Origin: Terriglobia bacterium
GTDB taxonomy: Bacteria; Acidobacteriota; Terriglobia; Bryobacterales; Bryobacteraceae
DNA length: 35,141 nucleotides
Reading direction: 5' to 3'
NCBI GenBank assembly: GCA_020073115.1
Contig: JAIQFU010000020.1
Span: forward strand, 14,541 to 49,681
Under the pieces are notes generated by a model. The model was given only the letters and a program-made list of their open reading frames with translations, was not told the DNA's origin and ran no database searches. The position numbers and the translations under genes were made by a program. Of this stretch, positions 1 through 35,141 are shown one piece after another; position 1 is the first letter of the stretch, and every line of letters begins with the position of its first letter.

Positions 1-884
1 CGGCCAGCGAGAAATACCGGGCGCAGGGCATTCTCTGGCTGAGCGCCCGGTGGGGCGGAGCGCTTACGCCGGCGTTGGTGAACCTGGTGATCGGGAATGT
101 CGGGTGGCGGCATACTTTTGAGCTGTTCGGCTGCCTGGGCGTGGTCTGGGCCGTCCTGTTCTTCCGCTGGTTCCACGACAGCCCGATGGAGAACCCGCGG
201 CTCAACGCGGCCGAGCGCGAATTGCTCAGCGCCAGCGCCAAACTGGCGCCGGGCCGCGCGGATGTGCCCTGGGGGCGGATTGTGCGTTCCCGCCAGGCGT
301 GGCTGCTGTGCGCCCAGTACTTCTGCCATTCCTACGGCTTCTATTTCTACATGACCTGGCTCCCGACCTATCTGCGGGAGGGCCGGCACGTGGCGCTCGC
401 CGCCAGCGCCGTGCTGGGCGCCCTGCCGCTATTCCTGGGCGGCATCGGCAGTTCCGCCGGAGTCCTTCTGGCGAGGGCAGGCGCGCGCTGGACCGGCAGC
501 CTGGCCTCCGGACGCCGGATCACGGCGTATACCGCCTTTGGCGGCGCCTGCGGGTTTCTCACGCTCTCCACGCTGGCGCTGGATCCCGTATACGCCATGG
601 TCATGATCGGCATGGCCAGTTTCTGCAGCGACCTGGCGATGCCTACGGCGTGGTCCGCCACCATGGACGTGGGCGGCCGGTTTGCGGGCACGCTGTCCGG
701 AGCCATGAACATGTGCGGCAACATCGGCGGCGCGCTCTCGCCGCTGGCGATCGGCTATATCCTGAGCGGGACCGGCAACAACTGGAACCTGACGTTTTAC
801 GTTTCCGCGGTAATCTACATCATCGGCCTGCTGGCCTGGATGTTCCTGGATCCGGTGACGCCGATCGAAAGCCGCGCCAGCTAA
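1..884 (+). CDS. MFS transporter, anion:cation symporter-like (5' truncated)
   Basis: The reading frame is open from base 3, so the gene starts before the window and about 293 C-terminal residues are visible. The product is an inner-membrane secondary carrier. The visible part opens with an R-A-Q-G-I-L-W-L-S-A-R-W-G-G-A-L-T-P stretch, which resembles the conserved helix-4 region of the anion:cation symporter (ACS) group, whose members carry organic acids and sugar acids. Several further hydrophobic helices follow, including FCHSYGFYFYMTWLPTYL and the late NMCGNIGGALSPLAIGYIL segment, which is typical of this group. A sugar-acid substrate would suit the neighbouring dehydratase genes, but the sequence does not prove the substrate. 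The stop is TAA, and 119 bases separate it from the next gene. Confidence 0.85.
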   Translation, partial: ASEKYRAQGILWLSARWGGALTPALVNLVIGNVGWRHTFELFGCLGVVWAVLFFRWFHDSPMENPRLNAAERELLSASAKLAPGRADVPWGRIVRSRQAWLLCAQYFCHSYGFYFYMTWLPTYLREGRHVALAASAVLGALPLFLGGIGSSAGVLLARAGARWTGSLASGRRITAYTAFGGACGFLTLSTLALDPVYAMVMIGMASFCSDLAMPTAWSATMDVGGRFAGTLSGAMNMCGNIGGALSPLAIGYILSGTGNNWNLTFYVSAVIYIIGLLAWMFLDPVTPIESRAS

Positions 885-956
885 ACCCGCCGAGGACCGG
901 GCGCTGACGTGTTCCCGGCGCAGAGCCGCGACGGGGAGGAGCGGTGATGGGCGGTC

Positions 957-985
957 TTGTCTTTAGCCCCGGGATCGGCTATCTT
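957..985 (+). promoter_or_regulatory. Candidate sigma70-type promoter for the TonB receptor
   Basis: TTGTCT at 957-962 and TATCTT at 980-985 are separated by 17 bases. Each matches the housekeeping consensus at four of six positions. Transcription would start near 992, giving a very short leader before the ATG at 1004. It lies inside the alternative N-terminal extension starting at 944, so it counts against that longer start. Confidence 0.35.
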
Positions 986-1003
986 TGCCTGAAAGTCCGA
1001 TTC

Positions 1004-4000
1004 ATGACCGTGATCCGGATTGCGGCGCTGGTTGCAGCGGGACTCCTGGCATGGGCGCAGGAACCATCCGGCCAAATCCTGGGCCGGGTCACCGACGCAT
1101 CCGGCTCGGTAGTCGTGGGCGCCAGGGTCAGGGCCGTCCGGGCTGTCTCCAGCGCCACGGCGGCGGACGCCACCGGCCTCACCGGCGAATACGCCCTGCG
1201 CGGACTGCTCCCCGGCTCGTATGCCGTTTCGATCGAGATGCCGGGTTTCCGGTCCTTCGTCCAGAAACGCGTGCTGGTCCACGCCGGCGCGGAGGCCACG
1301 GTCGATGCCCGCCTGGAAGTAGGGCCCGCGCGGGAGAGCGTCCGCGTGGTGGAGGAAACACCCCTCCTGGATATGGCCTCCGGCGGTTCCGGCATTCTCA
1401 TCGACGCCGAAAAACTGCTGGAACTGCCCTTCCGGAACGGCAACCCGATGGGGTTGGCGCTGCTCGCCCCGGGCGTCCTCAACCTGGCGGAGGGCGGAAC
1501 CACCCGGGCATACGATAACGAAAACCTGTCGGCTCTATCGGTCCATGGCTCCGGTCCGGGGTCGCACGAGTTCAGCCTCGACGGTGCGGTGAACACCGGA
1601 GGAATGAGCGGCAATGTCGCGCACGTGCCGCCCGCGGCGGCGGTGGCCGAGTTCCGCATCAACACGTCGTCTTTCGACGTGGGCCGGGGTTTTTCCATGG
1701 GCTCGCATGTGAACCTCAGCCTCCGTTCGGGCGGGAGCCGGCTGCACGGCCAGTTGAGCTACTCCGTGGAAAACCCCGTGGCCAATGCCAACTCATTTTT
1801 CTCCAACCGGTCGAAATCAGGGAAGGACAACTTCCGCGCCAACCACTGGACGGCCTACGCCAGCGGCCCGGTTCCCTCACTTCCCGGCCGCAAGAAACGC
1901 ACGTTCTGGATGTACGCCTACGAGGGGATTCACGCCGCGCAGCCCTACCGCAACAACAGCCTCTCGTACACGGTCCCCACCCCCTCGGAGCGGCAGGGTA
2001 ATTTCGCCGATCTGCTGCCTTTCGGCTCCCAATACAAGATCTACGATCCCCTCACCACGGTTCCGGCGTCCACGCCCGGCCGCTATACCCGCACCGTTTT
2101 CCCGGGCAATATCATCCCTCCTTCGCGCCTCAGCCAGGCGGCGGCCAACATCCTGGCGGAATATTATCCGCTGCCGAACGTGCCCGGGGCCAAGCCCACG
2201 GGCGTCAACTTCGTGATGCCCTCGCTGGTGGCGAACCGCTTCCAGAACCACGTAGCGCGCCTCGACCACCAGCTCGGCGCGCGCGACAGGCTCACGCTGC
2301 GGGCCAGTTCGAGCGACCGCGGGCAGGATATCGAGCGCCGGTTCAACGGCGGAGCGGGCTCTTCGGGCGAACGGGAGAATCGCGGCTTCGGAGTGGACAG
2401 CGTGGTTGCGCTCAGCCCGCGCGTCGCTCTCAACCTGCGGTACAACTATACGCGCTACGTGGACGATTATGCGCCGCCCAGCGCGGGACTCGATCTGACG
2501 TCGCTCGGGTTCTCGCACAAATACGCGGACCAGTTGCGCGCCGTGGACCCCCGCAACCTGATGCTGCCCGACATCACGCCCACGGGCTACCCCGAGCTGA
2601 ACGGGCAGGCGATGACCCGTTCGGCGAGCGACATATACTCCGTGGGCGGAGACCTGGCCCGCTCCCGCGGAAGCCACAGCCTCCGTTTCGGCGTGGAACA
2701 CCGCCTCTACCGCGATACCAGCGGCAACACCGGCCGCTCCTCCGGAAAACTGGATTTCAGCACGAATTGGACGCGGGGCCCTCTCGACAACTCGGCGGCG
2801 GCGCCGGCCGGCCAGGGGCTGGCGAGTTTCCTGCTGGGGCTGCCTACCGGCGCATGGACGTAAACCCGAGCCTGGCCCAGCAATACCAGATCTCCGCGCT
2901 CTATTTCCAGGACGCGTGGAAGGTTCGGAAGCGGCTCACCCTCAGCCTCGGGCTGCGCTGGACCCACGACATCCCGACCACGGAGCGGTTCGACCGTTCC
3001 GTGCGCGGATTTGACTCTGACGCCGTCAGCCCCATTGCCGCCGCGGCGGAGGCGAAGTACGCCAAGAGTCCGTCCCCCCAGCTTTCGCCCGCGGACTTTC
3101 ACGTCCGCGGCGGGCTTCTGTTCGCCGGCGTGGGCGGACAGCCGCGCAGCCTGTGGAGGAGCGATTGGCTGAATTTCGCCCCGCGCATCGGCCTGGCGTG
3201 GATGGCCGGATCCAAAATGGTGGGACGCGCCGGCTACGGCGTGTTCTACGATCCGGCCCGCCGCAACGCCATCCAGACCGGTTTCAGCCGGCAGACCACC
3301 CTGGTGGCCTCGCAGGATACGGGGCAGACCTACATCGCCAGCCTGGAAGACCCGTTCCCGAAAGGGTTCAACATGCCCACGGGATCTTCGCTGGGGTTGA
3401 TGACCAACGCGGGGCAGAGCGTCACGGTGATTCCCGGCCAGGCGCTCAATCCCTACATGCAGCATTGGGAGGCGATCCTGCAGAAGGCCGCGGGAGGGAC
3501 AGCCGCGTTCGAAATCGGTTATGTGGGGACTCGCGGCGTCCACCTGCGCGCGCAGCGCCAGCTGGACCCGGTTCCGTTGGAACGGCTCAGCCGGTCGCTC
3601 GTGCGGGATAACACGCAATACGCCATCCTGACCACGAATGTCGCGAACCCGTTCTATCCGCTGTTGCCCTCCACCAGCCTTTCCGGCAGCACCGTGCAAC
3701 TCCAGCAACTCCTGCGCCCGTACCCGCAGTTCACAGGCGTGACCGCGACGGCCAACGACGGGTTCTCCTGGTATCACGGTCTCCAGGCGCTGGCGCAGCG
3801 GCGGTTCAGGAACGGCTTCGCGCTGGCCTCGTACACGTGGTCCAAGTACATGGAGGCCACGTCGTTCTTGAACGAGGCCGACCCCGCGCCGGCGCGTTCG
3901 ATCTCGCCTTCCGACCGCGCCCATCGGCTGGTGGCGGCCGGCCTCTACGAATTGCCGTTCGGCCGGAGCAGGAAAGGGTTTCGCTGGTCCCTGGCGCGCG

Positions 4001-4422
4001 GGTGGCAGGTACAGGCCATATACCAGCGGCAGAGCGGGGCGCCATTGAGCTTCGGCAACGTGCTTTACTACGGGGGACAGGTCGGCCTGCCGGCGGACCG
4101 GCGCTCCCCCGAACGCTGGTTCAACACCGCGGTTTTCGAGCGCGCTACCGCCAACCAGTTGGTCTATAACGTCCGGTTTTTCCCGTTGCGCCTGGCGGAT
4201 GTCCGCTCGATGGGGCTCAATCTCCTGGACCTGGGGATGAGCAGAAAACTGCGCGCGGGCGAGCGGGCCACGGTCGAACTGCGGGCGGACGCGTTCAACG
4301 TCCTCAACCACACCCGCTTCGCCGCGCCGAACACATCCCCCACCAGCACGGATTTCGGCGCGGTGACGGCCACCTCGCAGTTGCCGCGGAACCTGGAGTT
4401 CACCCTGCGCCTCCAGTTTTGA
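1004..4422 (+). pseudogene. TonB-dependent receptor with carboxypeptidase-like domain (frameshifted)
   Basis: This is an outer-membrane receptor of the Oar-like type, about 1,140 residues once the frame is repaired, which is normal for acidobacterial members. A signal peptide (MTVIRIAALVAAGLLAWAQ) is followed by a carboxypeptidase regulatory-like beta-sandwich at residues about 22-105 (GRVTDASG...GEYALRGLLPGSY), a plug domain, and a long beta-barrel ending in the aromatic terminus FTLRLQF. Reading breaks near 2849-2853. The first frame runs ...LLGLPTG and then stops at TAA 2861-2863, while the barrel continues in the -1 frame from MDVNPSLAQQYQ at 2854. One missing base in a GGCGGC-like stretch explains this. 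A longer start (GTG 944 or ATG 947) has a strong GGGAGGAG ribosome site but puts extra residues before the signal peptide. I prefer 1004. The break may be a true mutation or a sequencing error. Confidence 0.85.
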
Positions 4423-4448
4423 CCCTATTCATATAACCGACATATTAT
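4419..4448 (+). promoter_or_regulatory. Promoter of the padR-permease operon
   Basis: TTGACC at 4419-4424 overlaps the TGA stop of the TonB receptor. After an 18-base spacer comes TATTAT at 4443-4448. Each matches the sigma70 consensus at five of six positions. The spacer holds an imperfect inverted repeat, CATATAA...TATTATG (4430-4449), which lies across the -10 box where a PadR-type repressor could bind. The operator role is inference. Confidence 0.55.
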
Positions 4449-4478
4449 GGTAATCTGAATCCGGAAAGGGAGGCGCAA

Positions 4479-4808
4479 ATGAGCAAACCGGCGGCGCTCG
4501 TACAGGGCACGCTGTACCTGCTGATCCTCAAGATCCTCGAACTGGAGCCCAGGACCGGGTGGGCCATCTCGCAGCGCCTGCGGCAGATGTCCAACGAGAC
4601 CTTGCAGGCCAGCCACGGGTCGCTCTATCCGGCGCTCCACAAGTTGGAGCACGAGGGTTGGATTCGCGGCGAGTGGCGGGAGTCCGCCGGCGGGCGGCCG
4701 TCGAAGTTCTATTCCCTGACGCGGGCGGGCCGGCGGCAGCTTCAGGTGGAAGCGGACAACTGGGCGCGGCTGTCGGCGGCCATCAACGGGATTCTGGAGT
4801 CCGCGTAG
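4479..4808 (+). CDS. PadR-family transcriptional regulator
   Basis: This is a 109-residue winged-helix regulator of the short PadR type. The pattern LVQGTLYLLILKILELEP, then a recognition segment QASHGSLYPALHKLEHEGWI and the wing GGRPSKFYSLTRAGRRQL, is characteristic of the family. A long C-terminal helix probably serves dimerisation. A GGGAGG ribosome site lies just ahead of the ATG. The gene ends 35 bases before the permease gene and is probably co-transcribed with it. PadR proteins usually repress their own operon, and the promoter at 4419-4448 contains a possible operator. The effector is unknown. Confidence 0.93.
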   Translation: MSKPAALVQGTLYLLILKILELEPRTGWAISQRLRQMSNETLQASHGSLYPALHKLEHEGWIRGEWRESAGGRPSKFYSLTRAGRRQLQVEADNWARLSAAINGILESA

Positions 4809-4843
4809 GGCCGCCCGGAGGCCGGCCCTGCCAAGGAGGCGCA

Positions 4844-7471
4844 ATGCGGTTTCTGCAAGAACTGTCGCTTCTGTTCCGCGCCGTGTTCCGGCGGCCGGAC
4901 GTCGAACGGGAGATGGAGGCCGAGCTGGCCGGGCACCTCGAATGTGAAGTCCGGCAGCTGATCGCCAGCGGCGTGCCCCCGGCGGAAGCCCGGCGGCGCG
5001 CCGCGGCCGGCATGGGGCGCATAGATTCCATCAAAGAGGAGTGCCGGGACGCGCGCGGCACGGCGGCCTGGGAGCAACTCAGGCAGGATGCCTCTTTCGG
5101 CGCCAGGCTGCTGTTCAAGAACCGCGCCTCTCCGGCGGTCGCGTTGGCGACCATGGCGCTGGGGATCGGCTCCACCACGGCGGTGTTTAGCATCGTAGAC
5201 ACGGTCCTGATCCGGCCGCTGCCATTCCCGCGCCCCGATCGGCTGTACTGGGTGAGAGACATAGGCGTCCGCGGAGCTTTCGATACGCTCCAGGCGAATA
5301 GCCGCCTGGCCGAATACGCCGCCGATACCGGGGTGCGCGCCTTCAACACCGCGGGCCGGGACTGGCCGGAGCGTGTGAAAGGCAGCGAAGTATCGGCTAA
5401 TTTCTTCCAGACGCTTGGCGTGCGCCCGCTGCTGGGGCGAGGGTTCGCCGGCGGCGAAAACCGTCCGGGCGCGGCGCGCGTGGCGGTCCTCAGCTATGAC
5501 TACTGGACCCGGCGATACGGGGCGCGGCGCGACGCCATCGGGCAGCGGCTCCCGCTGGACGAGGTGGGGTACGAGATCGTCGGCGTGATGCCCGCCGGAT
5601 TCCGCTACCCGGCGCCGGAAGCCAGTTTCTGGGTCCCCATGAGTCTCGATCCGCGAGACATCGGCGAATACTGGGGTTCGGGGATCGCCGGCTTCTTCGC
5701 GCGCCTGCACGATGGCGTCACGCCCGAGGCGGCCGAGGCGGAACTGCGCGCCTGGGTCACGAACATCCGGCCCATGTTTCCCTGGCGGATGCCGGACGCG
5801 TGGGGGGTGGGGGCCGGGTTGACGGAACTGCGGGAGTCTCTGGTGGCCGGCGCGAGGACCAGAGGACTGCTGCTGTTCGGCGTGGCGGGGCTGGTGCTGC
5901 TGATCGCGATCGTGAACGTGGCGAACCTGATGATCGGGCAGACGGCGGCGCGCCAGAGGGAACTCGCGCTGCGCGCCTCCCTGGGGGCTACGCCTGGCCG
6001 CCTGGCGAGGCAACTCCTGACCGAAGCCGTGGCGCTCGCGGCCGCCGGAGGGATTCTGGGTACGGCGCTCGCTTTCGCCCAGTTGGCGGCGCTGAAGCGC
6101 CTTTTGCCCGCCGCCACGCCCCGCCTGGCCGAAGTTGCGATCGACGGGCGGGTGCTGGCGTTCGCGGCGGCGGTCTCGCTGGGGAGCGGGCTGCTGTTCG
6201 GCCTGCTGCCCGCCTGGCGCGCGCGCACACGGCAGTCTCTGGCGGCTCTGGAGGGCAGCCGCGCCACGTCCGGCGGGCGGGCGGTGAGGACGGACGCCGC
6301 GCTGGTCGTCACGGAGGCGGCGTTCGCCACCATTCTCCTGGTTGGCGCCGGTCTCCTGTTGCGCACGTTCTGGTCCATGCTGCACGTCGATCCCGGCTTC
6401 CGCCCCGAAGCGGTGGTAACCGCCGAACTCAGCCCCGGCCGTTCCGCCGCCGCGTCGGCGGCGAAGAGCGCGGCGCTGTACCAGCAGGTTAGGGACCGGC
6501 TCGCCGGATACCCCGGGGTGACGCACGCCGCGGCGGCGAGTTCGCTCCCGCTCACGCCGGAGATCACGGCGGTGGCGACCGCCATCGAAGATCACCCGAT
6601 TCCGCCGCAAGACCCGCAACTGGTTCTATGGACCACGGAGGTGACGCCCGACTACCTGGACGCTCTCGGCGTTCCCTTGTTGCGGGGGCGCCGGTTCACC
6701 GCGGCGGACCGCCGCGGCGCGCCGGAGGTGGCGCTCATCAGCCGGGCGACGGCGCTCCATTTCTGGCCCGGCGGCGATCCGGTTGGAAAGCGGCTCAAGC
6801 CTTTCTCGAACGACGAATGGCGCACCATCGTGGGCGTAGTGGACGATGTGAGGAGTTACAGCATTGCGGGCCCGCCCGGTTGGATCAGCGGCGAGATCTA
6901 CGTTCCGCTGGCGCAGCCCATATGGGTCCCGCAGACAGTCTCTCTCGCGGTCCGCTTCCGCGGCGATCCGGGCGCCTTCGAAAAGCGCCTGCCGGGAATG
7001 ATCCAGGAAGTGTGCGCGGCCTGCGCGGTGAACAGGATCGCGCCCCTGGACGCGGTCGTGGCGCGGGCGGTGGAGACGCCGAGATCCACGGCATGGCTGG
7101 TGGGCGGGTTTGCGCTTCTTGCCCTGGGACTGGCCGCGGCCGGAACGTACGGCGTAGTCAACCACGGCGTCGTGCGGCGGACGCGCGAACTGGGCGTGCG
7201 GCTCGCGTTGGGCGCCGGACGGGCCCGGCTGACCGCCCTGGTTCTCGGGGCGACCCTGCGTTACACGCTGGTGGGAGCGGCGATCGGCCTGGCCGTCTCC
7301 TGGGGGCTCGCACGATCGATCCGGACGCTCCTTTTCGGAGTCGCCGCGCACGACGTCGTGAGCTTCGTGGTCCCGCCGCTCGTTTTAATCGCCATGGGCG
7401 TTCTGGCGAGCCTGCTCCCAGTGCGGCGCGCGCTGCGGATCGATCCGGCGCAAGCGCTGCGCGAGGGGTAG
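4844..7471 (+). CDS. ABC transporter permease, acidobacterial duplicated orphan permease (ADOP) type
   Basis: This is an 875-residue inner-membrane protein. The N-terminus (MRFLQELSLLFRAVFRR, then ...EMEAELAGHLECEVRQLI) is a short cytoplasmic helical region seen in ADOP proteins. Two MacB/FtsX units follow. Each has a transmembrane helix (ALATMALGIGSTTAVFSIVD in the first unit), a large periplasmic MacB-like domain, and an FtsX bundle. The first bundle lies near residues 340-470 (LLFGVAGLVLLIAIVNVANL) and the second near residues 745-870 (GGFALLALGLAAAGTYGVVN). No ATPase gene is adjacent, hence 'orphan'. An AAGGAGG site 7 bases before the ATG supports this start over longer in-frame options. 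The transported substrate cannot be read from sequence. Members of the wider MacB family move peptides, lipoproteins or antibiotics. Confidence 0.92.
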   Translation: MRFLQELSLLFRAVFRRPDVEREMEAELAGHLECEVRQLIASGVPPAEARRRAAAGMGRIDSIKEECRDARGTAAWEQLRQDASFGARLLFKNRASPAVALATMALGIGSTTAVFSIVDTVLIRPLPFPRPDRLYWVRDIGVRGAFDTLQANSRLAEYAADTGVRAFNTAGRDWPERVKGSEVSANFFQTLGVRPLLGRGFAGGENRPGAARVAVLSYDYWTRRYGARRDAIGQRLPLDEVGYEIVGVMPAGFRYPAPEASFWVPMSLDPRDIGEYWGSGIAGFFARLHDGVTPEAAEAELRAWVTNIRPMFPWRMPDAWGVGAGLTELRESLVAGARTRGLLLFGVAGLVLLIAIVNVANLMIGQTAARQRELALRASLGATPGRLARQLLTEAVALAAAGGILGTALAFAQLAALKRLLPAATPRLAEVAIDGRVLAFAAAVSLGSGLLFGLLPAWRARTRQSLAALEGSRATSGGRAVRTDAALVVTEAAFATILLVGAGLLLRTFWSMLHVDPGFRPEAVVTAELSPGRSAAASAAKSAALYQQVRDRLAGYPGVTHAAAASSLPLTPEITAVATAIEDHPIPPQDPQLVLWTTEVTPDYLDALGVPLLRGRRFTAADRRGAPEVALISRATALHFWPGGDPVGKRLKPFSNDEWRTIVGVVDDVRSYSIAGPPGWISGEIYVPLAQPIWVPQTVSLAVRFRGDPGAFEKRLPGMIQEVCAACAVNRIAPLDAVVARAVETPRSTAWLVGGFALLALGLAAAGTYGVVNHGVVRRTRELGVRLALGAGRARLTALVLGATLRYTLVGAAIGLAVSWGLARSIRTLLFGVAAHDVVSFVVPPLVLIAMGVLASLLPVRRALRIDPAQALREG

Positions 7472-7480
7472 GGTTCGTGG

Positions 7481-7576
7481 CGTGGGCATTCCTGCCTGCC
7501 GTGTCCCCACTCATGGGGACACGTTCGGGTCCGGATGTCGGCACGAGCGCCGGCACGGCAGGCAGGATTCCCCACG
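7481..7576. repeat. Palindromic repeat element between convergent genes
   Basis: Outer arms 7481-7503 and 7554-7576 are inverted copies matching at 21 of 23 bases. Inside is a perfect 9-bp hairpin, GTGTCCCCA / TGGGGACAC (7501-7509, 7514-7522), and a second GC-rich stem-loop near 7537-7555. It fills the gap between the ends of the permease gene and the isomerase-family gene, where it could act as a bidirectional terminator. Its arm sequence (GTGGGC-TTCC-GCCTGCC type) resembles the element at 22833-22916. Confidence 0.85.
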
Positions 7577-7581
7577 CCGCA

Positions 7582-8907
7582 TCACGCCAGGTTCAGCCCT
7601 GTGAACTCGCAGAGCATCTGCAACTCGGCCATCCAATCCCCGTAAACCAGCGCGAAATGGTGCTCCACCGCCAACCGCATCACCCGGTCCAGGAACGCCC
7701 GCGCGGAGGGTTCGGGCCTCACCGCGGCCACGCTGCCGCGGACGCCTTCGGATTCCACCACCTCTCCCCGGGCGGCGAACAACTGCAGCTCTCCCTTCGT
7801 GGGCCGCATCAGCTTCGCCAGCGTAACCCCGCCCCGCTTGAACGGGAATTCCACCGTTGCCCCGGTCCCGGTGCGCATGTGGGCGCGAATGCGGATGTCC
7901 TCGGGGCGCGCGGCCAGCGAAGGCGCGGCGGCGCCGCAGTGCGCCAATTGGATCGCCCCCTCCTGTTCCAGGTAGCCGGTGATATCGAAATTGAAGGCCG
8001 GCGCGTCCGCCAGCCGGCTGAGAATCCAGGTGGTGATCAGGGCCGTCAGGTCCACCTCGCAGGTGCTGGGAACCCCATCCTCCGCCATGAGCGCGTGGGC
8101 CGCGCAGGGCGTGATCTTACGCTGGTCGCGAAGCTCGGGCCAGCAGCGCACGCAATACCCGTCGAGCTTGTTCCGGCGCACGGTCTCCTGCAACGCCGGG
8201 TAAAGCCGGAGGTTTTCGCGCAGGCGTTCTTCGCCGATCTCCATGCCGCCGGCGGCGGCGCACCGGACGCGTTCGGCGGCCCGTGCGGTTTCCTCCCCCG
8301 GGGCCGCTTCGGCCATTCTCAGCAGGGCATCCAGATCCAGGTGAACGGTGGTGGCGCCGAGCGCCTTCTGGATTTCGGATTCGTCCACGCTCACGTCCAT
8401 CATCCCCGGGCAGGGATAGCCGGCGATGCCGAAGCGCGCCTTCCGCAACGCCCGCACCAGCGCGCCCACTTGGGCGGCTCGCATGGCGGTCTCGACGTTC
8501 TGCGGCGTGACAGCGCCCACGTGGTAGACATAGCGCTTTCCCAACCGCCGGATATTCGAACCGGACGTCACCAGGCCGCTGATGGGCGAGGGCATCGGGA
8601 TGTCCCGATCCAGGTACGGCAGGGCCCACAGGAGCATGGGGATGTCCATCAACTCCCGCGCCAGCGCCAGGGTGATATCTTCCGCCACCCAGGTGCAGAA
8701 GAACAGAATCGCGAGATCGATTTCTTTTTCGCGGAACTCCCGGGCGATCTCCACCGCGTCGTGGGAGGTCCGGGGGATCTCCGGCGCCACCACTTCGAGG
8801 CCCGATTGGCGCAGCCCGGCGATGGCGCTCTGCCGCATTTCGGCCACCGCAGCCACGTCGTAGAAGGGATGAACGCAACTGACGAATCCGGCCCTGGGGT
8901 GACTCAT
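7582..8907 (-). CDS. L-fucose/L-arabinose isomerase-family protein
   Basis: This 441-residue cytoplasmic protein has no leader. The N-terminal half (GFVSCVHPFYD..., LAILFFCTWVAED, PMLLWALPYLD) has the Rossmann-like layout of the fucose/arabinose isomerase fold. The C-terminal half carries candidate metal and substrate residues in STCEVDLTALIT (Glu, Asp), FNFDITG (Asp) and LAHCG (His). It is shorter than classical FucI (about 590 residues) and fits the shorter uncharacterised branch, so the sugar substrate is uncertain. Such enzymes interconvert aldoses and ketoses. The start has no clear ribosome site. A TATCAT -10 box lies 15 bases upstream, implying a leader of only about 8 bases. It is divergent from the secreted oxidoreductase gene at 8975, with shared promoter DNA. 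Confidence 0.8.
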   Translation of the reverse strand: MSHPRAGFVSCVHPFYDVAAVAEMRQSAIAGLRQSGLEVVAPEIPRTSHDAVEIAREFREKEIDLAILFFCTWVAEDITLALARELMDIPMLLWALPYLDRDIPMPSPISGLVTSGSNIRRLGKRYVYHVGAVTPQNVETAMRAAQVGALVRALRKARFGIAGYPCPGMMDVSVDESEIQKALGATTVHLDLDALLRMAEAAPGEETARAAERVRCAAAGGMEIGEERLRENLRLYPALQETVRRNKLDGYCVRCWPELRDQRKITPCAAHALMAEDGVPSTCEVDLTALITTWILSRLADAPAFNFDITGYLEQEGAIQLAHCGAAAPSLAARPEDIRIRAHMRTGTGATVEFPFKRGGVTLAKLMRPTKGELQLFAARGEVVESEGVRGSVAAVRPEPSARAFLDRVMRLAVEHHFALVYGDWMAELQMLCEFTGLNLA

Positions 8908-8928
8908 GGGTTGTCAGGCGCTATGATA
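8899..8928. promoter_or_regulatory. Overlapping divergent promoters
   Basis: The heptamer TATGATA at 8922-8928 reads as TATGAT on the plus strand (8922-8927) and TATCAT on the minus strand (8928-8923). Both are good -10 boxes. For the plus direction, GTGACT at 8899-8904 lies exactly 17 bases upstream. The minus-strand -35 is weak. The two promoters could not be occupied at the same time, so the isomerase-family gene and the oxidoreductase at 8975 may be expressed in competition. Confidence 0.45.
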
Positions 8929-8974
8929 CCGCTTATCGGAATCATGACCCCGAGGTCTCGAAGGAGGACCATCA

Positions 8975-10390
8975 ATGGAACGCCGGGACTTTTTGAAGAC
9001 ATCCGCCGGGATTGCGGCATTCACCGCGGTCTCCGCCGGCCAGGTGCGCGGCGCTAACGACAGGCTCCGCGTGGGGCTCATCGGCTGCGGCGGCCGAGGG
9101 TCGCTCGACGCGCGGTTGATGCGCGGAACGCCGGAGGACCTCCAGGCGATGGCGCGCGGCAATGCGGACCCTCGGCTGAAGGAGCCCCGCAACGTGGAGA
9201 TTGCGGCGCTGTGCGACGTACGCGGCTCCAGGATCGAATCGGCCAAACAATGGGCCCCGCAGGCCACGACCTACAAAGACTTCCGCGAGCTTCTGGCGGA
9301 CAAGAGTATTGACGCGGTAATCATCGGGACGCCCGACCCCTGGCACGCCCAGATGCTGGTTCTGGCGTGCGAGGCGGGCAAGGACGTGTATGTGGAAAAG
9401 CCGGTGATGTACCGCCTGCGGGAGGCCAGGACCATGGTCGAAGCCGTTCGCCGTTCTAAGCGCATCGTCCAGGTCGGGACGCAGCACCGCGCGGCCGACC
9501 ACATGGCCGAAGCCGCCAGGATGGTCCAGGGCGGAAAGATCGGCGAGGTGCATTTCGTGCGGGTGTGGAACTACATGCCGCGGATGGGATCGGCCCGCCC
9601 GGTCCCCGATTCCGAGCCGCCGGCCGATCTCAACTGGGATGCCTGGCTGGGGCCGTCGCCCAAGGTTCCCTTCAACTCCGCGCGGCTCAATTACCGCTCC
9701 TTCATGGACTACACCAACGGCCTGATCACGGATTACGGCAACCACCGCTTCGATTCCGTGCACCAGATCATGGGGGTTGAGAACCCCGTTAAGGTCTCCT
9801 CCTCCTCCGTTAACTTCGACAAGCAGAAAGCGGGCGATCTGTTCGATTTCCAGCAGGCCACCTACGAATACCCGAATTTCATCATGAGTTATGAGGCCTG
9901 TGTCTATAACGGGCACGGCTTGGGCGGACGGACCCCGGGGATGCGCTATTACGGGGCTTCCGCGAACGGCGAAGACCGTCCGCACGGGATGGCGTTCTAT
10001 GGGACCGAGGCCGCTCTGTTCGTGGACCGCATCGGCATGGAACTCTACCCCGAGGTCCGCGGAGGGGCTGGACGGGGAGGCAGGGGAGCGCCGCCGGCCG
10101 CGCCCGCCCGGCCGCCTCTGGAGCGCTTCCACATGAATGAGGAGGAGCCCACGGCGCTGCACACCAAGTACTTCGTGGACTACGTCCGCAGCCGCAAGGA
10201 CCCCTTCGCCAACATCGAAGTGGGGGTCAGAGCCACGGCCATCGGCTGCATGGGCAACGTCGCCGCCTGGACCGGCCGCAAACTGACGTGGGATGCGGAA
10301 ACCTGGCGCTTCAAGGGCGACGACGAGGCCAACAAGAAGTACCTGTTCCGGGAGTACCGGAAGCCCTGGGATCTGGTGAAGTTCGCGTAG
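8975..10390 (+). CDS. Gfo/Idh/MocA-family oxidoreductase with Tat leader
   Basis: This 471-residue protein begins MERRDFLKTSAGIAAF, a twin-arginine signal (RRDFLK), so export in folded form is likely. The Rossmann dinucleotide motif VGLIGCGGRG is at residues about 32-41. GTPDPWHAQM and the family EKP motif (YVEKPVMY) follow near residues 110-145. A C-terminal alpha/beta domain supplies the substrate site (YTNGLITDYGNHRFD). These enzymes oxidise or reduce sugars and cyclitols with NAD(P), and exported relatives such as Zymomonas glucose-fructose oxidoreductase keep the cofactor tightly bound. An AAGGAGG site at 8961-8967 fixes the start. A Gly/Arg/Pro/Ala-rich insert near residues 363-382 is a probable loop. 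The substrate is unknown. Confidence 0.92.
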   Translation: MERRDFLKTSAGIAAFTAVSAGQVRGANDRLRVGLIGCGGRGSLDARLMRGTPEDLQAMARGNADPRLKEPRNVEIAALCDVRGSRIESAKQWAPQATTYKDFRELLADKSIDAVIIGTPDPWHAQMLVLACEAGKDVYVEKPVMYRLREARTMVEAVRRSKRIVQVGTQHRAADHMAEAARMVQGGKIGEVHFVRVWNYMPRMGSARPVPDSEPPADLNWDAWLGPSPKVPFNSARLNYRSFMDYTNGLITDYGNHRFDSVHQIMGVENPVKVSSSSVNFDKQKAGDLFDFQQATYEYPNFIMSYEACVYNGHGLGGRTPGMRYYGASANGEDRPHGMAFYGTEAALFVDRIGMELYPEVRGGAGRGGRGAPPAAPARPPLERFHMNEEEPTALHTKYFVDYVRSRKDPFANIEVGVRATAIGCMGNVAAWTGRKLTWDAETWRFKGDDEANKKYLFREYRKPWDLVKFA

Positions 10391-10413
10391 AACCTGCGGG
10401 GGGCCCATGGCCC

Positions 10414-10419
10414 TAAAAT
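10414..10419 (+). promoter_or_regulatory. -10 box directly ahead of the DUF433 gene
   Basis: TAAAAT lies six bases before the ATG at 10426, so transcription would begin at or next to the start codon and the mRNA would be leaderless. No good -35 is visible at the usual spacing. Confidence 0.35.
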
Positions 10420-10425
10420 CAATTC

Positions 10426-10668
10426 ATGACGCTCAAGCCGCCGTTTGACCGAATTACGATTGAGCCGGACAAGATGGGGGGGCAACCCTGTATCCGCGGG
10501 TTGCGCCTCACAGTCAGGCGTGTGCTTGAGATCCTGCGTGTATTTCCGGATAGACGCGAATTGTTGGCGGACTATCCGGATCTGGAGGAAGCCGACTTGC
10601 AGCAAGCGTTGTCGTTCGCATCGGCCCAGCTCGATGACCGGATCGAGATCCTGGACTACGCTTCCTGA
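10426..10668 (+). CDS. DUF433 antitoxin-like protein
   Basis: This 80-residue protein has the full DUF433 pattern: RITIEPDKMGGQPCIRG near residues 9-25, then a helix-turn-helix-like LRLTVRRVLEIL and the DYPDLEEADLQQALSFA segment. DUF433 proteins are commonly found upstream of PIN-like DUF5615 proteins and are considered antitoxins of a VapBC-like pair. Here the TGA stop shares its A with the ATG of a damaged partner (ATGA at 10667-10670), the usual coupling for this pair. With the toxin broken, the antitoxin is probably an orphan. No ribosome site is visible, consistent with a leaderless transcript. Confidence 0.9.
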   Translation: MTLKPPFDRITIEPDKMGGQPCIRGLRLTVRRVLEILRVFPDRRELLADYPDLEEADLQQALSFASAQLDDRIEILDYAS

Positions 10669-10803
10669 TGGTTCGCGTTCTCCTGGATGAGATCCGAATT
10701 GATCGGCCGCATACTCGCGGAATTCCAGGACCAGCTTGCGATCGGCGTGGCCCTCACGGCCACGCGTCGCGGGATACGCCTGCGCCGCCTACCGATAAAA
10801 TAG
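10668..10803 (+). pseudogene. Remnant of a DUF5615 PIN-like toxin
   Basis: Starting at the coupled ATG, the frame reads MVRVLLDE, the canonical beginning of DUF5615 PIN-like nucleases with the first acidic catalytic residue. It then turns into nonsense. One base over in frame, from about 10687, the text ELIGRILAEFQDQ...GIRLRRLPIK and a TAG stop at 10801 look like the family's C-terminal end. Intact members are about 110-120 residues. This remnant would encode about 45, so the middle with the other acidic residues has been deleted and the frame lost. The C-terminal match is from memory of the family and not from an alignment. Confidence 0.6.
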
Positions 10804-10830
10804 TGGACCGCTTCCGTTTCCCGGTCCGCT
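10802..10830. terminator. Hairpin after the toxin remnant
   Basis: AGTGGACCG (10802-10810) pairs with CGGTCCGCT (10822-10830) over nine positions with one G-T wobble and an 11-base loop, followed by TTGTAT. It is suited to end transcription of the DUF433 locus before the next operon. Confidence 0.4.
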
Positions 10831-10884
10831 TTGTATCGACGGCCGAAAGATGGTATTAGATTTAGAGCTGGAGGATTCTTCCGC

Positions 10885-12063
10885 ATGATCACACGCCGCC
10901 AGGCAGTCACCGGGGCCGCCATGACCGCCTTGTCCTATTCCCGCATCCTGGGAGCTAACGACCGCATCGGGCTGGGGGTCATCGGGACCGGTGCCCGCGG
11001 CAACGAGGTGATGCGCCTCTTCCAGAAGAACACCGACCTGGAGGTGCGGGCGCTGTGCGACGTCTACGAGGTCAAGCTCGATAAGACCCAGCAACAGGCG
11101 CCGAATACCAAACGGTTCGGCGATCATCGCAAGCTGCTCGAATTGCCGGAAGTCGACGCCGTGCTGATCGCGACCCCCGACCACTGGCACAAGGACTGCG
11201 CCATCGACGCCATGAACGCCGGGAAGGACGCGTACTCCGAGAAGCCCATGTGCCGCAAGCGCGAGGAAGCGCCGCTCATGGTGAAGGCCGCGCGCGCCAC
11301 GGGCAAGATCCTCCAGATCGGGCTCCAGCAGCGCTCGGGGAAAATCTACCTGGAGCCGCTGGAGAAGTTCGTCAAATCCGGCGCCATCGGCAAAATCAGC
11401 CACATCGATGCCGTCTGGCACAGCGGTGTGCCGCGCCCGCTGCCCACCGAACCCGCGAAGAAGCCCGAGAACCTCGACTGGCTGCGCTTTCTCGGCCCGG
11501 TGGCGTACCGCGACTGGAATCCCGGCCAATACTTGAATTTCCGCGCGTTCCTGGACTACAACGGCGGCAAGATGACCGACTTCGGCCACCACTGGATGGA
11601 CGTGGTCCACATGTACATGGGCGAACGGGCCCCGAACTCCGTGGTGTTCGCCGGAGGCATCTACTACGATCAGCACGACGGGCGCACCGCGCCGGACACG
11701 TGCAACGCGCTGTTCGAATACGACGGCTTCAGCGTCCTGTTTCAATCCAATGCTTACGCCGTGGCGCCGGAGTACGGCATCACCTTTTATGGCGATCAAG
11801 GCAAGCTGTTCGTCAACCGCAACCGTTACGAGTTCACGCCGGCGGGGAGGAACGCGCAACCGGTGTCGCAGAAAATCCCCGGCGATATCACCGCCGACCA
11901 CGTCCGCAACTTCCTGGATTGCTGCAAGAGCCGGAAACTGCCCAACGCGGACGCGGCCATCGCCTCGATTTCCATTCTTCCGCCGCTGCTGGCGGTGCAA
12001 TCGTACGAGGAACAGAGGCGGCTGCGTTTCGACCCGGTGCGGCTGGAAGTTCTGCCGTTTTGA
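10885..12063 (+). CDS. Gfo/Idh/MocA-family oxidoreductase with Tat-like leader
   Basis: This is a second, distinct member of the family, 392 residues. The start MITRRQAVTGAAMTAL is Tat-like though weaker than its neighbours. A GGAGGA ribosome site just upstream fixes this ATG over an in-frame extension to 10831. Residues about 31-40 hold the Rossmann motif (GVIGTGARGNE). ATPDHWHKDCAID and the family lysine in YSEKPMC follow. The C-terminal domain includes KMTDFGHHWMDVVHMYMG, whose histidines probably contact substrate. It is the first gene of a compact operon (DUF1080 gene 19 bases on, then deoC and a dehydratase with overlapping codons), so its product probably feeds sugar or sugar-acid breakdown. 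The substrate is not identifiable. Confidence 0.92.
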   Translation: MITRRQAVTGAAMTALSYSRILGANDRIGLGVIGTGARGNEVMRLFQKNTDLEVRALCDVYEVKLDKTQQQAPNTKRFGDHRKLLELPEVDAVLIATPDHWHKDCAIDAMNAGKDAYSEKPMCRKREEAPLMVKAARATGKILQIGLQQRSGKIYLEPLEKFVKSGAIGKISHIDAVWHSGVPRPLPTEPAKKPENLDWLRFLGPVAYRDWNPGQYLNFRAFLDYNGGKMTDFGHHWMDVVHMYMGERAPNSVVFAGGIYYDQHDGRTAPDTCNALFEYDGFSVLFQSNAYAVAPEYGITFYGDQGKLFVNRNRYEFTPAGRNAQPVSQKIPGDITADHVRNFLDCCKSRKLPNADAAIASISILPPLLAVQSYEEQRRLRFDPVRLEVLPF

Positions 12064-12082
12064 AGAGTGCCGAGGAGAGATT

Positions 12083-12721
12083 ATGAGGAAAATCGCATTT
12101 CTGCTTTCGCTCACGCCGTGCCTGTTCGGGCAGGCTCCGGCGGGGTTTACCAGCCTGATGCCGGCAACCGATCTCCAGGGCTGGCACGTCAGCCAGGTCA
12201 ACCATCACGGGAACACGCCCTGGAAGATGGAAAACGGGGCGATCACCGCTACTCAGGATAAGGAAGGGAACGGAGGCATCCTCCTGACCGACAAAAAGTA
12301 CAAGGATTTCGAGGTCTACCTGGAGATGAAGCCCGATTTCGGCTGCGACAGCGGCCTGTTCCTTCGTTCCAACGAGAAGGGCGAGGCCTACCAGGTGATG
12401 CTCGACTACCTTCCCGGCGGAAACATGGGCGGGGTCTACGGAGAGGGCCTGCAGGGCGTGCGGGGCGCCCCGGCGCGCGATTGGGAAAAGTACTGGAAGA
12501 AGGACGACTGGAACACCATCCGCGCGCGGATCGAAGGAACCACGCCGCACATCCAGGTCTGGATGAACGGGACGCAGCTCACCGACTGGACCGACACGGC
12601 GAACCATTTGACCGGCGGCGCCGAGAACGGCATGATCGCCGTGCAGATTCACGGCGGCAACCGCTGCAAACCCGGCCTGTATCACCGCTACCGGAACGTT
12701 GCGGTAAAGGAACTGCCTTGA
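12083..12721 (+). CDS. DUF1080 secreted protein (3-keto-disaccharide hydrolase-like)
   Basis: This 212-residue protein has a signal peptide (MRKIAFLLSLTPCLFGQ) and one concanavalin-like jelly-roll domain of the DUF1080 family. Typical family blocks are FTSLMPATDLQGWH, GGILLTDKKYKDFEVYLEMK, DSGLFLRSNEKGEAYQVML, and the closing GMIAVQIHGG...RYRNVAVKEL. DUF1080 is now often annotated as a 3-keto-disaccharide hydrolase domain. It frequently sits beside Gfo/Idh/MocA genes, as here. A GAGGAGA sequence precedes the ATG. Its TGA stop overlaps the TTG start of deoC. The catalytic residues of this family are not well enough known for me to judge activity. Confidence 0.9.
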   Translation: MRKIAFLLSLTPCLFGQAPAGFTSLMPATDLQGWHVSQVNHHGNTPWKMENGAITATQDKEGNGGILLTDKKYKDFEVYLEMKPDFGCDSGLFLRSNEKGEAYQVMLDYLPGGNMGGVYGEGLQGVRGAPARDWEKYWKKDDWNTIRARIEGTTPHIQVWMNGTQLTDWTDTANHLTGGAENGMIAVQIHGGNRCKPGLYHRYRNVAVKELP

Positions 12722-13416
12722 TCGACTACTCCTACCTCGATATCGCCAAGATGATCGACCACTCGCTTCTCAACCCGGTCCTGACCGACCGGGAGATGGA
12801 AGCGGGGTGCCTGCTGGCGCGCGAATACGACGTCGCGTCGGCGTGCGTGAAGCCGTATTGGACGAGGCGCTGCGCGGAGTTGCTGGCGGGCTCAACGGTG
12901 CAGCCGGGCGCCGTGATCGGCTTCCCCCACGGCGGGCACAAGACCGCGGTGAAACTTGCGGAGGCGCAGCAGGCGCTGGCGGACGGCGGCACGGAACTGG
13001 ATATGGTGGTCAACATCGGAAAAGTCCTCAGCGAGGACTGGGCCTAGGTTCGAGACGAGATTCAGGCCGTCACTCGGCTAACCCACGAAGGGAACGGGAT
13101 CGTGAAGGTCATTTTCGAGAACTTCTACCTGCGGGATGCGCACAAGATCCGGCTGTGCGAGATCTGCGGCGAAGTGGGCGCGGACTTCGTCAAGACATCC
13201 ACCGGCTACGCCGGCGGCGGCGCCTCTATGGAAGACCTGAAACTGATGCGCAAACACGCGCCGCCGCGAGTCCGGGTGAAGGCCGCGGGCGGCATCCGCA
13301 CGCTGGACGCGCTGTTGGAAGTGCGGGCCATCGGGGTTTCGCGTTCCGGCGCCACCCGCACGGCCGAGATGCTGAACGAGTGCAAAAAGCGGTTAACCGC
13401 GGTGGCGGCCCAATGA
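12718..13416 (+). pseudogene. deoC: Deoxyribose-phosphate aldolase, interrupted by an in-frame TAG
   Basis: The full frame would give 232 residues, the normal length for DeoC, which splits 2-deoxyribose 5-phosphate into acetaldehyde and glyceraldehyde 3-phosphate. Visible motifs are KMIDHSLLNP, ELDMVVNIGKVLSEDWA (the acid Asp), VKVIFENFYL, DFVKTSTGYAGGGA (Schiff-base Lys, residue 159) and RVKAAGGIRT (second Lys, residue 188). Codon 110 (13045-13047) is TAG where a tyrosine codon is expected (WA-Tyr-VRDEI). Frame and similarity continue perfectly beyond it. A protein stopped there would lack both lysines and be inactive. TTG at 12718 is the likely start, with AAGGA upstream and overlapping the DUF1080 stop. 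The true stop TGA overlaps the next gene's ATG. Confidence 0.85.
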
Positions 13417-14661
13417 ACCGCCGGGCGTTTCTGCGAGGGGCCGCCGGGTGCGCCGCCGCGCTCCCCGCCGCCGCGCAGAGCGTTGTCAACAACCTTGAAC
13501 CGATGCGCATCACCCGCATCGACGCCGTCACGTTCCGACCGGAGATCCACGTGGGCGGCGGAGCGGGCGGCTCCGACAACGCCGAGTGGTGCTGGGTCCG
13601 GCTCCACACCGACAAGGGATTGATCGGGACGGGCGAAACCTACCCGTACCACCAGGGCGAGCTTGGCGCCTTGAAGGACTACGCCCGCAACATCCTGCGG
13701 CGCGACCCGCGCGATGTGGACGGCGTCTGGCGCAGTTTCTACGAGAACATGGTGATGCGCAACGCCGGCGGGTCCGACATGCGCATTCTCAGCGCCGTCA
13801 ATATGGCCCAGATGGACCTTCTGGGGCAGGCCGCGGGTCTGCCGCTTTACCGCCTGCTCGGCGGCAAGACGCGCCAGCGCGTCCGCGTGTACAACACCAC
13901 CACGGATTATTGGGCCATCAACGAAATGCGGATGGGCCGCGACACAATGAAGATCGTGGAGTTCCTGCTGGAGCGCGGCGTCACCGGGATGAAGATTTAT
14001 CCCTTCAGCGCGCCGGACCACTACCTGTCGAACGAGGCGCTGGAACGGGGCCTTGGCTGGATCCGCGAGATCCGCGACAAGGTGGGAAACCGGATGGATC
14101 TCTGCGTGGACCTGTGGGGGCGCTTCGATTTCCCCAGCGCTCTGCGCATCGCCAAGGCCCTGGAGCCGTACAACATCATGTACCTGGAAGACGCCATGCT
14201 GAACGGCAACGCGCGCGCCTATGCCCGCCTGGCGCGCGAGACCAGCGTCCCCATCTGCATGAGCGAAACGCTCGCCACGCGCTACGAATACCGCGAGTAC
14301 TTCGAACTGGAGGCGTGCGACGTGACGATGGTCGATCTCACCTGGTGCGGCGGGGTGAGCGAGGCCCGGCGCATCGCCGACATGGCCGACACGTATTTCA
14401 TCCCGCTTTCGCCGCATACCTGCGGGGGGGCCGCTGCTCTACATGTGTTCCGCGCACCTCTGCTCGGCCGTCCCCAATTTCCTCATCATGGAGAGCAACT
14501 ACTGGAAGTACACGCACCAGTTCCCGTACTTCGTCAACAACGTTCCCAAGCCGCAGAACGGGTCCGTTGCGCCGCCGGAACTCCCCGGCATCGGGGCGGA
14601 GATCAAGCCGGAGCTCTTCACGAACGGGGACGCGATCGTAGAGACGGTAGCGAAGGTGTAG
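13413..14661 (+). pseudogene. Enolase-superfamily (mandelate racemase-like) dehydratase with Tat leader, frameshifted
   Basis: This would be a 415-residue protein if the frame is repaired. The leader MNRRAFLRGAAGCAAAL is Tat-type. The N-terminal capping domain follows (AEWCWVRLHTDKGLIGTGE). The barrel carries GMKIYPF (Lys), metal ligands in LCVDLWGRFD (Asp), MYLEDAM (Glu) and CMSETLATR (Glu), and a late HTCGG histidine. This fits sugar-acid dehydratases such as the galactonate and mannonate types, with substrate unresolved. At 14424-14430 a run of seven G residues shifts the frame. With six, it reads HTCGGPLLYMCSAHL and continues to the TAG at 14659-14661. The ATG overlaps the deoC stop (ATGA), making it the fourth gene of the operon. 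The stop codon lies in a GTAGGACCG repeat border. Confidence 0.85.
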
Positions 14662-14721
14662 GACCGCCCTCCATCCGGCCGCGTCGGCTCCAGCTTGCCG
14701 GGGCTGGGCGAAGCCCGGCCC
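14658..14721. repeat. GTAGGACCG border and GC-rich hairpin
   Basis: GTAGGACCG at 14658-14666 includes the dehydratase stop codon and recurs at three other sites in the window. Downstream, GGGCTGGGC (14701-14709) pairs with GCCCGGCCC (14713-14721) around a GAA loop with one wobble. Both parts lie in the noncoding gap before the metallo-beta-lactamase-like gene and resemble a REP-type element that may also terminate transcription. Confidence 0.5.
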
Positions 14722-14741
14722 TACCCAGCCGTGAACCCGTT

Positions 14742-14747
14742 TATAAT
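14742..14747 (+). promoter_or_regulatory. Consensus -10 box close to a start codon
   Basis: A perfect TATAAT ends 10 bases before the ATG at 14758. Transcription would start two to four bases ahead of the codon, so the mRNA would be almost leaderless. A recognisable -35 is absent. Confidence 0.45.
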
Positions 14748-14757
14748 CGCGCTGAGT

Positions 14758-15727
14758 ATGAGAGCCGTTCCGATCTTATTTTGCGCTTTTGCGTGCGTGT
14801 CCCAGGCGCAAAAGCCGCTCGACGTTTACATGATCGATGTCGAAGGAGGCAAGGCGATCCTCGCCGTCCACGCGAAGGGCAAGCCGCTCGCGCCGGAGAT
14901 CCATCCTCGCCGCGGCCAAGGAAGCCGGACTGAAGCAGATCGATTACCTGGTGGTCTCGCACTACGATATCGACCACGTCGGGGACGTTGCGGCGATCCT
15001 GGCGGCCATGCCGGTCAAGCATCTCATCGATAACGGTCCGCCGCAAACCACGGGCAAGGGCATCGAAGGACGGTACAAGACCTACGCCGCGGTCTACGAC
15101 AAAATCGACCACGCGGTCGTGAAGCCCGGCGACAAGATCCCCATCAAGGGCATGGATGTGTCGGTAGTCGCGGCTGCGACGAAACTCGTATCCAACGGCG
15201 CGGGCGCGACGAACCCCCTGTGCGCCACCACCGCGGCGCCGGAGGAAATCACCGGCGACCTGGAAGACAACATGTCCATCGGGCTGCTGTTCACGGCCGG
15301 CAAATTCCGCATGCTCGATCTCTCCGACCTGGAGGGCGCCTACAGCTACAAGCTGATGTGCCCGAGGAATCCCATCGGGCCGGTGGACGTGTACCACGTC
15401 AACGTGCACGGGCAGGCGAAGGGCATGACCCCGGTGCTCGCGCAAGCCCTGGGCGCGCGCGTCGCCATCATGGAAAACGGGGCGCGCAAGGGCGGCGATC
15501 CCCCGGCGTTCCCCATGCTGCGCGCGGCGCCCGGCATGGAAGACATCTGGCAGGTCCATTCTTCCATGGCCGCCGGCAAGGACGGCAACCCGCCCGAAGA
15601 TTTCATTGCCAACCTGGACCCGCAGTGCCAGGGCAAGTGGCTGCGGCTTACCGCCCGGCAGGATGGTTCTTTCACCATCACGAACAGCCGCAACGGATTC
15701 AGCAAGACCTACAAGGCTCGCAACTAG
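14758..15727 (+). pseudogene. Secreted metallo-beta-lactamase-fold hydrolase, damaged by deletion and frameshift
   Basis: A signal peptide (MRAVPILFCAFACVSQAQ) is followed by PLDVYMIDVEGGKAILAVHAKGK, the opening strands of a secreted MBL-fold family. The frame then fails. From about 14908 a different frame carries ILAAAKEAGLKQIDYLVVSHYDIDHVGD, with the metal-binding HxDxDH motif, and runs cleanly to the TAG at 15725-15727 (residues such as MSIGLLFTAGKFRMLDLSDLEG and VAIMENGARKGG). Related proteins have about 20-25 residues between these parts, including a (V/I)DTG...RDADRI segment that is absent here. So there is an internal deletion around 14885-14910 with a frame change, not merely a one-base slip. 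The family is of unknown substrate. Confidence 0.75.
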
Positions 15728-15741
15728 AAAGGAGATCGTCT

Positions 15742-17127
15742 GTGTCAAGCGACTCTTCCAGCCGGCGGAGTTTCCTCGGGCACGCCGCCACCCTCGGTAC
15801 CGTTCCTCTGATCGGGACCGCCTTGGCCGCCGGCCCTTTTCAGACCAAATCGGCTCCCAAGACCCAGGGGGGGAAGGCGGTCGTGATTCCCACGCACGAG
15901 CAGGCCGGCAACCTGGACGAGCGGCTCGATTTCCCACCGGGTTGGGACGTGCAGGTGATGAACATGGCGGGTTACAACCAGCCCGTGCTCACGCCCAAAC
16001 AGCTGGCCGAGCAGATGAGCCAGCCGATCGGGACGAAACCGCTGCGCGAGCTCGCCGAAGGCAAGAAGCGCGTGGTGATTACGTTCGACGACCTCACCCG
16101 CACCACGCCCACGCACGCCATGGTCCCGTGGGTGTTGGGGGAACTGGAAGCGGCGGGCCTCCAGCCGGAGAACATCCTGTTCCTGGGCTCTTTCGGAACC
16201 CACCGGTGCATGACGGCCGAGGAGATCCGCACCAAGCTGGGGAAGGACATCGCCACCCGCTACGCCTGGATGAACCACAACGTCTTCGACTGTCTGAAGG
16301 AAGTCGGGACCACGACTTACAAGAACAAGATTCTGCTCAACCAGACCTTCATGGGCGCGGACCTGAAGGTCTGCCTCAGCGGCATCAAGGTCCACTACGA
16401 CGCAGGCTACGGCGGCGGGGCGAAAGCCGTGCTGCCCGGCGTGGCGGGCCTGCCATCCATCGAGTACAACCACCAGGTAATCCTCCCCGCCGCCCGCCGG
16501 GCGAACAATTGCGGCCCCGTCCGCATCTTCAAGAACGATATGCGGCTCGACCTGATCGAGGCTGCCCGCATGGCCAGCGTGGATTACACCGTGCAGCTCA
16601 TCTACAACCAGAAACTGCGGCCCTTGCGCGCGTTCGCCGGCGACATCGTCGAGGCGCACCATGCGGCGGTGCGGGTCGCCGCGAAAACGTACTGCACCCC
16701 CACGGCCAAGGACGCCGACATCGTGGTGGCCAACGCGTACCCGCAGAACGCGCAGCCATACCACGGCGGACGCTGGATCGGGCTGTCGGTCAAGCCGGGC
16801 GGCACGGGAGTCCTGATCATCCAGCACCCGCTGGGCTACGACCCCATCCATTACCTGAACAATAAAGTGGCCGGCGCGCGCGGCGGCACGTATTGGGACC
16901 TGCACCGGCGCGCTCCGGGCCGCAACCCGCGCGGCTCGCACCTGATCGTCTATTCCCAGTACATGAGCCGCACTATGATGGACAACTACGGCACGGACAC
17001 CGATTTCTGCACGAAGTGGACGGACGTGGTGAAGATCCTGAGGGAGCGCCACAAGGGAACCGGCGTGAAAGTGGCGGTTTATCCCTACGCCGGCATGCAG
17101 CACCAGGAAATCGAGCTCGACGGCTAG
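15742..17127 (+). CDS. LarA/DUF2088 (lactate racemase-like) protein with Tat leader
   Basis: This 461-residue protein starts at GTG 15742 after an AAAGGAG site. The leader contains SRRSFLGHAATLG, a Tat motif. Family blocks are VVITFDDLTRTTPTHAMVP, FLGSFGTHRCMTAEEI (His), RYAWMNHNVFD (His) and HYDAGYGGGAKAVLPGVAG, all matching the nickel-pincer racemase family N-terminal domain, followed by a divergent C-terminal half. Known members racemise or epimerise 2-hydroxy acids such as lactate and use a nickel pincer nucleotide assembled by LarB, LarC and LarE. None of those genes is in the window. An exported member would fit a role on sugar acids outside the cytoplasm. The gene follows the broken MBL gene by 14 bases. 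Confidence 0.85.
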   Translation: MSSDSSSRRSFLGHAATLGTVPLIGTALAAGPFQTKSAPKTQGGKAVVIPTHEQAGNLDERLDFPPGWDVQVMNMAGYNQPVLTPKQLAEQMSQPIGTKPLRELAEGKKRVVITFDDLTRTTPTHAMVPWVLGELEAAGLQPENILFLGSFGTHRCMTAEEIRTKLGKDIATRYAWMNHNVFDCLKEVGTTTYKNKILLNQTFMGADLKVCLSGIKVHYDAGYGGGAKAVLPGVAGLPSIEYNHQVILPAARRANNCGPVRIFKNDMRLDLIEAARMASVDYTVQLIYNQKLRPLRAFAGDIVEAHHAAVRVAAKTYCTPTAKDADIVVANAYPQNAQPYHGGRWIGLSVKPGGTGVLIIQHPLGYDPIHYLNNKVAGARGGTYWDLHRRAPGRNPRGSHLIVYSQYMSRTMMDNYGTDTDFCTKWTDVVKILRERHKGTGVKVAVYPYAGMQHQEIELDG

Positions 17128-17147
17128 ACCATTTCGGAGACTGGCTT

Positions 17148-17174
17148 CGAAACCCCCGCAGTTTGGGGGTTTCG
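17148..17174. terminator. Strong hairpin after the LarA-like gene
   Basis: CGAAACCCCC (17148-17157) and GGGGGTTTCG (17165-17174) form a perfect 10-bp stem with a 7-base loop, 20 bases past the LarA-like stop. No long T-run follows, but the A/T-flanked stem gives short U-rich stretches on either strand. It separates this operon from the transaldolase promoter. Confidence 0.7.
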
Positions 17175-17195
17175 TAGCCTGTCCCCGAATTGCGT

Positions 17196-17223
17196 TTGAC
17201 TTCTCTCCTGCCCCTGTTTTATC
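17196..17223 (+). promoter_or_regulatory. Candidate promoter for the transaldolase gene
   Basis: TTGACT (17196-17201, five of six matches) is followed after 16 bases by TTTATC (17218-17223). It sits between the hairpin at 17148 and the GTG start at 17253, the expected place for a new transcription unit. Confidence 0.45.
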
Positions 17224-17252
17224 CTCCTTTCCAGCAAGAGGGGGGAACCGCC

Positions 17253-18353
17253 GTGGGCAAAGCCAGTCAGGCTGCCGCTTACAAAAGCCCGTTACATCAG
17301 ATGACCCGGACCACGCCGACGTGTCTATGGAACGATTCGGCCTCCGTCCGGGAACTGACCTACTCCATGGAGCACGGGGCCGTGGGCGCCACCTGCAATC
17401 CCGTCATCGCTCTCGGAATTCTGCATAAAGAAACGGAGCGGTGGAAGGCGCGCATCCAAGCCCTCATTCAGGAAATGCCTACAGCCACCGAGGACCAGAT
17501 CGGCTGGCGGGTGGTAGAGGAGCTTTCGACCGAGGGCGCGGCGCTGCTGGAACCGGTCTTCGAGGCGCACCGGGGGAAGAACGGGCGGCTGTCCATTCAG
17601 ACCGACCCTCGGTTGTACCGGGACACGCGCGCGATTCTCGAGCAGGCGGCGCGGTTCGATTCTCTCGCCCCCAACATGATCGTCAAGATCCCGGTCACGC
17701 GCGCCGGCATACCGGCCATCGAAGAGGCCACTTACCGCGGCATCAGTATCAATGCCACGGTATCGTTCACCGTCCCCCAGGCTATCGCCGTGGCCGAGGC
17801 CGTGGAACGCGGGCTGCGGAGAAGGGAAGCCGAGGGCAAGGATATCTCCGCCATGGGGCCCGTATGCACCATCATGGTGGGCCGCCTGGACGACTGGCTG
17901 AAGGTGGTAACGGAGAAGGAAGGGATCATCCTCGACCCCGGCTTCCTGGAGTGGGCCGGGGTGGCCGTTTTCAAGCAGGCTTACCGCATCTTCCGCGAGC
18001 GCGGGTACCGGCTGCGGCTGCTCTCGGCGGCGTTCCGCAATCACATGCACTGGAGCGAGTTCATTGGCGGCGACGTGGTGATTTCGCCGCCTTACGCCTG
18101 GCAGGTCCGCTACAACGCCAGCGACATACCGGTGGTCAGCCGGATCGATGATCCCGTGGAAAAGCGGATCGTCGACGAATTGCTCCGCCGGTTCCCCGAT
18201 TTCGAGCGGGCCTATGACGAAAAGGGCTTGGCAATCAATGAGTTCGACAGTTTTGGGCCGACCGTCCGCACCCTGCGGCAGTTCATCGGCGCGTGCACCG
18301 ACCTCGCCGTCCTGATACGCGAGTTCATGCTGCCCAACCCTGACCGGAAGTGA
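17253..18353 (+). CDS. Transaldolase-family protein
   Basis: This 366-residue cytoplasmic TIM-barrel protein is of the transaldolase type, moving a three-carbon dihydroxyacetone unit between sugar phosphates in the non-oxidative pentose phosphate pathway. The early strand LWNDSASVRELTYSMEHGAVGATCNPVIA corresponds to the D-x-A...T-x-NP motif. NMIVKIPVTRAGIPAIEEA carries the Schiff-base lysine (about residue 145). GISINATVSFTVPQAIAVAEA is a conserved strand-helix. The late region NHMHWSEFIGGDVVISPPYAW is also family-like. The sequence is longer than TalB (317 residues) and divergent, so the exact substrate may differ. A GAGGGGGGAA ribosome site before GTG 17253 supports this start. The frame extends upstream to 17190 without a site. 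Confidence 0.85.
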   Translation: MGKASQAAAYKSPLHQMTRTTPTCLWNDSASVRELTYSMEHGAVGATCNPVIALGILHKETERWKARIQALIQEMPTATEDQIGWRVVEELSTEGAALLEPVFEAHRGKNGRLSIQTDPRLYRDTRAILEQAARFDSLAPNMIVKIPVTRAGIPAIEEATYRGISINATVSFTVPQAIAVAEAVERGLRRREAEGKDISAMGPVCTIMVGRLDDWLKVVTEKEGIILDPGFLEWAGVAVFKQAYRIFRERGYRLRLLSAAFRNHMHWSEFIGGDVVISPPYAWQVRYNASDIPVVSRIDDPVEKRIVDELLRRFPDFERAYDEKGLAINEFDSFGPTVRTLRQFIGACTDLAVLIREFMLPNPDRK

Positions 18354-18382
18354 TTGCGAAATCCATCACATCGCGGGATAAT
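18354..18382 (+). promoter_or_regulatory. Promoter of the small gene at 18420
   Basis: TTGCGA (18354-18359) and GATAAT (18377-18382) are exactly 17 bases apart, matching the consensus at four and five of six positions. It begins immediately after the transaldolase stop in an unusually AT-rich stretch. Confidence 0.5.
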
Positions 18383-18419
18383 GTTGTATAAATCTACACG
18401 TTTTGCAGAAAGATCATAC

Positions 18420-18650
18420 ATGACTCGCGACCTTCAGGAAATTAAACAGGGGCTGGCTCAGATTCGCACCGCATTGAACCTCCTGGAGAGCTTCATTGCC
18501 GAATACGAGGCGCGTACCGTCAACATCTTGCCCGCGGAAGATGTGAAGTTCTACGCCGCCGTCGACGATGATGTAATCTCCGGCCCCGGTCTGGGTGAAC
18601 TGACTTCACTCAACGCCGAGATCCGCGAAACAGCCGAGCACCTGGCGTAG
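18420..18650 (+). CDS. Small protein of unknown function
   Basis: This is a 76-residue acidic protein that I do not recognise. Residues 1-32 (MTRDLQEIKQGLAQIRTALN and on to FIAEYEA) form an amphipathic, coiled-coil-like helix with spaced leucines and isoleucines. A central acidic, glycine-containing stretch (YAAVDDDVISGPGLGELT) and a second short helix follow. There is no signal peptide or membrane segment. It has its own plausible promoter at 18354-18382, with a leader of about 30 bases, and the gene ends 14 bases before the stop of the opposing phosphoesterase gene. A promoter plus compact helical composition argues that it is real. An alternative start at 18354 would overlap the promoter and is less likely. 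Confidence 0.6.
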   Translation: MTRDLQEIKQGLAQIRTALNLLESFIAEYEARTVNILPAEDVKFYAAVDDDVISGPGLGELTSLNAEIRETAEHLA

Positions 18651-18664
18651 GCTGTAACCCGCTC

Positions 18665-19876
18665 TCATCCACGTTTGAGCTCGAACAGCGTGATCTCCGG
18701 CGGAGCGCCAATCCGGATCGGGACCCCGATGGTGCCGATTCCACGGTTCACGTACAACTGCCCTCCCGGCTTTTCGAACAATCCCGAGACGTAGGGGGTC
18801 ACCAGGCGGCTGGGGGCGATCTGCGGGCTGATGAACTCCAGCGCGGCCTGCCCCCCATGGGTGTGACCGGCCAAGCTCAGGTCGATCCCCATCTCCGCGG
18901 CGCGGTCGAACGTGTCGGGGTTGTGGCTCAGCAGAATATTCACCCGGTCCGGCGCCATTAAGCCCCCCAGTCCATTGAAGAACCGCTGGACAAAGGCTTC
19001 GCTGTGCGGCCCCATCTGGCGGCGGCTGGCGAAGTCGATCCCCATGAGGTTGAACGACTCGCCGCCGGACGTAATCGCCACGTTCTGGTGGCGCAGGATT
19101 CTGATCCCTACCTGCGCGAAAAGGGCCGTGATCGAACCTTCCACCCGCGCCCACGCGTCGTGGTTTCCGAGACAGCCGAAGACGCCGAAGGGCGCCCGCA
19201 GCCCGGAAAGCGCTCGCACCACGGCCTGCTGGGGAGATGAGTCCCAGGTCACGAAATCGCCGGTGAGTACGACGAGGTCGGGCTTCAAAGCATTGGCGAT
19301 TCCCACGAACTTGCGGATCTCCTCCTCGGTCATGAAAGGGCCGATGTGGATGTCCGAAAGCTGCGCGATGCGGAAGCCGTCGAAGGCGCGCGGGAGGCGG
19401 GGCAGGCGGATCGGCTGCCGGGGCGTTTCCAGGTTGAGCCTTCCATAGAGCAGCCCGTAGGCCCCACCCAGGAACGGGGCCGCGGCCACAACGTTCCCGG
19501 TTCGCGCCAGAAATGCGCGGCGCGAGGGGTCAGGGGAGTGACCGCGTGCTTTCCGGGCCGCCCACAAGGGCGCGCGGATTACTGCCGTAACGCCCCAGAA
19601 CAAGAGAAGCAGCAGGAAACTGAACAGCGAACTGGCCATCCACCAGGAGAACGGGGCGCCGAACAGAAGTTCCGTGGGTGTCAGACGAACCGGCGTCGCG
19701 CGCCTGGTAAGCCATTCGAAGTTGAACAACAGAAGGTACGCCGCCAGCGCGGCGGCGGCCACGACTGCGCGGATGGCTCTGGCCCGGACCCGCTTGCTCA
19801 TCCAAACCCAGCCTCGCCAGAACCAGTACAGTTGACTCACGGCGAAAAGTAGCAGAATCGCGTCGAAAATGCCCAT
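18665..19876 (-). CDS. Membrane-anchored metallophosphoesterase
   Basis: This is a 403-residue protein. Residues 1-115 hold three or four transmembrane helices (MGIFDAILLLFAVSQLYWFW, AIRAVVAAAALAAYLLLFNF, SSLFSFLLLLLFWGVTAVI). A hydrophobic segment then follows an arginine pair (SRRAFLARTGNVVAAAPF), as in YkuE/YaeI-like phosphoesterases. The catalytic domain has all metal motifs: LSDIHIG, VVLTGDFVTWD, GCLGNHDAWA, ILLSHNPD and LAGHTHGGQ, so a two-metal site facing the periplasm is expected. Relatives act on lipid head groups such as UDP-diacylglucosamine, or on unknown phosphodiesters. The GNHDAW and HTHGG spacing is normal for the family. The ATG at 19876 is chosen because the first helix starts there. 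The upstream frame is only open reading through the divergent intergenic region. Confidence 0.9.
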   Translation of the reverse strand: MGIFDAILLLFAVSQLYWFWRGWVWMSKRVRARAIRAVVAAAALAAYLLLFNFEWLTRRATPVRLTPTELLFGAPFSWWMASSLFSFLLLLLFWGVTAVIRAPLWAARKARGHSPDPSRRAFLARTGNVVAAAPFLGGAYGLLYGRLNLETPRQPIRLPRLPRAFDGFRIAQLSDIHIGPFMTEEEIRKFVGIANALKPDLVVLTGDFVTWDSSPQQAVVRALSGLRAPFGVFGCLGNHDAWARVEGSITALFAQVGIRILRHQNVAITSGGESFNLMGIDFASRRQMGPHSEAFVQRFFNGLGGLMAPDRVNILLSHNPDTFDRAAEMGIDLSLAGHTHGGQAALEFISPQIAPSRLVTPYVSGLFEKPGGQLYVNRGIGTIGVPIRIGAPPEITLFELKRG

Positions 19877-19966
19877 TTGGAGTGCTTTTCCGGGAAGAAT
19901 TGCGCTTTCTTTCAATGTACCGTACCGAGTCTTCGCGCCGGTGGCCGGGTTTATAGAGAGAACAGC

Positions 19967-21523
19967 ATGCGGAAATGCCTGATTCCCCTCTTGTTCCTGG
20001 CGGCGGGCCTCGGGGCCGCGGAGGGCCCGCGGTCGCCGTTCGAAACCGGCGCCGAGCCTGCGCCCCGCGGCCGCATCGACGAATTGGTTTTCGGCAAGCT
20101 GAAGGAACTGGGGGCCCGGCCGGCCTTCCCCTGCTCCGACGAGGTCTTTCTCCGCCGCGCGTACCTGGATGTCATCGGAACCCTGCCCACGCCGGAGGAG
20201 GCGTGGCAGTTTCTGCAGGATCCCGATCCGAACAAGCGCGCCGCTCTCATCGACGGCCTCCTGGAGCGCCCCGAGTTCGCCGACTACTGGGCCATGAAGT
20301 GGAGCGACCTGCTGCGCGTCAAGTCGGAGTTTCCCATCAATCTGTGGCCCAACGCGGTCCAGGCGTATTACCGGTGGATCCGGACGTCGATCGCCGATAA
20401 CGTCCCGTACGACCGTTTTGTGCGCGAGATGCTGGCCGCCAGCGGCAGTAACTTCCGCGCGGCGCCGGTGAATTTCTATCGCGCCACCCAGAGCCACGAT
20501 CCGCAGGCGCTGGCGCAGATCGTGGCCCTGACGTTCATGGGAACCCGCGCCGAGAAATGGCCCAAAGCGCGTCTCGACGGCATGGCCGGTTTCTTTTCGC
20601 GCATCGGCTTCAAACCGACCGGTGAGTGGAAGGAGGAGATCGTCTATTTCGACGCCTCCAAGCCGCCGGAACCTGCCGTCTTCCCGGACGGCAAAGCCGC
20701 GAGGCTGACCTCCGGGCAGGACCCGCGCGAAGCCTTCGCCAACTGGCTGCTGGCTCCCGAAAACCCGTGGTTCGCCCGGAATATCGTGAACCGCGTCTGG
20801 TACTGGCTGATGGGCCGCGGCATCGTGCAGGAGCCGGACGATATCCGCGCCGACAACCCTCCCGCCAATCCCGAACTGCTGGCCTACCTGGAGCGCGAGT
20901 TGGCGGCCTCACGCTACGACCTGAAGCGAATCTACCGGCTGATATTGAACTCCCAGACTTACCAACTGTCTCCTATTCCCCGGGACAGCCGGCCCGAGGC
21001 CGCCGCCAATTTTGCCTCTTACCCGTTGCGCCGTCTCGATGCGGAGGCGCTGATCGATGCGGTGTGCCAGATCACCGGCACGACCGAGCCGTATTCCAGC
21101 CCTATTCCGGAGCCGTTCACTTTCCTTCCGGAGGGGCAGCGCTCCATCGCCCTGCCGGACGGGAGCATCGGCAGCGCCTTTTTGGAAATGTTCGGGCGAC
21201 CGCCGCGGGATACGGGGCTCGAATCGGAGCGCAACAACCGCCCCAGCGCCGAGCAGCGCCTCCACATGCTGAACTCGACCCACATCCAACAGAAGATCCA
21301 GCAGAGCACGAAGTTGCGGGCGCTATTTCAGGGGCGGCCCGGAGGCAGGCCGCGCGACCCGATCGACCGCCTCTATCTGGCGATTCTCTCGCGCACCCCT
21401 ACCGACGAGGAACTGAGAACCGCAGCCGCATATTTCCAATCCGTGCCGGGCAACAAGTGGCCGGCCGCCGTGGATTTGTCATGGGCATTGATCAACAGCG
21501 CCGAATTCTCGTACCGGCACTAG
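19967..21523 (+). CDS. DUF1549/DUF1553 domain secreted protein
   Basis: This 518-residue protein has a signal peptide (MRKCLIPLLFLAAGLGAAEG). The N-terminal DUF1549 domain has the signature FLRRAYLDVIGTLPTPEEA, KRAALIDGLLERPEFADYWA and KWSDLLR, then NVPYDRFVREMLAASGSN. The C-terminal DUF1553 domain has NPWFARNIVNRVWYWLMGRG, LLAYLERELAASRYDLKRI, YPLRRLDAEALIDAV and the end LYLAILSRTPTDEEL...WALINSAEFSY. The pair is common in Planctomycetes and Acidobacteria, often with an N-terminal cytochrome c domain that is missing here. The biochemical role is not established. It leads a three-gene operon with DUF1501 and pre-peptidase proteins. TATAGA lies nine bases before the ATG, giving a very short leader. 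Confidence 0.92.
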   Translation: MRKCLIPLLFLAAGLGAAEGPRSPFETGAEPAPRGRIDELVFGKLKELGARPAFPCSDEVFLRRAYLDVIGTLPTPEEAWQFLQDPDPNKRAALIDGLLERPEFADYWAMKWSDLLRVKSEFPINLWPNAVQAYYRWIRTSIADNVPYDRFVREMLAASGSNFRAAPVNFYRATQSHDPQALAQIVALTFMGTRAEKWPKARLDGMAGFFSRIGFKPTGEWKEEIVYFDASKPPEPAVFPDGKAARLTSGQDPREAFANWLLAPENPWFARNIVNRVWYWLMGRGIVQEPDDIRADNPPANPELLAYLERELAASRYDLKRIYRLILNSQTYQLSPIPRDSRPEAAANFASYPLRRLDAEALIDAVCQITGTTEPYSSPIPEPFTFLPEGQRSIALPDGSIGSAFLEMFGRPPRDTGLESERNNRPSAEQRLHMLNSTHIQQKIQQSTKLRALFQGRPGGRPRDPIDRLYLAILSRTPTDEELRTAAAYFQSVPGNKWPAAVDLSWALINSAEFSYRH

Positions 21524-22821
21524 GGGAGAGCCCGATCAGCCGCCGCGATGCCATTCGCGGCGCGTTGGCGTTCCTCACCGCTGCCGTGCCAGCCCGCCCC
21601 GCCGCGGCGTCCGCCAGGGCGAAGGCCGTTATCCAGATTTGGATGTGGGGCGGCCCGTGCCATCTCGACACGTTCGACCCGAAGCCGGAAGCCGGATACG
21701 ATTACTGCGGCCCGCTGGACAAGCCGATCAAGACGAACGTCGATGGAATCGTCATCGGCGAGCTTCTACCGCTGCTGGCGCAGCAGGCCGACAAGTATTC
21801 GATCATCCGCAGCATGACCCACGGGCTGAACGCCCACGAAACGGCCTCCTACATAGTCCAGACCGGCCGTGCGCCGGGCGGACGCGTGGTTTACCCCTGC
21901 GCCGGCGCGGTGGTCTCGCTGTTTAAGGGCATGAGCGCCGGGTACCGCGGACTGATCCCGCCGTACATCGTGCTGACTCAGCCGCAGGGCCGTTTCTCCG
22001 AGGCGGGGTTCCTGGGGACGCGCTATACCCCCTTCGCGACCGGCGGCGACCCGGCGCAGGCCCGCTTCGCCGTGGAGGGGATCGTGCTTCAGGGCGTCCC
22101 GGACCAGAGGCAGAGGGACCGGCGCGCGCTCCTTCGCAACATCAATACGCTGCAGCAAGCCGCGGCGGGGGACGCGTCCATGAAGGCCTTGAGCGACGCC
22201 GAGGAGCAGGCCTACGAGCTCATCCTGGGCGACGGGGGCAAGGTATTCGACCTCTCGCAGGAAAAGGACGAGATGCGGGACCGCTACGGCCGCAACACGT
22301 TCGGACAATCCTGCCTGGTGGCGCGGCGGCTGGTGGAGCGCGGAGTCCCGTACGTCACCATCAATTACCAGGGGTGGGACACGCACCGGCAGCATTTCCA
22401 GATCATGCGGCAGCGGCTCCCGCAGATGGACCGCGGGATGGCGGCCCTGCTGCAGGACCTCACCGGGCGCGGCCTGCTGGACAGCACCATCATCTGGTGG
22501 AGCGGCGAGTTCGGCCGGACCCCGAAAGTGCTCTGGGAAGCGCCCTGGAACGGTGGGCGCGGCCACTACGGCCAGGTCTTCTCGGCGGTGGTGGCGGGGG
22601 GCGGCTTCCAAGGCGGCCGAGTGCTCGGGGCGTCGGACGCGAAGGGCGAGGACGTGAAAGACCGGCCCGTGTATCCGTGTGACGTCCTCGGCAGCATGTA
22701 CGAATTGCTGGGGATCGACCCCGAAGGGAAGCTGCCCAACCCCCAGGGGCTGGACGCGCGTGTAACACCCACGGCGGCAGAAGGCGTGGCGACGGGCGGA
22801 CGGCTGAAGGAGTTGATGTGA
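21481..22821 (+). CDS. DUF1501 protein with Tat leader (sulfatase/phosphatase-like fold)
   Basis: From ATG 21481 the gene gives 446 residues and overlaps DUF1553 by 43 bases. The Tat motif SRRDAIRGALAFL is followed by AVIQIWMWGGPCHLDTFDPKPEAG, SIIRSMTHGLNAHETASYIVQTG, VPYVTINYQGWDTH and IWWSGEFGRTPKV...GRGHYGQVFSAVVAGGG. These are the DUF1501 signatures, a family related to alkaline-phosphatase-like enzymes and exported folded. The ATG lacks a ribosome site and adds 18 odd residues. A strong GGGGAG site at 21523-21528 points instead to an in-frame ATC at 21535, giving the typical beginning (M)ISRRDAIRG. The function probably concerns processing of extracellular substrate with its two operon partners. 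Confidence 0.9.
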   Translation: MGIDQQRRILVPALGESPISRRDAIRGALAFLTAAVPARPAAASARAKAVIQIWMWGGPCHLDTFDPKPEAGYDYCGPLDKPIKTNVDGIVIGELLPLLAQQADKYSIIRSMTHGLNAHETASYIVQTGRAPGGRVVYPCAGAVVSLFKGMSAGYRGLIPPYIVLTQPQGRFSEAGFLGTRYTPFATGGDPAQARFAVEGIVLQGVPDQRQRDRRALLRNINTLQQAAAGDASMKALSDAEEQAYELILGDGGKVFDLSQEKDEMRDRYGRNTFGQSCLVARRLVERGVPYVTINYQGWDTHRQHFQIMRQRLPQMDRGMAALLQDLTGRGLLDSTIIWWSGEFGRTPKVLWEAPWNGGRGHYGQVFSAVVAGGGFQGGRVLGASDAKGEDVKDRPVYPCDVLGSMYELLGIDPEGKLPNPQGLDARVTPTAAEGVATGGRLKELM

Positions 22822-25172
22822 GACGACCCTACAGGTGGAGTGGGCTTCCGGCCTGCCATCCCGGCTTTCATGCCGGCACGAAAGCCGGCATGGCAGGCCA
22901 GAGGCCCACTCCACCTCATGCCTTACGGCCTGGGATACTCTGGATTGCGGCGCTTCTTGCATCGGCCGCCTTCGCGCAGAACGCCCCTCACCTGGCCTAT
23001 GTCTTCCCCGCCGGCGGACAGCGGGGGACTACTCTCCAGATCAGGATCGGCGGTCAATTCCTCAATCAGGTCACGGGCGCGCGCATCTCCGGCGGGGGCG
23101 TCCGCGCCGAAACCACTGCTTACGCACGGCCCATGAACAACATGAAGGCCATGCAGCTCCGCGAGCGGATGCAGGCATTGCAGAAGACGCCCAACGACCC
23201 CGCCGCCCGGCAGGAAATGGCCGAAATTCGCCACAAGCTGGCCACCTTCAACCGCGCCATCAACCCCGTGCTGGCCGAGGTCGAGACGCTGACCCTCACC
23301 ATCGCTCCCGATGCCCAGCCCGGGCGGCGCGAACTACGGCTCTCGACCCCGCAGGGCCTCTCCAACCCGCTGGTCTTCTGCGTCGGCCAACTGGCCGAGT
23401 TCGGCGAGAAGCAGTCCGATGTCAGGCTCCTTGTGGCCGGCATGACCTTCGAGGAGACCGGCATCGAGCGAGAGATGGCGGTCACTTTGCCAGTGACCAT
23501 CAACGGCCGGATCATGCCTCGCCCGGCCCGCCCGCAGAACCAGCTGTTCACGCCGGGCGAGGCGGACCGCTACCGCTTCCAGGCTCACAAGGATGAGCAA
23601 CTGGTGATCGCCGCCAGCGCGCGCGACCTCATTCCCTATCTCGCCGACGCCGTGCCCGGCTGGTTCCAGCCTACCGTGGCGCTGTTCGACGACAAGGGCC
23701 ATGAACTGGCCTACGACGACGACTACCGCTTCCATCCGGATCCCGTGGTTCACTACCAGATCCCCCGCGATGGCGAGTACGTCGTGGAGATCAAGGACGC
23801 TCTCTACCGCGGCCGCGAGGATTTCGTCTACCGCCTCACCATCGGCGACCTGCCGTTCGTCACCACGGTCTTCCCCCTCGGGGGACGCGCGGGGGCGCGG
23901 ACCACCGTGGCCGTCGAGGGGTGGAACCTTCCGGCCAGGAAGGTGGTGATGGAGAGCAAGGGCAAGGAGCCCGGCGTGTATCCGCTGCCGCTGAACCGAG
24001 CGGAACTGGAGTCCAACCCAGCGCTGTTCGCCGTCGATACCATGCCGGAGATCGTGGAAAAGGAGCCCAACGACGCCCCCAGGGGAGCGCAGCGGGTCAA
24101 GCTGCCGGTGATCGTCAATGGACGCATCGGGCGCCCGGGCGATTCCGACGTATTCGCCTTTCAGGGCCGCAAGGGAGAAACGGTGGTGGCCGAGGTCTAT
24201 GCGCGCCGGCTCGAATCGCCGGTCGATTCCGCGCTGAGGCTCACCGACGCCGCGGGCCGGCAACTGGCCTTCAACGACGACCATGAGGACCGAGGGTACG
24301 GGCTGCTCACCCACCAGGCCGATTCGTTCCTTTCCGTTACGTTGCCGGCGAATGGGACCTACTACCTCTACCTCACCGATGCGCAGGGCAGCGGCGGTCC
24401 GGAGTACGTCTATCGCCTGCGCATCAGCCCGCCGCGGCCCGATTTCGAACTGAGAGTAACGCCGTCCGCCATCAATGCCGGGCGCGGGCTGACCGTCCCG
24501 GTGGCCGTCCATGCCATTCGCAAGGACGGCTTCCCGGGCGAGATCGCGCTGGCGCTAAAAGACGCGCCCCGCGGATTATCGCTAAGCGGCGGGCTGATCC
24601 CCGCCGGCCAGGATCAGGTTCGCGTGACGCTCACGGTTCCGCCCGCCACGCCGCTGGCGGAAGCGCTCGCTTTGAGTATCGAGGGGCGCGCGAAGATCCA
24701 GGGGCGGGACGTGGCGCACGCGGCCTTGCCGGCGGACGACATGATGCAGGCCTTCGCCTATCGCCACCTGGTTGGGGCCGAAGCCCTGACCCTTACCGTG
24801 GCCCGGCGCGGCGCGCTCCGCATGCCGGCCAGAATCCTGGGCGGGGAGCCACTCAAGATCCCGGCCGGCGGTTCAGTCCGGCTGCGCGTACAGGCGCAGT
24901 TGCCTCCCAATGGAGCCATCGCCAAACTGCGCTTCGAATTGAGCGACCCTCCGGAAGGAATTGCGCTGAAAGACACGGTTCCGGCCGGCGACGGCGTCGA
25001 GATCGTGCTCCAGTGCGACGCCGCCAAAGCCAAGCCGGGCATGAAGGGCAACCTGATTGTGAACGTGCTGGGCGAGAGGGAAGTGACCGTAGCTGGAACG
25101 GGCCGCCGCAACACGCAACGGGTCCAGTTGGGCGCGCTGCCGGCGGCGCCGTTCGAGATCGTGAGCCGGTGA
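22818..25172 (+). CDS. Secreted protein with pre-peptidase C-terminal (PPC) domains and a repeat-derived N-terminus
   Basis: This 784-residue protein is the third gene of the DUF1549-DUF1501 operon. GTG 22818 overlaps the DUF1501 stop (GTGA) and follows AAGGAG with 6-base spacing. A signal peptide core (residues about 39-53, GILWIAALLASAAFAQ) comes unusually late. Residues 6-33 are encoded by the palindrome at 22833-22916. After an IPT-like first domain (YVFPAGGQRGTTLQIRIGGQF) and a helical insert, a PPC domain (EADRYRFQAHKDEQLVIAAS...GEYVVEIKDALYRG) is seen at about 250-345. A second (SDVFAFQGRKGETVVAEVYA...GTYYLYLTDAQG) is at about 435-535. PPC domains are beta-sandwiches thought to aid secretion or binding of extracellular enzymes. 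No protease catalytic domain is visible. No other start fits the signal peptide except an ATG at 22890, inside the palindrome. Confidence 0.88.
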   Translation: MRRPYRWSGLPACHPGFHAGTKAGMAGQRPTPPHALRPGILWIAALLASAAFAQNAPHLAYVFPAGGQRGTTLQIRIGGQFLNQVTGARISGGGVRAETTAYARPMNNMKAMQLRERMQALQKTPNDPAARQEMAEIRHKLATFNRAINPVLAEVETLTLTIAPDAQPGRRELRLSTPQGLSNPLVFCVGQLAEFGEKQSDVRLLVAGMTFEETGIEREMAVTLPVTINGRIMPRPARPQNQLFTPGEADRYRFQAHKDEQLVIAASARDLIPYLADAVPGWFQPTVALFDDKGHELAYDDDYRFHPDPVVHYQIPRDGEYVVEIKDALYRGREDFVYRLTIGDLPFVTTVFPLGGRAGARTTVAVEGWNLPARKVVMESKGKEPGVYPLPLNRAELESNPALFAVDTMPEIVEKEPNDAPRGAQRVKLPVIVNGRIGRPGDSDVFAFQGRKGETVVAEVYARRLESPVDSALRLTDAAGRQLAFNDDHEDRGYGLLTHQADSFLSVTLPANGTYYLYLTDAQGSGGPEYVYRLRISPPRPDFELRVTPSAINAGRGLTVPVAVHAIRKDGFPGEIALALKDAPRGLSLSGGLIPAGQDQVRVTLTVPPATPLAEALALSIEGRAKIQGRDVAHAALPADDMMQAFAYRHLVGAEALTLTVARRGALRMPARILGGEPLKIPAGGSVRLRVQAQLPPNGAIAKLRFELSDPPEGIALKDTVPAGDGVEIVLQCDAAKAKPGMKGNLIVNVLGEREVTVAGTGRRNTQRVQLGALPAAPFEIVSR
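22833..22916. repeat. 84-bp near-perfect palindrome inside a coding region
   Basis: The element is symmetric about 22874/22875, with TGCCGGCA at the centre (22871-22878). The two 42-base arms match at 38 positions. It lies within the first 33 codons of the pre-peptidase protein gene, is a multiple of three long (28 codons), and contains no stop in that frame. The arm motif (GTGGGC-TTCC-GCCTGCC) is shared with the repeat at 7481-7576. Confidence 0.9.
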
Positions 25173-25210
25173 GATCGCCGCTCTGTACGTACGCGGCGCC
25201 GCTGCGGCTG

Positions 25211-25231
25211 GGGCAGGTCGGCGACCTGCCC
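25211..25231. terminator. Hairpin between convergent genes
   Basis: GGGCAGGTC (25211-25219) and GACCTGCCC (25223-25231) form a perfect 9-bp stem with a GGC loop. It lies 38 bases after the pre-peptidase gene stop and 6 bases from the stop of the opposing dehydratase gene, suiting a shared terminator. Confidence 0.55.
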
Positions 25232-25237
25232 GTCCGA

Positions 25238-26449
25238 TTACCAATCCACCACTGAGCCGTCGTCCGGGTCGAATCGCGGCCGGTACTCCCGGGGCTCGCC
25301 GACTTGGGCTTTGAGCTTCTCCTCGTCAATCGTAATACCCAAGCCCGGGTCGGTCAGCAGGGGTCTGTAGCCGTTTTTCACCGGCGGCAGCGGCTTGGCC
25401 AGGAGATCCTCGTAGTTCGCGTCGCCGTTTTCCTGAATCAGGAAATTGGGAATCGATGCGGCGATCTGATAGCTTGCCGCCAGGGAGCACGGCCCCTGCG
25501 GGTTGTGCGGCGCAATCGGCGTGTAGTACGCCTCCGCCATGCCCGCAATGAGCCTCAATTCGGTGATGCCCCCGGCGTAGCACACGTCGGGCTGAAGGAT
25601 GGTGGCGGCGCGTTTCTCCAGAATCTCCTTGAACCCCCACTTGGTGAAGATGCGCTCCCCGGTGGCCAGGGGAATGTGGGTCTTGCGGGCCAGTTCCGCC
25701 ATCACGTCCACGTTGAGGCACTGCACCACCTCTTCATAAAAGAAGGGCTGATACGGCTCCAGCGCTTTGATCAGGAGCAGCGCCGTGGGCGGCTGCACCG
25801 CGCCATGGAAGTCGATGGCGATATCCGCGCCCGTGCCGTGCTTCTGGCGCAACCCTTTGAAGTTCTCCACCACGGCGTCGACGAACTTCGGCCCTTCCAC
25901 GTACTTCATGGCGCCCCGTCCCAGGGCATTGGGCCCGGTCTTCATGGCGTTGACGCCGGTCTGTTCGCTGATGCGCCCGTAGACGCGGATGCGGTCGCGG
26001 GTCGGTCCGCCCAGGAGTTTGTAGACCGGCACGCCGTAGACTTTGCCCTTGATATCCCAGAGCGCCTGGTCGATGCCGCTCAAGATGGCGGTCTTGACCG
26101 GGCCGCCGCGGTAAAACGCGCCGCGATGGATCGCCTGCCAGTGGAAGACCACGCGGCACGGGTCCTGTCCCACGAGGTACCGCCCCACTTCCTGCGCGCC
26201 CGCGGCGCAGGCTTTGGCGTCGTCCTTGAGCATTTCGCCCCATCCGACGATGCCGGCGTCCGTGGAGATCTTGACGAACACCCACGAATTCTTGAGGATG
26301 AACGTCTCGAGTTTCGTAATCTTGATAGAGTCGTTGGGGCCGACCGGGGCGGCGGGGCTGGGCTCGGCGGTCATTGCCGAATCCAGACCGAGCAGCGCCC
26401 CGGAGGCGATCAGTCCCTGGATTGTCGAGCGGCGGTTGATTTCCGACAT
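25238..26449 (-). CDS. Galactonate dehydratase-like enolase-superfamily enzyme with Tat-like leader
   Basis: This 403-residue protein starts after a GGAGGTG ribosome site (complement of 26452-26458). The N-terminus reads MSEINRRSTIQGLIASGALLG, a Tat-like leader. Residues about 45-150 form the capping domain (KITKLETFILKNSWVFVKIS). The barrel shows the pattern of D-galactonate dehydratase: ADIAIDFHGAVQPPT (Asp and the DFH histidine), QPFFYEEVVQ (Glu), LATGERIFTKWGF (Glu), and IAPHNPQGP (catalytic His). These enzymes remove water from aldonic acids to make 2-keto-3-deoxy acids. Substrate assignment to galactonate is by motif only. Known DgoD proteins are cytoplasmic, so the leader is notable. 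It is divergent from the DUF6807 gene. Confidence 0.88.
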   Translation of the reverse strand: MSEINRRSTIQGLIASGALLGLDSAMTAEPSPAAPVGPNDSIKITKLETFILKNSWVFVKISTDAGIVGWGEMLKDDAKACAAGAQEVGRYLVGQDPCRVVFHWQAIHRGAFYRGGPVKTAILSGIDQALWDIKGKVYGVPVYKLLGGPTRDRIRVYGRISEQTGVNAMKTGPNALGRGAMKYVEGPKFVDAVVENFKGLRQKHGTGADIAIDFHGAVQPPTALLLIKALEPYQPFFYEEVVQCLNVDVMAELARKTHIPLATGERIFTKWGFKEILEKRAATILQPDVCYAGGITELRLIAGMAEAYYTPIAPHNPQGPCSLAASYQIAASIPNFLIQENGDANYEDLLAKPLPPVKNGYRPLLTDPGLGITIDEEKLKAQVGEPREYRPRFDPDDGSVVDW

Positions 26450-26498
26450 GAAACACCTCCATTCCCGTTGTGGACCCATTATGTTACCGCGCCTTATC

Positions 26499-27431
26499 AT
26501 GGAGGGCATGCGTCGCGCGCTGCTCTTTTTGGCCGTCTTCCTGCCTCTTTCCGCCCAGGTGAAGTTCACCCGGGAGCCGGGCCGCATTCTGGTGGAGATT
26601 GATGGGAAGCCTTACTCCACCTTCTTTCTGGCGCCGGACGGCAATAAGCCGTACGTCTGGCCGCTGCGCACTGCCACGGGCCTCATCGTCACCCGCCGCT
26701 TTCCCATGGAAAAGTTTCCGGGCGAGACCAGCGACCACCCGCACCAGCGCGGCATGTTCTTTTCCCACGGGGACGTCAACGGCTACAACTTCTGGGCGAC
26801 GGAACCAGGATCGGGCATCCCCAAGATGGGCAGCATGGCTTTGAAAAAAGTAGAAGCCGTGGGGGGCGATCGATCGGGCCTAATTCACGCGGTATTCGAG
26901 GGGCGCGATCCCGCGGGCAAACCGATCATGGAAGAGACGCGCTCCATCACGTTCTATTCCGGGTCTCCGCTGCGCATCATCGACTACTAGATCGTGGTCA
27001 AGGCGCTCGACCCGCTCACGTTCGCCGATACCAAGGAAGGCACATTCGGAATTCGCCTGGCCCCATCCATGACGGAAGACAAGGGCGGGCGGATGGTGAA
27101 CGCGCAGGGCGCTGCGACGGAGAAGAACGTATGGGGGAAGCGGTCGGAGTGGGTGGACTGCTATGGGCCTGTGGAGGGGCAAACCGTCGGCGTCGCGGTG
27201 TTCGATCACCCCGCCAACCCGCGGCATCCCACGTATTGGCACGCCCGGGCATACGGGTTGCTGGCCGCGAATATTTTCGGGGTCCGGGACTTCACGGGAG
27301 ATAAGACGCAGAACGGCAGCATGAAGGTGGCGGCGGGAAAGTCGATCCGTTTCCGGTTTCGGGTAGTGGTCCACCCCGGGGATGCGCAGGCGGCGAAGAT
27401 CGCCGCGTTGTATCGGGAGTACGCGAAGTAG
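26499..27431 (+). pseudogene. DUF6807 (PmoA-like) secreted protein interrupted by an in-frame TAG
   Basis: The full frame is 310 residues with a signal peptide (MRRALLFLAVFLPLSAQ, starting at the second Met, 26508). Family features are GRILVEIDGKPYSTFFL, KPYVWPLRTATG, a DHPHQRGMFFSHGDVNGYNFW block with several histidines, and WVDCYGPVEGQTVGVAVFDH, then HARAYGLLAANIFG near the end. This matches DUF6807, misleadingly also named 'methane oxygenase PmoA'. Codon 164 (26988-26990) is TAG in LRIIDY-stop-IVVKALDP, where glutamine (CAG, one change away) or similar is expected. The frame continues without other damage to the TAG at 27429-27431, which lies in a GTAGGACCG repeat border. The function of the family is unknown. 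Confidence 0.85.
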
Positions 27432-27543
27432 GACCGAGTACCGCCGGTGGCCGGTTCTTGCCACCGGTTCTTTTGTCCGGCGGGCAAGGACAACCGGAGG
27501 CAAAGATCGACCACCGGCGGTACGGGCCGCGGCGCGGTCCTAC
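27428..27543. repeat. Composite inverted-repeat element carrying both flanking stop codons
   Basis: The ends are GTAGGACCG (27428-27436) and its exact complement CGGTCCTAC (27535-27543). Inside, 27438-27450 and 27511-27523 are perfect 13-base inverted copies (GTACCGCCGGTGG type), and TTGTCC/GGACAA (27473-27478, 27489-27494) forms a further hairpin. CCGGTTCTT occurs twice in the left half. The two TAG triplets in the ends are the stop codons of the DUF6807 gene (plus) and the heparinase-like gene (minus). Confidence 0.8.
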
Positions 27544-29474
27544 GTGATCCGCACCACCGACTTGCCCTGGCGCGGCGGGTTTTCCGCCCGCAGGAGAATC
27601 CGATACAGCCTGTCGCCCCAGACGCCCCTCAGCCGGGAATCCTCGATGGCGATCTCCTCCACCCTCGGGGTGAAGACGGCGCCGTCGTAGGCGACTTGAA
27701 CCGTGTCCGCGAGGCTCAGCTTACCTGGGCCTTCAATCGTCACCCGGCAGGGCGTCATGAACGTGAGCGTGATGTCCTTCGCCGGCTGCTTCAAGCCGTA
27801 TTCGTCCACCAGCTCGATTTCGTTTTTCTCACGGTCCAGCCGCAGGGTGCGGGTCCACCGCTCCAGGCCCGCTTCGGGCGGGTATGCGCCGGCGATGTTC
27901 AGGCTAAATGCGGCAACGGTTCCCGTTTTGTAGGAAACCTCGCTCGCGGCAAAGGCCCGCCCGGCGGCTTGCGTCACGCCGCCGATGGTGGGGCAGTTGT
28001 GAAACGCCGATTGCATCGTCCAGATTTCGTAGCGCTTCGAACTGAACGTTTGCGCGGTGTAAGTCCCCACCCCGACATCGACGATCGCGGGCTGCCCGTT
28101 GGAGAAAACGATGAAGTTGCCGACGTCATTGTGGTTGTGGCTCTCGCCGTTGTTCCCGCCCTGCGCGGCCAGGTACAGCCCCCGCGGCGATCCCTCCTCG
28201 ATGCGCGCCGCCATCACCTGGATCCCGGGCAGCCAGGCGTCGCGCAACAGGGCCTGTTCCCGCTTCGCCTGGCGCAGCGCGGCGAGGTTGAACAGGGCGG
28301 GCAACTGGCGGCTGATGCTGTCGCCGGGGATGCCGCGCGGGTCGCGCAGGAAGGCGGCGAACGCGCCGTGGGCCATCATCGTCTGGTCGCCGATGCGCTT
28401 GCCGTACCGATAGATCAGGTCGCCGTTGACGGAAACGCGCGCGGGCGCGTCCGCGAAGTTCGTGTACCACTCGTTATGAATATGAGTCCGGCAGATATAC
28501 CGCCCGATTTCGCCGATCAGCGGCGCCTGATACGCGTCGAGCGCCCCAGCGCTGGCCTCGCGCAGAGTCTCCAGGCAGTCGAACAGCGATGCGCCGGCGC
28601 GCCCCCAATAGCTGGGGCCCTCGTCGCAGCCGCCGTCGTCGGCATAGCCGTTGAGGAAGGCATCGAGGCACCGGACCGCCTTGTACGCGGCCGCGTCGCG
28701 GCGTTTCGCGTCCCGCTCCGTCAGCAGCGCGCACACCAGCCAGTTGGAGCAAATCCACGGGTCCCAATTGTTCACCGACTGGCCGGAAAGTCCCATCCAA
28801 CTGAAATCGCGCTCCAGGCAGGGAGCGAGCATACGGCGGTCGATCTCCAGGCGGATGCGCTCGGGAATCAGGGGCGAAACCTTCGCCAACCCGAGGCCCA
28901 CGAGGTAGGCCGTCCACGCCAGGAGACTGGCCGTTTCGGCGGCGAACAGATCGACGATGGGCTCGGTCACGTCGGGCAGCCCCACGCCCGCTTTCTGCGC
29001 CCCCAGATGCGCGGGCACCCCCCAGAACGATTCCTCGCAGGTGAGCCAGACGCCGTTGGCGATTTCGTCCAGGAAATTGCCCCGTCCTTCGATGCACTCG
29101 GCCAAAACCAACTGCTGCAGCTTGTTCCGGCGCCGGTCGCGCATTCCCTCGAAATGCGAACGATTGCCGGCCCGCTGATATTCGAGGAAAGCAGCGGCGG
29201 GCAGGACCTCCCACGCCGTTTGCAGTTGCCTGTCTCCGGATTCCCGCAGGGCGGTGCGGGCATCCGCCGGAAGCGCATCCCAGCGGGTGCGCTCGGCGGC
29301 GGAAGGATACGGCCGGAATCCGCCTCCCGCCTGTAGGGCGGCGGATATGCGTTCGGGAGTCCACGTAGAGGCGAGGAGGTTGCGCTTCCCTCCGGTCTGC
29401 GCTCCGGCGGGCGCCATGGCGGCGGGCAACGCCGCGGAACCCGCTACGAAAGCTCGCCGGCTGAAGTGAGGCAT
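27540..29474 (-). CDS. Heparinase II/III-like protein with Tat leader
   Basis: This 644-residue protein has the leader MPHFSRRAFVAGSAALPAAM (SRRAFV, Tat-type). An alpha-helical toroid domain follows at residues about 60-400 (LLAWTAYLVGLGLAKVSPL, MGLSGQSVNNWDPWICSNWL, DGGCDEGPSYWGRAGASLFD, where the Tyr and Trp fit the family active site). The C-terminal beta-sheet domain contains GGNNGESHNHNDVGNFIVFS and PAIVDVGVGTYTAQTFSSKR, the heparinase II/III metal/His region. These proteins cleave uronic-acid polysaccharides by beta-elimination, giving unsaturated uronides. That would feed the nearby sugar-acid enzymes, though the actual polymer is unknown. In-frame ATGs at 29492 and 29510 exist. I chose 29474 because it places the arginine pair normally. 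Confidence 0.85.
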   Translation of the reverse strand: MPHFSRRAFVAGSAALPAAMAPAGAQTGGKRNLLASTWTPERISAALQAGGGFRPYPSAAERTRWDALPADARTALRESGDRQLQTAWEVLPAAAFLEYQRAGNRSHFEGMRDRRRNKLQQLVLAECIEGRGNFLDEIANGVWLTCEESFWGVPAHLGAQKAGVGLPDVTEPIVDLFAAETASLLAWTAYLVGLGLAKVSPLIPERIRLEIDRRMLAPCLERDFSWMGLSGQSVNNWDPWICSNWLVCALLTERDAKRRDAAAYKAVRCLDAFLNGYADDGGCDEGPSYWGRAGASLFDCLETLREASAGALDAYQAPLIGEIGRYICRTHIHNEWYTNFADAPARVSVNGDLIYRYGKRIGDQTMMAHGAFAAFLRDPRGIPGDSISRQLPALFNLAALRQAKREQALLRDAWLPGIQVMAARIEEGSPRGLYLAAQGGNNGESHNHNDVGNFIVFSNGQPAIVDVGVGTYTAQTFSSKRYEIWTMQSAFHNCPTIGGVTQAAGRAFAASEVSYKTGTVAAFSLNIAGAYPPEAGLERWTRTLRLDREKNEIELVDEYGLKQPAKDITLTFMTPCRVTIEGPGKLSLADTVQVAYDGAVFTPRVEEIAIEDSRLRGVWGDRLYRILLRAENPPRQGKSVVRIT

Positions 29475-29520
29475 GACTAGGTTGTACCGCATGTGCGGGG
29501 CCCCGGGCACAACTCCGCCA

Positions 29521-29540
29521 GCGCAGGCCGGGACCTGCGC
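29521..29540. terminator. Small hairpin between minus-strand genes
   Basis: GCGCAGG (29521-29527) and CCTGCGC (29534-29540) pair perfectly around a 6-base loop, just past the stop of the membrane protein gene at 29545 and before the heparinase-like gene. It may end the membrane protein transcript. Confidence 0.4.
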
Positions 29541-29544
29541 CAGT

Positions 29545-31242
29545 CTACGGCAGGCATGCCGTGACCGCTCCCGGATAACCGTACGGCACGCTCATTAAGC
29601 CGACCGGGTTGGCGCAGCGCAGTTTCCGCGACGGGCGAAAGGCGACTCCCGCCGCACGGAGCCGCTCGCCGTAGGGCTCCATGAAATACTGCAGGTCGAT
29701 TTCGACCACGCCCGCCCGGCGCAGCATCGCCATCTGGTCATACGTGGCGCGCGTTGCCTGGACTTCCCATCGGAAGTGGACTGCCTCCACCAGCGCGGCG
29801 TTCACCAGCAGCAGCGCGGCCAGCCCCCAGGAGGCCCAGCGGACGGCCCGCCATCCCGGAACGGCGATCCCCGCCGCCACCGCGATGACGGGAATCCACC
29901 AAAGCTGCGGCCCGTACCGCGCCCACCACATGTGCAGGCCGGTCAGAAGCGACGCCGCCACCGCGGCGATCAGCAATAGCGGAATTTTACGCGGTATGCC
30001 CGGACGAAACAGCGCGGCCCCCAACAACACCAGGCCGATCAGGAACGCGCCGCCGAAGAGAGGCCCGAAGCCCCCTATGCGAACGTCGTGGAAGTAGAAG
30101 ATCCGGAAGTCCTTCCAGCCGACATCGAAGGGCCACATGAGCTGCGCATCGCGGCCCGGGAAGAAGGGCTGCGCGCCGGGGCGGCCGAACAGGCCGTAGT
30201 AGAACCGGAACAGGCGGTTATGGCCGAGCATGTTCTTCGGGGTTTCGTACATATCATTCGGGTCCCGTCCCCGTTGGCTGTAGCTGGGATATGCCGCGGT
30301 TCCCATCCAGGGGTAAAACGGGTGCCCGCGATGGATGGTGTTCGTGACATACGGATTGAAGCCGAACACTCCGATGCCAATCCCGATCGCGGCAATGTGG
30401 AGCGCCGCGTACCGCGGCAGGGACCGGCGGTTCCGGATCAGGAGATAGAGGCCGCCGGCCGCGCAGAAGATGCAGACATAAACGATTGCCGAAAACTTGG
30501 CGCTGATGCAGAGCATCGCGGAAACTACTGCGATAGCGTGAACCAGGAGCCGCGGCCGGTGGAAACTGACGGCCGTCGCCGCAACATAGCAGGCCAGAAA
30601 CGAGATCAACAGACCGTCTACCAGGTAAGTAGCGAGCTCAAAGACAGCCACCGGATTCAGCGACACGAGAATCGCGATGGCGACCGCGGCGCGCCGGCGC
30701 ATCCCCAATTCCATCAGCGCCGCCGTAAGCGTCAGAAACGCCGCTGCCAGCGCGATCCAGGGCGCGGGTTTCGCCCATTCGATGTGGCCGAACGTCTGAA
30801 ACAGGGCCAGAGAGATGTACCACGGCCCCTTCGCGTAGTAGCGCACGTAATCCTGCAGCGAGGGGACAAAGGCGCGCATCGGGTCGCGCAGGGGATTCCA
30901 GCCGTGCGCCATCTGAAAAATGCCGGTCTGGTGATACCAAAGGCCGTCCCAGGACATGTCGAAGAACATGGCGGACAGAGCGACGGAAAGCCCCAGAATG
31001 CCTAACGCCGCGGCCTGCGGCGCCAGCCGCCGCCGGCCCCGGACTCCCTCCCGCCGGGCCAGCCAGTCTCCGCAACCGACGGCTGCGACCAGCGCGGCCG
31101 GCGCAACGATGGGAGAGACGGGCCAGCCGGCGCAGAAGCAAAGAAGGACCCCCAACTGCGCAAAACTAAGAAAGGCGAGCAGGACAGCAGCGGTAGACCA
31201 ACACACGGGAACCAGTTCGTCTTCGCGTTTCCAGATCGGCAT
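29545..31242 (-). CDS. Polytopic membrane protein, GT-C glycosyltransferase-like
   Basis: This 565-residue inner-membrane protein has about ten to twelve hydrophobic helices (for example AAVLLAFLSFAQLGVLLCFC, YVCIFCAAGGLYLLI, IPLLLIAAVAASLLTGLHMW). The first large loop, after helix three, has MFFDMSWDGLWYHQTGIF with an acidic residue and Tyr-His. This resembles the position of the catalytic Asp in GT-C fold enzymes such as ArnT and GT39 proteins, which use polyprenyl-linked sugars. A final soluble part (EIDLQYFMEPYGERLRAAG) is periplasmic or cytoplasmic. I cannot name the family with confidence, and it could be an uncharacterised membrane protein with that topology. Upstream AAAGG and a TATAAT -10 shared with the opposite gene mark its start. 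Confidence 0.7.
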   Translation of the reverse strand: MPIWKREDELVPVCWSTAAVLLAFLSFAQLGVLLCFCAGWPVSPIVAPAALVAAVGCGDWLARREGVRGRRRLAPQAAALGILGLSVALSAMFFDMSWDGLWYHQTGIFQMAHGWNPLRDPMRAFVPSLQDYVRYYAKGPWYISLALFQTFGHIEWAKPAPWIALAAAFLTLTAALMELGMRRRAAVAIAILVSLNPVAVFELATYLVDGLLISFLACYVAATAVSFHRPRLLVHAIAVVSAMLCISAKFSAIVYVCIFCAAGGLYLLIRNRRSLPRYAALHIAAIGIGIGVFGFNPYVTNTIHRGHPFYPWMGTAAYPSYSQRGRDPNDMYETPKNMLGHNRLFRFYYGLFGRPGAQPFFPGRDAQLMWPFDVGWKDFRIFYFHDVRIGGFGPLFGGAFLIGLVLLGAALFRPGIPRKIPLLLIAAVAASLLTGLHMWWARYGPQLWWIPVIAVAAGIAVPGWRAVRWASWGLAALLLVNAALVEAVHFRWEVQATRATYDQMAMLRRAGVVEIDLQYFMEPYGERLRAAGVAFRPSRKLRCANPVGLMSVPYGYPGAVTACLP

Positions 31243-31268
31243 GGGCTGACCTTTCGGAGTCGAGCGCC

Positions 31269-31276
31269 ATTATAAT
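31269..31276. promoter_or_regulatory. Symmetric -10 element serving divergent genes
   Basis: ATTATAAT is self-complementary, so TATAAT is present on both strands (plus 31271-31276, minus 31274-31269). The minus box lies 26 bases from the membrane protein start, and the plus box 92 bases from the UxuA-like start. No strong -35 is visible in either direction. Confidence 0.45.
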
Positions 31277-31297
31277 CGGGCGCTTCCGTCCGAAAAA

Positions 31298-31348
31298 CCG
31301 GATGGGAGGATATACTGAACGGAACGTCCGGCTCCACGTGAGAGCCGG
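31298..31348 (+). other. Possible alternative stem-loops in the leader of the UxuA-like gene
   Basis: CCGGCTC (31328-31334) pairs perfectly with GAGCCGG (31342-31348) across a 7-base loop. TCCGG (31327-31331) can instead pair with CCGGA (31298-31302). The two structures exclude each other and end 11 bases before the AAGGAG ribosome site. No known riboswitch class was recognised. Confidence 0.3.
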
Positions 31349-31368
31349 GTGGGGGAAGGAGACCTCCG

Positions 31369-32445
31369 ATGTCCGATGGCGCATTCACGAGACGAGGGTT
31401 GATCGGGGCCGCCGGCGCGGCGTGCTTCTCCCCGGCGGCCGGCGGCGCCCCGGCCAAGGATGCGTGGCCGCTCGCCGAGGGGACATCCACGCCCAAGCTG
31501 TGCATGCTGTCGGGACCGGCGGCCGATGAATCCACGATGCGCCGCATCACGCAGCTTGGCGTGAAACACGCGATCATGAGCGGCCCTCGGATTCCGTGGC
31601 AGGAAGACCAACTCCGGCAGATCATGGACCGGTTCCAGAAGGGCGGCATCACAGCCGCCAACATGATGATTGGCGGATTCCCGAATACGATCTACGGTAG
31701 GCCCGGGCGGGACCAGGAGATCGAGAACATTCAGAAGTCGATCCGCGCCGCGGGGCGCGCCGGCCTCCCTGTCATCGAGTACAACTTTTACGCGCACCGC
31801 GCCACCGAAGGGTATTTCGACGAGTCCGGCCGCGGCGGCGCCGGCCTGCTATCGTTCGATTACGACAGGATCAAAGACCTGCCGCCGCTCCCGGAAGAAG
31901 GGGCGCACAGCATTGACGAGATGTGGACCAACGTCACCTATTTCCTGAAAGCCGTGATCCCGGTCGCGGCGGAATCGCGCGTCCGGCTCGCGCTGCACCC
32001 CAACGACCCGCCTGCGCCAATCAGCCGGGGCTCGGGGCAGATCATGGGCAGCGTGGAGGGATGGCAACGGCTGGTAAGCATCGTGCCCAGCCCGTGTAAC
32101 GGCATCACGTTCGATTGCGGCGTCACCCGCGAAATGGGCCGCGACCCCGTTGAGGTCTGCCGCTACTTCTCCAGGCGCGACTGCATCAATCACGTGCATT
32201 TCCGGAACGTCATCCTGCGCAAGCCGCGGGAGAAGTATACCGAGGTTTTCCCGGACGAAGGGGAAATCGATATGTTCGCGGTGATGAAAGAACTGGTCCG
32301 GCAAAAATACCCGCGGTTGATCTATCCCGAGCACCCCCGTGGTCTGGACTACGACCGCGAACGCCAGGGAAGCGGCAGCTATGCCGGATGGGTCTTCAAC
32401 GTCGGCTACGCGCGCGCGATGCTGCAGGCGGCGCTGGAAGGCTGA
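31369..32445 (+). CDS. Mannonate dehydratase-like (UxuA-type) TIM-barrel protein with Tat leader
   Basis: This 358-residue protein begins with a Tat-like leader (FTRRGLIGAAGAACFS). An AAGGAG site lies upstream of the ATG. The barrel shows UxuA-type features: KHAIMSGPRIPWQEDQL, LPVIEYNFYAHRATEGYF, VRLALHPNDPPAP (His ligand), GITFDCGVTREMG (Cys ligand) and INHVHFRNVI (His ligand), followed by LIYPEHPRGLDYDRE. Mannonate dehydratase turns mannonate into 2-keto-3-deoxygluconate. The H-C-H ligand set supports a metal-dependent dehydratase or closely related xylose-isomerase-like barrel. The classical enzyme is cytoplasmic and slightly longer, so the reaction of this exported version is unproven. 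The stop is only two bases from that of polA on the other strand. Confidence 0.8.
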   Translation: MSDGAFTRRGLIGAAGAACFSPAAGGAPAKDAWPLAEGTSTPKLCMLSGPAADESTMRRITQLGVKHAIMSGPRIPWQEDQLRQIMDRFQKGGITAANMMIGGFPNTIYGRPGRDQEIENIQKSIRAAGRAGLPVIEYNFYAHRATEGYFDESGRGGAGLLSFDYDRIKDLPPLPEEGAHSIDEMWTNVTYFLKAVIPVAAESRVRLALHPNDPPAPISRGSGQIMGSVEGWQRLVSIVPSPCNGITFDCGVTREMGRDPVEVCRYFSRRDCINHVHFRNVILRKPREKYTEVFPDEGEIDMFAVMKELVRQKYPRLIYPEHPRGLDYDRERQGSGSYAGWVFNVGYARAMLQAALEG

Positions 32446-32447
32446 AC

Positions 32448-35018
32448 CTATTTCGCGTCGCGCCAGTTGTCCCCCACCCCGAACTCCACCGCCAGCGGGA
32501 CGTTCAGCTCGCGGACGGATTCCATCTCGCGCTTTACCAGCTTCGAAACGGCATCCACTTCCTCCGGAGGGCATTCGAAAATCAGCTCGTCGTGGACTTG
32601 CAGGAGCATGGCGCTGCCGTAGCCGCCGGTTTCGAGCGCGGCGCCGATGCGAACCATGGCGAGCTTAATCAGGTCCGCGGCGGTTCCTTGCAGGGGCGAG
32701 TTCACGGCCGTGCGCTCCGCGAACCCGCGCGCGTTGGGATTGCGGCTGTTGATATCCGGGATGGGCCGCTCGCGGCCGAAGAGCGTGCGGGTGACGCCGG
32801 TACGGCGGACCTCGGCGATGGTTTCGTCGATGAACCGCTTGACGCCCGCATAGCGCTCGAAGTAATTGCGGATGTACTTCTGCGCCTCGCCCTGCGAGAT
32901 TCCCAACTGCGCTGCCAGGCCAAACGGGCTGATGCCGTAGACGATCCCGAAGTTCACCGCCTTGGCGCTGCGGCGCGCCTCCGGCGTGACCATGAGCGGC
33001 GGCACGCCCAGCACCTCCGCCGCGGTGCGGGTGTGGATGTCCTCCCCGTTGCGGAACGCCTCTACCAGGAGCCGGTCGCCCGACATGTGGGCCAACAGGC
33101 GCAGCTCGATCTGGGAGTAGTCCGCCGCCATCAGCTTCCAGCCCTCGCGCGGAACGAACGCGGCGCGGATCTCGCGGCCCAGCTCCGTCCGGATGGGGAT
33201 GTTTTGCAGGTTGGGGTTGGAGGAAGAGAGGCGGCCGGTGGCGGCCCCGGTCTGGTTGAAGCTGGTGTGCAGGCGGTTGGTGCGCGGGTCGAGCAGCGCC
33301 GGCAGCGCGTCCACGTAGGTCCCTTTCAGCTTGGTGAGCTGGCGGTATTCGAGGACCTTGCGAACGATTTCGTGCTCGGCGGCCAACTCGTCCAGCACGT
33401 CGGCCGCGGTGGAAATTACCTTGCCTTTTCCGTACTTCGTGGGCGCAGGCAGGCCGAGGTCTTCGAACAGCACGCGGCCCAACTGCTGCGGCGAGCTGAT
33501 GTTGAAGGTCTTGCCGGCCAGGGAGTGGATCTCGGCGGTGAGGCGGGCGATGTCGCGCTCCATCAGCTCCGAGAGGCGCTTCAGCTCGGCGCAGTCGATG
33601 CGCACGCCCGTTCGTTCCATGCGCGCCAGCACGCGCGCCAGGGGCAACTCCATCGTGGCGTAGAGTTCGCGGAACCCGCGGGAGTCCACCGCCGGCGCCA
33701 ACTGCCGGTAAATCTCCAGCATGAGATCGGCATGCTGTTCGGGCGAGGGGCCGAGCTTCAGGTCCAGCCGCCGGCGGGCCTGTTCGTCGAGCGGGCAGCC
33801 CGAGGGATCGGCATCCAGCAGGAAGGCGTAGAGCATCACATCGTGCTCGAAACCGCGGGCTTCGATTTCCATGCGGTCCAGCGCCAGCAGCGCCGATTTC
33901 ACATCGCACGTGACCTTCGGCGCGCGGATGTCTTCCAGCCACGGCTTGAGGTAGGCCAAGTTCTCGAAGGTGACGGCGCGGGCCTCTCCGGGCTTCCACG
34001 CCAGCCCGATGGTGTCGAGCGCGAACTCCCCTTCGCGGGATTGTGAGATAGCCACGGCCACCGGGGCGCCCCCGGCGCCGGCGAGCCACGCCTGCAGTTC
34101 GCCCGGGTCCGCGATCACCCGGTAATCGCGCGCCCTTGTATCTTCGCCCGGCCCCAGTTCCTTGAGCAGGCTGTAGAACTCCAGTTCCTTGTAGAGGGTT
34201 TTCAGGAGGTCCGGATCCGAGGTCTGGGCCTTCACGGCCTCGACGGTGAACTCGATAGGGATATCGGTGGCCAGCGTGGCCAGCCGTTTGCTCATGCGGA
34301 TGCGCTCGGCGTTCTGCTGGAGGCTCTCGCGGTGCATCTTGCGTTCCACCTCGGCGGCGCGCTCGATGGCCGCCTCCACGCTGCCAAAGCGCTCGATCAG
34401 TTCCCTCGCGCCCTTGTCGCCGATGCCCGGCGCCCCGGGGATATTGTCGACCGCATCTCCCTTCAGCGCCAGCAGGTCCGGCACCTGCTCCGGGCGGACG
34501 CCCATGAAGGTTTTGACCTTTTCCGGGTCGTACCACTCGTCATCCTTGGCGGGGTTGAGCATGGAGACGCGCCCGTTCACCAGTTGCAGCATGTCCTTGT
34601 CGCTGGAGACGATGACCACCTCGAAGCCCGCCAGTTCGGCGCGGCGGGCGATGGCCCCGATCACGTCGTCCGCTTCGAACCCGGCGTATTCCAGGATGGG
34701 GATGCGCATGGCCTCGAGGATGCGGCGCACATAAGGCAGTTGCTCGGCGAGGTCCGGGGGCGCCTCCGGGCGGTTGGCCTTGTAGTCGGCGAACTCCTGG
34801 ACGCGGTGCGTGGGCGCGCCGCTTTCGAACACCGCGGCGACGTACGGCGGGTTGTGCTGCCTGGCCAGCTTCCGCAGCATATTGTTGAAGATGTAGACCG
34901 CCTCGGTGGAGAGGCCGGTGCTGGTCCGCATGGGCGGCGCGCTGCTGCGCGCGCGGGCGTGGTAGGCGCGGAAAATAAACCCGAAGGCGTCGATCAGGAA
35001 CAGTCGCTTGGAGGCCAC
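32448..35018 (-). CDS. polA: DNA polymerase I
   Basis: This 856-residue protein is the repair and Okazaki-fragment processing polymerase. The N-terminal 5'-3' nuclease domain has FLIDAFGFIFRAYHA, GFEADDVIGAIA, VIVSSDKDMLQLV and LLALKGDAVDNIPGAPGIGDKG. The central 3'-5' exonuclease domain (residues about 310-480) seems degenerate: the DxE motif is replaced by VAVAISQSREGEFALD. The polymerase domain is intact: RLSSSNPNLQNIPIRTE, motif A LMAADYSQIELRLLAH, motif B RRSAKAVNFGIVYG, motif C LLQVHDELIFE. The start is GTG at 35018. TATCAT on the minus strand lies six bases before it, implying a leaderless mRNA. It is the one clear housekeeping gene, useful for placing the organism. Confidence 0.96.
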   Translation of the reverse strand: MASKRLFLIDAFGFIFRAYHARARSSAPPMRTSTGLSTEAVYIFNNMLRKLARQHNPPYVAAVFESGAPTHRVQEFADYKANRPEAPPDLAEQLPYVRRILEAMRIPILEYAGFEADDVIGAIARRAELAGFEVVIVSSDKDMLQLVNGRVSMLNPAKDDEWYDPEKVKTFMGVRPEQVPDLLALKGDAVDNIPGAPGIGDKGARELIERFGSVEAAIERAAEVERKMHRESLQQNAERIRMSKRLATLATDIPIEFTVEAVKAQTSDPDLLKTLYKELEFYSLLKELGPGEDTRARDYRVIADPGELQAWLAGAGGAPVAVAISQSREGEFALDTIGLAWKPGEARAVTFENLAYLKPWLEDIRAPKVTCDVKSALLALDRMEIEARGFEHDVMLYAFLLDADPSGCPLDEQARRRLDLKLGPSPEQHADLMLEIYRQLAPAVDSRGFRELYATMELPLARVLARMERTGVRIDCAELKRLSELMERDIARLTAEIHSLAGKTFNISSPQQLGRVLFEDLGLPAPTKYGKGKVISTAADVLDELAAEHEIVRKVLEYRQLTKLKGTYVDALPALLDPRTNRLHTSFNQTGAATGRLSSSNPNLQNIPIRTELGREIRAAFVPREGWKLMAADYSQIELRLLAHMSGDRLLVEAFRNGEDIHTRTAAEVLGVPPLMVTPEARRSAKAVNFGIVYGISPFGLAAQLGISQGEAQKYIRNYFERYAGVKRFIDETIAEVRRTGVTRTLFGRERPIPDINSRNPNARGFAERTAVNSPLQGTAADLIKLAMVRIGAALETGGYGSAMLLQVHDELIFECPPEEVDAVSKLVKREMESVRELNVPLAVEFGVGDNWRDAK

Positions 35019-35024
35019 AGGGCC

Positions 35025-35030
35025 ATGATA
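35025..35030 (-). promoter_or_regulatory. -10 box immediately ahead of polA
   Basis: TATCAT on the minus strand, then six bases, then the GTG start. Transcription starting about seven bases past the box would begin at the start codon itself. Confidence 0.35.
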
Positions 35031-35032
35031 CA

Positions 35033-35055
35033 GTAGGACCGGCCGGACGCCGGCC
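35033..35055. repeat. GTAGGACCG border with hairpin, upstream of polA
   Basis: This is the fourth copy of GTAGGACCG (35033-35041), running directly into GGCCGG (35041-35046) and CCGGCC (35050-35055), a 6-bp hairpin with a 3-base loop. The remaining bases to the window end (35056-35141) show no gene I can support. Confidence 0.5.
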
Positions 35056-35141
35056 CTGCGCCCCGCGATGGGGAACCATGACCGGATCCGCCGCGCCGTC
35101 GAGGGTACGATTTTCTTATTAAGTTTTCCCGGCTGGAACTC

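Follow-up and report, generated by a model that had tools for sequence, protein, structure and literature searches.

A probable hybrid of two REP-like repeats between two convergent genes of a Terriglobia bacterium and a repeat family lying close against gene ends

The locus

The window, a stretch of 35,141 nucleotides from the genome of a Terriglobia bacterium, contains two convergent genes, one on the plus strand for a DUF6807 protein and one on the minus strand for a heparinase-like protein, which are separated by a structured region of 116 bp (Table 1). The nearest relatives of the heparinase-like protein in a genome contig database are labelled Acidobacteriota, Bryobacterales or Solibacteraceae. 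Inside the DUF6807 gene there is an in-frame TAG at a position that is occupied by Glu in the orthologues of the relatives G002 and G003 (IDYEIE), and this TAG represents either a nonsense change or a sequencing error.

The 9-base ends of the 116-bp region (GTAGGACCG and CGGTCCTAC) match perfectly, and the same is true for the 13-base inner arms (GTACCGCCGGTGG at 27438-27450 and CCACCGGCGGTAC at 27511-27523), which in a repeat search extend to 32 nt with 84% complementarity. Both pairs of perfect arms had been pointed out in a preliminary description of this DNA and were found exactly, as was its observation that the TAG in each end is the stop codon of the adjoining gene. Folded as RNA the region reaches a z-score of −7.5 and folded as DNA a z-score of −5.5, and in neither case did any of 200 shuffled sequences fold as well. 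The right GTAG-headed part alone, read on the minus strand, folds into a small hairpin of −7.6 kcal/mol.

Table 1. Features of the repeat and of the two genes converging on it
Feature	Position	Strand	Remarks
C-terminal part of DUF6807 gene (PF14100)	26994-27431	+	3' of in-frame TAG 26988-26990
Whole composite: GTAG-headed ends enclosing a GTAC-headed inverted REP-like pair, amid two convergent genes	27428-27543	.	From arms, fold and palindrome searches
Left GTAG head/arm GTAGGACCG	27428-27436	+	TAG 27429-27431 is the stop codon of the DUF6807 gene
Inner element: REP-like hairpin and its inverted copy, GTAC at each terminus	27438-27523	.	86 bp; 80 genomic copies analysed
Left REP-like hairpin CCGGTGG-N10-CCACCGG	27444-27467	+	Followed by T-rich tract 27468-27474
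Right REP-like hairpin, one mismatch	27494-27517	-	Faces the heparinase-like gene
Right GTAG-headed part, GTAGGACCGCGCCGCGGCCC on the minus strand	27524-27543	-	TAG 27540-27542 is the stop codon of the heparinase-like gene
Hepar_II_III_C protein (PF07940), 656 aa as read	27540-29510	-	Converges on the element

Two repeats apparently combined

The 116 bp apparently do not constitute a single element but two repeats combined: the inner 86 bp belong to a dispersed family, and the outer arms match a second palindrome. Of the earlier view of the region as an inverted-repeat element, its nature as an insertion-type repeat, here with many copies, is retained, but in place of one element there appear to be two.

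A BLAST search of the own genome, for which 131 bases around the feature served as query, yielded at least 81 matches on both strands (best 40 of 260 candidates scored), most of which, again among the best 40 of 260, span positions 17-104 of the query, corresponding to the inner unit, and a few of which are somewhat longer, e.g. 4-104 or 12-115. With a covariance model made from an alignment of 22 copies at least 150 matches at 80 or more places were found in the own genome, so that the search for other insertions that had been recommended could be carried through with 80 analysed copies of the inner unit, namely 80 places of the model minus L192, which is cut by a contig end, plus the copy L114:1781-1859 at a transposase locus described below. 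The unit extends from GTAC to GTAC and consists of two inverted halves. The CCGGTGG/CCACCGG hairpin is found in 130 of the 160 halves and is followed by a T-rich tract (5.5 T per 10 nt versus 1.8 expected). With its short hairpins, its many intergenic copies (70 of 80 called intergenic) and its inverted pairing, the inner unit has the properties of REP/BIME sequences, and the 116-bp element belongs to this known class of bacterial repeats, its main, inner family being unusually tight against gene ends. It is not of the GTAG type, which is defined by a GTAG or GT[A/G]G head, as its consensus head is GTAC, and a few copies carry GTAG heads (e.g. L150 at both ends, L186 at one). In the flanks of the 80 copies 2 bases are shared in three cases and 4 bases in one, 3 or 5-9 bases in none, and there is no convincing target duplication. 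Among 60 relatives the covariance model at E values up to 1e-4 matched only in G002, G003, G023 and G033, in all of them weakly, and the matches read in some of these relatives consist of inverted pairs with GTAG or GTAA heads, built like the inner unit. An exact pattern of the inner unit with 30 specified bases returned no named genome from the genome contig database, in a search from which the records of the own genome were possibly excluded.

Are the outer arms a repeat in their own right? The 9-mer GTAGGACCG alone is not enriched (92 matches versus 316 for the reversed control), and the outer arms do not exceed 7 in any of the 78 other inner-type copies that were examined. Shuffling of the flanks yields a probability of 0.0019 per copy for an outer arm of at least 9, equivalent to 0.15 such arms expected among 79 copies. 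While flank shuffling alone makes the arms unremarkable, they are counted as a repeat on the basis of a palindrome search, in which GTAGGACCG-N-CGGTCCTAC was found at three further places and the control at none. Thirteen distinct GTAGGRCCG..CGGYCCTAC palindromes were collected from a sample comprising the loci with GTAGGACCG (30 of the 92 matches and the 3 places of the palindrome search) and further own-genome loci, and in 9 of the 13 at least one called gene ends with the TAG of GTAG, as do the called genes on both sides at L361. Since 432 kb of own sequence not selected for the motif contain just two such palindromes, neither of them beside a called stop codon, the GTAG family is modest in size and the thirteen are a selected sample. 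The outer ends therefore show what distinguishes GTAG-type REPs, a GTAG head followed by a palindrome that is repeated in the genome, with few copies. Joined to each other, the outer parts of the window locus fold as a 9-bp stem. As GTAG is no more frequent beside inner-type copies than at control gene ends (18 of 160 sides versus 60 of 294), the combination at this locus is untypical of the inner family.

Position of the repeats relative to stop codons

Genes were called by codon usage, and the distance counts do not include the 10 of 80 copies that were called inside open frames. The 70 intergenic copies lie between convergent (26), tandem (33) or divergent genes (3) or have one side uncalled (8). 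Of the 90 stop codons that face a copy, 74 are situated within −4 to +8 nt of its core, 58 of them at 0 to +8, and with stricter gene calls the proportion of close stops is 70/88 or 59/73. If insertion were uniform over intergenic bases 3.8% of the facing stops would be expected within 0 to +8, and 23% if each gap is weighted equally, both nulls covering the range of 0 to +8 alone and using element-free pairs from 432 kb of own sequence, which were filtered by exact 10-mers and may still comprise a few degenerate copies. For convergent pairs a residual gap of 16 nt or less was found in 18 of 26 with an element, one of the 18 being a doubtful overlap of −59, versus 8 of 47 without (p = 2e-5).

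The stop codons next to inner-type copies are TAG in 34, TGA in 27 and TAA in 13 of 74 cases, compared to 102, 129 and 63 among 294 stops of the genome (chi-square, p = 0.20), and the suggestion that the element targets TAG stop codons thus found no support. The companion idea, that the ends of the element carry stop codons, fared better, as the TAG of the outer type serves as called stop in 9 of the 13 sampled palindromes and the inner family adjoins stops on 74 of 90 sides. In 33 of the 74 cases the terminal A-GTAC of the inner unit fits a completed stop codon, with 13 TAG at position −1 and 15 TGA and 5 TAA at position 0. A weaker trend is seen for 15 GTAG-headed pairs of relatives, of whose 22 facing sides 6 have the stop within −4 to +8 and 13 within −4 to +20. 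In the relative G033 two GTAG/GTAA-headed inverted pairs (L096:1503-1579 and L104:1503-1600) contain the called stops of both convergent genes inside their head tetranucleotides.

Gene ends compared to element-free orthologues

If a repeat replaced the end of a gene, orthologues lacking the repeat should end differently. HypE, whose stop codon overlaps an inner-type element, has LPRIC as its C-terminus here as in each of the 7 relatives read. RlmI, which abuts an inner-type copy, terminates with LILEVM both here and in G003, and 11 of 12 relatives read end at about this position; both numbers refer to relatives read in the right orientation only. A comparison with G003, for which 912,522 bases of this genome were used, gave differences of 0, +2, 0, 0, −1 and +19 residues for six further genes abutting inner-type copies and of 0 residues for a seventh gene with its stop 62 nt away from the element. 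Taken together, 7 of the 8 genes abutting an inner-family copy end within 2 residues of the nearest element-free orthologue read, which suggests that inner-family copies have mostly not replaced gene ends.

For the outer type the picture is slightly different. At the 116-bp locus 28 of 30 rows for orthologues of the heparinase-like protein (23 of 25 once duplicate genomes are removed) show a longer protein, as do 17 of 19 for DUF6807, usually by two residues in either case. At L357 the gene with a GTAG end lacks six residues relative to its orthologue in G003. In this small sample of three GTAG-ended genes the proteins are thus 2, 2 and 6 residues shorter than their orthologues. The proposal that the element took over the ends of the genes together with stops of its own consequently finds mild support only at the 116-bp locus, where both proteins end about two residues before most orthologues, next to the shortened gene at L357, but not for HypE and RlmI, which end as their element-free orthologues do. 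Of the two observations that were to speak against the repeat as a supplier of stops, one was made, as orthologues without the repeat end within a few residues, whereas the other, absence of further copies from the genome, is contradicted by their abundance. A syntenic site without the element did not turn up: G001-G003, the closest relatives, have no match to the heparinase-like protein, and by eye the end of the other gene is missing from the 300-400 nt read downstream of the single genes of G002, G003 and G030.

A transposase gene flanked by copies of the inner family

The genome contains ten matches to Y1_Tnp, nine of them above cut-off, and only one of the ten loci, L114, has elements nearby, the other nine having none. 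At L114 two elements (1173-1262 and 1781-1859) lie directly around the gene (1270-1815), the last codons and stop codon of which are located inside the downstream element, and a third element is found at 2595-2686. With copies flanking a Y1/HUH transposase gene the inner family can be considered RAYT-associated. The L114 gene scores 31 bits with PF01797 (cut-off 23), matches the E. coli TnpAREP 4er8 with an E value of 1.4e-4 and reaches 68 bits with the NCBIfam REP transposase model, which is below the cut-off of 80. In its sequence NHVH is kept, but the position of the catalytic tyrosine is occupied by Cys and NP is missing, so that it does not have the hallmarks of an active RAYT. Eight of ten relatives, all but L276 and L281, could be compared in the correct frame, and every one of the eight has kept the catalytic tyrosine. 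Because of the Cys at the tyrosine position, the missing NP and the retention of the tyrosine in relatives, the L114 RAYT is probably inactive. As the RAYT that is flanked by the copies looks dead and remains below the NCBIfam cut-off, the inner family may not be mobile at present. RAYT-related genes occur in 25 of 61 genomes, the own one included, with the best relatives in G003, G033 and G023. By eye, the RAYT-like genes of relatives at L275, L278, L279 and L280 likewise end inside a flanking repeat.

Proposed origin and role

We consider it quite probable that the element is a hybrid BIME, in which an inverted pair of GTAC-headed REP-like units, whose family was probably spread by a RAYT of the Y1/HUH type, is placed inside, or adjoining, a short GTAG-headed REP that provides the TAG stop codons of both genes, and for which we propose a role as stop plus terminator. 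Since the combination and the positions of the stop codons are observed and we only infer the order of insertion (inner into outer), the GTAC unit is best described as having entered, or lying beside, the GTAG REP. Briefly, a RAYT would have distributed the inner units through the genome, and one GTAC unit would have been inserted into a GTAG-headed REP. At a gene end the terminal A-GTAC or GTAG could complete a stop codon, as T-AG, TG-A or TA-A, or provide TAG outright. As each inner half consists of a GC hairpin and then a T-rich tract, the pair could act as back-to-back terminator. Insertion at gene ends would be harmless to both genes, both transcripts ending right after the stop codons, and most copies landing elsewhere in genes would disappear, tight intergenic copies being retained.

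A role of the composite as RAYT-spread back-to-back terminator or insulator appears likely from the arrangement of its parts. A scan for terminator-like sites between 26800 and 28200 detected two overlapping sites on the plus strand, no better than the 1.3 ± 1.2 of shuffled sequences, and none on the minus strand. The T-tract, being part of a long inverted repeat, may also be kept for pairing alone. As a more far-reaching and quite tentative idea, the inner family might be a REP family with stop-codon-cassette termini, in which A-GTAC completes a stop codon in either orientation and each side has a hairpin and a T-tract, so that the copies would be portable stop-terminator insulators installed at, or selected for, gene ends. 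If this were true, an insertion at a gene end would regenerate stop and terminator for both convergent genes.

Other explanations have to be weighed against the hybrid BIME. The tight spacing could reflect active positioning, the transposition machinery inserting the repeat at stop codons or at gene-end sequences (terminator hairpins, for instance, or a target resembling TAG/TGA), instead of selection of harmless copies. The distances, with 74 of 90 stops within −4 to +8 nt, are far tighter than uniform intergenic insertion would produce and the fit of A-GTAC to a completed stop in 33 of 74 cases points in the same direction, but the identity of the stops is without significant bias, both stops are near in 18 of the 26 convergent pairs, which is unexpected if one stop alone were targeted, and the cleavage sites named in the excerpted text of a study of TnpAREP recognition, CT and CA (PMC8266576), are not stop codons, so that we regard active positioning as possible but rather unlikely. 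The outer arms for their part could match by chance or form a native terminator hairpin found nowhere else, with only the inner unit mobile, as would agree with the lack of long arms in the other 78 copies and the 0.15 arms of 9 or more expected among 79, with the unenriched 9-mer and with the 9-bp stem of the joined outer parts. This explanation, suggested by flank shuffling, was made improbable by the palindrome search with its three further identical-arm palindromes and a control of 0, and by the 13 variant GTAG palindromes, 9 of which have TAG as stop.

Perfect terminal arms and many dispersed copies could also be expected of a MITE derived from a DDE insertion sequence with the 13-base arms as terminal inverted repeats. 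An IS-derived MITE was rejected as candidate, since the 80 copies show no convincing target-site duplication, and it becomes very improbable considering that most halves hold an internal hairpin, that copies flank a Y1/HUH transposase gene and that GTAG-headed pairs of the same plan exist in some relatives. Least probable of all, in spite of the strong RNA fold, is a transcribed regulatory RNA between the genes, be it an sRNA or a riboswitch-like structure: at E values up to 1 there are four Rfam matches, all of them to microRNA precursor models and far below the gathering scores, no promoter-like site was detected within 26800-28200, and none of the 22 predicted pairs has changed on both sides in the 22-copy alignment.

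Relation to known repeats

How does the hybrid BIME compare to known repeats? The principle that REP ends often supply TAG stop codons is already known, as stop-supplying GTAG ends are in print (Di Nocera et al., 2013; PMC3733652), and what is added here is the unusually strong positional bias and the particular family. Hybrid dimers of different GTAG families have been reported for S. maltophilia (PMC3733652). The window locus shares the GTAG head, the short palindrome, the inverted dimers and the sites between convergent and unidirectional genes with the GTAG-type REPs and dimers as described in the excerpts of that study, and is unlike them in the GTAC heads of the inner family and in the two families combined at the locus. 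The inner family is also tighter at stops than the 15 sampled GTAG pairs of relatives (6 of 22 sides within −4 to +8). In E. coli, REPs near stop codons number 446 of 4,072 according to RepRanger, or 260 of 496 in an earlier study (PMC12306157), and for REPs within 15 nt of the stop ribosome stalling and reduced translation have been reported (PMC12306157, citing its reference 17). Closeness of the REP to the stop codon is common to both systems, whereas the inner family differs from the E. coli REPs, as far as the excerpts of PMC12306157 describe these, in having 74 of its 90 facing stops at −4 to +8 nt.

Inverted REPs flank RAYT genes, many of them sitting just after the rayt stop codon or in its close vicinity (Nunvar et al., 2010; PMC2817692), and the Y1 gene at L114, directly flanked by two copies of which the downstream one holds the stop, resembles this arrangement. 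Unlike the RAYTs in the excerpts of that paper, it is without catalytic Tyr and NP and below the NCBIfam cut-off. Class 3 TnpA-Y1 proteins are found in Acidobacteria among others, together with high-copy DNA structures, about 600 of them in Solibacter usitatus (Quentin et al., 2018; PMC6006769). The occurrence in Acidobacteria and the high-copy structures with Y1 genes are the points in which L114 may be likened to this class, as the excerpts present it. In open-access literature text neither the particular inner family nor an equally tight stop bias turned up. The odd sequence of the 116 bp is explained as combination of two REP-like families, and the 74 of 90 stops within −4 to +8 nt constitute a quantified case of repeats that lie tightly against the stop codons of both genes of a convergent pair. 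With such figures one can test whether REPs persist as stop-plus-terminator units or reach these places by target choice.

Longer GTAG palindromes exist as well. A 68-bp form with a third, inner hairpin similar to CGCGACA..TGTCGCG occurs at L357:700-767, L361:1442-1509, L369:1442-1509 and L381:1501-1568, which suggests a composite subfamily. Within the window itself another GTAG-type palindrome with a longer middle is situated at 14658-14724, beyond the domain of an enolase-like (MR_MLE) gene.
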